A stretch of DNA of 64,000 nucleotides, from assembly GCF_016599855.1 (NCBI RefSeq), contig NZ_CP067041.1, forward strand, positions 5,456,001 to 5,520,000, read 5' to 3'. This document shows positions 1 to 64,000 of the stretch, piece after piece. The stretch comes from Bradyrhizobium diazoefficiens (lineage in GTDB: Bacteria; Pseudomonadota; Alphaproteobacteria; Rhizobiales; Xanthobacteraceae). Made by a program: the position numbers and the translations under genes. How positions within the stretch are numbered: position 1 is the first letter of the stretch; each line of letters begins with the position of its first letter. The notes under the pieces were generated by a model. It was not told the origin of the DNA, did not search any database, and worked only from the letters and a program-made list of their open reading frames with translations.

Positions 1-1
1 C

Positions 2-727
2 AATGCGCCCCTTGCCCGGATCGAGCGGCGCCAGGTCGCGGAGATGCGCGCCCTCATCCGCCAGATCGCGCGCCGCCTGCGTGAGCGCTATTCGAAACCT
101 CGCAAGCGTCAGCGCCGCGGTCATCTTGACGTGCGCCGCACGCTTCGCCGCAACGCCGCCTGGGGCGGCATCCCCTTCCTCACCGCATGGAAGCGCAAGC
201 ACCGCGATCGGCCAAAGATCGTCGCCCTGTGCGACGTCTCCGGCTCAGTTGCGCAGGTCTCGGACTTCTTCCTGCTCTTGATCCATTCTCTGCATGAGGT
301 CGTGGACGACGTCCGCTCCTTCGCATTCTCCTCGCACCTGATCGAGGTCAGCGAGATCCTGGAGAAGAAGTCGCCCGAGGAGGCGATGGCTGAGATCATG
401 TCCAAGGTCGGCTTCGGCTCGTCCGACTACGGCTCTTCGCTGGTCGATTTCGAAAAAGATTTCATGAGCACGCTGACGCCGCAGACCACGGTGATCGTGC
501 TGGGCGATGCCCGCAGCAACAATCTCGACCCGCGCGCCGACATCCTGCGTCGAATCTCCGAACGCTCGAAGCGGCTGGTCTGGCTCAATCCCGAGGGGCG
601 GCTCGCGTGGGGCTTTGGCGATTCCGAGATGCCGCGTTACGCGACCTTTTGCAGCGTGGTCCGGCAATGCGCCACTGCGCAGCAGCTCGAGCGCGCGGTG
701 TCCGACATCGTGGCGACTTACCAGTAG
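2..727 (+). CDS. VWA-domain protein, CoxE family (5' end outside window)
   Basis: The frame is open from the first bases, so this is the C-terminal part of a longer protein; the first in-frame ATG at 44 is internal. The visible sequence has a basic stretch and then a von Willebrand A fold. The MIDAS motif DVSGSV (DxSxS) is readable in the segment KIVALCDVSGSV, and a late VIVLGDARSNN strand follows. CoxE-like VWA proteins usually pair with a MoxR/CoxD AAA+ ATPase and help mature molybdenum hydroxylases such as CO or xanthine dehydrogenase. That fits the xanthine dehydrogenase at 32-35 kb, but the link is inference. The family call is fairly secure; the substrate is unknown. Confidence 0.8.
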   Translation, partial: NAPLARIERRQVAEMRALIRQIARRLRERYSKPRKRQRRGHLDVRRTLRRNAAWGGIPFLTAWKRKHRDRPKIVALCDVSGSVAQVSDFFLLLIHSLHEVVDDVRSFAFSSHLIEVSEILEKKSPEEAMAEIMSKVGFGSSDYGSSLVDFEKDFMSTLTPQTTVIVLGDARSNNLDPRADILRRISERSKRLVWLNPEGRLAWGFGDSEMPRYATFCSVVRQCATAQQLERAVSDIVATYQ

Positions 728-750
728 GCCCCTAAAACCCACGGCTGACG

Positions 751-933
751 TCAGCTCCGTGCAAACTCCGCCTGGGCGACATTGCACTCGCGAAAGTGAT
801 AGGCAATTTCGTCGAACGCGCGCTGCTCCCATTCCTGGGCTTACGCGAGCCAGAAAACCCGACGCTCCAAATCGAGCGCGGCGCGCTCCCGGCACAGGGA
901 TTCCTGACTGCGAATTTCCACCAGCCTGTTCAT
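751..933 (-). pseudogene. Small hypothetical protein gene interrupted by an in-frame TAA
   Basis: On the minus strand an ATG at 933-931 with a good AAGGAG ribosome site starts a 30-residue frame (MNRLVEIRSQESLC...), which stops at TAA (843-841). The same frame then continues for 29 more codons (AQEWEQRAFDEIAYHF...) to a TGA at 753-751. Both halves have similar charged, alpha-helical composition, so they look like one roughly 60-residue protein broken by one nonsense codon. Short proteins of this style are common in Bradyrhizobium, but I cannot name a family. A sequencing error at 841-843 is the main alternative. Confidence 0.5.
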
Positions 934-1303
934 GCGCTCACACTCCTTGTGGTGTGAAGCCATTCCCGGCGAATCAGCGTAGCAGACTCACAAACCTTGC
1001 GTCACATTTCTATGTATGTCGCAATGCATCTATGTATGTCGCAATGCAGAATTGGACAGCAGCGCTTCCCATGCACCGCGTTAGCCGCGCTGCAACATCA
1101 ACTGAAGATCATCAATTAGTGATCGCTGACCGCGGACGATCGTCGCATCCGAACGATCTTAACCATTGTGGCGCAACAGAGTGCGGCAATTCGTGAAGAG
1201 AATTTTTAAACAGCCCACCGAATTCCCGACTCATTGTCGTCGCACGGTCTTCATGCAGCGCCGCTAACAGGGGCGCGCGAACGTGACTATCGCTTGAGGC
1301 AAC
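934..1303. other. Gene-free interval with a tandem duplication
   Basis: No convincing coding frame is visible. The interval separates the minus-strand broken small gene from the plus-strand small gene at 1304, so it should hold both promoters. It contains the 20-bp perfect tandem duplication annotated separately. Confidence 0.5.
1009..1048. repeat. Perfect tandem duplication, 2 x 20 bp
   Basis: TCTATGTATGTCGCAATGCA occurs twice, back to back with no spacer (1009-1028 and 1029-1048). It lies about 75 bp upstream of the start of the minus-strand small gene. It could be a doubled operator or a recent slippage duplication. Confidence 0.9.
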
Positions 1304-1525
1304 ATGAACAACGATTTCGATTTCGATCTTTCACCGGACCAATGGGAAGCACTGAAGGCGCTTCGCAACCCGCTGTCGAACGGTCGCCTCTCGAAGTCTT
1401 ATCTGCTCGAGAGTCTGGTCAAGCTTGGCCTCGTTGTGATCGGTGATGGCGCGCCTGCGATCACCGACACCGGCCGCAAGGTATTGGTGCGCGGATCGTG
1501 CCGATTGCTGGACCTCGCGGCCTGA
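1304..1525 (+). CDS. Hypothetical 73-aa protein
   Basis: A short acidic N-terminus (MNNDFDFDLSPDQWEALKALR) leads into a helix-turn-helix-like middle (SKSYLLESLVKLGLVVIGDGAPAITDTG). The latter resembles the end of a winged-helix domain: a helix, then a beta-hairpin with ITDTGRKVL. A weak GAGG sits 5-6 bases before the ATG. Size and layout suggest a small DNA-binding or winged-helix-like protein, but I do not recognise a named family. It ends 9 bp before the stop of the convergent AzgA permease gene. Confidence 0.55.
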   Translation: MNNDFDFDLSPDQWEALKALRNPLSNGRLSKSYLLESLVKLGLVVIGDGAPAITDTGRKVLVRGSCRLLDLAA

Positions 1526-1533
1526 CGTACGCG

Positions 1534-2925
1534 TCAAAAGATCTGCGCGATCACGATCGCGTATGCGACGAATACGACCCCGAGTCCCCACACCATCGCC
1601 GGAATCTGCGACCGCCGGCCGACTGCCACTTCCAGGGCGATGTAGCTCAGCGTGCCGAGCGCCATTCCGTTGATGAGATTATTGGTCAGCACGGTGACCA
1701 GCAACGTCAGCACGATCGGAACTGCGTTGGCGAGATCGGTCATGTCGATGCGGGCAAGCCCTTGCATCATGAGCACGCCGACGAGCACCAGTGCGGGCGC
1801 GGTCGCTTGCGGCGGGATGATGACGAAGATCGGCCAGAAGAACAGCGCAAGGAAGAAGAATCCCGCGACAGTCAACGAGGTCAGTCCGGTGCGGCCGCCG
1901 GCCTGCACACCGGTGATGGATTCGATATAGGCCGTAACGACGGAGGTTCCGAGCAACGGTCCGACGATTGAAGCCGTCGCATCTGTCGCAAATGCCGCGG
2001 TGGCATTCGGGATTGAGCCGTCTGGCTTGCGCAAATTGGCCGCCCCCGTCACGCCGATGAGCGTGCCCAGCGTCGAGAAGAATTCGGCGCACAGGAAATA
2101 GAACAGCAGCGGCAGTGCGACGACGAAATGGCTGAAGAGATAGCCGATGTCGAGCGCCATGAAGGTGCTGGTCGGCCAGCGCGGCCACGCCATGATGGCT
2201 GATGGCACTGACGTCACCATCTTGCCGTTGGCGCCTGGGATGAAGAAGCCGATCAGCGTGAGCACCGCGATCGACAGGATCAGCGCTGCCGGCACCCGGC
2301 GCACCACCAGCACCGGCGTGAGCAGGAGACCGAACAGCGTGAGCAGCACCGGCGGGCTGCGCAGGGAGCCCATGGCGATATAGGTCGACGGGTTCTGGAC
2401 CACGAATCCGGCGCCCCGCAGCGCAATGAAGACGATGAGGGTACCGACGCCCGCCTGGATGCCGATCTTCAGCGCTTCCGGCACGTCCTTCGCGACTTTC
2501 TCGCGCAGCTTCGACAGGCTGAGAATCAGGAACAGCACGCCGGTGAAGGCGACCATGGCGAGCGCGCCCTGCCAGGGCATGCCCATCTGCTTGACGATGA
2601 CATAGGTGAAGATGACGTTCGAGCCCATCGCGGGCGCCACCGCAAGCGGCAGATTGGCCCACAGCCCCATCATCACCGAGCCGACGATCGCGGCGAGCGC
2701 CGTGGTGCTGACGAGATCGGCACGGTCCATTCCGGCGTTGGACATGATCGCAGGGTTGACGGCGATGATATAGGCCATCGCCGCGAACGTCGTCGCGCCG
2801 GCCATGACCTCGCGGCCGACGCTCGTGGCACGCTCGGTGAGGCCGAAGGTGCGATCAAGCAGCCCCGAGGCTATGCCAGCTGCCGGCTCGGCGGCAGCCG
2901 CTTGCGGCTTCGTCATCTCGTTCAT
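1534..2925 (-). CDS. AzgA/NCS2-type purine permease (adenine/guanine/hypoxanthine)
   Basis: This 463-residue, very hydrophobic protein shows about 12 membrane segments. Family signatures include GATTFAAMAYIIAVNP near residue 45, MGLWANLPLAVAPAMGSNVIF near 110, and the NATAAFATDATASIVGPLLGTS region near 310. It belongs to the AzgA/GhxP/PbuG branch of proton-linked nucleobase permeases in the inner membrane. The ATG has a strong GGAGGA site. It is the last gene of a minus-strand operon, 12 bp after the adenine deaminase-like gene, so it probably imports the base that enzyme deaminates. The exact base preference cannot be read from sequence. Confidence 0.88.
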   Translation of the reverse strand: MNEMTKPQAAAAEPAAGIASGLLDRTFGLTERATSVGREVMAGATTFAAMAYIIAVNPAIMSNAGMDRADLVSTTALAAIVGSVMMGLWANLPLAVAPAMGSNVIFTYVIVKQMGMPWQGALAMVAFTGVLFLILSLSKLREKVAKDVPEALKIGIQAGVGTLIVFIALRGAGFVVQNPSTYIAMGSLRSPPVLLTLFGLLLTPVLVVRRVPAALILSIAVLTLIGFFIPGANGKMVTSVPSAIMAWPRWPTSTFMALDIGYLFSHFVVALPLLFYFLCAEFFSTLGTLIGVTGAANLRKPDGSIPNATAAFATDATASIVGPLLGTSVVTAYIESITGVQAGGRTGLTSLTVAGFFFLALFFWPIFVIIPPQATAPALVLVGVLMMQGLARIDMTDLANAVPIVLTLLVTVLTNNLINGMALGTLSYIALEVAVGRRSQIPAMVWGLGVVFVAYAIVIAQIF

Positions 2926-2937
2926 CCCAGTCCTCCC

Positions 2938-4803
2938 CTACCAGACCACCGGGTGCGCTTCGCCGGTCTGCACATTAATGAAGCCGAGCGGCGCCTGCTC
3001 GCACGGCGCCACCAGCACCCAACTCCAGGGCGCGCAGGTCAGCGTCGCAAACATGAGCCTTTCAGGGAATCCTGGATACCAGCGCGGCCGGAACGTCGGC
3101 TCGTACATCCAGTCGACCTTGCGGCCTTCCGCATAAAGCGCCTGCATCTCGGCATCGAGCGCTTGCGCCGAACGACAGCTCATCAGCCCGCCGACCTCGA
3201 AACGTACGGTGGCAACGAGCTCGCCCTCGCGCACCAGCGCCCAGCCGCCCTGAAGCTCGATCAGCGCGTTGACCGCCTTTGCCATCGCTGCGTCGGACGA
3301 GCCGACCACCCAGATGTTGTGCTTGTCGTGCGCCACGGAGCAGGCAACTGCCGTCTCCGGCGTGCGCGGACCACAGCCGCGCCAAAACATCTTGGCGACG
3401 CGTCCATCGCCGGAAAAGCGGTCAACGATGGCGAATTTGGTGATGGCTTCGCTCTCGTCGCGCTGCACCGCACCGTCTCGCACCGGCAGCTCGAGGGTGT
3501 AGAACTCGGGATGCCAATGGAACGGACGGATCACGGCCGCCTTCATCGTGGTACGGCCGGGTTCTGCCGGCAGTTCGAAATCCTGAGGCTTGATCGAGCG
3601 CTTGATGTTGACCGTCTTGGTTGCCCAATCCGGCCACTGGATTTCAGGCACCTGACCAAGATAGCGCTTGCCCTCGGAGACCTGCGCGCCATCGGCCCAC
3701 ACTTCGGCGATCGTGAGCTTGGCCACGTCCGAGAGCAGCACGACATCGCCGAAACGCCCTGGAGCCAGACTGCCGACGAATGGCGTGATGCGCATATGCC
3801 GCGCCGGATTGATGGTGAGACACTGGATTGCAATTTCAGGCGCAAGGCCGGCCTCGATCGCGACCTGCGCATTGTGATCGCTGGCGCCAAGCTCGAGCGT
3901 GTGGCTGGCGCTGCGGTCATCCGTGGTGAATGCGATCTGCGACCAGTCCTGCAGCCCCTTCGCGAGCAGCCATTTCACGATCTCATCCATCGCGTAGACA
4001 CGCAGCTCGACGAACAAGCCGCGGGTGAGCTTGTCCCAGGTCTCCTCCGGCGTCTGCACCTCGTGGTCGGAGGCGAGCCCCGCCGCGGCAAAGGCGTTGA
4101 TGGAGGGCAGATCCCGCAGGCCGGAGGCGTGGCCTTCGACGACGCCGCGCGCTGCGAACGTCGCCTCGATCATGCCCCAGAGCCGCTTGTAGGAGGGATT
4201 GTCGGGATTCCACACCGCCGGCCAATCCATGACTTCGTCGAGCCCGGTGACCATCAGGCTCTCGCCCATGAAACGCGCCTGCTCATCGTGGCCATACCAG
4301 CCCTCACCCCATTCATAGGCCGTGGGCGGCACCGCCGATCCCGGCTGCGGAAAGATCTTGAGCGGCGAGCCGCGGCGGCGTGCTTCGAACCAGAATTCGA
4401 GATTGCAGGCGCCGTTGACGTTGGAGAACTCGTGGCTCGCCTCGCAAGTCCAGGTATTGCCATGCGGCAGCACCAGCGCCGCCTCCCATTCCGGCGTCAG
4501 ATGCGAGCTTTCGATGTGCTTGTGCACCTCGCCGAAGCCGGGGACCGCCGCAAGATCCGGTCGATGCACGCGCTCGCGGACCTCGCCGGGATAGCTGCCG
4601 GCCGGCCCGACCCAGGCGATGCGCCGGCCCTTGAAGACGATCTCCTGATCCTCGCTCCAGGTGCGGCTGTGCACATCGAGCAATCTGCCGACCCGCAAGG
4701 AGCGATCGGCCGGGCGCCGGCCGAGCGCCGTCAGCACCAGGTCCTGGCGGATGCGAACCTCGTCGGGCGCGTTGATCAGGAGGTCGTCGGGAATCGCGTT
4801 CAT
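2938..4803 (-). CDS. Adenine deaminase-like amidohydrolase
   Basis: The 621-residue protein has the adenine deaminase layout: an N-terminal composite domain, then VPGFGEVHKHIESSHLTPEW, the counterpart of the PGxIDxHxHIESSxLTP metal site. Then come a VVEGHASGL segment, a SDHEVQTPEE segment and a C-terminal Ade domain. The second residue of the usual DGHVH core differs (GEVHKH), so this is a divergent member, although the HxH ligand pair is kept. The reaction is probably hydrolysis of adenine to hypoxanthine and ammonia, in the cytoplasm with divalent metal. I chose the ATG at 4803 because it follows the TetR stop by 8 bp and has GAGG upstream; an upstream extension would run into the regulator gene. 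Operon: TetR, this gene, AzgA permease. Confidence 0.78.
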   Translation of the reverse strand: MNAIPDDLLINAPDEVRIRQDLVLTALGRRPADRSLRVGRLLDVHSRTWSEDQEIVFKGRRIAWVGPAGSYPGEVRERVHRPDLAAVPGFGEVHKHIESSHLTPEWEAALVLPHGNTWTCEASHEFSNVNGACNLEFWFEARRRGSPLKIFPQPGSAVPPTAYEWGEGWYGHDEQARFMGESLMVTGLDEVMDWPAVWNPDNPSYKRLWGMIEATFAARGVVEGHASGLRDLPSINAFAAAGLASDHEVQTPEETWDKLTRGLFVELRVYAMDEIVKWLLAKGLQDWSQIAFTTDDRSASHTLELGASDHNAQVAIEAGLAPEIAIQCLTINPARHMRITPFVGSLAPGRFGDVVLLSDVAKLTIAEVWADGAQVSEGKRYLGQVPEIQWPDWATKTVNIKRSIKPQDFELPAEPGRTTMKAAVIRPFHWHPEFYTLELPVRDGAVQRDESEAITKFAIVDRFSGDGRVAKMFWRGCGPRTPETAVACSVAHDKHNIWVVGSSDAAMAKAVNALIELQGGWALVREGELVATVRFEVGGLMSCRSAQALDAEMQALYAEGRKVDWMYEPTFRPRWYPGFPERLMFATLTCAPWSWVLVAPCEQAPLGFINVQTGEAHPVVW

Positions 4804-4811
4804 GGCCTGCC

Positions 4812-5480
4812 TCACTCTACGCCCATGCTTTCGCGCGCAGCGGTTCGCTTGCGCGGCGATTTGCCAGCCTTGCCGTTGCCCGCCGCAGCGGCATCGCGCT
4901 GACGGACATCCTTCAAAAGGGTCGTGAGCGCCCACTCGATCGCGTCGGCGATCTCCGCGCTGGACATGCCAAAGTCCTCGCGCATCGCATTCCAGGCCAG
5001 CACGTTGTTGAGATAGGATGCGAGCGCCTCCGCCTGGCGGACCTCCTTTGCGGGGAGATGGCGCACTAGCGGCGCCATCGCCTTGCGATGCTGGTCGATC
5101 AGGTGGCGGCGGAAGCCAGCGCGCAGCCGGCGGCCGGCACGCGTCATCGCAATGGCACGCGCCAGATGCGGGTGGCGGTCAAATCGCTTGCATAGCTTGC
5201 GGAAAATATCCGGCAGCTCGTCGGGCGAGGTAAAGGGAATATAGCTGAAGACATTGTTCTCGATCCACTCGCCGGCGGCCGCAAACAGCTCCGCGCGGGT
5301 CTTGAAGTGCCGATAGATGGTGCGCTCGGCCACCTTTGCGCGCTTGGCCACTGCGGCCATGGAGATGTCGTCGGCCGCCTCGTCCTCCAGCGTCTCGACA
5401 AACGCCGCGACGATGCGCTGGCGCGTCATCTCGGCATATTCGTCGCGAAGACTGGCGATCTGTCGCTTTGCTGCACTCAT
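4812..5480 (-). CDS. TetR/AcrR-family transcriptional regulator
   Basis: The 222-residue protein has an N-terminal HTH (about residues 35-75: DDISMAAVAKRAKVAERTIYRHFKTRAELF), the classic TetR recognition region with TIYRHF. A helical ligand-binding half follows. It is the first gene of the minus-strand operon with the adenine deaminase-like protein and purine permease, and is divergent from the formamidase gene. It probably controls one or both units in response to a purine-derived ligand. A short dyad (CCAG, 5 bp, CTGG) just upstream of its start could be its operator. Confidence 0.88.
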   Translation of the reverse strand: MSAAKRQIASLRDEYAEMTRQRIVAAFVETLEDEAADDISMAAVAKRAKVAERTIYRHFKTRAELFAAAGEWIENNVFSYIPFTSPDELPDIFRKLCKRFDRHPHLARAIAMTRAGRRLRAGFRRHLIDQHRKAMAPLVRHLPAKEVRQAEALASYLNNVLAWNAMREDFGMSSAEIADAIEWALTTLLKDVRQRDAAAAGNGKAGKSPRKRTAARESMGVE

Positions 5481-5564
5481 GTCATAAGTCTGTCACCAGT
5501 CGATCTGGAGGGTCAAGCCGAGACTTGAGGCAGGTCGCGCCGCAACAATGGGCGCCCGTATGCC

Positions 5565-5585
5565 CTTGGGGCCGCCGGCCCCAAG
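5565..5585. repeat. Perfect inverted repeat, 9-bp stem
   Basis: CTTGGGGCC, then GCC, then GGCCCCAAG, inside the 236-bp divergent gap between the TetR gene and the formamidase gene. It could be an operator or an mRNA hairpin. There is no T-tract, so a terminator is unlikely. Confidence 0.6.
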
Positions 5586-5716
5586 CGCGCACTGCTATCG
5601 CCTGCCGCCTGAAAAATGGACTTTTGCGTGCCGCCAAAATCGGATTTGCTCTGCCGAGAACCGATCGCGCGCAATGACGCCGCGCGGACGGCAAGGGAAC
5701 GGCAACGGAGCTGATC

Positions 5717-6730
5717 ATGAACGGGCTCGGCGGGTTGAACAAATCGCCTGAGGGCGTCGTCATCGGACTGGTTCAATTGCAGTTGCCGATCGTCGTGACC
5801 AAGGCCGATCTCGCCAAGCAGACCGAGCGGATCGTCTGGATGGTCGGCAAGGCGCGCCGCAATCTCTCCACCATGGATCTGGTGGTGTTTCCTGAATACT
5901 CGCTGCACGGCCTCTCGATGGACACCAATCCCGAGATCATGTGTCGGCTCGACGGGCCCGAGGTCGCGGCCTTCAAGAAGGCCTGCATCGACAACAGAAT
6001 CTGGGGTTGCTTCTCCATTATGGAGTTCAACCCGCGCGGTAATCCCTACAATTCCGGCCTGATCATCGACGACCACGGCGAGATCAAGCTCTACTACCGC
6101 AAGCTTCATCCCTGGATTCCGGTCGAGCCGTGGGAGCCTGGCGACATCGGCATTCCCGTGATCGAAGGCCCGAACGGCGCGAAGATCGCGCTCATCATCT
6201 GCCACGACGGCATGTTCCCGGAGATGGCGCGGGAATGCGCCTACAAGGGCGCGGAGATCATGATCCGCACAGCCGGCTACACGGCGCCGATCCGCGACGC
6301 CTGGCGCTTCACCAACCAGGCCAATTCGTTCCAGAACTTGATGGTCACCGCAAACGTCTGCATGTCCGGCTCGGACGGCTCTTTCGATTCCATGGGTGAA
6401 GGCATGATCGTCAATTTCGACGGCAGCGTGCTGGCGCACGGCACCACCGGCCGCGCCGACGAGATCATCACCGCCGAGGTCCGGCCCGATCTCGTGCGCG
6501 AAGCCCGCATCAACTGGGGCGTCGAAAACAACATCTACCAGCTCTGGCACCGCGGCTATGTCGCGGTGAAGGGCGGCGCGATGGACTGCCCCTACACCTT
6601 CATGCAGGACATGGTCGCGGGCACCTACCGGCTGCCATGGGAGGACCAGGTCAAGGTCACCGACGGCACCTCCTGCGGCTTCGCCGCGCCGACACGGATG
6701 TTCGGCAAGACGGCGAAGGCGGCGGAATAG
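5717..6730 (+). CDS. amiF: Formamidase (nitrilase superfamily)
   Basis: At 337 residues it is close to the 334 of Helicobacter AmiF. The Glu-Lys-Cys nitrilase triad is readable: E60 in VVFPEYS, K129 in YYRKLHPW and C162 in IICHDGMFPEM. The K-to-C spacing of 33 equals that of AmiF as I remember it (K133, C166). The NWGVENNIYQLWHRGYVA C-terminal segment is typical of the formamidase/aliphatic amidase branch. It should hydrolyse formamide to formate and ammonia in the cytoplasm; aliphatic amidase is the main alternative. GGAG lies 6 bases before the ATG. It is divergent from the TetR-purine operon, which suggests a shared nitrogen-salvage role. Confidence 0.85.
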   Translation: MNGLGGLNKSPEGVVIGLVQLQLPIVVTKADLAKQTERIVWMVGKARRNLSTMDLVVFPEYSLHGLSMDTNPEIMCRLDGPEVAAFKKACIDNRIWGCFSIMEFNPRGNPYNSGLIIDDHGEIKLYYRKLHPWIPVEPWEPGDIGIPVIEGPNGAKIALIICHDGMFPEMARECAYKGAEIMIRTAGYTAPIRDAWRFTNQANSFQNLMVTANVCMSGSDGSFDSMGEGMIVNFDGSVLAHGTTGRADEIITAEVRPDLVREARINWGVENNIYQLWHRGYVAVKGGAMDCPYTFMQDMVAGTYRLPWEDQVKVTDGTSCGFAAPTRMFGKTAKAAE

Positions 6731-6757
6731 GCCAGTTTCTGGCCAAGCCGGGGCAAT

Positions 6758-6774
6758 CTGGCACGGTTGTTGCT
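6758..6774 (+). promoter_or_regulatory. Sigma-54 (RpoN) promoter, full consensus match
   Basis: CTGGCACGGTTGTTGCT matches YTGGCACGRNNNTTGCW at every fixed position, with the -24 GG and -12 GC correctly spaced. It lies about 37 bp before the dctA-like start. dctA genes of rhizobia are classically DctBD/sigma-54 driven, so this looks like the surviving promoter of a now broken gene. Confidence 0.85.
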
Positions 6775-6776
6775 CC

Positions 6777-6798
6777 TTTTGGCGGCTAGACGCCAAAA
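6777..6798. repeat. Inverted repeat between sigma-54 site and dctA start
   Basis: TTTTGGCG, loop GCTAGA, CGCCAAAA: a perfect 8-bp dyad just downstream of the -12 element. It covers the expected transcription start and could be an operator or a 5'-leader hairpin. Confidence 0.65.
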
Positions 6799-6810
6799 CG
6801 GGGAGTCATC

Positions 6811-7658
6811 ATGTCGACGATTGCAGCGGCCCCGGCCGCCGAGCGCAAGCCACTTTACGCCTCGTTATTCGTCCAGATCCTGGTGGCCCTGAGCCTCGGC
6901 ATCGTCCTCGGCGTGGCCGCCCCTGACTTTGCCATCAGCCTCAAGATCCTCAGCGACGCCTTCCTGAAGCTGATCTCGATGATCGTGGCGCCGATCGTGT
7001 TCTGCGTCGTCCTGCACGGCATTGCCGGCGCCGGCGACCTCAAGAAGGTCGGTCGGGTTACGTCTCGGTCGGCATCTTCGTGCTGGGCGTGCTCGGCGGC
7101 GCAATGGCGCTTGCCGGAATCAACATTCTCAAATTCCTCGCCTATCTGCGCGAGGAATTGACCATCGTGCTTGCGACCGCTTCGTCCGACGCGGTGCTTC
7201 CCCAGATTATGAGGAAGCTGGAGCGCTTGGGTGTGAAGGATTCCGTCGTCGGACTGGTCATCCCGACCGGCTGTTCTTTCAACCTCGACGCCTTCTCGAT
7301 CTATCTGACGCTCGCCGTCGTTTTCATCGCGCAGGCCACCAACACACCGCTATCGTTCGGCGACCTCCTGCTGGTGCTGGGCGTCTCCCTGATCACGTCA
7401 AAAGGCGCGCATGGCGTACCGGGCTCGGCGATCGTGATCCTGGCTGCGACGCTGAATGCCGTACCGAGCATTCCGGCGATCGGCCTTGTGCTGGTGCTCT
7501 CGGTCGACTGGTTCATCGGCATGGCGCGTGCGGTCGGCAACCTCATCCGCAATTGCGTGGCGACGGTGGTGGTCGCCGCCTGGGAAAGCGACCTCGACCG
7601 CGCCAAGGCGGCCAAGGTGCTCGAGGGCGGCGAGCTGGTGGACGTGACGGCGGGCTGA
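6811..7658 (+). pseudogene. dctA: dctA-like C4-dicarboxylate symporter, internal deletion plus frameshift
   Basis: The N-terminal 80 or so residues (FVQILVALSLGIVLG...FLKLISMIVAPIVFCVVLHGIAGAGDLKKVGR) match the start of DctA-type dicarboxylate/H+ symporters. From about position 7060 the match jumps to the C-terminal part in another frame: GIFVLGVLGGAMALAGINIL, then LREELTIVLATASSDAVLP, VIPTGCSFNLDAFSIYL and TSKGAHGVPGS. Family members are about 440 residues; here about 170 central residues are missing and the frame changes at the junction. No full transporter can be made. The promoter is intact (see 6758-6774). The deletion joins two clean family segments, so it is a real rearrangement and not one miscalled base. 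Confidence 0.85.
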
Positions 7659-7676
7659 GGCCCGCTCGTCTCGTCG

Positions 7677-8108
7677 CTAGCGCAGATGTCCGCTTTCGTA
7701 ATGCTTGCGCTCGGCCGCAGTGAGCGGCGGCCGGGCGGCGCTCGCAGGCGTCACCGCAGCGACGACGGTAGCGCCTGGGCCCTGCGATGCCAGCACCAGG
7801 ACGTCGACACCATCGCCGGTGACCTCCATCGCATAATCATGGCCGCTGAGGAGCCGGGCGACCACACGACGCAGTGGTCCATCGAATACGCCCGTCATCT
7901 GGGCCTCGAGCGCGTCGGCCGTGCGATAACGCAGATTGAACCGCTCTTGCAGCGCGGCCAACACCTCACGCAGGGGGACCTCGTGCACCTCGAGATGAAC
8001 CGCGTCCGGCCTGCCTGCGACCTTCACCTCGGCCGAAGCGATTCGACCAAAGGCCAGAATTGCGGCAGACACGATCACGGGAAGCGCAATGAGCTGACGT
8101 CTCCTCAT
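7677..8108 (-). CDS. Exported protein with secretin/TonB short N-terminal (STN)-like domain
   Basis: 143 residues: a signal peptide (MRRRQLIALPVIVSAAILAFGRIASA), then a segment VHLEVHEVPLREVLAALQERFNLRY...FDGPLRRVVARLLSGHDYAMEVTGDGVDVLVL. This has the beta-alpha-beta pattern of STN domains found at the start of secretins and FecA-type receptors. The tail is Ala/Pro-rich. The ATG at 8108 overlaps the stop of the upstream sulfotransferase gene by 4 bp, so the two are translationally coupled. No receptor or secretin barrel is attached, so the partner is unknown. The STN assignment is by pattern only. Confidence 0.6.
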   Translation of the reverse strand: MRRRQLIALPVIVSAAILAFGRIASAEVKVAGRPDAVHLEVHEVPLREVLAALQERFNLRYRTADALEAQMTGVFDGPLRRVVARLLSGHDYAMEVTGDGVDVLVLASQGPGATVVAAVTPASAARPPLTAAERKHYESGHLR

Positions 8109-9670
8109 ACCAGCTCCGCCTCCGGAATCTCGCGCGCCAAGCGTTCGCGGAGCGGGCCTAACCGGCCGGCATGGTGACGCCATTTCCCCACCGAGGATGC
8201 GTAGATCGGACGGCGCACCTGGACGGCACTGGCAGTCGCGGATGGCGCCGGACTTTCGTGAAAGCGCATCACTTCATCTTCCCAGGGAAGCCCCAGAAAC
8301 CGGATGATGTCCCGGCTCGCGGTGGCCTGATCCCGAACGACGTCCTCGTAGTCGATCTCCATGAGCACGTCCGGCGGCAGCACGCCGCGCCAGTGCCGCG
8401 TCAGACGACGATAGGCGAGATAGTAATCCGCAAGCTGGGTTTGATCATAGGAAAACGCGAACTTGTTGCGGAAGTGCGCCTTGTAGATCGCCCAGCACGC
8501 ATCCATCGGATGCCGTTGAACGAGGATTATCTTCGCCGAAGGTAGCGCCGCGTGAATGAGGCCGCAATAAAGGTAGTTCTCCAATGTCTTGTCGACGAAG
8601 CGGACATTGTCCGGCAAGCGGAGCGCCGCGGCCTGATCCAGATAGCGCCTGCCGATCCCCTCGAGATCGCGCCCTCTTGGACGATCCGCCATCGCGCGGC
8701 GCATCTCTGCAGCGAACGCGCTGGTCTCTCCTACCGAATGCATCGCAGAGTGGCTCGCGATAATCCGCTCCACCAACGTGGTACCGGTGCGTGGCAGGCC
8801 GGTGACGAAGACAGGCGCGGCATCGGCGTAGCCGCGCGGCGCGGCGTCGATCCAGCTTCGCGTGTGCGCCTGCATGATCGCATCGACTTCGCCAATCTCG
8901 GCCGCGGGGTCGCGCGGCAGCGACCGGCGCTGCAGGCTGCAGCCGGCGTCGACGTGCGCGAAAGCGCGATCCCAACGCTCCAGATCCTCGCACTCCTTGC
9001 CGAGCGCAAAGCGCAGCATGATTTCACTCGGCGCCGACAAGCGCCCTTCGGCGATCACCGCCTCCATTTCGTCGACATGGTTGCGCTCGCTGCTCTGGAT
9101 TCGCAGGTCCGAGCGCAGATAGTGGGCCAGTCCGTAGCGACGGTCGCACGCAATCGCCGCATCGCAATGCGCTTCGGCGTCGCCGAGTGCGCCGATCATC
9201 CGCTCGGCCGCGGCCAGATTGAACAGATACTGCGGAACGCCGGGCTTCAGGGCGACAGCACGGCAGAAAAGCTCCCTCGCTTGCTGTTGCAGCCCGAGGA
9301 GGCCAAACATGGCACCGACCGCGTCGAGCGCGTCCGGCTCGTCGCCGGCATGCCTGGCCGCGACTTCCGTCGCTGCACTGGCCTGACGCGCCTCCCCCTT
9401 CACGAAGAGGCATTTCGCACGCAGCACCAGCGCAATCGGATTGGTCGGAGCGAGAGCGACGGCGCGCTCCGCACTTGCCGTTGCCGCATCGAGGCGATCA
9501 CGCAGCAGCGCGGTTTCCGTCAGGAGAGCCCAGGCGCGCCAATCCGACGAATTGCCGGCAAGCACCCTTGCGCAAATCGTTTCGGTTGAGCTCAGATCGC
9601 CGCTTGCAAAGGCGCGGCGGCCCGCCTCGATCGAAGCGGCGCTGGCGGCATGCTGTCCTGTGGCTTCCAC
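8105..9670 (-). CDS. TPR-repeat sulfotransferase-family protein
   Basis: 521 residues. The N-terminal 250 or so are tetratricopeptide-like helical repeats (for example AWALLTETALLRDRLDAATASAERAVALAPTNPIALVLRAKCLF). The C-terminal half carries the PAPS-binding loop of the sulfotransferase_3 family, FVTGLPRTGTTLVERIIASHS, and a later VQRHPMDACWAIYKAHF segment resembling the 3'-phosphate motif. The likely activity is sulfate transfer from PAPS to a glycan, lipid or peptide; the substrate is unknown. It is translationally coupled to a small exported STN-like protein. Confidence 0.8.
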   Translation of the reverse strand: MEATGQHAASAASIEAGRRAFASGDLSSTETICARVLAGNSSDWRAWALLTETALLRDRLDAATASAERAVALAPTNPIALVLRAKCLFVKGEARQASAATEVAARHAGDEPDALDAVGAMFGLLGLQQQARELFCRAVALKPGVPQYLFNLAAAERMIGALGDAEAHCDAAIACDRRYGLAHYLRSDLRIQSSERNHVDEMEAVIAEGRLSAPSEIMLRFALGKECEDLERWDRAFAHVDAGCSLQRRSLPRDPAAEIGEVDAIMQAHTRSWIDAAPRGYADAAPVFVTGLPRTGTTLVERIIASHSAMHSVGETSAFAAEMRRAMADRPRGRDLEGIGRRYLDQAAALRLPDNVRFVDKTLENYLYCGLIHAALPSAKIILVQRHPMDACWAIYKAHFRNKFAFSYDQTQLADYYLAYRRLTRHWRGVLPPDVLMEIDYEDVVRDQATASRDIIRFLGLPWEDEVMRFHESPAPSATASAVQVRRPIYASSVGKWRHHAGRLGPLRERLAREIPEAELV

Positions 9671-9758
9671 GTGTAGGGCTCCCTGCGACGATTGAGACGA
9701 GATCGACCCGGCGGCTGGGCAGCCGCCGGGTCATGCCGATGAAGGCTATCGGCCTTGA

Positions 9759-11825
9759 TCAGTCCTGGTCGTTATCGTCGTCGTGACGGTCGGCGAAGTT
9801 GAAGTTGCCGAAGAGATCGCCGATTGCGGGCCGGTTGACGGGAACGTAGGGATTGTCGTCCGACACGACCGGGTTGGGCAGGGCGTCACGCGTCTTGGGG
9901 CCAAGCGGCTTGAGGTGCCAGTTGCGCTCGATGAACTTGGTGATCGAGACGTGATCACCATATTCGTGCGACATGTGACCACCGCGCGAATATTTCGAGA
10001 TGACGAGAAGCGGGATACGCGTGCCGTCGCCGAAGAAGTCCACCGGCTGCACGTAGCCGGAGTCGTAATAGCCGCCGCCCTCGTCCATGGTGATGACGAT
10101 AGCCGTCGACTTCCACAGCTCCTTGTTAGACTTCACCTGATCGACGATCTTCTTGGTGAAGGCCTCGAAGAGATCGACGCGGGACGACGCCGGATGACCG
10201 TCGTTGAAGGTGCTCGGCTTGACGAATGACACGGCGGGGAGATTGCCCTTGGCGATGGCATCGTAGAGGTCGACCGTGTCCTTCATGTGCGCATCGCGCT
10301 GCGACGCATTTGTCATGACCGAGGCGGAGAACAGGAAGGGGTTGCAGATATTGCAATAGAGATAGGCGACCGGGTCCAGCGCACCGAAGTTAGTGCCTTC
10401 TCCGGGAGCCGTCTTGAAGTCGTTCCAGCGCTCGCCGAAATAGGCCCAGGAGACATCGGCCTGGGTCAACGCATCGCCGATATGCCGCTGCTTGATAACC
10501 GGCGGCAGAGTGAACGGGCCGTTGTTGTTCGGATCAGTGGCGCCGCTGCCGATAAAGGCCGGAACGTAGTTGTTCAGCAGATAATAGGCGTTCGGCGCAC
10601 AACGCGGCGATACGTGGATGGCATTGAGATAAGTGACGACCGGACCGACGCCCGGCTGGCTGGGATCCGAGCAGTTCGAATAGCTGCCACCGCCATAGCC
10701 GTCATTGCGATACCAGTTGTTGGTGCCCGACGCCGGATTCGGGTCTTCGATCTCGTTGACATATTGGGGCGGATTGGAACCGGGCACGAGCACGTGGTCG
10801 GGCGTCGCAGGATCGCCCTTGTCGTCGGCATAATAGAGCGCGTCGGCGTAGCCGATCATCATGTGATTGGCGAAAGTGCCGCCCATCACGCTCTGGTGGA
10901 AGTTGTCATTGAGCGTGTACTTGCGCGCAAGCTCGGTCAGGTAAGGCGCGTCGCCCTTGGCGACGTTATAGAAGCCGAGCGCGATGTCGCCTTCCTTGAG
11001 CGGCTTCGGGGTCGGATTCCCGTTGCTGCCCGAGGAGACGCTTTGTTCAACAAAGGTGAAGAGATCGGACTGGCAGCCGCTCGGATTGTGATGGGTCGCC
11101 TTGGCAACGTCGCAATCGAGCTCCTGCCACATCTGGTAGAATCGATGCACCGGGCTACCGCCATAGGTCTTATAGAGGCTGGAGGGAGCTTCGCCGCCCT
11201 CCGCCAGGGTTACGAGCGGATAGGGACCGTTCGGCAGATTATCGGAGTCCAGGATCCGCGTGTCGGGCGAATTGCCCGGCAGGCCGGTCGCACCAGTCGT
11301 CAGCAGCGGCAGATCCTGCTGGCTCAGACCGTAATCCCCTTGCTGGGCAAGTTGGAGCGTGGCGAGACAGCCCGGGCCATTGAGCGCAGCCTGATCGACG
11401 GAGGTGTAGCAGGTTTGCGGCGCATAGGAGGTGCCAGGCGTCTGCACCTTGTTGGTCGTTTGATTATACGGCGCCTTCTGGCTCGGATTGATCGAGTAGG
11501 TATTGTTGACGACAGCGGAGAACTGCGCGGCTTTGGCGTAATTCGGACCGGGCTGACCATCCCGGGTGATGATGCCCTTGGAGAGCAGATTGTCCACGCG
11601 TTCGCCCGGATGACGCGGCTCATAGGTAGCGAAGACGTGGTCGAAGGTGCGGTTTTCGCCAAGAATAACGATCACATGCTTGATCGGGCTCTCGGTACGG
11701 TCGCCGTTTTTGTTGCTGCCGCCGAGTATATTGTCCATCGCATAAACGTCATGTCCCATCAGTGACAGGATCGTGGCTGTCACCACGGTACGGTCACGTA
11801 GACGTCGTGTCGTTTTGGAAAGCAT
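9759..11825 (-). CDS. Secreted phosphoesterase (phospholipase C / acid phosphatase superfamily)
   Basis: 688 residues from the ATG at 11825, which has AGGGG upstream; a longer start at 11870 is possible. The N-terminus is signal-like (TVVTATILSLMGHDVYAMD). Phosphoesterase family motifs are clear: HVIVILGENRTFDHVFATY near residue 50, MGGTFANHMM mid-protein, AIVITMDEGGGYYDSGYV near 590, and LLVISKYSRGGHMSHEYGDHVSITKFIERNW near 620. The last residues are strongly acidic (DRHDDDNDQD). It probably cleaves phosphomonoesters or phospholipids in the periplasm or outside. It is monocistronic by spacing, with 88 bp to the sulfotransferase gene downstream. Confidence 0.85.
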   Translation of the reverse strand: MLSKTTRRLRDRTVVTATILSLMGHDVYAMDNILGGSNKNGDRTESPIKHVIVILGENRTFDHVFATYEPRHPGERVDNLLSKGIITRDGQPGPNYAKAAQFSAVVNNTYSINPSQKAPYNQTTNKVQTPGTSYAPQTCYTSVDQAALNGPGCLATLQLAQQGDYGLSQQDLPLLTTGATGLPGNSPDTRILDSDNLPNGPYPLVTLAEGGEAPSSLYKTYGGSPVHRFYQMWQELDCDVAKATHHNPSGCQSDLFTFVEQSVSSGSNGNPTPKPLKEGDIALGFYNVAKGDAPYLTELARKYTLNDNFHQSVMGGTFANHMMIGYADALYYADDKGDPATPDHVLVPGSNPPQYVNEIEDPNPASGTNNWYRNDGYGGGSYSNCSDPSQPGVGPVVTYLNAIHVSPRCAPNAYYLLNNYVPAFIGSGATDPNNNGPFTLPPVIKQRHIGDALTQADVSWAYFGERWNDFKTAPGEGTNFGALDPVAYLYCNICNPFLFSASVMTNASQRDAHMKDTVDLYDAIAKGNLPAVSFVKPSTFNDGHPASSRVDLFEAFTKKIVDQVKSNKELWKSTAIVITMDEGGGYYDSGYVQPVDFFGDGTRIPLLVISKYSRGGHMSHEYGDHVSITKFIERNWHLKPLGPKTRDALPNPVVSDDNPYVPVNRPAIGDLFGNFNFADRHDDDNDQD

Positions 11826-12054
11826 TGCGCACCCCTCGTTCGTTTCCTGAATGCAGAGAAACTGTTTCACGCATGTCAGGTTAAGAGGCGCGCTTGTCAG
11901 ACGTGCTGCTCGGCCGTGTCACTTCCGTTACGAAATTGTGACGACTCGCAGAGACCAATGGTCGCAACCAGCAGGCGCTTCTGGATTGCCATCAATGGCT
12001 TGCTGCAGATTTGGCCTGATGTTCCAGCGCGGTCGGCCGCGGCAAGATCGCGGC

Positions 12055-13428
12055 TCAGTCGTTCCAATGGAGCAAGGGCGTTCCGAATGCCCGGCTCCAG
12101 ACGGACAGGAAACGCGGAAACCAGGAGTGCGCCACGGCGCCCTTGTAGGCCCAGGTGCGATATTTCAGACCCCGCTCAGAGATCAGCTCCTGATACCCGC
12201 CGTGGACTTCGGTCGCGGTGCGGATGTCCTTCAATATCCCTTGTGCGCAGGCGCGGTAGCTATCAGTCCCCGAGAACTCATCATAGTCCAGCATGCGATC
12301 GGCGAACTCGACGTTGAACGTCGGCCAGGAGGAGCGTCCCTGGTAGGCGGGCGCCGCGATCTTGTGGATCATCTTGTTGCGTGGATTCTCGGCCGACACC
12401 AGGAAGTGGAACGTGCTGGGAATACGGAAGCGCGGCTCGGCGATGATCAGATTGGCGGTGGCCGCAAACAGCCCCAGCTCGCTGGCGTCGTTCAGATCCC
12501 AAAAGCCGCGATGCACGTTGACGAAATCCAGTGCAACCGAGGACGCCGGCGAGCCCGCCGGGCCATCGAGCGAATGCCTGATATAGCCGTCCTTGCCGAA
12601 CAGGCGGAGGAGGTCCTTCTTGTACTGCGCGAGGTCGCGTCCGAGCAGCCGCTTCAGCTGGTTCTCGTCCACGACTCCGAGCTGCACGCCCCACGCGAAC
12701 GTCGTGTAGACGCATGCATTGGTGACGAAACGCCTGCGCTCGGCACGGGTGTCCGTCGCCGCGGAACGAGGCGCGTTGACGTCGCAAAGAAGATATACAG
12801 CCCCATCATCGTCGAGCCGCTCCAGCTCGCTTGCGAGCTTCAGGATCGCGCGCTTCAGATCGCTGCCGTATTCGGCGAGCAACAGGCGTCCGGCATGCGC
12901 GCATTGCGACATCGCCAGATAGGACGACGCCCGTTCCCCGGCAGAGATCATCTGCTGGAGACCGGCGAGAATGCCGAGCAGCGTATCCGAGGGCCGCGAG
13001 AAATAATTCACGCTGAGATACCGACCACGTCCCGCCGGGACGATCGTCGTCGTCACGACGTCGGCGCGAACCGCAGCCAGCAGCAGGCGCACGCTCTTTT
13101 CGAGCAGGCGCGCCCGGCGCATCGCGTCCTGCGCATCCATGATGGTCTCGGGGTCGAGAACGTCGGGATAGAACCAGGCGAAGTCGCGCGGATAGTACGC
13201 GGAGGCGTGTGGAGCGCCCGTGACGAGGAAAGCCTCTGTCACCGAAAAAGCGCTGTCCATCGCGTGCCGGTAAAGGTCTTCGATGGACGACAGCGAATGA
13301 TGCGACTTCCTCAGGAATCGATCGTCGAGAAAATTCACCGCCTGGAGAGCATTCGCGACAAGGGTCGCGGCGATGCCCTGGTAGAACCGGTTCTCGCGAG
13401 GGGTTGGAAAGGAAATATCGCTGTTCAT
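12055..13428 (-). CDS. Unknown 457-aa protein, possible six-hairpin glycosidase fold
   Basis: I do not recognise a named family. It has no signal peptide and no membrane segment, and is evenly helical with many Trp/Tyr/Phe residues. Segments such as SAYYPRDFAWFYPDV, SVNYFSRPSDTLLGIL, GKDGYIRHSLDGP and SWPTFNVEFADRMLDYDEF recall (alpha/alpha)6 glycoside-hydrolase-like proteins (an aromatic plus Asp/Glu pattern in a toroid). This resemblance is weak. It stands alone, between the phosphoesterase and the first BMP transporter operon. Confidence 0.7.
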   Translation of the reverse strand: MNSDISFPTPRENRFYQGIAATLVANALQAVNFLDDRFLRKSHHSLSSIEDLYRHAMDSAFSVTEAFLVTGAPHASAYYPRDFAWFYPDVLDPETIMDAQDAMRRARLLEKSVRLLLAAVRADVVTTTIVPAGRGRYLSVNYFSRPSDTLLGILAGLQQMISAGERASSYLAMSQCAHAGRLLLAEYGSDLKRAILKLASELERLDDDGAVYLLCDVNAPRSAATDTRAERRRFVTNACVYTTFAWGVQLGVVDENQLKRLLGRDLAQYKKDLLRLFGKDGYIRHSLDGPAGSPASSVALDFVNVHRGFWDLNDASELGLFAATANLIIAEPRFRIPSTFHFLVSAENPRNKMIHKIAAPAYQGRSSWPTFNVEFADRMLDYDEFSGTDSYRACAQGILKDIRTATEVHGGYQELISERGLKYRTWAYKGAVAHSWFPRFLSVWSRAFGTPLLHWND

Positions 13429-13816
13429 CTGTGCAAGTGGGTTGTCTCGTGATCCCGATGGTCGGCAGTCGCTATTCTAGGCCTCCCCGATTCGTGTCTC
13501 TACCCGGTGACTTGCGGGCCTCCCGCCGCGCCTGCCTCGCGCACCCAGCCAAGGATGAGGATGCTAGGCACGATCTCTTCGCCGAGCGATGAGTGTTGAG
13601 CGGCCATTGGAGACCGCATAACGGTCGCAAGCACAATCGACACAAGTTCGGTGCCAGCGAAATCAGCCAGCGCCAGTTCAAGTCCGGCGTGTCGCTGCCC
13701 CGTCCACCATGATCGCCCGAGAGGACCTGATTAAGACTGCTTAACTCCATTGCATACAACCGCAATATACTGCCTACAATTTAATCTGCCGGATTTCCAA
13801 ATCAGGATCTGAATGT

Positions 13817-13835
13817 AAGATATACCTTATATCTT
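13817..13835. promoter_or_regulatory. 19-bp palindrome, probable activator or operator site
   Basis: AAGATATA-CCT-TATATCTT is a perfect 8-bp dyad with a 3-bp centre. It sits about 40 bp upstream of the -24 element of the sigma-54-like promoter. The size and symmetry fit a dimeric regulator; which one is unknown. Confidence 0.6.
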
Positions 13836-13872
13836 TCAATTAATTAAGTGGAAATTGCCTGCGCCGCAGCCT

Positions 13873-13889
13873 TTGGCACGAAGCTTGCG
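13873..13889 (+). promoter_or_regulatory. Sigma-54-like promoter of the BMP1/biuret-hydrolase operon
   Basis: TTGGCACGAAGCTTGCG matches YTGGCACGRNNNTTGCW at all positions but the last. The expected start is near 13,900, giving a leader of about 65 nt before the ATG at 13,966. It suggests NtrC-type nitrogen control of the operon. Confidence 0.75.
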
Positions 13890-13965
13890 ACATCCTATCC
13901 CGGGCTCCGCCAGACCGGCGCAGCCGCGCGATTGAGGCGGTCCATTCCGCCCAGGGGAGCAAGCA

Positions 13966-15078
13966 ATGGATTATGGCAGGATTTCACGACGTCATTTGTT
14001 GCAGGGCGGTGCAGCCCTCACCCTCGGCGCAGCGGCGGGCGTCCGCCCGGCCTTCGCGGCCGAGACCACCATCGGCTTCATCTATGTCGGCTCGCGTGAC
14101 GACTACGGTTACAATCAGGCACACGCGCAGGGCGCAGCGGCGCTGAAGAAGATTCCCGGCCTCAAGGTTGTCGAGGAAGAAAAGGTGCCGGAGACCGACG
14201 CGGTCGAGAAGACGATCGAGTCCATGATCAACCTCGACGGCGCCACGCTGCTCTTCCCGACCTCGTTCGGTTACTACAATCCGCACGTACTCAAGATGGC
14301 GGCAAAGTTCCCGAAGCTGCGCTTCGAACACTGCGGCGGCCTCTGGACCGACAAGGACCCGAAGAACGCCGGCAGCTATTTCGGCTATATCGACGAAGCG
14401 CAGTACATCTCGGGCATCGTCGCCGGCTACACCTCCAAGAGCGGCAAGCTCGGCTTCGTTGCGGCCAAGCCGATCCCGCAGGTGCTGCGCAACATCAACG
14501 CCTTCGCGCTTGGCGCCAAGCTCGCCAATCCGAAGGCCACCACTCAGGTGATCTTTACCGGCGACTGGTCGATGCCGGTCAAGGAAGCCGAAGCCACCAA
14601 CAGCCTGATCGACCAGGGCATCGATGTTCTCACGTGCCATGTCGATGGTCCGAAGACCATGGTCGAGAACGCCGCGCGCCGCGGCGCCTTCGTTTGCGGC
14701 TATCACACCAATCAGTCGCCGCTGGCGCCGAAGGCGTACCTCACCGGCGCCGAGTGGAATTGGGAGGCGCTCTATCCGAAGTTCGTGAAGATGATCGCGG
14801 CCGGCGAGAGCATCCCGAATTTCTATCGCGGTGGCCTCAAGGAAGAGATTGTCAAGACCTCGCCCTATGGCGAGGCCGTCTCGGCCGAAGCGCGCAAGCA
14901 CGCCGACGAGGTCAAAGCAAAATTCCTGTCGGCGGAAGGCTACGCGATCTTCAAGGGCGGATTGCTCGACAACAAGGGCAAGATGGTGATCGCGGCCGGC
15001 ACCGATCGGGGCCAGAAGGACCCTGAGCTGGAGAAGATGGACTATCTCGTCGAAGGCGTGATCGGAGCGACTTCGTGA
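13966..15078 (+). CDS. BMP-family ABC transporter substrate-binding protein (Tat-exported)
   Basis: 370 residues. The N-terminus carries a twin-arginine signal (ISRRHLLQGGAALTLGAAAG, then AFAAE). The mature part follows the PnrA/BMP purine-nucleoside-binding fold: IGFIYVGSRDDYGYNQAH, LLFPTSFGYYNPHVLKMA, FGYIDEAQYISGIVAGY, GIDVLTCHVDGPKTMVENA. It should bind a nucleoside or related nitrogenous compound in the periplasm. It is the first gene of a six-gene operon with two permeases, a cysteine hydrolase, a double ATPase and a nucleoside deaminase. Its stop overlaps the GTG of the next gene. Confidence 0.88.
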   Translation: MDYGRISRRHLLQGGAALTLGAAAGVRPAFAAETTIGFIYVGSRDDYGYNQAHAQGAAALKKIPGLKVVEEEKVPETDAVEKTIESMINLDGATLLFPTSFGYYNPHVLKMAAKFPKLRFEHCGGLWTDKDPKNAGSYFGYIDEAQYISGIVAGYTSKSGKLGFVAAKPIPQVLRNINAFALGAKLANPKATTQVIFTGDWSMPVKEAEATNSLIDQGIDVLTCHVDGPKTMVENAARRGAFVCGYHTNQSPLAPKAYLTGAEWNWEALYPKFVKMIAAGESIPNFYRGGLKEEIVKTSPYGEAVSAEARKHADEVKAKFLSAEGYAIFKGGLLDNKGKMVIAAGTDRGQKDPELEKMDYLVEGVIGATS

Positions 15079-16187
15079 CAGCGGAAACGGCGGATCCTAT
15101 CGAGGCGGTCGGGGCAATTGCCCCGGCCGCCGACGCGGGATTTCTCCAGCGCCACGGCGGCACGATCGAATACGTCCTGATCCCGGGCGCGGCGCTTGCC
15201 GGCGCGCTCGTGGTGTTCGGCATCTTTGTCGCGATGTTCGGCAAGAACCCGCTCGACCTCTATTTCTACATGTACTACGGCGCTTTCGGCACCTGGTTCT
15301 CCTGGCAGAACACGCTGACGCGCGCAGCGCCGCTGATCCTCACCGCACTCTGCACCGCGCTGCCCGCACAGCTCGGCATGGTCATCATCGGCGGCGAAGG
15401 CGCGCTGCTGATCGGCGCACTATCGGCGACGAGCGCGGCACTCGCGCTTCAGGGCTTGCCCCCGCTGGCTGTCCAGATTGCCATGGTCTGCGCCGGCGCG
15501 ACCGGCGGAGGGCTGTGGATCATGCTGGTAGGCGCGTTGCGACAGTATCGCGGCGTCAACGAGACCATCTCGAGCTTGCTCCTCGTCTACATCGCGCTCG
15601 CGATCCTTAATCACCTCGTCGAAGGCATGATGCGGGATCCCGCCAGCCTCAACAAGCCGTCAACGCGCGAGATCGGCGCCGCCAACATGATCGGCTCCAT
15701 TCCCGGCACCGACGTGCATTGGGGCCTTGTCTTCGGCCTGATCGCCGTGATCGCCGCCTACATCCTGATCTATCATACCGTGTTCGGCTTCGCCGCACGC
15801 GTGGCCGGCGGCAACATCCGCGCCGCCAAGATCGTGGGCCTCAGCGTCAGCAAGCTTATTCTCACGATATGCTTCCTCGCCGGCGGCGCTGCGGGCCTTG
15901 CCGGCATGGTCGAGGTTGCCGCCGTGCAGGGCCGCACCAACGCCAACCTTGCAGCCGGCTACGGCTTCACTGGCATCCTTGTCGCCTTCCTGGCGCGACA
16001 AAATCCGCTCGCCATCATCCCGGTCGCGATCCTGCTCGGCGGCATCAGTGCCAGCGGCGGCCTGTTGCAGCGCCGTCTCGGATTGCCTGACGCATCCGTG
16101 CTGGTGCTCCAGGGCATCATCTTCGTCTTCGTGCTGGCCAGCGATGCGCTCTACGGCCGCGTCGGTTTCCTCAAAGGAAAATCCTGA
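15075..16187 (+). CDS. BMP-type ABC transporter permease 1
   Basis: 370 residues with a short cytoplasmic N-terminus and about 8-9 membrane segments. It has the BPD_transp_2 pattern of nucleoside/sugar permeases (GMVIIGGEGALLIGALSAT, GVNETISSLLLVYIALAI, GFAARVAGGNIRAAKIVGLSVSKL, GYGFTGILVAFLARQNPLAI). It starts at GTG inside the stop of the binding-protein gene (GTGA overlap), so translation is coupled. It forms the inner-membrane channel with the next gene product. Confidence 0.88.
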   Translation: MTAETADPIEAVGAIAPAADAGFLQRHGGTIEYVLIPGAALAGALVVFGIFVAMFGKNPLDLYFYMYYGAFGTWFSWQNTLTRAAPLILTALCTALPAQLGMVIIGGEGALLIGALSATSAALALQGLPPLAVQIAMVCAGATGGGLWIMLVGALRQYRGVNETISSLLLVYIALAILNHLVEGMMRDPASLNKPSTREIGAANMIGSIPGTDVHWGLVFGLIAVIAAYILIYHTVFGFAARVAGGNIRAAKIVGLSVSKLILTICFLAGGAAGLAGMVEVAAVQGRTNANLAAGYGFTGILVAFLARQNPLAIIPVAILLGGISASGGLLQRRLGLPDASVLVLQGIIFVFVLASDALYGRVGFLKGKS

Positions 16188-17113
16188 TGGCAGACGGCTC
16201 GATCGGACTCTGGACCGTCCCGCTCGCCGTGCTCGGCGGTGCCATTCGCGTCTCGACGCCATTCCTGTTCGTGAGCTTGGGGGAATGCATCACCGAACGG
16301 TCCGGCCGCATCAATCTCGGCCTCGAAGGCACGCTGGTGATGGGCGCGATGAGCGCCTACGGCATCTCTTATCTCACTGGATCACCCTGGCTGGGCGTGC
16401 TCGCCGCCGGCATCACCGGCGCGCTTCTGGGCATGCTTCATGCCGGCATCTGCTCGCTGCCGCGCGTCAACGATGTCGCGGTCGGCATCGCCTTGATGCT
16501 GTTCGGTACCGGCCTCGCCTTCTACCTCGGCAAGCCGCTGATCGAGCCGACCGCGCCGCGGCTGCCCGCGATCGATTTCGGCTGGTGGAGCGACATCCCG
16601 CAGGTGCGCGCGGCGCTCCGCGTCAACGTGCTGTTCCTGATCGGCGTCGCGCTCGCACCGATCCTCTACTGGGCCTTCCGCACCACGCGTTGGGGCCTCC
16701 TGATCCGGATCGCCGGCGAGAGTTCTGACGCCGCGCGTGCCATGGGTCATTCCGTGCTGCTGATCCGCTTGCGCGCCACCATGGTCGGCGGCTTCCTCGC
16801 GGGCATCGGCGGCTCGTTCCTGTCGCTGTTCTATCCCGGAAGCTGGAACGAGGGTCTGTCCTCGGGCCAGGGCATCACCGCCGTCGCACTCGTGATCTTC
16901 GCGCGTTGGGATCCCCTGCTCTGCCTGTGGGCCTCGCTCGCTTTCGGCGGTGCCGCGGCACTTGGACCCGCGCTACAATCGGTCGGCGTCACCTCCGGCT
17001 ATCACCTCTTCAACGCCGCGCCTTACATCCTGACCCTGGCAATCATGATCATCACCTGCTCGCCGAAACGCACGCTGACCGGAGCCCCGGCCGAATTGTC
17101 GATCACCCGCTAG
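16187..17113 (+). CDS. BMP-type ABC transporter permease 2
   Basis: 308 residues, about 8 membrane segments. Family signs are [26 protein letters not shown] near the N-terminus and [23 protein letters not shown] near the C-terminus, the same positions as in nucleoside permease NupC/YufQ-type proteins. Its ATG overlaps the previous TGA. It partners permease 1; an 11-bp gap separates it from the cysteine hydrolase gene. Confidence 0.88.
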
Positions 17114-17124
17114 AGAGCCAAATC

Positions 17125-17808
17125 ATGCCTGAGCGCTATATCAAGTCCGAGCCTTACGCGTGGCCCTACAATGGCGATCTCCGCCCCCAAAACACCGCGC
17201 TGATCATCATCGACATGCAGACCGATTTCTGTGGCGTCGGCGGCTATGTCGACAAGATGGGCTACGACCTCTCGCTGACGCGGGCACCAATCGAGCCGAT
17301 CAAGACGTTGCTCGCGGCGATGCGCGCCCGAGAATTCCACATCATCCATACCCGTGAAGGCCACCGCCCTGATCTCTCCGATTTGCCCGTCAACAAACGC
17401 TGGCGCTCGCGCCAGATCGGCGCCGGCATCGGCGATCCCGGCCCGTGCGGGCGCATCCTGGTACGCGGCGAGCCAGGCTGGGACATCATCCCGGAGCTGG
17501 CGCCCCTGCCGGGCGAGCCGATCATCGACAAGCCCGGAAAGGGCTCGTTCTGCGCGACCGACCTCGAATTGATCCTGCGCGTGCGCGGCATCGAGAATAT
17601 CGTGCTGACAGGCATCACCACCGACGTCTGCGTCCACACCACCATGCGCGAGGCCAACGACCGCGGTTTCGAATGCGTACTGCTGCACGATTGCTGCGGC
17701 GCGACCGACAAGAGCAATCACGACCATGCGCTCAAGATGATCAAGATGCAGGGCGGCGTTTTCGGCGCGGTCTCGACCTCCGATGCCTTCATCGGAGCGA
17801 TTTCGTGA
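17125..17808 (+). CDS. biuH: Cysteine hydrolase, biuret-hydrolase-like (isochorismatase superfamily)
   Basis: 227 residues. The triad is D30 ([10 protein letters not shown]), K136 ([10 protein letters not shown]) and C169 ([12 protein letters not shown]). The spacing D+106, D+139 and a Gln at D+179 (Q209, KMIKMQGG) equals that of Rhizobium biuret hydrolase as I remember it (D36, K142, C175, Q215). This supports cleavage of biuret to allophanate and ammonia. Ureidoacrylate or other carbamoyl-amide hydrolysis remains possible. The ATG at 17125 sits within the operon, and the stop overlaps the GTG of the ATPase gene. Lying inside an ABC transporter operon, it probably acts on the imported compound. 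Confidence 0.72.
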
Positions 17809-19337
17809 TCATCGGCGAGACCCCGCCGCCGTCAGGCGCGTTCGGCGTCGACGCCATCGCCATGACCATGCGCTTCGGCGACTTCCTGGCGCTCGACAAG
17901 GTCGAACTGAAGGTGCGGCCCGGCTCCTTCCACGCGTTGCTCGGCGAAAACGGCGCCGGCAAGTCGACCCTCGTCAAGTGCATCATGGGCTATTACCACG
18001 CGAACCAAGGCGACATCCTCGTCGGCGGCCGCGAGCAGGCGATCGGCAATCCAAAGGATGCCCACGCGCTCGGTCTCGGCATGGTCTACCAGCATTTTAC
18101 GCTAGTGCCGGCCATGACCGTCGCGGAGAACCTCGTGCTGGCTCGTGACGACGTCCCGGCCGTGGTGAACTGGCCGAAGGAGATGAAGGAGCTCGAGGCC
18201 TTCCTGGCGCGAATGCCCTTCAAGGTGCCACTCGGCGCAAAGGTCTCTGACATCTCTGCCGGCGAACGGCAGAAGTGCGAGATCCTCAAGCAGCTCTATC
18301 TCAAGCGCCGCTTCCTGATCCTGGACGAGCCGACCTCGGTGCTGACGCCGGCCGAAGCCGACGAAGTGCTCGCTATGCTCCGCGACATGGTCGTCAAGGG
18401 CGAGCTGACGATCCTGATGATCACGCACAAGTTCCGCGAGGTCATGGCCTTCGCCGACGAGGTGACGATCCTGCGCCGTGGCAAGCTCGCGGGTACCGGT
18501 AAGGTCGCCGAGCTGACTCCGGACGCGATGGCGCGCGCTATGATCGGCGCCGAAGAGCTGACCGTGCAGCCGCCACGCACCGGCAAAGCCGGACAGGCGC
18601 GGCTAGAGCTGGAAAAAGTGCGTGCGCTGGATGATGCCGGCGCCATCGCCGTACGCGACGTCTCCCTCACCGTACGCGCCGGCGAGATCGTCGGCATCGC
18701 GGGCGTCTCCGGCAATGGCCAGCGCCAGCTCGTCGAAGTCTTGGCCGGCCAGCGCGAGCCGGAGGGCGGCGAAATCCGGGTCGCCGGCGGTTCCTATCAC
18801 GCCAGCCGCGAGGAGATGCGGCGCCACAAGATGTCGCTCCTGCCGGAGGAGCCGCTCAAGAACGCCTGCGTCGGCGGCATGAGCGTCGCCGACAACATCG
18901 CCTTCCGCGAGTTCGACCGCGCACCTTTCGCCAGCGGCGGCTGGTGGCTCAACCGCCGCGCCTTCCGCGACGACGCGAAGAGGAAGATCGGCCAATACAA
19001 GATAAAGACGCGTACGCCGGAGACGCCGATCTCGGCGCTATCAGGGGGCAACGTGCAGCGCGCTGTGCTCGCCCGCGAGCTTGCGGGCGATGTCGAGGTG
19101 CTGATAGCAGCCAATCCCTGCTTCGGCCTCGATTTCGTGGCGGTGGCGCAGATCCACGCCGAGATCATGGCTGTCCGCAACCGTGGCGCGGCGGTGTTAC
19201 TGGTGAGCGAGGATCTAGACGAACTGCTCGAATTGTCCGACCGGCTGGTGGTGATGTTCCACGGCGAATTCGTGTATGAAGCACGGACCAGCGAAGCCGA
19301 TCACACCGAGGTCGGCCGGCACATGGCGGGGCACTGA
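17805..19337 (+). CDS. BMP-type ABC transporter ATPase (two ABC domains)
   Basis: 510 residues from the GTG at 17805 (GTGA overlap with the hydrolase gene). The first ABC domain has Walker [15 protein letters not shown], signature [11 protein letters not shown] and Walker [12 protein letters not shown]. The second has a degenerate P-loop ([16 protein letters not shown]) with signature [15 protein letters not shown], as is normal for nucleoside/ribose-type double ATPases. It powers uptake through the two permeases. A palindromic repeat and the nucleoside deaminase gene follow. Confidence 0.9.
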
Positions 19338-19347
19338 CTGGTCTTTG

Positions 19348-19394
19348 AGCATGATCTTCTCGGAACAGCGCTGTGCGCCTTTCCGGATCATGCT
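19348..19394. repeat. Short palindromic intergenic repeat
   Basis: AGCATGATC at the left end and GATCATGCT at the right end bracket an imperfect stem (TTCTCGGAA / TTTCCG). This matches, from memory, a repeat family spread through Bradyrhizobium and related genomes. It fills almost the whole gap before the deaminase start. Confidence 0.65.
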
Positions 19395-19406
19395 TTGGGA
19401 GCATCG

Positions 19407-19892
19407 ATGGACGGCACAAGCGAGCGCGACGAGCACTTTTTGCGGTTGTATTTCGCGGTCGCCCGCCGCTCCCTCACCCACGGCAACCATCCCTTCGGCT
19501 GCATCGTCGTCGACGCCGACGGCAAGGTGCTGATCGAGACCGAAAACGGCTACATGCCGGACCACGACGGCACCGCGCATGCCGAACGTCTGGCGGCCAC
19601 GGAAGCCTGCCGCACGCAAAGCCGCGAAGTGCTGGCGGCGGCGACGCTCTATTCCTCCGCCGAGCCCTGCGCAATGTGCGCAGGCGCGATCTACTGGGCC
19701 GGCATCGGCCGCGTGGTCTATGGTCTCAGCGAGCGCCACCTGCGCGGCATCACCGGCAACCATCCAGAGAACCCGACGCTCGACCTGCCGTGCCGCGAGG
19801 TCTTTGCCAGCGGCCAGCGGCCGACCGAGGTCGTGGGCCCATTACTCGAAGACGAGGCCGAAGCACTGCACGACGGCGTGTGGACGAAGTAG
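19407..19892 (+). CDS. Nucleoside/nucleobase deaminase (CDA/guanine deaminase fold)
   Basis: 161 residues from the ATG at 19407 with GGGAG upstream; a TTG at 19395 is a weaker start. Zinc motifs are HAERLAA (H-A-E) near residue 60 and PCAMCAGAIYWAG (PCxxC) near 88, the signature of the cytidine/guanine/tRNA-adenosine deaminase superfamily. The length and the YGLSERHLRGI tail favour a guanine deaminase-like or other free-base deaminase. It is last in the BMP1 operon, so it likely processes a transported base. It is separated from the ATPase gene by a palindromic repeat. Confidence 0.8.
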   Translation: MDGTSERDEHFLRLYFAVARRSLTHGNHPFGCIVVDADGKVLIETENGYMPDHDGTAHAERLAATEACRTQSREVLAAATLYSSAEPCAMCAGAIYWAGIGRVVYGLSERHLRGITGNHPENPTLDLPCREVFASGQRPTEVVGPLLEDEAEALHDGVWTK

Positions 19893-19920
19893 AGCCTCAA
19901 CGCATTCGGCATCGTAGATT

Positions 19921-21213
19921 CCATGGGCGGTGAGCGTGGCCTTTCCGATAGGTTTGGGTTTCCACACTCGAACCGATGGAGAGTCAGATGCAAGCATCGA
20001 CCGTAGACACGCTCACCGCCGGCCATATTGGCACAATTTTCGTTGCGATTGAACTCAGCCAGAAGACGTGGCTGGTGACGCTGCACAGCCCGGATCGGGA
20101 TCGGATGTCGCGCCACAAGCTCGAGGGGGGCGATCATGCGGGGCTGCTGGCGCTCATTGAGAAGGTCCGCAGCCGGGCGGCGGAGAAGCTCGGATCGGTG
20201 CCGCGGGTGGTGAGCTGCTACGAAGCCGGCTATGACGGCTTCTGGCTGCATCGTCTGCTGGAGGCCGCCGGGATTGTGAACTTCGTGTTCGACCCCGCGA
20301 GCATTGCGGTGGAGCAGCGATCGCGGCGGACCAAGACGGACCGGATCGACGGTGAACTTCTGCTGCGGACGTTGATGGCCTATTTGCGCGGCGAGCCGCG
20401 GGTGGTCCGGATTGTGCGGGTGCCGAGTGTGGCGCAGGAAGACGCCAGGCGCGCCAGCCGCGAACGCGATCGGCTGGTCAAGGAACAGACGGCCCATACC
20501 AACCGGATCAAGGCGCTGCTGCGCCTTCTGGGAATGGCAGTCGGCAATCCGCGGCGGCGCGACTGGCTGAGCTGGCTCGCGCGGCAGCGTGACTGGCAGG
20601 GGCAGCCGCTGCCGCCGCATCTGTTGGCCGAAGTGACGCGCGAGCACGCGCGGCTGATGCTGATGCGGAAGCAGCTTGCGGTGCTGGAAAAGGCGCAAGC
20701 CGCTCCCGCTCCCGCTGTTCCTGCGCAGATGGCTGAGCGGAAGGATCTGCTGCAGCGGCTCAAGGCGCTCGGGCCGGCCTTCACCGCGATGCTGGTGAAC
20801 GAGGTGTTCCACAAGGACTTTCGCAATCGGCGCGAGGTCGCCAGCTACGTCGGACTGGCGCCCAGCCCCTGGCAGAGCGGCGGCATCGATCGCGAGCAGG
20901 GCATCAGCAAGGCAGGCAATCCGCGCGCGCGCCTCAAGGCGATTGAGCTGGCCTGGCTGTGGCTGCGCCATCAGGCCGACAGCGAGCTCAGCTGCTGGTT
21001 CCACACCCGCACCGCCACTGCCGGCAAGCGGGCCAGGCGCATCGCCATCGTCGCACTGGCACGCAAGCTGATCGTGGCGCTGTGGCGCTATCTCGCCACC
21101 GGGCTCGTACCTGCGGGGGCAACCATGAAGGCATAAAACCCAACCAGCAACCGGGCGCTGCGCTTCGCCGCAGTCCGCGCGGGATGGATGATGACCGTGC
21201 CACCCATGGGCCG
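19921..21213 (+). mobile_element. IS110-family element 1 (ends uncertain)
   Basis: The element carries the transposase at 19988. CCATGGGCGG (19921-19930) and the reverse complement of the sequence ending at about 21210 (CCATGGGTGG) form a 10-bp, one-mismatch inverted pair of the kind found near the ends of IS1111-type elements. No target duplication is visible. The true ends may lie some bases outside, or much further right, since non-coding sequence of uncertain origin follows to 21,469. Confidence 0.4.
19988..21136 (+). CDS. IS110-family transposase 1
   Basis: 382 residues from the ATG at 19988, which has GGAG 6 bases upstream; an ATG at 19976 lacks a site. The N-terminal RuvC-like DEDD domain shows FVAIELSQKTW (Glu in place of the usual first Asp), VSCYEAGYDGFW and RTKTDRIDGELL. 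The C-terminal transposase_20 domain shows LKALGPAFTAMLVNEV...YVGLAPSPWQSGG with the candidate nucleophile Ser. The change at the first acidic residue could reduce activity or reflect the IS1111 branch. It is unlike element 2 in sequence. Confidence 0.88.
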   Translation: MQASTVDTLTAGHIGTIFVAIELSQKTWLVTLHSPDRDRMSRHKLEGGDHAGLLALIEKVRSRAAEKLGSVPRVVSCYEAGYDGFWLHRLLEAAGIVNFVFDPASIAVEQRSRRTKTDRIDGELLLRTLMAYLRGEPRVVRIVRVPSVAQEDARRASRERDRLVKEQTAHTNRIKALLRLLGMAVGNPRRRDWLSWLARQRDWQGQPLPPHLLAEVTREHARLMLMRKQLAVLEKAQAAPAPAVPAQMAERKDLLQRLKALGPAFTAMLVNEVFHKDFRNRREVASYVGLAPSPWQSGGIDREQGISKAGNPRARLKAIELAWLWLRHQADSELSCWFHTRTATAGKRARRIAIVALARKLIVALWRYLATGLVPAGATMKA

Positions 21214-21469
21214 AACAAAAACAGCCGTTTTGTAGATGGGTCTCATCCTCAGGCTTCCTTGCCGCAAGCATGCGGAATGTGGGTCCGGACCACACCAGTC
21301 CGACCGGATATGAGGTGATGCAGTGAGCTGCAAAAATCTTCGGAAGCCAATCCTCGCCGGAACACGGTCGTCGCGCTGCGCTACGCATGGCTCCGCGCGC
21401 CGCCCTCGCACCCCTGCCAACCTCACTCAGGCCAATCGAAAAGCCTTGACTCGCAAATCCCCATATGAG

Positions 21470-21561
21470 GGTGGGCAAAGGCGCGCGCTCTTCGCGCGCC
21501 GTGCCCACCATCTATCTGTATATGTGAAACGATCGGTGGGCACGCTTCGCTTTGCCCACCC
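21470..21561. repeat. Composite palindromic repeat (GGTGGGC type)
   Basis: Outer arms GGTGGGCAAAG (21470-21480) and CTTTGCCCACC (21550-21560) are perfect complements. Inside are two hairpins, GGTGGGC...GTGCCCACC (to 21509) and GGTGGGCACG...TTTGCCCACC (from 21536). From memory this is a dispersed Bradyrhizobium intergenic repeat. Element 2 has inserted at its right edge. Confidence 0.75.
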
Positions 21562-21599
21562 TGTACCCTTCTGACGTTCGTGGCCGGCCTACAGGTGTA

Positions 21600-21745
21600 G
21601 ACTGGCTTTCGGGCCGATCTGCTGGGAGCAGCCTTGCCCACCTGTGCCTTGAGCACCCACGTAGGAACCGCGCCCCGGCGGAACGGCCGCGATCGAGATC
21701 CAGTAGGAGGTTTTGCGCCGAGAGCGCCAGTACAGGGATCGATCA
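21600..21745 (+). ncRNA. Candidate bridge RNA of IS110 element 2
   Basis: Loop 1: TTGCCCACC (21634-21642), hairpin GTGC-CTTGA-GCAC (21644-21656), CGTAGG (21660-21665). The first segment equals the DNA just left of the insertion core. The last is complementary to CCTACG at the right junction. Loop 2: GTAGGAGGT (21703-21711), hairpin GCGC-CGAGA-GCGC (21715-21727), GTACAGG (21730-21736). Its first segment equals the element's right end (23222-23230), and its last is complementary to CCTGTAC, the left end with its core. This is the target loop / donor loop design of IS621 bridge RNA. RNA ends are not known. Confidence 0.75.
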
Positions 21746-21786
21746 GGATCGCGGCTGGCCCGCTTTGAGAGCGAGGAGATCCAACA

Positions 21787-23040
21787 ATGGTCAACGACGT
21801 GCAATGGTTCGTCGGGATCGATTGGGCAACGCAGAGCCATTGCGTTTGCCTGCTGGATGCCGAAGGACGATCGGTCGGTCAGCGCGACTTCGCGCATGGC
21901 GGGGCCGGACTGACGGAGCTGCGTGATTGGCTGCTCGAGAAGACCAAGGCTGCACCGGGACAGATCGCGGTGGCGATCGAGACGCCGCACGGCCCGGTGG
22001 TAGAGATGCTGCTGGAGCATGGCTTTGTGGTCTTTGCCATCAATCCCAAGCAGCTCGACCGGTTCCGTGATCGCTTCACGGTAGCTGGCGCCAAGGATGA
22101 TCGCCGCGACGCCTATGTGCTTGGAAGTTCGCTGCGCACGGACCGTGCGGCCTTCCGGCAGCTTGCGGCCGACAATCCGGTGGTGATCGAACTACGCGAG
22201 TGGTCGCGCATGGCGGAGGAACTGCAGCAGGAGCGCACGCGGCTTGCCAATCGCCTGCGCCAGCAGCTGTGGCGATATTATCCACAAGCGGCCAAGCTGA
22301 CCGACGATGTCGCCGACGATTGGTTCCTGGCACTTTGGCAAAAGCTGCCGACCCCGGCCCGCGCGGCCAAAGCCGGCGAGAAGGCAATCGCGCGCATCCT
22401 CGGCGCATACCGTATCCGCCGCCTCGATGCGGCGACGGTGCTCAAGACCTTGCGCGAGGCGCCGCTGTTCGTGGCGCCGGGCACGACGGAGGCCGCCTGC
22501 GCACATATCCGCAGTCTTGCGGCACGTCTGCACCTGGTCAATCAGCAGATCAAGCAGGCGCAGCAGAGTCTGGACCGCCTGTGCGCCGAGCTCGAAGCAG
22601 AGGAGAATCCCTCGGGGCAGAGCTGCGAGCAGTGTGACGTGACGATCCTTCGCTCCTGGCCAGGAATCGGCAGAATCAACCTCGCCACACTGCTTGCCGA
22701 GGCCGCAGAGCCCCTGCGCAGACGAGATTATCACGCCTTGCGCGCCTTGGCAGGGGTCGCGCCGGTGACGCGGCAAAGCGGTAAGCAGCGCTTCGTGATC
22801 CGCCGCTTGGCCTGCAACAGACGGCTGCAGAGCGCCGTTCATCACTGGTCGCGCGTCGCGCTTCAACACGACGCGGCCCCGCGGCGACGCTATGACGCTT
22901 TGCGGCAGCGCGGCCACGGCCATGCGCGGGCGCTCCGTGGTGTGGGAGATCGCCTGCTCTTTGCCTTGTGCGCGACGCTCAAACACCAGGTACCCTACGA
23001 CGCAGCCTACACGAGCGTGAAGACCTCGCCAGCGGGCTGA
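21787..23040 (+). CDS. IS110-family transposase 2
   Basis: 417 residues. DEDD residues are D12 (VGIDWATQ), E65 (AIETPHG), D105 and D108 (KDDRRDAYVL), close to the IS621 positions D11/E60/D102/D105 as I remember them. The C-terminal transposase_20 domain contains WPGIGRINLATLLAEA and GVAPVTRQSGKQ, with S331 as the likely nucleophile. The middle is helical and longer than in small IS110 members. GAGGAG lies just before the ATG. It is probably an RNA-guided recombinase working with the RNA from its own left end. It appears intact. Confidence 0.92.
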   Translation: MVNDVQWFVGIDWATQSHCVCLLDAEGRSVGQRDFAHGGAGLTELRDWLLEKTKAAPGQIAVAIETPHGPVVEMLLEHGFVVFAINPKQLDRFRDRFTVAGAKDDRRDAYVLGSSLRTDRAAFRQLAADNPVVIELREWSRMAEELQQERTRLANRLRQQLWRYYPQAAKLTDDVADDWFLALWQKLPTPARAAKAGEKAIARILGAYRIRRLDAATVLKTLREAPLFVAPGTTEAACAHIRSLAARLHLVNQQIKQAQQSLDRLCAELEAEENPSGQSCEQCDVTILRSWPGIGRINLATLLAEAAEPLRRRDYHALRALAGVAPVTRQSGKQRFVIRRLACNRRLQSAVHHWSRVALQHDAAPRRRYDALRQRGHGHARALRGVGDRLLFALCATLKHQVPYDAAYTSVKTSPAG

Positions 23041-23112
23041 GCCGTTCCTTTGTTCGGCCGCATGCGACCGTTCCTTCGTCCCGACCTGCCGGTCGGCAGA
23101 GCGCCGCGCGCA

Positions 23113-23174
23113 GACGCTATCCAGGATGCCCTTTGGCACCGGCAAAGCCGGCGCGAAGCGTCCTGGATAGCGTC
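23113..23174. repeat. 14-bp inverted repeat in the right end of IS110 element 2
   Basis: GACGCTATCCAGGA (23113-23126) and TCCTGGATAGCGTC (23161-23174) are perfect complements with a 34-bp loop, itself GC-rich and partly self-complementary. It may act as a terminator or a structural hairpin of the element. Confidence 0.75.
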
Positions 23175-23269
23175 GAGCACGGTGCTATGCTCATCAACCA
23201 GCGGACGCCCCTTGACGAAGGGTAGGAGGTCCTACGGCAGCTACGCTTCACGCTCCACAAACAGAATAA

Positions 23270-23291
23270 CGCCGCGCATTCCGGCGCGGCG
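23270..23291 (-). terminator. Rho-independent terminator of the porin gene
   Basis: Read on the minus strand, CGCCGCGC, a 6-base loop and GCGCGGCG are followed by TTATTCTGTTT. It lies 13-34 bp after the stop of the minus-strand porin gene. Confidence 0.65.
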
Positions 23292-23303
23292 CCACGCGTC
23301 CCA

Positions 23304-24413
23304 TCAGAACTTCACAGTAACACCACCATAGACCGTGGACTCGGTGCAGCTCTTGGTGCTCTGGCCAGTCGCCGCGACCGTGCAGACACCGGCCATGGCG
23401 TTGTGGTCGAGGCCGAACTTGTTCTGCCAGTAGCGATAGGCGACCCAGAGGTCGACGAAGTGCGAGTACTTGTCACCCCAGGCCGCTTTCGACGCGTCGA
23501 AGGTCAGGCGGATCGGCTCGCTATTGAGCTCGGTCTTGGACGCGGTGGAGAACCGGCCCACGCCAGACAGCGCGGGAAGGCCGTTCGAGTCGCCCTTCGG
23601 CCCATACCAGCCGGCGCGACCACTAATCGACCAGAACTGCATGTCCGGCGGCAGGAAGCCGAGGTCCATGTAATAGTTGATTTCGACGGCCCAGGTCGGA
23701 CGGTAGCTGACGTTGCCGTCCGAGTTACAAGTCACGCCCACGACGCCAGCACCGAACAGGCCGCACTGGGTGAAGGCATTGTGGTTCAGGAACTCGTAAT
23801 ACATCAAGGGCGCGACATTGATATAGCCCTTGTACGGAAGGTCGAAAGCGAACTGCAGGCCGACGACGACGTCGCGCTTGGCCGGCGTCAGGAAGTTGTT
23901 CTCGGTATTGGCATCCATACCGACCTCGAACGAGATGTTGTGCAGCGGACCCATGGTGAAGGTCTTGGTGTTGAACAACTCGTTCCAGCCGAGGGTCGAG
24001 CGGAACAGGCCGTAAATCTCGGTCGCGCCGGCGCAGTCAGCAGCGCCGCCCGTGATGGTCACGCCCGGCGCGACGCAAGGGCTGGCGGGGTCGTTGTGAC
24101 CCGACTTGAGCATCGAGATCGTGAAAAAGTTGGTGCCGTAAGCCCACAGATCGAAGTGGGTGAAGGAGTAGACTTGCTTGGCGGTGGTGCCGTTGATGCT
24201 GCCATCCGGGCGGACGCTCCACATGCCGGGATCGGTGCCCTTCGGCATCCAGGAGAACGACACGCGGTCGTCGATTACCAGGAAGAACGGTAGGTCCGCA
24301 GCCTTCTTGGCCGCCGCCTTGAGCGGCAGATCCGCCGCGTGAGCCCAGCCACCGATGGCCAGCGTAGCAAGAGACAGCGCCGTTGCTGCAATTGCCGTGA
24401 AACGAAAGGACAT
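23304..24413 (-). CDS. Outer-membrane channel-like protein (possibly nucleoside-channel type)
   Basis: 369 residues from the ATG at 24413 with GGGGGTG upstream. The signal peptide is MSFRFTAIAATALSLATLAIGGWAHA. The mature protein alternates aromatic and polar residues as in beta-barrels and ends in VYGGVTVKF, a C-terminal Phe outer-membrane signature. Segments FDLWAYGTNFFTISMLKSG, LGWNELFNTK and HFVDLWVAYRYWQNKFG resemble Tsx-like nucleoside channels, which would fit the flanking nucleoside ABC operons, but this is inference. There are four Cys in the loops. A terminator follows. Confidence 0.7.
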   Translation of the reverse strand: MSFRFTAIAATALSLATLAIGGWAHAADLPLKAAAKKAADLPFFLVIDDRVSFSWMPKGTDPGMWSVRPDGSINGTTAKQVYSFTHFDLWAYGTNFFTISMLKSGHNDPASPCVAPGVTITGGAADCAGATEIYGLFRSTLGWNELFNTKTFTMGPLHNISFEVGMDANTENNFLTPAKRDVVVGLQFAFDLPYKGYINVAPLMYYEFLNHNAFTQCGLFGAGVVGVTCNSDGNVSYRPTWAVEINYYMDLGFLPPDMQFWSISGRAGWYGPKGDSNGLPALSGVGRFSTASKTELNSEPIRLTFDASKAAWGDKYSHFVDLWVAYRYWQNKFGLDHNAMAGVCTVAATGQSTKSCTESTVYGGVTVKF

Positions 24414-24988
24414 TCTAAACACCCCCAAAGGTTGACGCTCGAAAATCAAGCCTCATGGGTGCGACACTTGCGCCGTTCCTCTGATGTGAGAAGCCTCAAC
24501 TTTTTCCAGGGCATGCCGGATGTTTCGGCAGCACGCGCAGTTGGATCGCGGATTTTCCCCACCGTGCAGAAAGCACGGCCGCTGCAAGGACGCGCCGGGT
24601 AGTACCGACATTTCCCGATTGTTCTTGTTCGGATTTTGCGTCGAATGACCACGCCAAAGCTGGTCACGGATGCGCATCATCGCGACGCCCGGACGAAGCG
24701 GGCGAGGACCATGCACCTGTTGCTCAACTTGACATCACGCTTGCACGGCGGGTTCCGATTTGGTTTGAACCGTCACAAATTTGCAACAGACGTAGCGAGC
24801 GCAGCGTAATCTCGGCTACCGTACAAGTACCGACTCGCAGAGTGTCGGTCATAAATCTTGGGAGCCTGCGATTCCGGCGCGCTTGCCAAAGCCTTGAGCA
24901 AGGAATGACGCTTTTTCGCTACTTACGCCGCAGTCTAAACTGGCCCACAATTGAGGCACTCACCCTATCCATGCATACGTGACAGCGA
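24414..24988. other. 575-bp divergent gap between porin and BMP2 operon
   Basis: No credible gene. It should hold both promoters. TTGACA at 24730 is a possible -35 element with no good -10. A good sigma-54 site like that of the BMP1 operon was not found. Confidence 0.5.
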
Positions 24989-26543
<1,555 letters not shown>

Positions 26544-26560
<17 letters not shown>

Positions 26561-27635
26561 GAAGCGCACTGAGCGCTCCAACACGATCGCGCTGGTCTCC
26601 CCGCTAATCGCGATCGGCCTGACGATCGTGACCATGACTATCCTGTTCGCGATTCTCGGCAAGAATCCGCTGCTCGCGCTGCAAGCCTATTTCATCGCGC
26701 CCCTGACCGACGGCTATTCACTCCAGGAGATCGCGGTAAAGGCGACGCCGCTGGTGATGATCGCCATCGGGCTGTCGCTCTGCTACCTCGCCAACGCCTG
26801 GAATATCGGTGCCGAGGGACAGTTCCTGATCGGCGCCGTCGCCGGAAGCTGGATCGCAGTGAAGACACAAGGCACCGACGCCGGCGCCTGGGTGCTGCCG
26901 GCGATGCTGGTGCTCGCAGCCGCCGCAGGCGCGCTCTATGCGTTGATCCCGGCGATCTGCAAGGTGAAGTTCGGCGCCAGCGAGATCCTGACCAGCCTGA
27001 TGCTGGTCTATGTCGCCGACCTGCTGCTGGATTATCTCGTCCGCGGGCCCTGGCGCGATCCGAATGGATTCAACTTCCCGACCACGGCCGAGTTCGATCC
27101 GGTGGCGACGGTGCCGCTGTTAATCGAAGGCGGTCGGCTGCATCTCGGCTCGATCATCGCGCTGCTGGTCGTTGCAGCAGCCGCGATCCTGCTCGGGCGC
27201 ACCATCAAGGGTTTCGAGATCCGCGTGGTCGGGGCCGCGCCGCGCGCCGCGCGGTTCGGCGGCTTCAACGCCAACCAGCTGATCCTCCTGACCTTCGCGG
27301 TATCGGGCGCGCTGGCGGGCCTTGCCGGCATCATCGAGGTCGCCGGTCCCGTTGGACACCTCCAGCCCGGCATCTCGCCCGGCTACGGTTTCACCGCGAT
27401 CATCGTTGCCTTCCTCGGCCGGCTGAACCCGCTTGGAATATTAATTGCAGGGCTTTTTCTCGCACTAACTTTTATCGGCGGCGAGCAGGCGCAGATCGCA
27501 ATGAAGATCCCGTTGGACGTGACCAAGGTCTTCCAGGGCATTCTGCTGTTCTACGTGCTCGCCTGCGACTCCCTCATCCTCCACCGCTTCAAGCTGGTCT
27601 TCCCGAACCGTCAGGTGGCCCGTGGAGCTGGTTGA
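26544..27635 (+). CDS. BMP-type ABC transporter permease 1 (second operon)
   Basis: 363 residues with about 9 membrane segments. BPD_transp_2 signs are CYLANAWNIGAEGQFLIGAVAGSWIA, FGASEILTSLMLVYVADLLLDYLV, GFEIRVVGAAPRAARFGGFNANQLIL and GYGFTAIIVAFLGRLNPLGILIAGL. Its ATG lies inside the ATPase gene and its end overlaps the GTG of permease 2, so all are coupled. It forms the channel of a nucleoside-type importer. Confidence 0.88.
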
Positions 27636-28539
27636 AGCCATCATCCTGTCGGTGCTCGCCGCCTCGACGCCGCTCCTGATCGCGGCGACCGGCGAGCTCG
27701 TGACGGAGCGCTCGGGCGTCCTCAATCTCGGCGTCGAGGGCATGATGATCGTCGGCGCGGCCTGCGGCTTCGGAGGCGCCTGGCTGACCGGCTCGATCTT
27801 CATTGGCGCGCTGTTCGGCATCGTCGCGGGCACGCTGATGTCGCTGATCTTCGCGCTGATGGCGCTCGGGCTTGCCGTCAACCAGGTTGCGACGGGCCTT
27901 GCGCTGACCATCCTCGGCGTCGGCCTGTCGGGTCTGATCGGTGCGGGCTTTGTTGGCGAGCGCATTACGCCGGCGGCGCATCTTGCCATTCCCGGCCTGA
28001 CCGACATCCCGCTGATTGGCCACGTGCTGTTCGGCGAAGACGCGTTCGTCTATTTTTCCATCGCACTCATTATCGGCATCTGGTGGTTCCTGTACCGCAC
28101 GCGCGCGGGATTGATCCTTCGTGCCTGCGGCGACAACCACGTCTCCGCGCATGCACTCGGCTATCCCGTGCTGCGCATCCGCACCCTCGCCGTGATGTTC
28201 GGCGGGGCCTGCGCCGGACTCGCCGGCGCCTACCTGCCGCTCGCCTATACGCCGTTCTTCATTTCCGGCATGACTGCGGGCCGCGGCTGGATCGCGCTGG
28301 CGCTGGTGGTGTTTGCGTCCTGGCGGCCGGGCCGCCTCATGGTCGGCGCCTATCTGTTCGGTGCGGTGACGATCCTGCAACTTCATGCGCAAGGCTGGGG
28401 CGTCGGCATTCCCTCGCAATTCATGTCGGCGCTGCCTTATCTCGCGACCGTTATCGTCCTGGTCCTGCTCTCCCGCGCGCGCACCGGCGGCTCGACCGCC
28501 CCGGCCGCGCTTGGCACCGTCTTCGTACCTGATCGCTGA
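27622..28539 (+). CDS. BMP-type ABC transporter permease 2 (second operon)
   Basis: 305 residues starting at GTG (27622), 14 bp inside the upstream gene. TGELVTERSGVLNLGVEGMMIVGAACGF and GWIALALVVFASWRPGRLMVGAYLFG are the expected family segments, with about 8 membrane helices between. It partners the permease upstream. A 72-bp gap precedes the binding-protein gene. Confidence 0.88.
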   Translation: MELVEAIILSVLAASTPLLIAATGELVTERSGVLNLGVEGMMIVGAACGFGGAWLTGSIFIGALFGIVAGTLMSLIFALMALGLAVNQVATGLALTILGVGLSGLIGAGFVGERITPAAHLAIPGLTDIPLIGHVLFGEDAFVYFSIALIIGIWWFLYRTRAGLILRACGDNHVSAHALGYPVLRIRTLAVMFGGACAGLAGAYLPLAYTPFFISGMTAGRGWIALALVVFASWRPGRLMVGAYLFGAVTILQLHAQGWGVGIPSQFMSALPYLATVIVLVLLSRARTGGSTAPAALGTVFVPDR

Positions 28540-28611
28540 TTTTTTTCCGCGACGGGCGCGATGGGGCGCGCAAGTTGCGGATCGTGGCTTTCCCCTGATC
28601 TTTGGAGATTG

Positions 28612-29690
28612 ATGATGAGGAAATCACTTCTTGCACTGGCTGCCGGCCTCCTGCTCGCCGGGAGCGTCAGCGCAGCCTCCGCCGCCGACAAGCTGAAAGT
28701 CGGCTTCATTTACCTCGGTCCGATCGGCGATCTCGGTTGGACCTACCAGCATGAGCTTGCCCGCCAGGCGCTGGTGAAGGAGCTCGGCGATAAGATCGAA
28801 ACCACCTATCTCGAAAACGTGCCGGAAGGGCCCGACGCCGAGCGCGCCATCGAGCAACTCGTCCGCGCCGGCAACAAGCTGATCTTCACGACGTCGTTCG
28901 GCTACATGGATCCTACGCTGAAGGTCGCCAAGAAATATCCGAACGTGCATTTCGAGCACGCCACCGGATACAAGCGCAACGCGAACATGTCGACCTATTC
29001 GGCCAAATGTATCAGGGCCGCTACATTCAAGGCCTGATCGCGGCCAAGATGTCGAAGTCCGGCGTGCTCGGCTATATCGGCTCGTTCCCGATCCCCGAGG
29101 TCGTCTCCGGCATCAACGCGACGATGATCGCGGCGCAGACCATCAACCCGAACATCAAGGTCAAGATCATCTGGGCCAATACCTGGTTCGATCCGGGCAA
29201 GGAGGCCGACGCCGCCAAGGCGCTGATCGACCAGGGCGCCGACGTCATCATGCAGCACACGGACTCGCCGGCCGCGATGCAAATCGCCAGCGAACGCGGC
29301 AAGCTGGCCTTCGGCCAGGACTCCGAGATGATCAAGTTCGGACCCAAGACCCAGCTGACCTCGATCCTCGACAGCTGGGGCCCCTACTACATCGAACGCG
29401 TCAAGGCCGAGCTCGACGGCACCTGGAAATCAGAGGACACCTGGGGCGGCCTCGACAGCCACATGTTCGCGATGGCGCCGTACACCAACATGCCCGACGA
29501 CGTGAAGAAGATCGCCGAGGATGCCCAGGCCGCGATCACCGCCGGCAAGCTGCACCCTTTCAAATGCCCGGTGATTGGGCAGGACGGCAAGGAGATCGAG
29601 TGCAAGGGCGGCGCCAATCTCGCCGACGGCCAGATTCTCGGCATGAATTTCTACGTCAAAGGCATCGACGACAAGCTGACGGGCAAGTAG
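28612..29690 (+). pseudogene. BMP-family binding protein, single-base frameshift
   Basis: The first part (from ATG 28612; signal MMRKSLLALAAGLLLAGSVS, then KLKVGFIYLGPIGDLGWTYQH) reads to about 29,003. There the family sequence should run ...YSAKMYQGRYIQGLIAAKM, but one base is missing in GCCAAATGTATCAG and the frame shifts. The remainder (from YQGRYIQGLIAAKMSKSG to DDKLTGK at 29,690) is intact in the other frame. Restoring one A would give about 359 residues, a full BMP protein. Either a sequencing or assembly error, or a very recent loss; everything else in the operon is intact. Confidence 0.85.
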
Positions 29691-29739
29691 CACGCTTCTT
29701 GCTTTGACTAAATCACCTGCTCCTCCCGGAGGAGGTTCG

Positions 29740-29787
29740 GAGGGGGTGGCCAGAAGCACTCGGCACTTGTGGTCGCCCCCTCTTTTT
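29740..29787 (+). terminator. Rho-independent terminator after the BMP2 operon
   Basis: GAGGGGGTGGCCA and TGGTCGCCCCCTC pair with two weak positions and are followed by TTTTT. It lies about 50 bp after the operon, just before the convergent 8-oxoguanine deaminase gene. Confidence 0.75.
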
Positions 29788-29790
29788 AGC

Positions 29791-31140
29791 TTATCCCGCC
29801 TGCATCGCCCGCGCCGCGGAGCCATGCCGGCGGATGAGGTCCGGAACGTCCAGTCCCGGGATCGCGCCGTCGACCACGGCCCAGTTTCCCGCCACCATGA
29901 CCCGATCGGCTCGATGCGCCCCACACAGCACCAGTGCGGCCAAGGCATCGCCATGGCCGGAGAAGCGCAGCTCGTCCAGCTTGAACAGCGCGAGGTCGGC
30001 AGCCTTGCCGACCGCGATCTCGCCGAGTTCCGGCCGGCCGACACAGGCCGCCGAGCCCTTGGTGGCCCAGCGCAGCGCATCCTTGTGGCTGACCTTGGTC
30101 ACGCCGTAGCGCGCCCGCTGCAGCAGAAACGCGGCCCGCACCTCCTGCATCAGGTTCGATCCATCGTTGGAGGCCGAGCCGTCGACGCCAAGCCCGATGC
30201 CAACGCCGGCCTCCTCCATCTCGCACACCGGACAGCAGCCGGAAGCCAGCAGCTGATTGCTGCAGGCGCAATGGCTGATGGTGGTCTTGGCCTTGCCCAG
30301 CCGCTTGATCTCGTTCGCATTGAAGAAGATGCCGTGGGCGAGCCAGGTGCGCGCATTGAGCCAGCCGCACTGTTCGAGATAGTCGAGCGGTCGGCAGCCA
30401 TACATCTCTTGGCAGAACTTGTTCTCATCCTCGGTCTCGGCGAGATGAGTGTGCAGGCGCACGTCGAGCTTGTCGGCGAGATCGGCGGTGCTGCGCATCA
30501 GCGAGGTCGTCACCGAGAAGGGCGAGCAAGGCGCCAGCGCAATCTGCACCATTGCATCCGCACCGCGCTGGTGATGCTTCGCGACGACCCGCGCACTGTC
30601 GGCGAGGATGGTGTCCTCGTCCTGCACCACGCTGTCAGGCGGCAGGCCACCGTCGCGCTGCGACAAATTCATCGAGCCGCGCGTCAACAGCACCCGCACG
30701 CCCAGCCGCTTTGCGACGCCGACCTCGATATCGACGGACTCCTCGAGCCCCGCCGGGAAGACATAGTGATGATCGGTTGTCGTGGTGCAGCCCGACAACA
30801 GCAGCTCCGACATTGCCACGGTGACGCTAAGCTCGAGCGCGTCAGGCGTCAGCTTCGCCCACACCGGATAGAGGGCCTGGAGCCAGGGAAACAGCTCGCG
30901 ATCCATCGCCGCCGGGAGCGCCCGCGTCAGCGTCTGGTAAAAGTGATGATGGGTGTTGATGAGGCCTGGCAGCACGACATGCTCGCGCGCGTCGAACACC
31001 GTGACATCGGCGGTCGCCGGTATTCCCCCGGCCGGCACGAGCTCGAGAATGCCGTCATCTTTGACGACGATCCCGCGCTCCGCACGATCGGCGAGGACGG
31101 CCAGGGGATCCCTGATCCAGATCGGCTTTGAGTCGCTCAT
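29791..31140 (-). CDS. 8-oxoguanine deaminase (amidohydrolase family)
   Basis: 449 residues. Metal-site motifs are LPGLINTHHHFYQTLTRALP (HxH) near residue 60, HTHLAETEDENKF near 230, WLAHGIFF near 268 and GLGVDGSASNDGSNLMQEVR near 318. The TxTRALP and ASNDGSNL versions belong to the 8-oxoguanine deaminase / chlorohydrolase branch. It deaminates 8-oxoguanine (to urate) or a related guanine. Its gene is divergent from xdh, with sigma-54-like elements for both in the 149-bp gap, tying it to purine breakdown. A hydroxyatrazine-type hydrolase is the main alternative. Confidence 0.82.
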   Translation of the reverse strand: MSDSKPIWIRDPLAVLADRAERGIVVKDDGILELVPAGGIPATADVTVFDAREHVVLPGLINTHHHFYQTLTRALPAAMDRELFPWLQALYPVWAKLTPDALELSVTVAMSELLLSGCTTTTDHHYVFPAGLEESVDIEVGVAKRLGVRVLLTRGSMNLSQRDGGLPPDSVVQDEDTILADSARVVAKHHQRGADAMVQIALAPCSPFSVTTSLMRSTADLADKLDVRLHTHLAETEDENKFCQEMYGCRPLDYLEQCGWLNARTWLAHGIFFNANEIKRLGKAKTTISHCACSNQLLASGCCPVCEMEEAGVGIGLGVDGSASNDGSNLMQEVRAAFLLQRARYGVTKVSHKDALRWATKGSAACVGRPELGEIAVGKAADLALFKLDELRFSGHGDALAALVLCGAHRADRVMVAGNWAVVDGAIPGLDVPDLIRRHGSAARAMQAG

Positions 31141-31176
31141 GCGCCTGCTTCTCCCGACATCCGCTGACGGCAGGCC

Positions 31177-31193
31177 TGCAAGGCAAGGGCCAG
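31177..31193 (-). promoter_or_regulatory. Sigma-54-like promoter of the 8-oxoguanine deaminase gene
   Basis: On the minus strand: CTGGCCCTTGCCTTGCA. The -24 TGGC and -12 TTGCA have the right spacing; three consensus positions differ (TGGCCC for TGGCAC, T for G, T for R). It lies about 37 bp before the ATG. Confidence 0.55.
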
Positions 31194-31229
31194 GCCGAGA
31201 GCGTGACTACTGCGACTTCTTGTTGCCAC

Positions 31230-31246
31230 TTGGCGCTGGTCTTGCA
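31230..31246 (+). promoter_or_regulatory. Sigma-54-like promoter of the xdh genes
   Basis: TTGGCGCTGGTCTTGCA has the -24 and -12 cores with correct spacing; it differs from YTGGCACGRNNNTTGCW at two positions. It ends 43 bp before the ATG at 31290. Confidence 0.6.
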
Positions 31247-31289
31247 AGACTTTCCCTCAGCAAATCACTCGGCGCGGGTTGGCCCAGCC

Positions 31290-32117
31290 ATGGACTTGAA
31301 TACCATCACAGCAGTCAGCCATCCGCAAACGCGCGCAGACTTGCTCGTTTGGACGCCAGGTGATGCCTGGCTCGCGGGCGGCACCTGGCTGTTCTCGGAG
31401 CCGCAAGTCCATCTCACGCGGCTGATCGATCTCACCGATCTGAACTGGCCGGCGTTGACGATCACCGGGAGTCACCTCAGCATCGCCGCCACCTGCACGA
31501 TCTCGCAACTCGATGCGCTCGCTTGCCCGACCGACTGGCTTGCAGCACCGCTGATCAGCCAATGCTGCCGCGCTTTTCTCGCCTCGTTCAAGATCTGGAA
31601 GACGGCGACGGTCGGCGGCAACCTCTGCATGTCGCTGCCGGCAGGGCCGATGATCTCGCTTACCGCGGCGCTTGACGGCATCTGCACCATCTGGAAGGTC
31701 GGCGGCGGCGAGCAGAGGATGCCCGTCGCCGACTTCGTCACGGGCAACCAGCGCAACCGGCTGTCGCCGGGCGATCTGCTGCGGCAGATTGACATTCCGC
31801 TTGCTGTACTCAAGCGCCGCGCCGCGTTTCGCCAGATCTCGCTGGCGCCGGTCGGCCGCTCCGCAGCGCTTCTGATCGGACGCCTCGATGACGATGGCGC
31901 GCTGAAGCTGACTGTGACGGCGTCGACCGTGCGTCCAATCCTGTTGTCGTTTCCAGAGCCGCCCGACGCGAGCGCGCTTCGCACGACGATCATCGAGGAG
32001 ATTACGGATGATCTCTATCACACCGACATTCATGGCAAGCCGCTCTGGCGCAAGCATATGACGCTGCGGCTCGCCGAGGAGATCCGCACCGAGCTCCTGG
32101 GTGTGACGTCGTCATGA
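31290..32117 (+). CDS. Xanthine dehydrogenase FAD-binding subunit
   Basis: 275 residues from the ATG at 31290. DAWLAGGTWLFSEPQ near residue 25 is the FAD pyrophosphate loop of the CoxM/XdhB family. KIWKTATVGGNLCMSLPAGPMIS near residue 105 is the second conserved FAD segment. The C-terminal CO_deh_flav_C domain is shorter and more divergent than usual. It passes electrons from the Fe-S clusters to FAD in the cytoplasm. It overlaps the next gene by 4 bp (ATGA). Confidence 0.85.
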   Translation: MDLNTITAVSHPQTRADLLVWTPGDAWLAGGTWLFSEPQVHLTRLIDLTDLNWPALTITGSHLSIAATCTISQLDALACPTDWLAAPLISQCCRAFLASFKIWKTATVGGNLCMSLPAGPMISLTAALDGICTIWKVGGGEQRMPVADFVTGNQRNRLSPGDLLRQIDIPLAVLKRRAAFRQISLAPVGRSAALLIGRLDDDGALKLTVTASTVRPILLSFPEPPDASALRTTIIEEITDDLYHTDIHGKPLWRKHMTLRLAEEIRTELLGVTSS

Positions 32118-34840
32118 GCTTCGAGGTCAACGGCACGACATTTCCGCAAGCGCCACGCCCCGGGCAATGCCTGCGCACGTTTTTGCGCGAGCTCGGTCAA
32201 TTCGGGGTGAAAAAAGGCTGCGACGCCGGCGATTGCGGCGCCTGCACGGTGCTGCTCGATGGCGAGCCCGTGCACAGCTGCCTGATCCCGGCTTTTCGCG
32301 CGGAGGGGCGCGCCATCACCACGATCGAAGGATTTTCCGGTGGCGGCGGTGTGCACCCGATGCAACAGGCCTTCCTGGACGCACAGGGATTCCAATGCGG
32401 CTTCTGCACCGCCGGCATGATCCTCACCTGCGCCGCACTGAACCAGGCCCAGCGCACCGATCTCGGCACTGCGCTGAAGGGTAACATCTGCCGCTGTACT
32501 GGCTACCGCGCGATTGAGGATGCGATCGACGGCAAGACCAGTGTCGAGCGGAGCGTCGAGGCCGGAGCCGCGTTCGGCCGCAGCCTGCCGGCGCCCGCGG
32601 GCCCGGACATCGTCCGCGGCACGGCGCGCTACACGTTCGACACCGAAATCGAAGGTCTGCTGCATATCAAGCTGCTGCGCTCGCCGCACGCGCATGCCAG
32701 GATCGTCGCGATCGACAGATCGGCGGCAATGGCCGTGGCCGGCGTGCACGCGATCCTGACGCACGAGGATGCGCCGTCGGTGCTGTTCTCGACGGCGCGG
32801 CACGAGAAGGACTGGATGGACCCCGAGGATACCCGCATCCTCGACGACACCGCCCGCTTCATCGGCCAGAAGGTCGCGGCCGTGGTTGCCGAGAGCGAAG
32901 GCGCTGCCGAGGAGGCCTGCCGCCGGCTGAAGATCGATTACGAGATCTTGCCCGCGCTGACCGATCCTGAGAAGGCGATGGCACCGGGGGCTCCGCTCGT
33001 TCATCCTGATCGGACCAGCGCAAACCGCATTGCCGACGCGCAGCGCAATCTCGTCGCCGAGACGCATGGTGAGTTCGGCGATGTCGCCTCGGCACTCGCC
33101 ACATCCGCGGTCACTTACGAGGCCACCTTCCACAGCCACCGTGTGCAGCACGCGGCGCTGGAGACCCATGGCGGCCTCGCCTGGCTCGATGGTACAGGCG
33201 TGCTCAATGTCCGCACCTCGACTCAGGTGCCGTTCCTGACCCGGCGTGCGCTTTCGGACATCTTTGGACTTCCCATGGACAAGGTCCGCGTGTTCTGCGA
33301 GCGCGTCGGCGGCGGTTTTGGCGGCAAGCAGGAGATGTTCGTCGAGGATATTCTGGCCCTCGCCTCGCTGAAGACCGGGCGACCGGTCAAGCTCGAGCTC
33401 ACCCGCGAGGAACAGTTCATCGCGACCTCGACGCGGCATCCGATGCGCGTCCACGTCAAGGCTGGCGCCGATGCCCAGGGCAAGCTCACCGCACTCCAGC
33501 TCGACGTGCTCTCCAACACCGGCGCCTACGGCAATCACGGCCCCTCCGTGATGTTCCACGCGCTATCGGAGTCCATTGCCGTCTACAACTGCCCGAACAA
33601 GCGCGTCGACGGATTCGTCGTCTACACCAACACGGTGCCCGCTGGCGCGTTCCGCGGCTATGGCCTACCGCAGACCGTGATCGCGGTGGAAGCCGCAATC
33701 GACGAGCTGGCCAGGCAACTTGGCATCAGTCCTTATGACATGCGCCGTCGCAACATCATCAGGGACGGCGACCCCATGCTGTCGCCGCCGCCCTCCGACT
33801 ATCACGACGTGCTCTACGGCTCCTACGGGCTCGACCAATGCATCGATCTCGTCGAGCGCGCCATGCAGGCGGATCAACCGCAGCCCGAATTGTCGCCCGA
33901 ATGGCTGACCGGCGACGGCATCGCGCTGACCATGATCGACACGGTGCCGCCCGCCGGCCACATCGCGGACGCCATGATCGCGCTTAACGACGATCGCAGC
34001 TTCGATCTCACCGTCGGCACCGCCGAATTCGGCAACGGCACCAGCACCGTGCACCGTCAGATCGCCGCGACTGTACTCGCGACCACGGTCGACAGGATCC
34101 ACCTGCGCCAATCCGACACCGCCCATGGCGGCCACGACACCGGTGCCTACGGCAGCACCGGCACCTTCGTGGCCGGTAAGGCGACGCAAGCAGCCGCGAT
34201 ACAGCTGGCGACTGAGTTGAAGACCATCGCCGCCGGCGCGTGGCTTTGCGATGTCGGGACTTGCACGCTCGAAGACGAGTCCGTCGTCAGCGGCGTGCGG
34301 CGGATGTTCTTCGCTGAGCTGGCGAAGCTCGGGCGCGAGTCCGGCCGTCCGCTCGCGGCGCACGGCAACTCCAAGGGAACGCCGCGCTCGGTGGGCTTCA
34401 ACGTGCAGGGCTTTCGCGTCGCCGTGAACAAGGGCACTGGTGAGCTCAGGATTCTCAGGAGCGTGCATGCGGCGGACGCCGGCGTCGTCGCCAATCTCAT
34501 GCAGTGCCGCGGCCAGGTCGAAGGCGGTGTCGCGCAGGCGCTCGGTGCTGCGCTCTACGAGGAGATGGTGATCGATGCGGACGGCCGCGTCACCAATGCC
34601 AAATTCCGCGACTACCATCTGCCGACCTTCGCAGACGTGCCGCGCACCCAGGTGTTCTTCGCCGAGACCTCGGACACGATCGGACCGCTCGGGGCGAAGT
34701 CGATGAGCGAGAGTCCATACAATCCGGTCGCTGCCGCGCTCGGCAACGCGATCGCCGATGCCACCGGCATCCGCTTCACCGCACCGCCGTTCAAGCCGGA
34801 CCGGCTGTTTCCGGCCCTGCACGACAAGTTCGGCGGCTAG
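32114..34840 (+). CDS. Xanthine dehydrogenase, fused Fe-S and molybdopterin subunit
   Basis: 908 residues. Residues 1-150 are a complete 2x[2Fe-2S] subunit: C36, C41, C44, C56 (plant-type cluster) and C95, C98, C126, C128 (QCGFCTAGM / CRCTG). From about 165 the Mo-cofactor subunit follows: a/b hammerhead (GTARYTFDTEIEGLLHIKLLRSPHAHARI), GGGFGGKQEMF, GAFRGYGLPQT, and the catalytic Glu866 in GAKSMSESPYNPV. In most bacteria these are two genes, so this is a fusion without the FAD domain, which is encoded just upstream. Likely oxidises hypoxanthine and xanthine to urate; the substrate is inferred from neighbours. It ends convergently with the next gene, sharing a CTAG. Confidence 0.88.
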   Translation: MSFEVNGTTFPQAPRPGQCLRTFLRELGQFGVKKGCDAGDCGACTVLLDGEPVHSCLIPAFRAEGRAITTIEGFSGGGGVHPMQQAFLDAQGFQCGFCTAGMILTCAALNQAQRTDLGTALKGNICRCTGYRAIEDAIDGKTSVERSVEAGAAFGRSLPAPAGPDIVRGTARYTFDTEIEGLLHIKLLRSPHAHARIVAIDRSAAMAVAGVHAILTHEDAPSVLFSTARHEKDWMDPEDTRILDDTARFIGQKVAAVVAESEGAAEEACRRLKIDYEILPALTDPEKAMAPGAPLVHPDRTSANRIADAQRNLVAETHGEFGDVASALATSAVTYEATFHSHRVQHAALETHGGLAWLDGTGVLNVRTSTQVPFLTRRALSDIFGLPMDKVRVFCERVGGGFGGKQEMFVEDILALASLKTGRPVKLELTREEQFIATSTRHPMRVHVKAGADAQGKLTALQLDVLSNTGAYGNHGPSVMFHALSESIAVYNCPNKRVDGFVVYTNTVPAGAFRGYGLPQTVIAVEAAIDELARQLGISPYDMRRRNIIRDGDPMLSPPPSDYHDVLYGSYGLDQCIDLVERAMQADQPQPELSPEWLTGDGIALTMIDTVPPAGHIADAMIALNDDRSFDLTVGTAEFGNGTSTVHRQIAATVLATTVDRIHLRQSDTAHGGHDTGAYGSTGTFVAGKATQAAAIQLATELKTIAAGAWLCDVGTCTLEDESVVSGVRRMFFAELAKLGRESGRPLAAHGNSKGTPRSVGFNVQGFRVAVNKGTGELRILRSVHAADAGVVANLMQCRGQVEGGVAQALGAALYEEMVIDADGRVTNAKFRDYHLPTFADVPRTQVFFAETSDTIGPLGAKSMSESPYNPVAAALGNAIADATGIRFTAPPFKPDRLFPALHDKFGG

Positions 34841-35724
34841 CTCCCGCGATAGGTCGAATAGCTCCAGGGCGTCACCAGCAGCGGCACGTGGTAGTGACCT
34901 TCCGGCTCGCTGATCGCAAACCGCAGCGGGATCTCGTCGAGGAACGGCGGATCGGGGAGCTGCACGTTGCGCTCGGCGTAATATTTTCCGACGTTGAACC
35001 GTAGCTCATAGCGGCCGATCGGCAACGGACGGCCTCCGATCAGCGGCTGGTCGGTGCGGCCGTCGGCGTTGGTGACCGCCCGCGCGATCACGCGGCTCTC
35101 GCCGAGACTCGCGAGCTCGACCAGCTCCACCGCAATTCCAAACGCGGGCTTGCCAGCGTGGTTGTCCAGCACGTGGGTCGAGAGCCGGCCGTGCACTTTC
35201 AGCCCGTCGTCGGCGATGACGAGCTGATCGAGCCGCAGCGCCGAGATGCGGCCGATCTCCTCGATCGCCCGACGCGTCTCGGTCTTCGCAAGATTGCGCA
35301 AGCGCGTCTCGAAGTCGCGCAGGATGGAATCCCTGGTGTGACGCCGCACGCAGACGATAAAGGGGAAGCCAAACTTGTCACGATAGGCGCTGTTGGCGCG
35401 TTCGAACGCGGCGTATTCAGCCTCCGACAACCGGTCGAGGCCGGCGCTGTTCTGTTCCTCGGTCGATTCCGCCGTCAGGCCCGCTGCGCGCTGGGTCTTG
35501 TTGGCAAGATCGGGATGCGCCCGGATCAGCGCCAGCTGCACATCGGGTTCGGTGCTTTGGATCACCGCCATCAGCGCGGCATGCAGCTGGTGGATGCCGG
35601 CAAACGGCCGCTGCGCCGCGAGCTGCTCAGCGATTTCAGGCGAATATTCAACGACATTGGCGAGCGCGGCGACGAAATCGGCCTTACTTGCAGCGTTCAG
35701 ATCGGCGAGCGGGATCTGCGGCAT
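34837..35724 (-). CDS. Fused OHCU decarboxylase / 5-hydroxyisourate hydrolase
   Basis: 295 residues. Residues 1-165 are UraD-like (PFAGIHQLHAAL, IRAHPDLANK, SAYRDKFGFPFIVCVR). Residues 178-295 are a transthyretin-like UraH: LSTHVLDNHAGKPAFGIAVEL at its start and the terminal YRGS signature. The protein thus does both steps after urate oxidase: hydroxyisourate to OHCU, then to S-allantoin. The order decarboxylase-hydrolase matches plant and some bacterial fusions. The ATG at 35724 lies 4 bp after the puuE stop. Operon: DUF3830, puuE, this gene. Confidence 0.9.
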   Translation of the reverse strand: MPQIPLADLNAASKADFVAALANVVEYSPEIAEQLAAQRPFAGIHQLHAALMAVIQSTEPDVQLALIRAHPDLANKTQRAAGLTAESTEEQNSAGLDRLSEAEYAAFERANSAYRDKFGFPFIVCVRRHTRDSILRDFETRLRNLAKTETRRAIEEIGRISALRLDQLVIADDGLKVHGRLSTHVLDNHAGKPAFGIAVELVELASLGESRVIARAVTNADGRTDQPLIGGRPLPIGRYELRFNVGKYYAERNVQLPDPPFLDEIPLRFAISEPEGHYHVPLLVTPWSYSTYRGS

Positions 35725-35728
35725 CGCC

Positions 35729-36664
35729 TCAACCGATCTCGAACGCGTCGGCAGCAAGATGCGCGTGCTTGTCGTGCCAATGCTGCGCGATCTGCAGCCG
35801 CGTCGGCACCCAGACGCGCTCGTGCTTGCCGATATAGTCGAGGAAGCGAATCAGGCCCGCGGTGCGGCCGGGTCGGCCTGCGAGGCGGCAGTGCAGGCCC
35901 ACCGACATCATCTTCGGCGCGACCTCGCCTTCGGCATAGAGCACATCGAAGGCGTCCTTCAGATAGGTGTAGAATTGTTCGCCTTCGGCAAATCCTTGCG
36001 GGTTGATGAAGCGCATGTCGTTGGCATCGAGCGTATAGGGAATGATGAGCTGCTTGCCGTTCGCGCCCTTGACCCAATAAGGCAGATCGTCAGCGTAGGA
36101 ATCGCAGAGATAGAGGAAGCCGCCTTCCTCCATCAGAAGACGGTTGGTGTTGATCGAGGAGCGCCCGGTGTACCAGCCGAGCGGCCGCGCGCCGGTGGCC
36201 TCGGTATGGACGCGGATCGCCTCGGCAATCTCGGCGCGCTCCTGCGCTTCCGTCATGTCCTTGTGCTCGATCCATTTCAGGCTGTGGCTCGCGATGTCCC
36301 AGCCGGACTCCGTGATCGCGGCGACGATTTCCGGATTGCGCTTCAGCGCGGTTGCGACACCGAACACGGTGGTCGGCCACTTCCGCTCATTGAATATCCG
36401 CCACAGCCGCCAGAAGCCAGCACGTGAGCCATATTCGAACATGGATTCGATGTTGGCGTGGCGCTGGCCGGGCCAGGGCTGCGCACCGAGCACGTCGGAC
36501 AGGAACGCTTCCGACGCGCGGTCGCCGTGCAGGATGTTGTTCTCGCCGCCTTCTTCGAAATTGACGACGAACTGCACTGCGACCCGTGCGTTGCCGGGCC
36601 ACTCTGGATGCGGCGGGTTGCGGCCGTAACCGCGGAGATCGCGCGGATAGCTTGTAGCGGTCAC
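35729..36664 (-). CDS. puuE: Allantoinase PuuE (polysaccharide deacetylase family)
   Basis: 311 residues with the metal-independent allantoinase pattern: YPRDLRGYGRNPPHPEWPGNARVAVQFVVNFEEGGE at the start, ESMFEYGSRAGFWRL, ASHSLKWIEHKDM and GWYTGRSSINTNRLL, then SVGLHCRLAGRPGRTAGLIRFLDYI. It opens allantoin to allantoate, the next step after the UraD-UraH fusion encoded downstream. The ATG is immediately after the DUF3830 stop (1 bp overlap at most), so coupled translation is likely. The assignment is firm on motifs and context. Confidence 0.93.
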   Translation of the reverse strand: MTATSYPRDLRGYGRNPPHPEWPGNARVAVQFVVNFEEGGENNILHGDRASEAFLSDVLGAQPWPGQRHANIESMFEYGSRAGFWRLWRIFNERKWPTTVFGVATALKRNPEIVAAITESGWDIASHSLKWIEHKDMTEAQERAEIAEAIRVHTEATGARPLGWYTGRSSINTNRLLMEEGGFLYLCDSYADDLPYWVKGANGKQLIIPYTLDANDMRFINPQGFAEGEQFYTYLKDAFDVLYAEGEVAPKMMSVGLHCRLAGRPGRTAGLIRFLDYIGKHERVWVPTRLQIAQHWHDKHAHLAADAFEIG

Positions 36665-37078
36665 TCAGACCTCCTCTAAGCGGATCGGCAGCGCGCCTTT
36701 CCAGAGCACGCTCTTGCCCAGCGGCGCCAGATTCTCAAGGCCCGAGGTCAGCGTGATGAAGTGATTGCCGGCGAGCTGGCCCATCTTGCTCGCGAAGCGA
36801 ACGCCGCCATAGGCGAGCAGGATCTCGGTCTCGCTGATGCCGCCGGGATAGAGGATGATCTGCCCGGGCGCGGGATAGCTGGTGGGATTCTCGTAGCCGA
36901 CGCCGAAGTCGAGATCGCCGAGCGGCATCCACACGCCTTCGCCGCTCCAGCGCACATGGATGATGTGGCTCTCGAACGGCAGCACCTTGCGGAACGCCGC
37001 AACGGTCTTGGGCGCCGCCTGCTCCTCGAAGCGGGCATCGAAGGTGAAATCGCCCGCGCGGATAGCCAGTTTGCTCAT
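36665..37078 (-). CDS. DUF3830 family, cyclophilin-like protein
   Basis: 137 residues from the ATG at 37078. The pattern APKTVAAFRKVLPFESHIIHVRWSGEGVWMPLGDL...NPTSYPAPGQIILYPGGISETEILLAYG is the small cyclophilin-like barrel of DUF3830. Members are often found beside ureide and amidase genes; a catalytic role is unproven. It is the first gene of the allantoin operon. Upstream on the minus strand, TTGCA at a suitable distance gives only a poor sigma-54 match. Confidence 0.75.
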   Translation of the reverse strand: MSKLAIRAGDFTFDARFEEQAAPKTVAAFRKVLPFESHIIHVRWSGEGVWMPLGDLDFGVGYENPTSYPAPGQIILYPGGISETEILLAYGGVRFASKMGQLAGNHFITLTSGLENLAPLGKSVLWKGALPIRLEEV

Positions 37079-37973
37079 CTCGTCTCTCTGGATCGGGGCC
37101 GACGGTCCCCCGGGGAATTTGCAAGCAAAGAGCACTCCAGCAGGTTTCGCGCAAGTGGCGCCGGGCCCCTACCTGCGGTCATAAGACCAGCGGAACGGGT
37201 GCTCCGCCGCAATCCGGCTCGGGTCTGTGGCCGGCGCAGGAGTTTCCTTGAGTTCCGCGTGCGGGCCCGGTCAAGCCAAGCGATGACAGCGAGTGTGTGG
37301 ACGCAGACACACATTCGCGTCCTCGCGGCGCAATTCGCCCGAGCTTTGCCTGATCTCTTCACCGTCTTGTCCAAGAGGGCGCAGGGAAGGCCAGGTGCTG
37401 ACCTCGCACCCGCGGTCCGCTGCGCGAAAAGCACACGCAGGAAAACCGCACAGCAGCATACAGGTGGCGCCAATCACTCGGCCTTCCCTGCGCGATGGTT
37501 TGACGGCTTATGCCGCGCTCTCCCGGGAGCCGAATTCCTTCTGGCCTCCCTCGCCTCGCGAATTGACGGTGTGGTTGACCCGGTTGGGCGCTCCACATCT
37601 CCGCGAAAAGCTTGACCGTAGCGACGACGGCCAGGACCACACGGTTTTGCCGTACGCGCGTTCGCCTGTCGCCACAGGGTCTTGCGGCAGTGTGCACACG
37701 CACCGCAAGAATGTTGGCGAGACCAACTTGACAGCGCCGCTCATCCGCACGCAGTTTCGGGCTCACAGGGACTACCCGCCCTGCCCGCACCCGTCGCACC
37801 GACGCTGCCGCGTCCACCGCAAGCCCGGCTCGCGATCAGTGATGACGTACGATCGATCTCAAGGATGAGCCGGGATCAGCGACACATAGCCACTTCCGAA
37901 TTTCGGTAAAGTAGAATATTTTTCCAGGCGCGTCTTGACAGCTCTTGCGGGTGTTTTACCAGTCAGGCGACCG
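37079..37973. other. 895-bp gap, probable dispersed non-coding repeat
   Basis: Several overlapping frames exist on both strands but none has a start site, codon pattern or protein motif that convinces. The middle (about 37,280-37,830) reads like a dispersed Bradyrhizobium intergenic sequence I recall seeing repeatedly, including the segment around GCTCTCCCGGGAGCCGAATT. This is memory, not a search. The part nearest 37,900 is AT-richer. Confidence 0.4.
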
Positions 37974-38369
37974 TCAGTACGGATCGTAATAATATCGCGG
38001 GCCGCCGTAGTAACCGTAGCCGGGCCCATAATAACGCGGGCCGCCATAATAGTTGTCGTAGTATTCCTGGCGCCGGCTCTCGGCGATTGCACCTCCGATC
38101 AGACCGGCCGCGGCACCCATGAAGGCAAGGCCCGCAGCGCTCGGTCCGCGCCGGTAATGCCGGTAATAGTGATGACGTCGCGCGGCGCTGAAATCGGTCG
38201 CGCTGGATGAGCCCTGTCCTGCCACGGCGGCCGTCGCGGCCGCTGCCTTGGCCGGCATCGGCGACGCGGCAGCCGAAGGCGACATGGACGCCACGACCAG
38301 GGCAAGACTGGCTGTTACAGCCAGCGCAGTGCTGCGCGTCACTTTCGAATTCACGGACCTGTCACTCAT
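37974..38369 (-). CDS. Exported Tyr/Gly-rich small protein, function unknown
   Basis: 131 residues from the ATG at 38369 with GAGGA upstream. A signal peptide (TRSTALAVTASLALVVASMSPSAAA) is followed by an Ala-rich linker, RRHHYYRHYRRGPS, a short hydrophobic glycine segment (GLAFMGAAAGLIGGAIAES) and a C-terminal run of Tyr-Gly-Pro repeats (YYGGPRYYGPGYGYYGG). Such glycine-zipper plus Tyr/Gly-rich proteins are frequent in rhizobial envelopes and of unknown role. The gene appears monocistronic. Confidence 0.7.
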   Translation of the reverse strand: MSDRSVNSKVTRSTALAVTASLALVVASMSPSAAASPMPAKAAAATAAVAGQGSSSATDFSAARRHHYYRHYRRGPSAAGLAFMGAAAGLIGGAIAESRRQEYYDNYYGGPRYYGPGYGYYGGPRYYYDPY

Positions 38370-38625
38370 CTCAACGTCCTCTGTTCTCGCCAAGTGGAGA
38401 TATGGTAACAAGACGCAATGCACAAATGACCGAAATGGTTTCGTCATCGCGGCAATCTGCCGCGCTTTGAACGATTGTAAGCCCGAAGCGTCTCCGACAT
38501 CGCACGTCCTCGTCAAGGAGCGCGGCCTTGGCGGCAGCCCGGCCGTTCGCCCTAGCCTAGAGGTTGTGAACGATCTGGCAAGTCCGCTGCACGTGCCAGC
38601 ATCAACTTGCCCGGCAGCGCGCGCT

Positions 38626-40413
38626 TCACGATAACGCCCCCAGCACGCCGCGCGTGGCCTTGTCGATCTCTTCGACATAGCGGCGGCGGGCGAAGGTCTC
38701 GGTCAGGAAGCCGACCACCTTGCGGCTGTCGGTGGAATCGACCACCGCCAGCATCTCGGCCTCGGCCTCGTCGAACACCGCCATCGCGCTCTTCACGTTC
38801 ATTTCCGGGATCAGCACGATATCGGTCAGGCGCGCGAGCTCGATCACCTGGATCTCGTCGGCGATTGTGTCGAGGTCGCTGGAGAACAAGTCGGGCAGCA
38901 GGACGAGGCCGACATATTCGTCAGCATTGTTGACGATAACGATTCCAGGCCGCGATCCCAGCACGAATTCCCGCCGTGTCGCGGCGATGGTGGTGGTCGA
39001 CGGCACCTTGCCGACGTCCGAGCGCATCAGCCGCTCGACGGTGAGGTTACGCAGCCAGCCGACGTCGTTGGCGCTGCGGATGGTCTCGCCGCGCAGATGC
39101 AGACGCCAGGTCGAGAAGGAGTGGCCGAACATGAATCGGACGCAGATCGAGGTGACGATGCAGCCGGCCAGCACCACGGCGGTGACGTCGACATTGCGGG
39201 TCATCTCGAGGACAAGAAACGACATGGTCAAGGGACCGCCGACGATGGCGACGCCCAGCGTCGCCATGCCGGTCAGCATCGCCACCAGCGGATCGATCGC
39301 AAAGTGCGGGCTGATCAGCAGCAGCACCGCGGCGAAGAATTTCCCGATCAGGCTACCGACAAACAGCGAGGCAAAGAAAAGTCCGCCACGAAAGCCTGAC
39401 GCCAGCGAGATCAGGCAGGCCGTCACCTTCAGCGCAATGATGATGGCAATCAGGCCAATCGCCATGTCATGGAAGAGATCGAGTACCATGGCGCCGTGGC
39501 CGGCCGCGAGCACTTGCGGCGTCACGAGCGCAAAAGCGCCGACGATGAAGCCGCCGATCACCGGACGCAGCCAGACCGGGAGCCATTTGAACAGCCGCTC
39601 GAACATCGAGGACGAGCGCATCACGGCGATACCCACGCCGCTGGTGACGAGCGCGAGCCCGATCAGCGCCAGATATTGCTCGACGCCGACGGCGCTGACC
39701 TTGGGAATTTCGAGCGAATAAGGCGCGCCGCCGAGCCATTGCGCCGTCAGCGCGCCCGCCAGCGAGGCCGCCAGGATCGGCGCGGCGCTGCCGACCGAAT
39801 AGACGCCGACGATCAGTTCGCAGGCGTAGAACGCACCAGTAATCGGTGCGCCGAAGGCTGCCGCAATCGCCGCCGCAGCGCCGCAGCCGACCATCAGACG
39901 GAGGTCGTTGCGGCGGAGATTGAAGAATTTCCCGAGCAGCGATGCAATGCCCGAGCCGATCTGGGTGTAGCCGGCCTCTAAACCGACAGAGGCGCCGCAG
40001 CCGTTGGAGATCAGGGTCTGGCTCGACACCACGACGCTGTCGCGCATCGACAGATTGCCGCCGCGGAGCGCGTTGGCCTCGATCGGGTCGACCGCGCTCG
40101 AGAGCTTCAGCCGCCGCCGCCACCATTCCATGACGCCGAGCACCAGGCCGCCAAGCGCGGGCGCGATCATCGCTGCCCAGGGACTGATATAGGCGTTGGC
40201 CGAGAGACGCACGTCGATGGGAATACCGTAGATCACGACATGGGCGATCTGCGCGATTTCGGCCATCAGCGTCACAATGGCGCCGGCCAGCGTGCCGATC
40301 ACGAGCGCCAGCGGAATCAGGTAAAACTCGTTGCTGCGCAGGAGCGCGCGCAGCCGAACCATGGTGCGGTTCGTCCCCTTGCCGTCGACGAAATATCTGA
40401 TCCGCGCGAACAC
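38626..40413 (-). CDS. ClC-family chloride channel/transporter with CBS domains
   Basis: 595 residues from a GTG; an internal ATG at 40362 is an alternative start. Ten or more membrane segments carry the ClC filters: GCGASVGLEAGYTQIGSG near residue 140 (the gating Glu is kept), GAPITGAFYACELIVG near 190, SGFRGGLFFASLFVGSLIG near 345. The last 130 residues are two CBS domains (LTVERLMRSDVGKVPS..., NADEYVGLVLLPDLF...). It moves chloride or another anion across the inner membrane. It begins 12 bp after the aldolase gene, so co-transcription is possible. Confidence 0.9.
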   Translation of the reverse strand: MFARIRYFVDGKGTNRTMVRLRALLRSNEFYLIPLALVIGTLAGAIVTLMAEIAQIAHVVIYGIPIDVRLSANAYISPWAAMIAPALGGLVLGVMEWWRRRLKLSSAVDPIEANALRGGNLSMRDSVVVSSQTLISNGCGASVGLEAGYTQIGSGIASLLGKFFNLRRNDLRLMVGCGAAAAIAAAFGAPITGAFYACELIVGVYSVGSAAPILAASLAGALTAQWLGGAPYSLEIPKVSAVGVEQYLALIGLALVTSGVGIAVMRSSSMFERLFKWLPVWLRPVIGGFIVGAFALVTPQVLAAGHGAMVLDLFHDMAIGLIAIIIALKVTACLISLASGFRGGLFFASLFVGSLIGKFFAAVLLLISPHFAIDPLVAMLTGMATLGVAIVGGPLTMSFLVLEMTRNVDVTAVVLAGCIVTSICVRFMFGHSFSTWRLHLRGETIRSANDVGWLRNLTVERLMRSDVGKVPSTTTIAATRREFVLGSRPGIVIVNNADEYVGLVLLPDLFSSDLDTIADEIQVIELARLTDIVLIPEMNVKSAMAVFDEAEAEMLAVVDSTDSRKVVGFLTETFARRRYVEEIDKATRGVLGALS

Positions 40414-40425
40414 CGCTTGCGAGCC

Positions 40426-41073
40426 CTACACTTCCGACAGGCCGTAGCCGGCCATGCGCTGACGGACCCGTTCGATCTCGGCGCTGGAGAGCAGCGGCGG
40501 TTGGCCGATCTGGAGACAGCCGTGATATTGCCGCGCCAGCGTCTCGACCTCGACGGCAAGCCACATCGCCTTGTCCAGTGTCTTGCCGAGCGCGATCATG
40601 CCGTGATGGTCGAGCAGGCAGGCGAGCCGGCCGTCCAGCGCGCGCACCGCATGCCCGGACAGTTCCACCGTCCCGAAAGTGGCATAGGGCGCGCAGCGGA
40701 TGCTGTCGCCGCCGGCGGCCGCAATCATGTAGTGCACGGGCGGGATATCCATGCCCATGATCGCCAGAATGGTGCCATAGGTCGGATGGGCGTGCACGAC
40801 GGCGTTGACGTCGGCCCGCGCCCTCAGGATGTCCAGATGGAAGCGCCACTCGCTGGACGGCTTCTGGTCGGGGGCATGCGAGCCGTCCATCGCCATGAAG
40901 ACGATCTGGTCCGGCGTCATGGCGTCATAGGGCACGCTGGTTGGCGTGATCAGGAGCCCACCGCCGAATCGCACGCTGATATTGCCTGATGTGCCCTGGT
41001 TGATGCCGAGCGCGTTCATGCGGCGGCAGGCGCCGATGATGGCCTGTCTCGTGGCGAGTTCGTCCGCTGTCAT
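40426..41073 (-). CDS. Class II aldolase (fuculose-phosphate aldolase-like)
   Basis: 215 residues from the ATG at 41073 with GAGG 5 bases upstream. Family marks are GINQGTSGNISVRFGGGLLITPTSVPYDAMTPDQIVFM, the zinc pair HAHPTYGT, the acidic SSEWRFHLDIL motif and the later DHHGMIALGKTL His. It cleaves a sugar phosphate such as fuculose- or ribulose-type phosphate to dihydroxyacetone phosphate and an aldehyde. The substrate cannot be fixed. Adjacent to ClC for no obvious reason. Confidence 0.85.
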   Translation of the reverse strand: MTADELATRQAIIGACRRMNALGINQGTSGNISVRFGGGLLITPTSVPYDAMTPDQIVFMAMDGSHAPDQKPSSEWRFHLDILRARADVNAVVHAHPTYGTILAIMGMDIPPVHYMIAAAGGDSIRCAPYATFGTVELSGHAVRALDGRLACLLDHHGMIALGKTLDKAMWLAVEVETLARQYHGCLQIGQPPLLSSAEIERVRQRMAGYGLSEV

Positions 41074-41250
41074 CGACACCTCGATTTCATTTCGACCTTC
41101 CTGGCGATGAGCGTTTGTGAGACCGGAAGTACGTCAAAGCAACATGGCAGCGCAAGCGAAAGCGGACCCGCTCGAGCGCCGCCTTGCCGACGGGTTCGCC
41201 ACGCTGCGAATTAGATCGTAAAATCAAGAGATTAACAGATTGCCGCGGCC

Positions 41251-41877
41251 CTATGACAGGCTCGCCCGTACGGCAGCAATACCGTTGATCACGAACTGGA
41301 CCGAATAGGCCGCGAGCAGCATGCCGAGTACGCGCGAGAGCACGGCATTGCCGGTGCGCCCCAGCGTCCGCGCGATCAGGTTGGCGGAGACAAAGCAGAG
41401 CATGCAGAGCAGGCAGACCGCAAGGACCACCGCGATGATGATGGCGAGCTTCGCCCCATAGCCGGCATTGCCCGTCAGCAGCAGCGTGGTCGCAATCGCG
41501 CCGGGGCCGGCCATCATGGGAATGGCAAGCGGAAACACGGCGACGTCGGAGGCATGCTCCGCAGTCGCCTTGTCGGCTTCCCGCGCCTCGCGATGCGGGC
41601 GGTCGCCGAAGATCATCTGGTAGGACACGCCGAACAGCAATAGCCCGCCGGCGATCTGGAACGCCGGAATGCCGATCCCGAGCTGGCGCAGCAGCCAGTT
41701 TCCGACCAGCGCGATCACGACGAGGATCGAGGCCGCGATGAACGGAGCGCGTAGCGCCACCGTCCGCTTGATCTTGTCCGGCATGCCCCCGGTCGCGGCC
41801 AGAAACGCCGGCGCGAGGCCGACGGGATCGACCACAAGCAGCAACGTCACGAAGGCGGACAGGGCGAAGTCGATCAT
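41251..41877 (-). CDS. MarC family (NAAT) membrane protein
   Basis: 208 residues with six membrane helices. Typical MarC segments are VDPVGLAPAFLAATGGMPDKIKRTVALRA near the start, GIPAFQIAGGLLLFGVSYQMI, PLAIPMMAGPGAIATTLLLTG mid-protein and LGRTGNAVLSRVLGMLLAAYSVQFVINGI at the end. The function of MarC is unresolved; some members carry small neutral amino acids. Stand-alone gene. Confidence 0.9.
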   Translation of the reverse strand: MIDFALSAFVTLLLVVDPVGLAPAFLAATGGMPDKIKRTVALRAPFIAASILVVIALVGNWLLRQLGIGIPAFQIAGGLLLFGVSYQMIFGDRPHREAREADKATAEHASDVAVFPLAIPMMAGPGAIATTLLLTGNAGYGAKLAIIIAVVLAVCLLCMLCFVSANLIARTLGRTGNAVLSRVLGMLLAAYSVQFVINGIAAVRASLS

Positions 41878-42027
41878 GGGTCAGGGGTCCCGCACGAGCA
41901 TGGTTCTGGCGGCCAGCCATAGCGGCTCGCACAGACCTTCGCGAGGAACATTTGCTGATCCCGGCTCTTGATCGCGTGAGGATTGAGGAAGGGCATGCCT
42001 TCCCGTGTCGCCTCATGAGGAGGATCT

Positions 42028-42597
42028 ATGGCTAAACAAGCAAAGAAACGTGCAAGCAAGAAAAAGACCGCGGCGCGCCGCCCGCGTCAGGCGCCCAAGA
42101 TGCTGAGCGACCTCTTTCTGGAAACGCTGAAGGACATCTATTTCGCCGAGAACAAGATCATCAAGACGCTGCCCAAGATGGCCAAGGCCGCTCATTCGAA
42201 GGACCTTGCGGCCGCCTTCAACAAGCATCTGCGCGAGACCCAGGGCCAGGTCAAACGGCTCGACCAGATCTTCAAGATGCTGGGCAAGCCGGCGCGCGGC
42301 AAGCCGTGCGAAGCGATCAACGGCATCACCGACGAGGGCGCCGAGATCATGAAGGAGTTCAAGAACGCCCCTGCCCTTGACGCCGGCCTGCTCGCCTCAG
42401 CGCAGGCCGTCGAGCACTACGAGATCTCCCGCTACGGCACGCTGCGCACCTGGGCCGAGGAGCTCGGCATGCAGGACGCAGCAAGGCTGCTTCAGGAGAC
42501 GCTGGACGAGGAAGAGGCGACTGATCACGCGCTGTCCGAGCTCGCGACCTCCGTCATCAACCTCGAAGCGGAAGAGGAGTACCGCGCCGCGGCCTGA
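42028..42597 (+). CDS. Ferritin-like DUF892 (YciE/YciF) protein
   Basis: 189 residues. A very Lys/Arg-rich N-terminus (AKQAKKRASKKKTAARRPRQ) could bind DNA or membrane. It is followed by the DUF892 four-helix ferritin-like domain (LFLETLKDIYFAENKIIKTLPKMAKAA, QTRGEQ-like Glu/His ligands in FKNAPALDAGLLASAQAVEHYEISRYG and QETLDEEEATDHALSELA). It is a stress-associated protein, possibly iron-binding. GGAGGA precedes the ATG. It is the first of the stress group (Hsp20, Lon, HU). Confidence 0.9.
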   Translation: MAKQAKKRASKKKTAARRPRQAPKMLSDLFLETLKDIYFAENKIIKTLPKMAKAAHSKDLAAAFNKHLRETQGQVKRLDQIFKMLGKPARGKPCEAINGITDEGAEIMKEFKNAPALDAGLLASAQAVEHYEISRYGTLRTWAEELGMQDAARLLQETLDEEEATDHALSELATSVINLEAEEEYRAAA

Positions 42598-42622
42598 TCC
42601 GCGCGCCTCGTCCCATTGTTGC

Positions 42623-42657
42623 CTTCGGCGCCGCAGAACATCCCTGCGGCGCCGAAG
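42623..42657. terminator. 14-bp perfect hairpin after DUF892 gene
   Basis: CTTCGGCGCCGCAG, loop AACATCC, CTGCGGCGCCGAAG. It starts 26 bp after the DUF892 stop and has no T-tract. It is either a terminator or a leader hairpin of the Hsp20-Lon unit. Confidence 0.6.
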
Positions 42658-42784
42658 TGTGTGATTGCAAGGGCCTGCCTCTCCTTCGGGGGCCTGGCAT
42701 GCTCGGAACGCGCGACGCTGGAATTTGCGGGAACCATCCCCATATCCTCGTCTTCCAACCGCGGCGCCTTCCCCCGAGTTTGCC

Positions 42785-43168
42785 ATGCAACCCAAAAATC
42801 CCTTCGACTGGATGCTGTCCGAAGCCCTCGACCAGCTGACCCGCGGCGAACGGCTGCGCCAGCAGTTCGGCCGTCAGGAAGCCTGCTGGGAGCCGCCGAT
42901 CGACGTGCTTGAGACCGAGCATGAGCTCCTCATCCTGGTCGCGCTTCCCGGCGTCAATCCGGACAATGTCGAGACGGTGATCCATGACGGCGTGCTGGTC
43001 ATTTCCGGCCAGCGCACGCTGCCGCCGGAGCTTCGCAACGCCCGCATCCATCGGCTCGAGCTGCCGCAGGGGCGTTTTGAGCGCCGCATTGCATTGCCCC
43101 TTGGCCGCTACGCCATCAGCCGCTTCGTGATGGACGGCTGCGTCGCACTGCGCCTCGCCAAATCCTGA
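42785..43168 (+). CDS. Small heat-shock protein, Hsp20/alpha-crystallin-like
   Basis: 127 residues from the ATG at 42785. WEPPIDVLETEHELLILVALPGVNPDNVETVIHDGVLVISGQRTL is the beta-sandwich of the alpha-crystallin domain, ending with the RFERRIALPLGRYAISRFVMDGCVALRLAKS strands. It lacks the usual long C-terminal IxI extension, so it is a short member. It begins 8 bp before lon, so they are one unit; a holdase feeding a protease is a sensible pairing. No RpoH-type promoter could be assigned with confidence. Confidence 0.85.
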   Translation: MQPKNPFDWMLSEALDQLTRGERLRQQFGRQEACWEPPIDVLETEHELLILVALPGVNPDNVETVIHDGVLVISGQRTLPPELRNARIHRLELPQGRFERRIALPLGRYAISRFVMDGCVALRLAKS

Positions 43169-43176
43169 GGTCGATC

Positions 43177-45558
<2,382 letters not shown>

Positions 45559-45562
45559 TGCG

Positions 45563-45718
45563 ATGAAGAAGCTGCTGGAAAGGGCAAAGAGATCGCCGAC
45601 AATGCAGCGGCTGCGCCAGCTGCTCGATCGCGCCATCGGCGGCGTTCGCGATGCACTTGCGGCACCGGAGCCGAAGCTTCAGCCTGTTCCGGTCCGGGTG
45701 AAGCGCCGCAAGGGTTGA
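45563..45718 (+). CDS. Small basic protein downstream of lon (51 aa)
   Basis: The frame begins with ATG 4 bases after the lon stop and encodes MKKLLERAKRSPTMQRL..., ending in PVPVRVKRRKG and TGA at 45718. It is rich in Arg/Lys with a Leu/Arg helix. GAGTGATGCG upstream gives a weak site, and translation may be coupled to lon. No family recognised. Its position suggests a Lon or Hsp20 partner, or simply a small basic stress protein. Confidence 0.55.
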   Translation: MKKLLERAKRSPTMQRLRQLLDRAIGGVRDALAAPEPKLQPVPVRVKRRKG

Positions 45719-45760
45719 GCCCTCCGTCTCAGGCCCTCGCGGCTGCCCCAAATAGAAGGC

Positions 45761-45785
45761 TCCCTCTGACCCGAGGGGGTCTTTG
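45761..45785. terminator. Hairpin between the small gene and HU (possibly bidirectional)
   Basis: CTCCCTC and GAGGGGG pair around TGACCC, followed by TCTTTG. It separates the convergent lon unit and the HU gene. Confidence 0.5.
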
Positions 45786-45790
45786 CGTTG

Positions 45791-46093
45791 TTAGCCCACG
45801 GCGTCCTTGGCGGCCTTGACCGGGCGGGCGCGGACGATCTTCCGGGCCGGCTTGGCCTTGAACATCATCTCTTCGCCCGTGAACGGGTTGGTGCCCTTGC
45901 GTGCCTTGGTCGCGGGCTTCTTGATGACCACGAACTTGGCGAAGCCCGGCACCAGGAACAGGCCGTTCTTCTTCAGCTCCTTGTGGCCGACGTCGGTCAG
46001 CGTCTCCATGACGTTCTTGACGTCGCGCTTGGAAAGCTCGGTGGCGGTCGCAATCTTTTCAATCAACTGCGATTTGGACATTTGGGTTGGCAT
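45791..46093 (-). CDS. HU-family DNA-binding protein
   Basis: 100 residues. The HU/IHF fold is complete: MSKSQLIEKIATATELSKRDVKNVMETLTDVGHKELKKNGLFLVPGFAKFVVIKKPATKARKGTNPFTGEEMMFKAKPARKIVRARP. The beta-arm RKGTNPFTGEE is a variant of the canonical RxGRNPxTG. The C-terminus has a short KAAKDAVG tail. It bends and packages DNA as a dimer. Convergent with the lon unit; the promoter must lie in the 46,094-46,416 gap. Confidence 0.93.
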   Translation of the reverse strand: MPTQMSKSQLIEKIATATELSKRDVKNVMETLTDVGHKELKKNGLFLVPGFAKFVVIKKPATKARKGTNPFTGEEMMFKAKPARKIVRARPVKAAKDAVG

Positions 46094-46416
46094 CGTGTCT
46101 CCTCTGATTCGTTGCCGGTTGCATATTAGACCAACCGGCGAAGGCCTATAGCCTTCTGCACAGTTTTGTCGCTGTTTTACGGGCTTTTTTGGCCACCTGT
46201 GGCAAAAAACCCTGCTTTTTAGCTACTTCCGGAGCAGGAGAAGCCTCGGGCAGCGAATTTTACCTTGTTTCAAAGGCCCGCACGCAGCCTTGCTAAAGCT
46301 GATTCGCCGCTTTCGACAAGCGACGGCCAGCCTCTTTGCCCGAGGAGGGGCGCGATTCACCCTGAAAAACAAGGCTAGATGCGCTCAAAGCCCGGGCACG
46401 ACGACCTGGGGAAACA
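46094..46416. other. 323-bp gap with a T/A-flanked hairpin
   Basis: No gene. At 46185-46209 TTTTTTGGCCAC and GTGGCAAAAAA form a hairpin with one bulged base, which may end a transcript from either side or structure the HU leader. The HU promoter should be here. Confidence 0.55.
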
Positions 46417-47880
46417 TCACGCCCCCGCGGCGTTGTTTGCGATCACGTTGCGGTAGAAGCTGGCGCTGAGTTTCGGCGTACGAACCTGCGTGTCGAAATT
46501 GACGTGATAGAGCCCGAAGCGCTTGTTGAGCCCGAACACCCATTCAAAATTGTCCATCAGGCTCCAGAGGAAATAGCCGCGCACGGGGGCGCCCTCGGCG
46601 GTGGCGCGCTGGAGCTGGGCGAGATAATTGCGCAGATACATGATGCGGTCGGTGTCGTAGATCTTGCCGTCTTGCGTCACCTGGTCGTCACCGGAGGTAC
46701 CGTTCTCGCTGATATAGATCGCATTGGTCTTCCAGATTTTTGCAGCCAGCTTCGGCACCCAGTAGATCGTCTCGGGACCGACGCGGAGCCAGTCCGAATT
46801 CATGTGCGGAAACGCTTTCGGGATCGGCAGCGGCATGAAGCCCGCGCCCTGGTCGGAGGCGATGATGTAGTGCTGCGGCGCGTAGATGTTGAGCCCGAGG
46901 AAATCAACCGGCGAGGAGATGATCTTCAGTTCCGCCTCGGTGTACTTCGGCGCGTTGGCGCCGGCATATTTCAGGAATGCATCCGTGTATCCGCCGGTCA
47001 TGATGACGTTGAGATAGCCGCCGTTCAACTCGCGCAGCGCGATCTCGGCGGCGCGGACGTTCTCGGGCGTATCGATCGCGGGAATGCAGGCATCGATGTT
47101 CTCGGCCGGCCCCACCCGCGTGCCGCCGTGGCCGTGCGCACGCACCGCCTGCACCGCGAGCCCGTGCGCGAGCGCGCTGTTGTGCCTGATCTGGTTCACT
47201 TCGGCTTGCGGCAATGTCAGGCCCGGCGCATCGATGCCGATGCCGTAGCCGAAATAGACGAAGCGGCCACTCTCGTTCAGTGTGAACACGTTCTTGACGC
47301 GATCGGTCAAGTACTCGGCGATATAGGCCGCGTAGTCACCAAAGATCTTGCAGGTCTCCGTCGAGCGCCAGCCGCCGAAGCGGTCCTGCAGCGATTGCGG
47401 CAGGTCCCAGTGATAGAGCGTGAGCCAGGGCTCGATGCCGTTCTTCAAGAGCTCGTCGATAAGCCGATTGTAGAAGTCGAGTCCCTTCGGGTTGGGCTTG
47501 CCGTCGCCATCGGGAAACACCCGCGGCCAGGCCACCGAGAAGCGATAGGCCTTGCAGCCGAGCTCCTTAATGAGCGCGATATCCTCCTTGTAGCGGTGAT
47601 AATGCTCGTTCGCGCGGTCGCCATTGGTGCCGTCCTCGATCTTGCCGGGGATGCGCACGAATTTGTCCCAGATGGAAGCCCCTCGCCCGTCCTCGTTGAC
47701 CGCGCCCTCGATCTGATAGGACGAGGTCGCGGTGCCCCAGACAAAGCCTGCCGGAAGGCCGCCAGTGCTGGCTGGCGTCGCTGCCTGCTTAGCGTCCGCG
47801 ATTTCAATGGGGCTTGCAATTCCGGCTGCGGACAACCCCGCGATTTTCGCGAACTGGCGACGCGAGACCTTGTCCGACAT
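46417..47880 (-). CDS. Beta-glucosidase, GH1 family, Tat-exported
   Basis: 487 residues from the ATG at 47880. The Tat signal is SDKVSRRQFAKIAGLSAAG. GH1 signatures are FVWGTATSSYQIEGAVNEDGRG, AYRFSVAWPRVFPDG, LTLYHWDLPQSL, acid/base Glu in FTLNESGRFVYFGYG (the usual TxNEP has Ser for Pro) and the nucleophile Glu in IYISENGTSGDDQV. ENDNEW-type end: SLMDNFEWVFGLNKRFGLYHVNF. It should hydrolyse beta-glucosides in the periplasm. The NEP to NES change may alter, but not abolish, activity. Stand-alone gene. Confidence 0.9.
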   Translation of the reverse strand: MSDKVSRRQFAKIAGLSAAGIASPIEIADAKQAATPASTGGLPAGFVWGTATSSYQIEGAVNEDGRGASIWDKFVRIPGKIEDGTNGDRANEHYHRYKEDIALIKELGCKAYRFSVAWPRVFPDGDGKPNPKGLDFYNRLIDELLKNGIEPWLTLYHWDLPQSLQDRFGGWRSTETCKIFGDYAAYIAEYLTDRVKNVFTLNESGRFVYFGYGIGIDAPGLTLPQAEVNQIRHNSALAHGLAVQAVRAHGHGGTRVGPAENIDACIPAIDTPENVRAAEIALRELNGGYLNVIMTGGYTDAFLKYAGANAPKYTEAELKIISSPVDFLGLNIYAPQHYIIASDQGAGFMPLPIPKAFPHMNSDWLRVGPETIYWVPKLAAKIWKTNAIYISENGTSGDDQVTQDGKIYDTDRIMYLRNYLAQLQRATAEGAPVRGYFLWSLMDNFEWVFGLNKRFGLYHVNFDTQVRTPKLSASFYRNVIANNAAGA

Positions 47881-48033
47881 TGATGATGCTCCGCTTCTGC
47901 AGTTTGGCCGCGGCACAATGACGGGTCACAGGCGGTTTGAGAAGCGTCGGCACCCAAGTTTGAGGATGCAGAATTGCCCATGTCCGAGAACGCGGCATGT
48001 GGATATAGCCGACCGGTCCCGCCGGCGTCGCGA

Positions 48034-48441
48034 TCAACGCGAGTGCTTCGGCAGCTTTGGAAGCTTGTCGGGATTGAACGCGGGGATCTGCCCGGTTTGT
48101 TCAGGTGCCGGCCGCTGCTGTTCAGTCAGAATGAGCGTACCATGGAGGACCATGCCCGGCACTTGTACTGCTGTCGCGGTGTAAGTCGCGATCTTGCCGG
48201 GACAGTTTCCCTCGATGTCCAGCGTGAGCTCGTCGTCGACCCCGAAGACCGTTGCGCGTCCACCGGTGTGGCGCTTCGTCGACACGGTGGCGGAGAAGCG
48301 ATCTCCATCGATCTTGCAAGAGCCGTGATAGGTCATCAGGCTGTCGCGGCCCCAAATCTGGCCGTCTGCGACATGGACGATGCCGGTACCCTGGTCGAGC
48401 GGCGTGTTGTACCACGCCGCGTAGGTGCCGTCCTTCAGCAT
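48034..48441 (-). CDS. GrlR-like regulatory-family protein
   Basis: 135 residues from the ATG at 48441. The start MLKDGTYAAWYNTPLDQGTGIVHVADGQIWGRDSLMTYHGSC, the TVSTKRHTGGRATVFGVDDELTLDIEGNCPGKIATYTATA middle and the GMVLHGTLILTEQQ strand match the beta-barrel of GrlR, known from a pathogen virulence repressor. In Bradyrhizobium the role is unknown. No secretion-system genes are nearby. The Pro-rich tail (PAFNPDKLPKLP) is extra. Confidence 0.65.
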   Translation of the reverse strand: MLKDGTYAAWYNTPLDQGTGIVHVADGQIWGRDSLMTYHGSCKIDGDRFSATVSTKRHTGGRATVFGVDDELTLDIEGNCPGKIATYTATAVQVPGMVLHGTLILTEQQRPAPEQTGQIPAFNPDKLPKLPKHSR

Positions 48442-48503
48442 GGGAGCAGTCTCCCTGATAGCCCTCACGCGAATAGTCCGCACGATTGGCGGTAAGAAAA
48501 TGG

Positions 48504-48671
48504 TTAATCGCACGACCCGTGCCAATCCGGATGATCCCGTCGCAGCTCGGCTTCAAGGTCCTGGATAATGCTGTGAAGCAGACACGCAGCCAGAGGGTCA
48601 GTCACCTCCCGCTCCAAATGCCGATAACGCGCAATCCGGAATTCCTGCTCTCTCAACTGGTGCTCTGTCAT
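48504..48671 (-). CDS. Small hypothetical protein (55 aa)
   Basis: Minus-strand frame from ATG at 48671 to TAA at 48504: MTEHQLREQEFRIARYRHLEREVTD..., ending LRRDHPDWHGSCD. GGAGGG lies upstream at a rather long spacing. The highly charged helical pattern is like many short Bradyrhizobium proteins of unknown role, including the broken one at 751-933. No function can be given. Confidence 0.5.
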   Translation of the reverse strand: MTEHQLREQEFRIARYRHLEREVTDPLAACLLHSIIQDLEAELRRDHPDWHGSCD

Positions 48672-48783
48672 CAGAGGGGCCCTCCCGACAAACCGACGCA
48701 GAGAAGGCTAAATCGTTTCGTTACATTTTTCGGATCATTTGCCATGGTTTCTGATCGGTAAACGGGCCGCCGTGCCGGGCAAG

Positions 48784-50211
48784 TCATCGGGGAGACGTGA
48801 GGCTGCGGGCCCCCGTAGCTCCGCGAACCTGTTCGAACGCACCCGCTTGCAACGCCGCGCGCCTTTCCACCATGGCGTGATTGAACAGTTCAAGCACGAG
48901 GCCAAACGCCGCTAATTCCTCCTCCTCGATGGCGCCGTCGTCGTAGCATTCGAGCGTTTCACTTATGATGGCGTCGACCTCGCGTTGCATCGCAAGGAGA
49001 TTCTGATTGGACTCAGCGGTGCGTACCCCGGAAACAATAGCCAGGATTCTGTTGCGATGGCTGGTATTTTCCTCCCTTTCATTCCGATTCAAATAGTGAC
49101 GTAACCAGGCGCCGGCGGAACCGATGCCGGAGAGAAGCAGGAGCGCAAACCAGAAGTAGTCGCCGTACCTGTCGAGGAAGGTGCGTTCGGTGCCGTCGAT
49201 GACCGCTGCCGCTCCGCGATGCACCGGCAACTCGGCATCTTTCTCGGTGTCCGGCTTGGTGATATGCGCAACGCCAGGTACCCGCTTGGCAATTACCTGG
49301 CGAACCGCGAACAGCTGTCGGAAAAAGGTCGCGACGGTCGTTTCAGACAAGGCCTTCTGCGCCACGATCAGATGGTTGACGCCGACCGTTTCGACCTTGT
49401 CATCCGGCCAGGCCGGTTTCGCATTGAAGACGCTCGGTGGAATTTCCTCGGACTCATAGCGCGGATGCTTCACGGCGATAGCTTCCGATGCATCGATTGC
49501 GAGAAACTTCGGCTCACCGCGCCCCCGCGCCGTCGCCGCGATCGCGTCGGAAGTGATCTTGCTGTCGAGCGGACCGACCGCCATGAACGCATCCAGGGTT
49601 GGGTCGCGGGCCATCTCTTCGATTTGGTCCGTACCAAAATGCGTGACCGACACCTTGTCCGGCTCCGCCCCCGAGGCGGTCAGGATGACGCGCAGCAACG
49701 CGACATTCGCAGGCGTCCGGCCAATCACACCCACCCGGTGTCCCGCGAGATCGGCGATCTCCTTGATTTTTGCCGCTGGCTTTCTTTTCGGGCTTTTGCC
49801 CGCAAGTACGGGAAGTGACCACAGCACCACGACGTTCTTTCGCAGCACGGCGACGGTCTGCGCGTCGGGCGGCATCTCCAGATCGCCACGACCGACCGCA
49901 AGCTGGGCCTTGCCAGCACGAAGCTGGGCAAGAGCTTCGACCGCGCCGTCGGTGGTGATCAGCGACAGCCTGACTGTCCTGCTTTCGCTGGCGAAGGCCG
50001 CAGCAGCCGCCTCGATCAATTTGTGATCTTCGCTTCCCGCCGGTCCGACGGCAATCCGCAGGGCGACGGGCTGCAAAAGATAGTACAACCCCCCTGCCGC
50101 GCCGACGAAAACAGCAAATCCAACCGCCAACACCAGCAGTAAGGTGTTGCTTCTTCTCCGTCGCCGGCGGGCTGCGTCGCTGGTCGCACTTGCAGCATCG
50201 GAGGAGGACAT
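48784..50211 (-). CDS. TAXI-family TRAP-type binding protein with C-terminal membrane anchor
   Basis: 475 residues from the ATG at 50211; a GTG at 50262 is possible. The order is: basic N-terminus, a membrane helix (NTLLLVLAVGFAVFVGAAGGLYYLL), a periplasmic NMT1/TAXI-type binding domain (LRIAVGPAGSEDHKLIEAAAAAF...GHRVGVIGRTPANVALLRVIL), a second helix (YFWFALLLLSGIGSAGAWL) and a cytoplasmic helical tail with VDAIISETLECYDDGAIEEEELAAFGLVLE. No TRAP permease is nearby. The layout suggests a sensor or anchored receptor and not a free transporter subunit. Confidence 0.75.
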   Translation of the reverse strand: MSSSDAASATSDAARRRRRRSNTLLLVLAVGFAVFVGAAGGLYYLLQPVALRIAVGPAGSEDHKLIEAAAAAFASESRTVRLSLITTDGAVEALAQLRAGKAQLAVGRGDLEMPPDAQTVAVLRKNVVVLWSLPVLAGKSPKRKPAAKIKEIADLAGHRVGVIGRTPANVALLRVILTASGAEPDKVSVTHFGTDQIEEMARDPTLDAFMAVGPLDSKITSDAIAATARGRGEPKFLAIDASEAIAVKHPRYESEEIPPSVFNAKPAWPDDKVETVGVNHLIVAQKALSETTVATFFRQLFAVRQVIAKRVPGVAHITKPDTEKDAELPVHRGAAAVIDGTERTFLDRYGDYFWFALLLLSGIGSAGAWLRHYLNRNEREENTSHRNRILAIVSGVRTAESNQNLLAMQREVDAIISETLECYDDGAIEEEELAAFGLVLELFNHAMVERRAALQAGAFEQVRGATGARSLTSPR

Positions 50212-50328
50212 TTGCGTTGCCAGTCGGAGATCAAAAGCCTGTTGCTTGTGCAGGAGCACCACACTCCAAGGACAACGTCACAACAGCGATCTTGGTTGCA
50301 CAGCTGATACGGCCGTCCGTGCTCGCGC

Positions 50329-52767
50329 CTAGAACGCCACCCGCATCCCCGCGTAGAATGCGCGCGGCCTGGCCGGGCTCAGCGAGCGCGGGTCGGTAAA
50401 GAGGTTTCCGCCATTGCCGAAATTGGGCACCGCGGTGGTATCGAAGAAGGTGCCGTAGGTCGCGTAGCGGTTGTCGAAGACATTATCGACCCTGCCGTAG
50501 AGCTGAACGTTCCTGGTGACCTGGTAGGAGGTATGGAGGTTGAACACCGCATAGGACGGCAGCTTTGAAGCCTGGTTGGACTCGTCGCCGACCAGATACT
50601 GGCTCGAAACCCACAGCGCATCGCCACCGACCTTCCAGGCGTCGGTGACGGCATATTCGATGCCGGCCTTGACGCGGTGGCGCGGCACCGCGGGGATCTG
50701 GTTGCCGGGCACGACCTGAATGGTCCCGGTGGTCGGATCGGCAAACGGACTGTTGGACGACAGCTCGAGTGCGTCGAGGAAGCGCGCGTCGACGAAGGCA
50801 TAGCTGGCGTGGAATTGCAGCGCTTCCGATTTGAGGTTGACCTCGGCCTCGAGCCCCTGCCGGCGTGTCGCGCCGACGTTCTGGAAGAAACCGAAGCCCT
50901 GCCGTCCGGCCACGGGCAGGCCCATGATGTCGTCAGTATTGGTGGCGCGGAAGCCGCCGATCTTCCAGCCGAGCGTGCCGATGTTCAGCTCCCTGGTGCC
51001 GCGCAGCCCTGCTTCGATTGTCCTGGACACGACCTGCTTGAGCGGCGGATCGGAGACCAGAAACGACGCGATCAGGCACGGATTGTTCGGATCGGCGCAG
51101 CCGAGCTCAAGTGGCGTCGGCACGCGGTTGGCTTCCGAATAGTCGGCATAGGCCGTGAGCTCCGGCGTGATCTTGTAGGTGCCGCCGATGATCGGATTGA
51201 AGCGGTCGTAGGTGTGATCACCATTGAGATCGATGCCGAGCTGGTCTTCCAGCATGACACCGGCGTGGTTGAAGCGGCCACCGCCGGTGATGGCGAAGAC
51301 ATCGGTCACGTTGAAGGTGTCGAGCGCATAGAGGCCGGTATACTGATTGACGGATCGTAGCGACACCGGCCCCATTTCGCCGGTCGCCGGCGTGCCGGAT
51401 TTGCCCAGAAAAATCCCGCTGCCGGTGACGGCGTAATTCGTGCCGATGGTCCCGAGCTCGGCCGTGGCGTTGAATCGCGTGACGCTGGCATCGAAGCTGG
51501 CGCCGACCACGAAACGGTTCTCATGATCGAACAGCTTTTCCGTGTTGGTCGCGTGCCCGGAGACGCCGAAGGTGGTCGATCGCGTCGTCGTCCGGTCGAG
51601 TTCGCCGAGCAGCGTTCCGGTCGGGAAAGGATTAGCGAGCTGCTCACCGTTGAGGCCGTTCGCCGGCGTCGTGTTGTCGCCAAAGCAGAGCAAGCCCGCA
51701 GCGGCGCATTCCTGCACGCTGGTGGGGTTGCCGTCGACCACGCGCTGCTCGAACACGCGCGCATGCGCGGTCGCTTCGAAGGTCCAGGCCGGCGTGGCCT
51801 CGGCCTTGCCGGTCAGGTTGACATAGCCGACGCGGTTCTTGGTGGTCTGCGGGTTGGTATAAATCGCACCCCAATATTGCTGCAACAGCTCGGCCGGAAC
51901 GGTGGCGGATGCGCCAAAATTGTTGTTGGCGAGCCCCATATTGACATGGAATTCGCTGTCCCCGCCCTTGTAGCCGATGTCGCCGTAGAAGCGGCGTATG
52001 TCGGATTGCGAGGAGATGCGGAAGCCGTTGTCGTGCAGGCCTTCGAGCGCGGCGTAAACGGCGTAGTTGGTGTCGACCTGCTTGCCCCACTGCGCCGAGC
52101 TCTGGATGCGGCCGAATGAACCGCCCATCGTATCGATCTCGGCGCCCTGGTAGGTAAAACCGTCCTTCATTTGCAAATTGACCGCGCCGCCGAGCGCATT
52201 GAGTCCGAAGGCGGGATTATTGGTCACCACGGTGACCGACCGGATCGCGGCGGTCGGGATCAGGTCCCAATTGACGCTGTCGGCAAACGCCTCGTTCATC
52301 CGCACGCCGTTCTGGTAGACGGCGAGCCCTTGCGGGGTGCCGACGATCGGCGAGGCGACGAAGCCGCGAAATTCGACATTCGGCTGGAACGGATTGCCGC
52401 TCACCTCGGTGATGTTGACGCCCGCGACATTGTCACGCAACGCATCGGTGACGTTCATCGAGCCGGTGCGCTTGATCTGGTTGGCGTCGACCGCATTGAT
52501 GCTGGAAGGAACCCTGTCGATGTCGAGGCCCGTCGCATTGCCCGGAGCCGTCGGGTAGACGTAGATGCGGTTCTTGGGTTTGCCGGAATTCACGATACGT
52601 GCCGGCGCTCGCCGGGCGCTGCGCCGCACGCTCGGCTGCGGCGCTACTACCTCGATCGCGGGCAAATTCTGGACGTTAGTGTCCTCCTCCTGCGCGGCCA
52701 TAGCCGCGTCGACCCAAAGCACCAGCCCCGTCGATATCGAGGCGATCAAAAACCTTCGCGCGCCCAT
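50329..52767 (-). CDS. lutH: TonB-dependent outer-membrane receptor (LutH-like candidate)
   Basis: 812 residues from the ATG at 52767, which begins the signal peptide MGARRFLIASISTGLVLWVDAAMA; an ATG at 52818 adds 17 residues. An acidic TonB-box-like stretch (QEEDTNVQNLPAIEVVAP) precedes the plug (DIDRVPSSINAVDANQI..., EFRGFVASPIVGTPQGLAVYQNGVRMNEAF). A 22-strand barrel ends in PRAFYAGMRVAF. It imports a scarce ligand in exchange for TonB energy. The adjacent lut/xox cluster makes a lanthanide complex the best guess (as LutH in Methylorubrum), but iron or another substrate is not excluded. Its promoter region holds tandem palindromes. Confidence 0.75.
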   Translation of the reverse strand: MGARRFLIASISTGLVLWVDAAMAAQEEDTNVQNLPAIEVVAPQPSVRRSARRAPARIVNSGKPKNRIYVYPTAPGNATGLDIDRVPSSINAVDANQIKRTGSMNVTDALRDNVAGVNITEVSGNPFQPNVEFRGFVASPIVGTPQGLAVYQNGVRMNEAFADSVNWDLIPTAAIRSVTVVTNNPAFGLNALGGAVNLQMKDGFTYQGAEIDTMGGSFGRIQSSAQWGKQVDTNYAVYAALEGLHDNGFRISSQSDIRRFYGDIGYKGGDSEFHVNMGLANNNFGASATVPAELLQQYWGAIYTNPQTTKNRVGYVNLTGKAEATPAWTFEATAHARVFEQRVVDGNPTSVQECAAAGLLCFGDNTTPANGLNGEQLANPFPTGTLLGELDRTTTRSTTFGVSGHATNTEKLFDHENRFVVGASFDASVTRFNATAELGTIGTNYAVTGSGIFLGKSGTPATGEMGPVSLRSVNQYTGLYALDTFNVTDVFAITGGGRFNHAGVMLEDQLGIDLNGDHTYDRFNPIIGGTYKITPELTAYADYSEANRVPTPLELGCADPNNPCLIASFLVSDPPLKQVVSRTIEAGLRGTRELNIGTLGWKIGGFRATNTDDIMGLPVAGRQGFGFFQNVGATRRQGLEAEVNLKSEALQFHASYAFVDARFLDALELSSNSPFADPTTGTIQVVPGNQIPAVPRHRVKAGIEYAVTDAWKVGGDALWVSSQYLVGDESNQASKLPSYAVFNLHTSYQVTRNVQLYGRVDNVFDNRYATYGTFFDTTAVPNFGNGGNLFTDPRSLSPARPRAFYAGMRVAF

Positions 52768-52884
52768 GCCCTGCCGTCCATTCCCAAGCTCGGCTGTTCT
52801 GAATGTCGCCGATTGCATGGAGAAGTGTAGTCGGCTCTCACGGACACACTAGCCACAAAAGGTCGGCCATGATCCGCGCCCATT

Positions 52885-52920
52885 TTCCCGATCCAATCGG
52901 GAACTTTTCCCGATCGGGAA
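52885..52920. promoter_or_regulatory. Two tandem palindromes upstream of the TonB receptor
   Basis: TTCCCGAT-CCA-ATCGGGAA (52885-52903) and TTCCCGATCGGGAA (52907-52920), followed by a further half-like TCTCCCCGATC. They lie 118-154 bp upstream of the receptor start and directly after the histidine kinase stop. Repeated symmetry suggests operators; an attenuating hairpin or terminator for the kinase gene is the alternative. Confidence 0.65.
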
Positions 52921-52944
52921 TTCTCCCCGATCAAACCAGCTCAA

Positions 52945-54297
52945 TCAAGCCGCCGCGGTCGGGACTAGCGCCTCTACTTTTACCCCGCCCTCGCCCGACG
53001 CCACGTTGAGCGTGCCGCCCAGCGCCAGAATGCGCTCGCGCATGCCGACGAGGCCGAAGCCGAGTTTTTGCCCCGGCTCCATGCCGCAGCCGTTGTCGCT
53101 GACCACCACCCGGGCGCATCGGCGCCCGTCGCGGCCCGGCTGCTCCGCCGACTCGATCACCACGTTGATCGCGGTCGCGCCGGCGTGGCGGAATGCGTTG
53201 GTGAGCGCCTCTTGCACGACGCGGTAGATGGTGAGGTCGGCAGTCTCGCCGACAACCCCAAGTGCCGGCGAGATCGTTGTCTCGATCGTCACGTCAGGAT
53301 GCGATTCCCGCCATAACCGCGACAGCGATTCCAGCGCCTGGCCGAGGCCAAGCTCGGCAAGGCCGACGGGCCGGAGGCGCTCCAGCACGCGACGGGTGAA
53401 CTGCTGCAGCGCGTTGATCTGCTCGAGCAGGGCGCTGCCGTGTTTTCGCACGGCGTCCGCACTCGGGGCACGCCCGTCGGCCAGCTTTGCCAGCGCGCTG
53501 GCATGCGCACGCAGCGAGAACAGATAAGGCCCGAACTCGTCATGCAGCTCGCGCGCGATCTCCTTGCGCTCGACGTCCTGGAGCGACACCGCACGCTCGG
53601 CAAGCCGCCGCTTGTCCTCCACTGCCTCGCCTAAGGTCGCCCCGAGATGATTGAGCTTGGTGCAGATCGCGGCGAGCTCGGGCGCGCCGCCCGGCGCCAC
53701 GCGCGCATCGTAGCGGCCGCCCTCGAGCGCGGACATGGTCTGCGCCAACGACTCGAGCGGGGCCAGCGCCCGACCGACCACTGTCATCATCACCAGGAAC
53801 AGCACCAGCGCAATGACTGAACCGACCTCGAGTTGCGTGACGATCGCGTCCCAGATTTCGGCGATCTCGTCGTTGGGATGCGAGGTGATGACGAGCGAGC
53901 CGGGCTTGCCATGGACCAAGACCGGCACGCTGACGGCGGTCTGCTCGGGATGAACCAGGCTGACGAACCAGACCGGCGGCCCGGGCGTCTCGGCATCGGG
54001 CCGCGGCGGCGTCAGCGGGTTCCCGCTGGCGTCCTGAAGTGCGATGCTGACGTGGCGCAGGCGGTTCAGATCGCGCGCGATCCGGTTCAGCCTGGCATCG
54101 GGATCCGGCGCCTCGTTGAGATCGGCAACGATCATCTCGATGAACTCGCGTGCCAGCCGGATCACGCTCTGGTCCTCCGCCTGCACGCGGGGACCTGCCT
54201 CGGCGACCTGGCGGGCGATGTTGACGGCAAGCCCAAGCGCAAGCAGCAGCGCCAGCAGGAGGTTGATGCGCCCGCGCAAGGATAGATTTTGCCACAT
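52945..54297 (-). CDS. Sensor histidine kinase, HisKA_3 type (FlhS-like candidate)
   Basis: 450 residues from the ATG at 54297. Two membrane helices (about 11-30 and 155-175) frame a periplasmic sensor of about 125 residues. A HAMP segment (GRALAPLESLAQTMSALEGGRYDARV) follows, then DHp with H252 in EIARELHDEFGPYLFSLRAH and a HATPase with DNGCGM and GFGLVGMRERI. The HisKA_3 class works with NarL/LuxR regulators, and the divergent gene at 54492 encodes one. In Paracoccus, FlhS/FlhR control formaldehyde oxidation and xoxF genes; neighbours here make that role likely. Confidence 0.83.
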   Translation of the reverse strand: MWQNLSLRGRINLLLALLLALGLAVNIARQVAEAGPRVQAEDQSVIRLAREFIEMIVADLNEAPDPDARLNRIARDLNRLRHVSIALQDASGNPLTPPRPDAETPGPPVWFVSLVHPEQTAVSVPVLVHGKPGSLVITSHPNDEIAEIWDAIVTQLEVGSVIALVLFLVMMTVVGRALAPLESLAQTMSALEGGRYDARVAPGGAPELAAICTKLNHLGATLGEAVEDKRRLAERAVSLQDVERKEIARELHDEFGPYLFSLRAHASALAKLADGRAPSADAVRKHGSALLEQINALQQFTRRVLERLRPVGLAELGLGQALESLSRLWRESHPDVTIETTISPALGVVGETADLTIYRVVQEALTNAFRHAGATAINVVIESAEQPGRDGRRCARVVVSDNGCGMEPGQKLGFGLVGMRERILALGGTLNVASGEGGVKVEALVPTAAA

Positions 54298-54491
54298 TGC
54301 TTCGCCCGCGCCCCAGCAAGGATCGCTCGCACCTGTCGGATAGCGTTGACAGGGGCGAAGCGCCCGATATCTAATCGGAAGCGTACAGTAATCCCGGCCG
54401 GGCTGCATGACCCGACATGAGACACGAGCGTTGTCCCGTCCGGCATCATACGGCGTGAAAATGGAGGCCGGCGCTGTCACGGGGAACGCCT

Positions 54492-55112
54492 ATGCGCATT
54501 CTGATCGTCGACGATCACCCCATTGTCGCCTCCGGCTGCCGTGCCGTGCTGGCCGACGAAGGCGAGATCGAGATCTTGGAAGCCGCCGACGCCGAAGACG
54601 GCGAGAGCATCTTTATCGTCGAGCGCCCCGATCTCTGCGTCATCGACATCAACCTGCCGACCGTCTCCGGCTTCGAGCTCGCGCGCCGCATCCTCGAGCG
54701 CGCGCCGGAGGCCCGCATCATCATGTTCAGCATGAACGACGACCCGGCTTTCGCCGCGCGCGCCATCGAGTGCGGCGCCAAGGGCTATGTGTCCAAGACC
54801 GGCGATCCCGACGATCTCGTCGAGGCGATCCGCACCGTCGGTGGCGGCGGCACCTATTTGCCGAGCGCAATCGCGCGCAGCATCGCCTTCGCTGGGCCTG
54901 CGCTGGCGCAGAGCCCGCTGTCGAAGCTCAACGCGCGCGAGATGGAGATTTTGCGGCTGCTCAGCGCGGGAAAAAGCCTGTCCGAGATCGCCTGGCTGGT
55001 GCAATCGTCCTACAAGACGGTCGCCAATACCTCTTCGATCATGCGCCAGAAGCTCGGGGTGAAGACTTCGGTCGAGCTGGTGCGGCTGGCGATCGACAGC
55101 GGCGTAGCCTGA
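54492..55112 (+). CDS. NarL/LuxR-type response regulator (FlhR-like candidate)
   Basis: 206 residues. The receiver domain has phospho-acceptor D52 (LCVIDINLPTVSG), acid pocket ILIVDDH and K102 (GYVSKTGD). The C-terminal LuxR HTH is LNAREMEILRLLSAGKSLSEIAWLVQSSYKTVANTSSIMRQKLGV. It is divergent from its kinase across 194 bp. It is upstream of fghA in the same direction, so it may activate fghA and the lut-like genes and respond to formaldehyde or methanol. Confidence 0.87.
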   Translation: MRILIVDDHPIVASGCRAVLADEGEIEILEAADAEDGESIFIVERPDLCVIDINLPTVSGFELARRILERAPEARIIMFSMNDDPAFAARAIECGAKGYVSKTGDPDDLVEAIRTVGGGGTYLPSAIARSIAFAGPALAQSPLSKLNAREMEILRLLSAGKSLSEIAWLVQSSYKTVANTSSIMRQKLGVKTSVELVRLAIDSGVA

Positions 55113-55126
55113 TCTTGCGTTAGACT

Positions 55127-55138
55127 TGGCGCGCGCCA
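55127..55138. promoter_or_regulatory. 12-bp perfect palindrome before fghA
   Basis: TGGCGCGCGCCA, 63 bp before the fghA start and just after the response-regulator stop. A candidate binding site or a weak terminator. Confidence 0.4.
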
Positions 55139-55200
55139 CAAATTTCGGTCACACAACCATTGCATTCTTGATTTGGTGAGATGCCACGGAGCAAAACGGC

Positions 55201-56046
55201 ATGACAATTCAGACTGTCTCGACCAATAGATCCTATGGCGGCTTGCAGGGCGTGTATCGCCATGCGAGCCAGGCGACCGGAACCGACATGGTGTTCTCGG
55301 TCTATGTTCCCCCGCATGCCGCCGGCTCCAGACTGCCCGTAGTCTGGTATCTCTCCGGCCTCACCTGTACCCATGCCAACGTCACCGAAAAGGGCGAATT
55401 CCGCAAAGCCTGCGCCGAGCTTGGCCTGATCTTCGTCGCGCCCGACACTTCACCGCGCGGGCCAGACGTGCCGGGCGATGCCAACGACGCCTATGATTTC
55501 GGCTTGGGGGCCGGCTTCTATGTCGATGCGACGCAAACACCGTTCGCGCGCAACTACCGCATGTGGAGCTATGTCACCGACGAGCTGCCCAAACTCGTGG
55601 CGGAAAATTTTCCCGTCGATGCCAAGCGGCAATCGATCACGGGCCATTCCATGGGCGGCCACGGCGCACTGACCGTGGCGCTACGCAACCCGCACCGCTA
55701 TCGCGCCGCCAGCGCCTTCGCCCCTATCGTGGCACCGTCCCAGGTGCCCTGGGGCATCAAGGCTCTGACCGGCTATCTCGGGCCGAACAAGGACGCCTGG
55801 CGCAGCTATGACACGGTGGCGCTGATCGAGGACGGCACGAAATATTCGGGCTTTCTCGTCGATATCGGCGAGGCCGACAATTTCCTGAAAGAACAGCTGA
55901 AGCCGGAGCTGCTCGAGGCCGCCTGCACGAAGGCCAACATCCCGCTGACGCTGCGGCGGCAACCGGGCTATGACCACAGCTATTATTTTATCTCGACGTT
56001 CATGAGCGATCATCTGCATTGGCATGAGGAGAGATTGAGGGAGTGA
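55201..56046 (+). CDS. fghA: S-formylglutathione hydrolase
   Basis: 281 residues, close to the 280 of the family. Esterase D-type motifs are PVVWYLSGLTCTHANVTEKGEFRKACAELGLIFVAPDTSPRG, the nucleophile S150 in ITGHSMGGHGALTVAL, and the late His in GYDHSYYFISTFMSDHLHWH. It converts S-formylglutathione to formate and glutathione in formaldehyde detoxification. Its partner, a class III alcohol/formaldehyde dehydrogenase, is not in the window. The ORF at 56054 is convergent. Confidence 0.95.
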   Translation: MTIQTVSTNRSYGGLQGVYRHASQATGTDMVFSVYVPPHAAGSRLPVVWYLSGLTCTHANVTEKGEFRKACAELGLIFVAPDTSPRGPDVPGDANDAYDFGLGAGFYVDATQTPFARNYRMWSYVTDELPKLVAENFPVDAKRQSITGHSMGGHGALTVALRNPHRYRAASAFAPIVAPSQVPWGIKALTGYLGPNKDAWRSYDTVALIEDGTKYSGFLVDIGEADNFLKEQLKPELLEAACTKANIPLTLRRQPGYDHSYYFISTFMSDHLHWHEERLRE

Positions 56047-56053
56047 TAAAGCG

Positions 56054-56626
56054 CTACTCCGGCTTACCGTAGTTCGGCGCGAGCAGGCGGTTGCGGATCA
56101 AATAGCTCATCGTGCGCGACCAAGATTCGTCGGTGTTGCCGCGCATGTCGGCGCTCGCCGCGGTGATCATGTTGCCGGTCTTCACGTCGCGCAGATAGAT
56201 GTTGAGATTTATGATCAGGTTCGAGACCTTCTGCACCATGCCGGTGATCTCGATGTCGGCACCGAGCTGCGCGGCAAGCGTGAGGTCGCAGCCGCCGCAG
56301 GCCTGCAGATTGCTGTGATGAGCGGCATCCCTGACAGGCGCGATGTCGAGCACCTGGAACTTGCCTGAGTCAGCCAGTTCCTTGCGCAGCTGCTCACTGA
56401 TGCGATCAAGGCGCGCTTCCTCGGGCTTCGAGCCGTAGAACTCGCCGGGCAGGCTGGTGTCGATCAGCTCGAAATCGAACACGGCGAGTTTCGGCGGATC
56501 GGCGAACGCGGCCGATCCCGTCAACAGCAATGCGACGAAACACAGCAGCGCTCGCACGATCGTGATTCCAGCGCCCGTGCGCGCGAGGACGAAATGCGGG
56601 GTTGCAAGCCTTGCCAAATCCGTCAT
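56054..56626 (-). CDS. DUF3280-like exported protein
   Basis: 190 residues from the ATG at 56626. The N-terminus has a membrane/signal segment (TGAGITIVRALLCFVALLLTGSAAFADPP). The body (PKLAVFDFELIDTSLPGEFYGSKPEEARLDRISEQLRKELADSGKF...LQACGGCDLTLAAQLGADIEITGMVQKVSNLIINLNIYLRDVKTGNMITA) fits DUF3280 and the CsgG/TPM-like 'FDFE...L' folds. A CGGC pair is present. Lut-like and PQQ clusters often have such a gene. Function unknown. It faces fghA and lies divergent from the ABC binding-protein gene. Confidence 0.65.
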   Translation of the reverse strand: MTDLARLATPHFVLARTGAGITIVRALLCFVALLLTGSAAFADPPKLAVFDFELIDTSLPGEFYGSKPEEARLDRISEQLRKELADSGKFQVLDIAPVRDAAHHSNLQACGGCDLTLAAQLGADIEITGMVQKVSNLIINLNIYLRDVKTGNMITAASADMRGNTDESWSRTMSYLIRNRLLAPNYGKPE

Positions 56627-56685
56627 GCTTCCAGCAGAAACAATTCGCCACCGGCGGTCAAGCCGGGAGGATTTTTGGAGGAAAC

Positions 56686-57867
56686 ATGATCCGATGGCTG
56701 GTCGGCCTGCTGGGCCTCGCGCTTGCGGCAACGCAGGCCGTGGCGGCTGACCCCATCGAGATCGGTGTCGGCTATCTCGCCGTCGCCGGCACCAGATCGA
56801 CGTTGTCGCTGGTCGAGCAGCCGGCCGCGAATGACGGCGTCGCCGGCGCCAAGCTCGCGATCGAGGATAACAACACCACGGGAAAATTCACGGGCCAGCA
56901 TTTCACGCTTGAGGAGCGCCGCATTAGGGAAGGCGAGGACGCGGTCCAGGCCGCGACCGCACTCGCCGAGAAGAACGGCTTCATCATCGCCGATCTGCCC
57001 GCCGATGCGCTGCTGAAGGTCTCCGACGCCTTGCGAGACCGCGGCACGCTGCTGTTCAACGCCGGCGCCATCGACGAGCGGCTGCGCGAAGCCGATTGCC
57101 GCGCCAATGTCATCCACTCCGCGCCGACGCGCTCGATGCTGGCCGATGCGCTCGGCCAGTACCTGGTGTGGAAGCGATGGCCGCGCTGGCTGCTGGTGGT
57201 CGGCTCGCATGACGAGGACAAGCTCTACGCCGATGCACTGAGGCGCGCCGCGACGCGGTTCGGTGCCAAGATCGTCCAGGAACGAACGTTCGAGGATAAA
57301 GGCGGCGCACGCCGCACCGATAGCGGCGTGACGCTGATCCAGCGCCAGATGCCGGTCTTCACACAACAGGCGCCAGCTTACGACGTGCTGGTCGCCGCCG
57401 ACGAGAGCGAGGTCTTCGCGGCCTATTTGCCCTATCGCACCTGGGATCCGCGGCCCGTCGCGGGTTCGGCCGGCCTCGTGCCGCGCAGCTGGGACGCCGC
57501 CCAGGACCAGTGGGGCGCGACGCAGATGCAGAATCGCTTCATGAAGCTCAACGCGCGGCGGATGACCGCGCTCGACATGCAGGCCTGGACCGCGGTGCGG
57601 ATTATCGGCGAGGCGACGTCGCGCACCAATTCCGGTGACATCAAGAAGGTCACCGACTACATCAAGGGCCCGGATTTCTCAGTCGCCGCCTTCAAGGGCA
57701 CCAAGCTGACGCTGCGCGACTGGAATCTCCAATTGCGCCAGCCGATCCTGCTGGTCGACGGCCGCATGGTGGTTTCGGTGTCGCCGCAGGAGGGGTTTCT
57801 GCACCAGGTCTCCGAGCTCGACACGCTCGGCTATGATCGCCCGGAGAGCAAATGCAAGCTGAAATGA
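56686..57867 (+). CDS. lutA: ABC substrate-binding protein of a PQQ-alcohol-dehydrogenase-linked system (LutA-like)
   Basis: 393 residues from the ATG at 56686, with GGAGG 6 bases upstream. Signal peptide MIRWLVGLLGLALAATQAVAAD, then a branched-chain-amino-acid type periplasmic binding fold (IEIGVGYLAVAGTRSTLSLVEQPAANDGVAGAKLAIEDNN). It fits the PQQ-dependent alcohol dehydrogenase system binding-protein class. It is first in the ABC operon. In Methylorubrum lutA belongs to a lanthanide import locus; whether this protein binds lanthanide is not visible. Confidence 0.78.
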   Translation: MIRWLVGLLGLALAATQAVAADPIEIGVGYLAVAGTRSTLSLVEQPAANDGVAGAKLAIEDNNTTGKFTGQHFTLEERRIREGEDAVQAATALAEKNGFIIADLPADALLKVSDALRDRGTLLFNAGAIDERLREADCRANVIHSAPTRSMLADALGQYLVWKRWPRWLLVVGSHDEDKLYADALRRAATRFGAKIVQERTFEDKGGARRTDSGVTLIQRQMPVFTQQAPAYDVLVAADESEVFAAYLPYRTWDPRPVAGSAGLVPRSWDAAQDQWGATQMQNRFMKLNARRMTALDMQAWTAVRIIGEATSRTNSGDIKKVTDYIKGPDFSVAAFKGTKLTLRDWNLQLRQPILLVDGRMVVSVSPQEGFLHQVSELDTLGYDRPESKCKLK

Positions 57868-57875
57868 GGACAAAT

Positions 57876-58835
57876 ATGTTGCGTGTGGGGCTGCTGTCCG
57901 GATTGGTGCTCGCCGCCACGCCCGCCCATGCGTTCATCGCCTATGTCTCGAACGAGAAGAGCAATACCGTCTCGGTGATCGACACCGAGAGCTGGACGGT
58001 GACCAAGACCATCAAGGTCGGCCAGCGCCCGCGCGGCATCGAGTTCACGCGCGACGGAAAGTTCATCATGGTCGCGGTCGGCGACGACGACACCATCCAG
58101 GTGATTGACGCCAGGACCCAAGCCGTCGTTGACACGCTGCCCTCCGGCCCCGACCCCGAGCTGTTCACCCAGGATGCCGCCGGCAAGACGCTCTATGTCG
58201 CCAACGAGAACGACAACACCGTCACCGTGATCGATCTGGAGAACCGCGCCCGCCTTGGCGACATCCAGGTTGGCGTCGAGCCCGAGGGCATGACCATCAG
58301 CCCCGACGGCAAGATTCTGATCAACACGTCCGAAACGACCAACATGGCGCATTTCATCGACACCGCCTCGCGCCAGATCGTCGCCAACGTGCTGGTCGAT
58401 GCGCGGCCGCGCTTTGCCGCGTTCAAGCACGACGCGTCCGAATTATGGGTGTCCTCCGAGATCGGCGGAACCGTGTCGATCATCGATCCCCAAAAGCACG
58501 AGGTGATCGGCAAGGTCAATTTCGAGATTCCGGGTCTACGGAAAGAGGCAATCCAGCCGGTCGGTATCGGCATGGCCAAGGACGACAAGACTGCGTTCGT
58601 CGCGCTCGGCCCCGCCAATCGCGTCGCCGTGGTCGACACCGCCACGCGCAAGGTAACGAAATATCTGCTGGTCGGGCAGCGCGTCTGGCACATGGCGTTC
58701 ACGCCGGACGAAAAATATCTGCTCACCACCAACGGCCTTTCCAACGATGTTTCGGTCATCGACGTCGCCGCGCAAAAGGTGATCAAGACCATTCAGGTAG
58801 GCGAGCTGCCCTGGGGCATCACGATCGCGCCATGA
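57876..58835 (+). CDS. YVTN beta-propeller protein, PQQ-catabolism associated
   Basis: 319 residues from the ATG at 57876 (GAGG 7 bases upstream); ATGs at 57852 and 57864 are in frame. Signal MLRVGLLSGLVLAATPAHA, then about seven 40-residue blades with the YVTN pattern (IAYVSNEKSNTVSVIDTESWTVTKTIKVGQRPRGIEFTRDG, LYVANENDNTVTVIDLENRARLGDIQVG, AFVALGPANRVAVVDTATRKVTKYLLVG). It probably sits in the periplasm. A LutD-like role in metal capture is suggested by the neighbours only. Overlaps the ATPase gene. Confidence 0.87.
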   Translation: MLRVGLLSGLVLAATPAHAFIAYVSNEKSNTVSVIDTESWTVTKTIKVGQRPRGIEFTRDGKFIMVAVGDDDTIQVIDARTQAVVDTLPSGPDPELFTQDAAGKTLYVANENDNTVTVIDLENRARLGDIQVGVEPEGMTISPDGKILINTSETTNMAHFIDTASRQIVANVLVDARPRFAAFKHDASELWVSSEIGGTVSIIDPQKHEVIGKVNFEIPGLRKEAIQPVGIGMAKDDKTAFVALGPANRVAVVDTATRKVTKYLLVGQRVWHMAFTPDEKYLLTTNGLSNDVSVIDVAAQKVIKTIQVGELPWGITIAP

Positions 58836-59641
58836 CCAGCCCCGCCCCCATCGCCGGGCCATGCGAGGCTGCGCCGAAGCCTGATCCGGCCACGGTGCCG
58901 GCGCTGTCGATTGACGGCGTCAGTCATTCTTATGGGCCGCGGCGCGCGTTGATCGATGTCTCCTTCAATGTGCAGCCCGCAAGCTTCACGGCGCTGCTTG
59001 GGCTCAACGGCGCCGGCAAGAGCACGCTGTTCTCGCTGACTACACGGCTGTTCGGCATCCAGACCGGCCGCGTCAGCATCTTCGGCCACGACATCAGCCG
59101 CTCGCCCGGCGAGGCGCTGCGACTGCTCGGCGTCGTATTCCAGCCACGCACGCTCGATCTCGATCTGTCGCTGACACAGAACCTGCTCTATCACGCGGCG
59201 CTCCACGGCATCAGCCGGCGCGAAGCGGCCGCACGCAGCGCCGAGCTGCTCGCACGCATCGGCCTCACTGAGCGCGCCGGCAGCAAGGTGCGCGATCTCT
59301 CCGGCGGTCAGATGCGGCGGCTGGAGATCGCCCGCGCACTCTTGCACCGGCCGCGGCTGCTGCTGCTGGACGAGCCGACGGTCGGTCTCGACGTCAAGGC
59401 GCGCGCCGAGATCATCAGCCATGTCCGCCAGCTCGTCACCGAGCAAGGGACCAGCGTGCTCTGGGCCACGCATCTGTTCGACGAGATCATGCCCAGTGAC
59501 GGCCTCGTGGTGCTGCATCAGGGCAAAGTCCTCGCGCAGGGTCCGATGAGCCACGTCATTACCCAGGCTGGCGCGCAGGACGTCAACACCGCCTTCATGC
59601 GCCTGACGGGTGCGCAAGTGATGCCGGGAGGCGGCGCATGA
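58832..59641 (+). CDS. lutE: ABC transporter ATPase (LutE-like)
   Basis: 269 residues, with a Pro-rich N-terminal lead. Walker [17 protein letters not shown]-loop VVFQPRTLDLDLSL, signature LSGGQMRRLEIARAL and Walker B RLLLLDEPTVGLD are complete. It belongs to the PQQ-dependent alcohol dehydrogenase-linked ATPase class. It couples to the permease encoded by the next gene (4-bp overlap). Export-type ABC-2 geometry suggests the direction may be outward or unusual; in Methylorubrum the homologous set is used for lanthanide uptake. Confidence 0.85.
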   Translation: MTSPAPIAGPCEAAPKPDPATVPALSIDGVSHSYGPRRALIDVSFNVQPASFTALLGLNGAGKSTLFSLTTRLFGIQTGRVSIFGHDISRSPGEALRLLGVVFQPRTLDLDLSLTQNLLYHAALHGISRREAAARSAELLARIGLTERAGSKVRDLSGGQMRRLEIARALLHRPRLLLLDEPTVGLDVKARAEIISHVRQLVTEQGTSVLWATHLFDEIMPSDGLVVLHQGKVLAQGPMSHVITQAGAQDVNTAFMRLTGAQVMPGGGA

Positions 59642-60486
59642 GCAGCATCACCGCGCACGATAGGCCACGGGGCTTCTCGGCCTCCGAATACATGACCTGC
59701 CTCACCGGCATCGTCTGGCGCGAGGGCCTGCGCTTCCTTCATCAGCGCGAGCGCTTCGTCTCGGCGCTGGTGCGGCCGCTGGTGTGGCTGTTCATCTTCG
59801 CCGCCGGCTTCCGCCAGGTGCTGGGCATCTCCATCATCCCGCCTTACGAGACTTACATTCTCTACGAGGTCTTCATCGCGCCGGGATTGATGGCGATGAT
59901 CCAACTGTTCAATGGCATGCAGTCTTCGCTCTCGATGGTCTACGACCGCGAGATGGGCAATATGCGGACGCTGCTGGTCAGCCCATTGCCGCGCGGCTTC
60001 CTGCTGTTCTGCAAGCTGCTGGCGGGCACCGCGGTGTCGCTGCTCCAGGTCTATGCGTTCCTGATCATCGCCTGGTTCTGGGACATCACGCCGCCGCCGA
60101 TTGGCTATCTCACTGTGCTGCCGGCGCTGATCCTGTCCGGGCTGATGCTGGGCTCGCTCGGCATGCTGATCTCCTCCGGCATCAAGCAGCTCGAGAATTT
60201 TGCCGGCGTCATGAATTTTGTCATTTTCCCGATGTTCTTCGCGTCCTCGGCGCTCTACCCGCTGTGGCGGGTGCAGGAGGGCAGCCCTTATCTGTACTAT
60301 GTCTGCGAGGCCAATCCGTTCACCCATGCGGTCGAGCTGATCCGCTTCGCACTGTATGGGCAGATCAACTGGATCTCGCTGGCTGTGGTCGGAGCTTGCA
60401 CAATCGTCTTCATGATCGCCGCGATCTATGCCTATGATCCCTCACGCGGGCTGGCACGGCGCGGGCCTGCGGGAGCCGAAGGATGA
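59638..60486 (+). CDS. lutF: ABC-2 type permease (LutF-like)
   Basis: 282 residues, six membrane helices in the ABC2_membrane pattern (FVSALVRPLVWLFIFAAGFRQVLG, YEVFIAPGLMAMIQLFNGMQSSLSMVYDREMGNMRTLLVSPLPRGFLLFCKLLAG, ...VIFPMFFASSALYPLW). The REMGNMRTLLVSPLPR loop is the coupling region. It is a partner of the ATPase upstream and overlaps the downstream exported gene by 4 bp (ATGA-like). Confidence 0.87.
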   Translation: MSSITAHDRPRGFSASEYMTCLTGIVWREGLRFLHQRERFVSALVRPLVWLFIFAAGFRQVLGISIIPPYETYILYEVFIAPGLMAMIQLFNGMQSSLSMVYDREMGNMRTLLVSPLPRGFLLFCKLLAGTAVSLLQVYAFLIIAWFWDITPPPIGYLTVLPALILSGLMLGSLGMLISSGIKQLENFAGVMNFVIFPMFFASSALYPLWRVQEGSPYLYYVCEANPFTHAVELIRFALYGQINWISLAVVGACTIVFMIAAIYAYDPSRGLARRGPAGAEG

Positions 60487-61097
60487 TGGTTCGGACATTC
60501 GCCATTGCGGCCCTTGCGTTCGCGGTTTCGGTCGCCGCCGCACGCGCGGCCGATCCGCGCTATCCCGACTGGCCCTGTGCGCAGGCGAAGGTGCCGGAGA
60601 TCTCGCTCGCCGCCGTCTGGGCCGGCCCCGCACTCGGCGACGCCGAGAGCAAGTGGAAAGACGACAGCAAAGTGAGCGCGCTGGTCGCGAAGCTGGCGGC
60701 TCGCAAGACGCCGCTGGATGAGGCGGAAAAGTCGGTGAAGGAGTTTCTGGCCAGTTCTGCCGCCGACAAGACCACCAACGCAAAGCTGCTGTTCGCCGGT
60801 CTGTTCGACACCCTCAACGCTCAACGCTCGCAGGTCATGCGCGGCCTCGAACGCGTCAGCCGCAAGCAGCGCGAGGCAGCCGACAAGATCCGCGAGGATA
60901 CCATCCAGCTCCAGGCGCTCCAGGACGCGACACCGCGCGACGACGCCAAGGTCGAGGCCATGAGCAACCAGCTGATGTGGGAGACCCGCATCTTCGAGGA
61001 CCGCCGCAAGGTGGTGCGCTTCGTCTGTGAGGTTCCGACCACGATCGACCAGCGCCTGTTCGCGCTCGGCCGCGTCATCCAGCAGGAAATGGAATAG
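60483..61097 (+). CDS. Exported helical protein in the lut-like operon
   Basis: 204 residues. Signal peptide MMVRTFAIAALAFAVSVAAARAAD, then WPCAQAKVPEISLAAVWAGP, followed by a long charged helix region (LDTLNAQRSQVMRGLERVSRKQREAADKIREDTIQLQAL) that may form a coiled coil. There are two Cys (mature near 8 and near the C-terminus in FVCEVPTTIDQRLF). Last gene of the unit. It occupies the place of LutG-like exported proteins in related loci, but the family is not clear. Confidence 0.6.
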   Translation: MMVRTFAIAALAFAVSVAAARAADPRYPDWPCAQAKVPEISLAAVWAGPALGDAESKWKDDSKVSALVAKLAARKTPLDEAEKSVKEFLASSAADKTTNAKLLFAGLFDTLNAQRSQVMRGLERVSRKQREAADKIREDTIQLQALQDATPRDDAKVEAMSNQLMWETRIFEDRRKVVRFVCEVPTTIDQRLFALGRVIQQEME

Positions 61098-61229
61098 CGT
61101 CAGCCCTGCTGACAACTTTCATAAAAGTTCCCGCCATATCAACGCATCCATTCATGCTGCGCTATCTGCCGGAACCAAATCGATCTAGGATAGCTTGTCG
61201 ATGTGAATCTCCAACGCCGGGAGGCCTCG

Positions 61230-61529
61230 ATGGGAACAGCAAAATTTATCCTCGCAAGCGCTGCAGCCATCACCATGCTCGCGCCCAGCGCCTTCGCTGA
61301 CGACATGACCGGAATGGTCACCAGGATCGATCGGCTCAATAACACGATCTCGATCCGGCAGACGCAGAAGGGCACGGTCGGCGGCAGTGCCGGCGGCGCT
61401 GGCGCGCTCCAGCAATACAAGGCCAAGGACGCCGCGATGCTGGATGCCGTCCATGCCGGCGATCGGGTGACGTACGCCGCAACCGACACGGATGGTTCCG
61501 GCACGCTGACAAAGTTGCAGAAGCAGTAG
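61230..61529 (+). CDS. Small exported copper-binding-like protein (CusF/DUF1344 type)
   Basis: 99 residues from the ATG at 61230 with GGGAGG upstream. Signal peptide MGTAKFILASAAAITMLAPSAFADD, then GMVTRIDRLNNTISIRQTQ, a Gly/Ala stretch and the YKAKDAAMLDAVHAGDRVTYAATDTDGSGTLTKLQKQ ending, which matches the five-strand OB-like fold of CusF relatives. The usual Met/His/Trp metal ligands are not obvious, so metal binding is uncertain. Convergent with the CXXCW gene. Confidence 0.6.
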   Translation: MGTAKFILASAAAITMLAPSAFADDMTGMVTRIDRLNNTISIRQTQKGTVGGSAGGAGALQQYKAKDAAMLDAVHAGDRVTYAATDTDGSGTLTKLQKQ

Positions 61530-61599
61530 GGGCTACGCCTCTCCCCGCGTGCGACATGGGGTTATGCCCGGGACAAGCCCGAGCATGAAAGCATCTCGT

Positions 61600-62157
61600 C
61601 TACTGCTCCGGCCGCGGCTCTGGCTGCGCCTCCTCGGTGGGAAGCTTCGCGTGCTCCCAGCCGTCGGTGCCGTCGGGGTACCAGGCGACGTTGAAATAGC
61701 CGTAAGCCAGCGCGCGCTTGGCGGCATTCCAGGACATCCAGCAATCGGCGAGGCAATAGATCACGAGCAGCGCGGACTTATCGTCATGCGAGGCGCGCGC
61801 GAGACCGTGCTGGAAATAGTCATCCATCGCCTGCGGCAGCGCCCCGTAACCCGTGTCCGGCAGCCAGATACTGCCCGGAATGTCTTTGCGCGGCGCATCT
61901 CGCCACACCGTGCCCGCGGGCAGGTTCTTCGGCTTCGGCGGGCGCGGCAGCACATCGATAAAGGCACCACTCTTCGCGCGCCAGATCGCCTCGGCTTCGG
62001 CCGTCGTGAGTACGCGCGCGCCTTCCAGCGTCGTCGGCACCGGCGCACGGTAATTGTCGGTGCGATAGCCCTCAGGCTCGAACGGGTCCTGCTGCTGCGC
62101 CAAGGCCGGGACCGCCAGCGTGGCGGCCACGAGCACAGCAGCAAGACGTCGCCTCAT
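61600..62157 (-). CDS. PQQ-dependent catabolism-associated CXXCW protein
   Basis: 185 residues. Signal peptide MRRRLAAVLVAATLAVPALA, then a rhodanese-like fold ending in LVIYCLADCWMSWNAAKRALAYGYFNVAWYPDGTDGWE, with the CxxxCW motif (CLADCW) that defines the class. It is found with PQQ alcohol dehydrogenases; the two Cys may handle thiol or metal chemistry in the periplasm. It overlaps the upstream xoxJ gene by 4 bp, so they are coupled. Confidence 0.85.
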   Translation of the reverse strand: MRRRLAAVLVAATLAVPALAQQQDPFEPEGYRTDNYRAPVPTTLEGARVLTTAEAEAIWRAKSGAFIDVLPRPPKPKNLPAGTVWRDAPRKDIPGSIWLPDTGYGALPQAMDDYFQHGLARASHDDKSALLVIYCLADCWMSWNAAKRALAYGYFNVAWYPDGTDGWEHAKLPTEEAQPEPRPEQ

Positions 62158-63035
62158 GGCGTCTTCTTGGCCGTGTCCGCACCGAGCGGCCGGTCGTTTT
62201 CATCAAGGAGCGGGACGCCGAACTCGGTCAGGATCTTGTTGATCTCGCCCTGGTTCTCCTGGATCAGCTTGTTGAGCTGCCGCTTCCAGTTCTGGTCGGC
62301 GGCGCGCACGCCCATGCCGATCCGATAGACCAGCTTTGGCCCGGTGGTTTCCTTCACCAGCGGCGTCACGTGCAGCGCGCCGGCTTTCTTCGCATAAAAC
62401 CCTGCCATGGGTCCCCACAGCACGCCGGCGTCGATCTTGCCGGCCGTGAGATCATCGATCATCGCCTGTGCGGAGTTGTCGTAGCGCGTATCGATCATCA
62501 GCGGATAGGGCTTGGCGTCGCTCATCAGCCCGGCAATCGCCATGTTGGTCGCCGGCGGCGTGCCGGCGATGATGCCGACATGCTTGCCCTTCAGTCGGGG
62601 ATCCTCGAGTGTGTCGACATCCTCGAGCCCGCTGCCGGCCTTGGCGACTAGCGCATAGGTCGTGCGGTAATAGGGATTGGTGCCTTGCACGAGTTCGTCG
62701 CCCTGCGGAAAGCCCATGATGACGTCGCAGCGATGCGCACCCAGCGTCATCCGCACGAATCCCGTGGCCTGCGGGAAGAAAACGTAGTCGAGCTTCTTCT
62801 GCAGCTTGCCCGCGAACAGCTCGGCGAGCTTGTTCTCGAATCCCTCACCCTTCTCGTTGGAGAACGGCAGATTGCGCGGGTCGGCGCAAACGCGCAGCAC
62901 CTTGGGGTCGACCAGCTCGAATGAGAGATCGCCACCATCAGTCGTCTGCGCGAGGGCAGCGTCTCCAATCACGCAAGACGCCGCCATCACACACAGTGAA
63001 AACAACCAGCGACGATGTCGTCCGGCCTCCGTCAT
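62154..63035 (-). CDS. xoxJ: XoxJ/MxaJ-like quinoprotein-dehydrogenase-associated binding protein
   Basis: 293 residues. Signal peptide RRWLFSLCVMAASCVIGDAALAQ, then a solute-binding-protein-3 type fold (LRVCADPRNLPFSNEKGEGFENKLAELFAGKL..., YFFPQATGFVRMTLGAHRCDVIMGFPQGDELVQGTNPYYRTTYALVAKAGSG). The RVCADPxNLPFSN start is characteristic of the MoxJ/XoxJ class. It is thought to help assemble or activate the lanthanide methanol dehydrogenase XoxF in the periplasm. Upstream of the CXXCW gene in the same unit. XoxF is not in the window. Confidence 0.9.
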   Translation of the reverse strand: MTEAGRHRRWLFSLCVMAASCVIGDAALAQTTDGGDLSFELVDPKVLRVCADPRNLPFSNEKGEGFENKLAELFAGKLQKKLDYVFFPQATGFVRMTLGAHRCDVIMGFPQGDELVQGTNPYYRTTYALVAKAGSGLEDVDTLEDPRLKGKHVGIIAGTPPATNMAIAGLMSDAKPYPLMIDTRYDNSAQAMIDDLTAGKIDAGVLWGPMAGFYAKKAGALHVTPLVKETTGPKLVYRIGMGVRAADQNWKRQLNKLIQENQGEINKILTEFGVPLLDENDRPLGADTAKKTP

Positions 63036-63160
63036 CGTGCTTCCTCCTCATTTCGTCCGAATGCTATCCATGCGATGCAGGACGCACCATGTTCTGCCAA
63101 GCTTCGCGTGGGCTTGTTGTGCTGCAGTGCAAAGCGACAATTCTGAACTGAGGCGAAAAA

Positions 63161-64000
63161 GTGTCTCATCTCGCGTCAAAGATCGCAGCCCTGACCCTGC
63201 TCGGCCTCACCACGGTAGCACGCGCCGGAGCGGTCGAATTGCCTGTGAGCGAAGTCGCACCGGGAATCTTCGTGCATTCCGGGACCATCGCCCTGATGAC
63301 CCGCGAGAACGAGGGCGATATTGCCAATGTCGGCTTCATCATCGGCGCGGATGCGGTGGCTGTGATCGATACCGGGGGCAGTCTCCGCGAAGGCGAGCAA
63401 CTGCTCGCCGCGGTGCGGGCCCGCACCAACAAGCCGATCCGCTACGTGATCAACACTCACGGCCATCCCGACCATATCTTCGGCAATGCGGCCTTTGCGG
63501 CGGACGGAACCAGCTTCGTCGGTCACAGCAGGCTGCCGCAGGCGCTGGCGACGCGCGGGCCGTATTATCTCGACAATTTCCGGCGCATCATGGGCAGCGA
63601 ATTGATCGATCCCGTCAAGATCGTGCCGCCCACCGTGCTCGTCAAGGAGATCATGACGCTCGACCTCGGATCACGCCAGCTGACCTTGCGGGCATGGCCG
63701 GCCGCGCACAGCGACAGCGATTTGACGGTGTTCGACGAGACGACCAAGACCCTGTTCGCCGGCGATCTGGTTTTTCTCCGCCACATTCCGGTGATGGATG
63801 GCAGCATTCGCGGCTGGCTTGCCCTGCTCAAGGACCTGGAGGCCATACCAGCGCAACGCGTCGTTCCCGGTCACGGACCCGTGAGCGATTGGCCAGCGGC
63901 TTTGGCCGATGAGCGGCGTTATCTTTCGACACTGCTGTCGGACGTCCGTGCCTCGAACAAAAAGGGCGAGCCGATCCGGACCGCAGCCGAGAAGGCAGCC
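63161..64000 (+). CDS. Quinoprotein relay zinc metallohydrolase, SoxH-related (3' end outside window)
   Basis: The frame begins with a GTG at 63161 (GAGG 7 bases upstream) and runs open to the last base, giving 280 codons with no stop. Signal peptide [23 protein letters not shown]. Metallo-beta-lactamase motifs are [17 protein letters not shown], the zinc site [32 protein letters not shown] and [11 protein letters not shown]. It matches the quinoprotein relay metallohydrolase 2 class found with XoxF/PQQ systems. It is divergent from xoxJ over 125 bp. The C-terminus is missing. Confidence 0.85.

Follow-up and report, generated by a model that had tools for sequence, protein, structure and literature searches.

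An IS110-group insertion sequence of Bradyrhizobium whose left end encodes a predicted bridge RNA with guides matching its target and its own ends

The window analysed here, a stretch of 64,000 nucleotides of a Bradyrhizobium genome, carries at 21563-23233 an apparently intact insertion sequence of the IS110 group with one gene, and a search of the genome for further copies left the element count at one. The sequence-only reading of this DNA had placed an IS110 element at exactly these positions, which holds to the base; all parts of the element given below lie on the forward strand. CT cores, as are typical of the IS110 group, are present at both ends (21561-21562 and 23232-23233), so that the interval 21563-23233 holds one core copy, and the junctions read GCTTTGCCCACC-CT in the left flank, GTACCC... 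at the left end, ...GTAGGAGGTC-CT at the right end and ACGG in the right flank. The left target TTGCCCACC with its core CT (21552..21562) is the end of a host palindromic repeat, and the left donor GTAGGAGGT, a C, the right core CT and the right target ACG follow one another at 23222..23236, as identified by sequence match. The element comprises a non-coding left end encoding the predicted bridge RNA (21563..21786; 224 nt), a recombinase gene (21787..23040) and a right end of 193 nt including the core, the left end being the longer of the two by little.

The 417-aa product is an IS110-group DEDD recombinase that contains the Pfam domains DEDD_Tnp_IS110 (4.2e-34) and Transposase_20 (4.4e-16), both above the Pfam cut-offs, and scores 161.6 bits against the NCBIfam model NF033542 ('IS110 family RNA-guided transposase'; cut-off 140). 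When a profile of seven relatives was compared with solved structures, IS621 (8wt6; 2.9e-13) and ISCro4 (9t56; 1e-11) were the sole two solved-structure sequences at E 0.001 or better; the similarity to IS621 is remote, and the IS621 chain has 328 residues rather than 417. Six residues (D12, E65, D104, D105, D108 and S331) are invariant in the seven aligned recombinases, and the serine is aligned with an SG motif of IS621 in the profile alignment, in which E65 is not matched column for column by HMMER. The catalytic residues of IS621 include D102 and S241, and we take the remaining acidic residues of the aligned recombinases to have catalytic roles as well. The reading frame is of full length, at 417 aa compared with 411-420 aa in six aligned relatives. 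Judged by its domains, conserved residues, predicted left-end RNA and CT cores, the element is a member of the IS110 family, IS110 group. As in the IS110 group of the seekRNA work, the transposase is preceded by a long non-coding region in which both target strands are matched; this upstream position of the predicted RNA sets the element apart from IS1111 members, which have their RNA downstream and possess subterminal inverted repeats (PMC11187229).

Bridge-RNA-guided movement is an established mechanism in IS621 and has been predicted to extend to most IS110s (PMC11208160; PMC11187229), and the left end of the Bradyrhizobium element contains four words that would serve as its guides. The left target guide TTGCCCACC (21634..21642) matches the left flank before the core CT (21552-21560) at 9 of 9 letters, and the right target guide CGTAGG (21660..21665) has the reverse complement CCTACG, which is C-CT-ACG of the insert-free site; the left donor guide GTAGGAGGT (21703..21711) is identical to the right end at 23222-23230, and the right donor guide GTACAGG (21730..21736) has the reverse complement CCTGTAC, which is C-CT-GTAC of the circle joint. 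These are the matches that the sequence-only reading had reported, and all are present where it placed them, in the order and strand sense of the IS621 target and donor loops that it had likewise proposed (PMC11208160). Indeed, left guides in IS621 pair with the bottom strand and right guides with the top strand, and here too the left guide matches the bottom strand and the right guide the top strand (PMC11208160). In contrast to IS621, the letters after the left target guide are UG and not CU, such that the core would be read mainly by the right guides, and the guide reads a Bradyrhizobium repeat. One explanation for the four matches is chance or selective reading, given that the words were picked after inspection and that the 6-mer CGTAGG alone appears in 1141 of 20000 dinucleotide shuffles of the left end (TTGCCCACC, GTAGGAGGT and GTACAGG appear in 35, 19 and 162, respectively). 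However, each word occurs once in the left end, the same positions hold matching guides in relatives, and all four words together appear in 0 of 20000 shuffles, a test that bounds rather than proves because of the post hoc choice of words; we regard chance as extremely improbable, as had been claimed before any shuffling.

Two hairpins with guide-like flanks had been read in the 224-nt left end, and these are recovered here as a target-binding stem-loop (21619..21681; stem 21619-21626 / 21674-21681, inner hairpin 21644-21656) and a donor-binding stem-loop (21686..21755; stem 21686-21694 / 21747-21755, inner hairpin 21715-21727), preceded by a 5' stem-loop (21583..21606). This architecture, with the predicted RNA in the left end, a 5' stem-loop, a target-binding and then a donor-binding loop, and a CT core, is that of IS621 (PMC11208160). 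We drew the three-stem structure on seven Bradyrhizobium left ends, built a covariance model and searched 58 sources (the seven training sequences, L015, L016 and 49 others), which took in 51 of 80 related loci and omitted half elements, B. manausense copies of the same element and partial or weaker matches; L216 and L045, whose contigs are equally long, share a left end and were counted as one element. The model, a check that the sequence-only reading had itself put forward, folds with the loops as read and matches upstream of the recombinase in 56 of the 58 sources and in 49 of the 51 outside the training set, with no match in L074 and L103. Its match in the window (21563-21787) is to a training sequence, and the prediction draws on folding and covariation in relatives. 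Within the window the model matches the left end only (E up to 1), and an RNA in the right end, which is a trait of the IS1111 group, was not found with it.

In alignment A3, which was fitted to the model and includes four weak extra model matches, 34 of 38 pairs are changed on both sides, compared with 26.5 in shuffles (0 of 500 reach the observed count), and 91.4% of cells are paired, compared with 74.2% in shuffles and 34-41% when the structure is slid. All ten pairs of the 5' stem-loop and all eight of the target-binding outer stem (97.4% of cells paired) are changed on both sides in this alignment. RNAalifold, applied without the model to a fresh MAFFT alignment of 16 sequences, independently recovered both the target-binding and the donor-binding stem-loop; the guides again fall in internal loops, and 20 of 38 pairs are changed on both sides; the 5' stem-loop is absent from that result. 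Folded alone, the left end is no better than shuffles (z -1.0). No Rfam family reaches the gathering score in the window, nor does any in the derivatives L130 and L131 or the loci L173 and L177, which are described below.

The sequence-only reading had proposed comparing the guides of other copies with their own flanks. Because the genome holds no second copy, the element offers no within-genome replicate and the comparison was made in relatives, where the left guides do follow their flanks. The left-end start was recognised in 54 of 56 elements (L102 and L076 lack a recognised start, and L087, in which the start was wrongly picked, was kept), and the 9-nt left guide was scored against the 9 nt preceding the core. 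The 30 distinct left guides, which come from several phyla as their records are titled, score 6.87 of 9 with their own flanks and 4.22 with swapped flanks, and none of 20000 shuffles attains the own-flank sum of 206 (shuffle mean 129.3, sd 6.8); this permutation test covered left guides, right-end detection having failed at many distant loci. The 22 guides without a run of five Cs give 7.32 and 4.08, respectively. Only 19 of the 30 guides score highest, ties included, with their own flank. The fits range from exact guide and flank pairs (GCGTCCACC/GCGTCCACC in L061, CCGCAACGC/CCGCAACGC in L083 and GACGGGACC/GACGGGACC in L086) to poor ones of 6 of 9 letters in L045, 5 in L008 (at GGAGCCACC), 4 in L058, L082, L113 and L115, and 3 in L084.

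These comparisons bear on the hypothesis that recognition of the target is due to the protein, or to a DNA hairpin, and that the left-end matches are remnants of an earlier insertion or repeat rather than guides. The target is a palindromic repeat able to form hairpins, and because relatives within the genus insert into identical or similar repeats, the agreement between guide and flank there is partly due to shared history. Against this hypothesis stand the 30 distinct guides from several phyla that follow their own flanks, the covariation of the RNA stems, and the position of the matches in two internal loops in the IS621 order; we consider it very unlikely.

Copies within single genomes occupy sites that match 5 to 9 of the 9 guide letters. 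In B. manausense, elements with the guide UUGUCCACC have the left flank TTGCCCACC five times and CAATCCACC once, all six ending in CCACC|CT, and all eight right ends found among nine right-half loci have ACG as their right flank. The complete chromosome of G196 contains two guides: all six copies with UGACCCAUC are at CCCATC|CT..ACG (6 to 7 of 9), and the four copies with UGACCCACC are split evenly between CCCATC and CCCACC sites (6 to 7 letters of 9 matched), each with ACG on the right. The right flank is thus ACG in 10/10 full copies of this genome; it is ACG as well in the 11/11 derivatives of two other genomes, described below. In G140, the guide UUAUCCACC is found at TAACCCACC (three copies), TAATCCACC (two) and TGACCCACC (one), with 7 to 8 of 9 letters matched, and in G117 both copies with the guide UUGCCCACC, the same as that of the window element, are at TAACCCACC, a less good fit of 7 of 9. 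Right flanks other than ACG are found in L007, L009 and L010 (GTG, ACA and ACT).

Within the genus, guides with C at position 4 are at C sites in 26 of 26 cases, and guides with U are at sites with C (13), T (7) or G (1) in 21 cases (47 of 48 loci; L030 was left out), counts that are not independent because sites share guides and elements. Although few independent guides contribute to it, this pattern fits base pairing with wobble. Across 23 elements, 10 of 32 mismatches between guide and target are U(guide):C(target); a systematic use of G-U wobble by U guides was considered on this basis and set aside, the share of U:C mismatches being suggestive, not strong. The element and its relatives appear to provide a compact series, made by nature, of bridge RNAs with changed targets, and such retargeting is consistent with programmable guides. 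Since several of the guides, including two that share a genome, are each found at multiple dispersed-repeat sites, rules of mismatch and wobble may be readable from genomes, and these would concern a bridge-RNA system outside enterobacteria.

A genome-wide count of the 14-mer TTGCCCACCCTACG gave 70 occurrences (38 forward and 32 reverse; 0 for the reversed control), often in inverted pairs about 80 bp apart; it follows from the copy number and the inverted pairs that TTGCCCACCCTACG is the end of a dispersed palindromic repeat. Palindromic repeats have been reported as targets of IS110 elements including IS621 (PMC11208160). Another IS110-family element, distinct from the first, lies at about 19914-21468 of the window. 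It encodes a 386-aa protein, and its non-coding ends are short on the left and long on the right. It has inserted into the other arm of the repeat pair that holds the first element, at a site that reads as the reverse complement of that element's target motif; a further copy of it lies at G000:C1:331785-333381. A crude exact-word check of its right end gave only 6-7-mers, and its site may be one base off.

IS621 is transcribed from a promoter on its circle junction (PMC11208160). When the right and left ends of the Bradyrhizobium element are joined in silico, a -35-like hexamer TTGACG of the right end (23212..23217; 5 of 6 consensus letters) and a -10-like hexamer TACCCT of the left end (21564..21569; 3 of 6) lie 17 bp apart, and the pair TTGAC(G/T/C)-17-TACC(C/G)T is found in 9 of 10 elements joined in this way, the spacing being 18 bp in the tenth. 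Mononucleotide-shuffled junctions score as well as TTGACG-17-TACCCT in 70 of 20000 cases. Among 12 distant right ends, TTG is found at the same place in 11 (L102 has CTTTAC). In the window element as integrated, such a pair is absent from both junctions, and a scan for consensus promoters found none, as would be expected of a promoter confined to the circle. A weak promoter-like pair thus seems to arise only across the circle junction, as in IS621.

We consider it very probable that the element at 21563-23233 is an IS110-group element that moves by bridge-RNA-guided recombination, and as such it adds a new natural example to an already known mechanism. The sequence matches, the conserved and covarying RNA structure, the left guides that track their sites and the recombinase domains in an open frame come from this analysis; the circle, its transcription, the RNP and catalysis are modelled on IS621. 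By this analogy, excision would join the right and left ends at the core CT to form a circle, whose joint would assemble the promoter (-35 TTGACG of the right end, 17 bp, -10 TACCCT of the left end) from which the left end would be transcribed into the bridge RNA. The target guides of the first loop would then pair with TTGCCCACC-CT-ACG at the end of the dispersed palindromic repeat, the donor guides of the second loop would pair with the circle joint GTAGGAGGTC-CT-GTAC, and the RNP of bridge RNA and DEDD/serine recombinase would exchange strands at the CT cores. The palindromic-repeat target and the DEDD and serine recombinase are features shared with IS621, to whose rebuilt junction promoter the promoter-like pair would correspond (PMC11208160). 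It is possible, if unlikely, that the architecture is real and this copy is no longer mobile, as its single occurrence in the genome and the promoter scan of the integrated element would allow; however, the frame is of full length, the ends, core, guides and promoter-like pair are all present, and a single copy is equally compatible with a rare or recent arrival.

The least expected find, and the part worth following, is a set of transposase-less derivatives in relatives. G061 contains seven identical 238-bp copies (L130, L159, L161, L163, L165, L167 and L169) and G141 four identical 242-bp copies (L131, L160, L162 and L164), in which a left part, reaching roughly to where the target-binding loop closes, is joined to the right-end hairpin and the right end. 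The derivatives hence retain the 5' stem-loop, the target-binding loop and both ends, and lack the recombinase gene and the donor-binding loop. Their left parts are 99% (G061) and 100% (G141) identical, and their right parts 100% and 97% identical, to the one full element found in the same genome (L010 and L008, respectively), whereas identity is 77% between L010 and L008 and about 80% between the two derivatives; because each matches the element of its own genome and differs between genomes, the two families arose separately. The breakpoints of the two families differ by a few nucleotides, and in both they coincide or nearly coincide with the bases of the same pair of hairpins. Derivative sites fit the guide: all seven in G061 are at TTTGCCCACC-CT..ACG, as are three in G141, the fourth being at CTAATCCACC-CT..ACG. 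Among 265 genomes of the genus, whole-derivative matches were found in G061 and G141 only, a search in which two candidates per genome were scored with a query of the G061 type, so other derivatives may be missed.

The simplest reading is that the derivatives are probably deletion products mobilised in trans, since a 22-bp donor and a bridge RNA supplied in trans suffice for IS621 (PMC11208160). We also considered that they are natural half-bridge-RNA elements, whose circle would yield a target-only guide while the resident element would supply the donor loop and recombinase, given that IS621 can recombine in vitro with its target and donor RNAs supplied as two molecules (PMC11208158). The predicted fold of the G141 derivative is a target-binding loop plus hairpin (z -4.8); in the G061 derivative the outer stem of the target loop, as read from the sequence, is shortened, which argues against selection for a working half RNA, and we hold the half-bridge interpretation to be doubtful. 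If it were true, such satellites could evolve guides of their own and redirect the resident recombinase. The derivatives suggest that IS110 elements have satellites, and they turn the natural occurrence of split bridge RNAs, which are known from in vitro work, into a testable question. Like bacterial MITEs, the derivatives are multi-copy, lack a transposase and are found at the parent's kind of target, and they are unlike MITEs in deriving from an IS110 element and keeping the target-binding half of a guide RNA (PMC10969869). The main text of that MITE review does not contain 'IS110' and has IS1111 only as an inserter into a MITE (PMC10969869), and no miniature element described as IS110-derived turned up in the open-licence literature searched or in passages of PMC10969869, PMC11187229, PMC3718332, PMC3189936 and PMC9769881, which is weak evidence of absence.

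G061 and G141 each contain two solo left ends (L177, L179, L168 and L170 in all) and two solo right ends (L171, L173, L172 and L176), and all but L172, whose right end lies outside this comparison, are broken at or near the hairpin junction of the derivative. The equal numbers suggest splitting by the insertion of other repeats and rearrangement. An alternative, that each solo end is half of a larger cargo element, was also considered; however, one solo left end adjoins DNA that is a multi-copy repeat, a copy of which lies about 150 bp from one solo right end, making insertion of another repeat at the hairpin junction, and rearrangement thereafter, the likelier origin.

Two further features of the ends of the element differ from IS621. 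An 8-nt inverted word is common to both ends (TACCCTTC at 21564-21571 and GAAGGGTA at 23217-23224), and it exceeds the subterminal inverted repeat of 2-3 bp that is a group-wide pattern, without being a strict limit, in the IS110 group (PMC11208160). Its length falls within the 7-17 bp of IS1111-type subterminal repeats, though the RNA is in the left end, and by eye L008 seems to retain the word with a change on both sides, and L009, L010 and L045 do not. Second, a strong hairpin with 17-nt arms of 94% complementarity (23113..23174) adjoins the right end; its surrounding region (23098-23195) has a fold z of -7.5, and it is the hairpin retained in both families of derivatives.

Several minor observations concern these regions. 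The segment 23037-23111, about 75 bp following the stop codon, is highly conserved among five relatives and shares 82% identity with part of another multi-copy element in the host genome (L002-L004). L043 (G115) is a right-end-only palindrome, in which the last ~20 bases of the element lie head-to-head inverted in host DNA. In L021 and L023, from two genomes, another sequence, by eye seemingly the same in both, interrupts the left end where the target-binding hairpin has its base, as though the hairpin base were an insertion hot spot.
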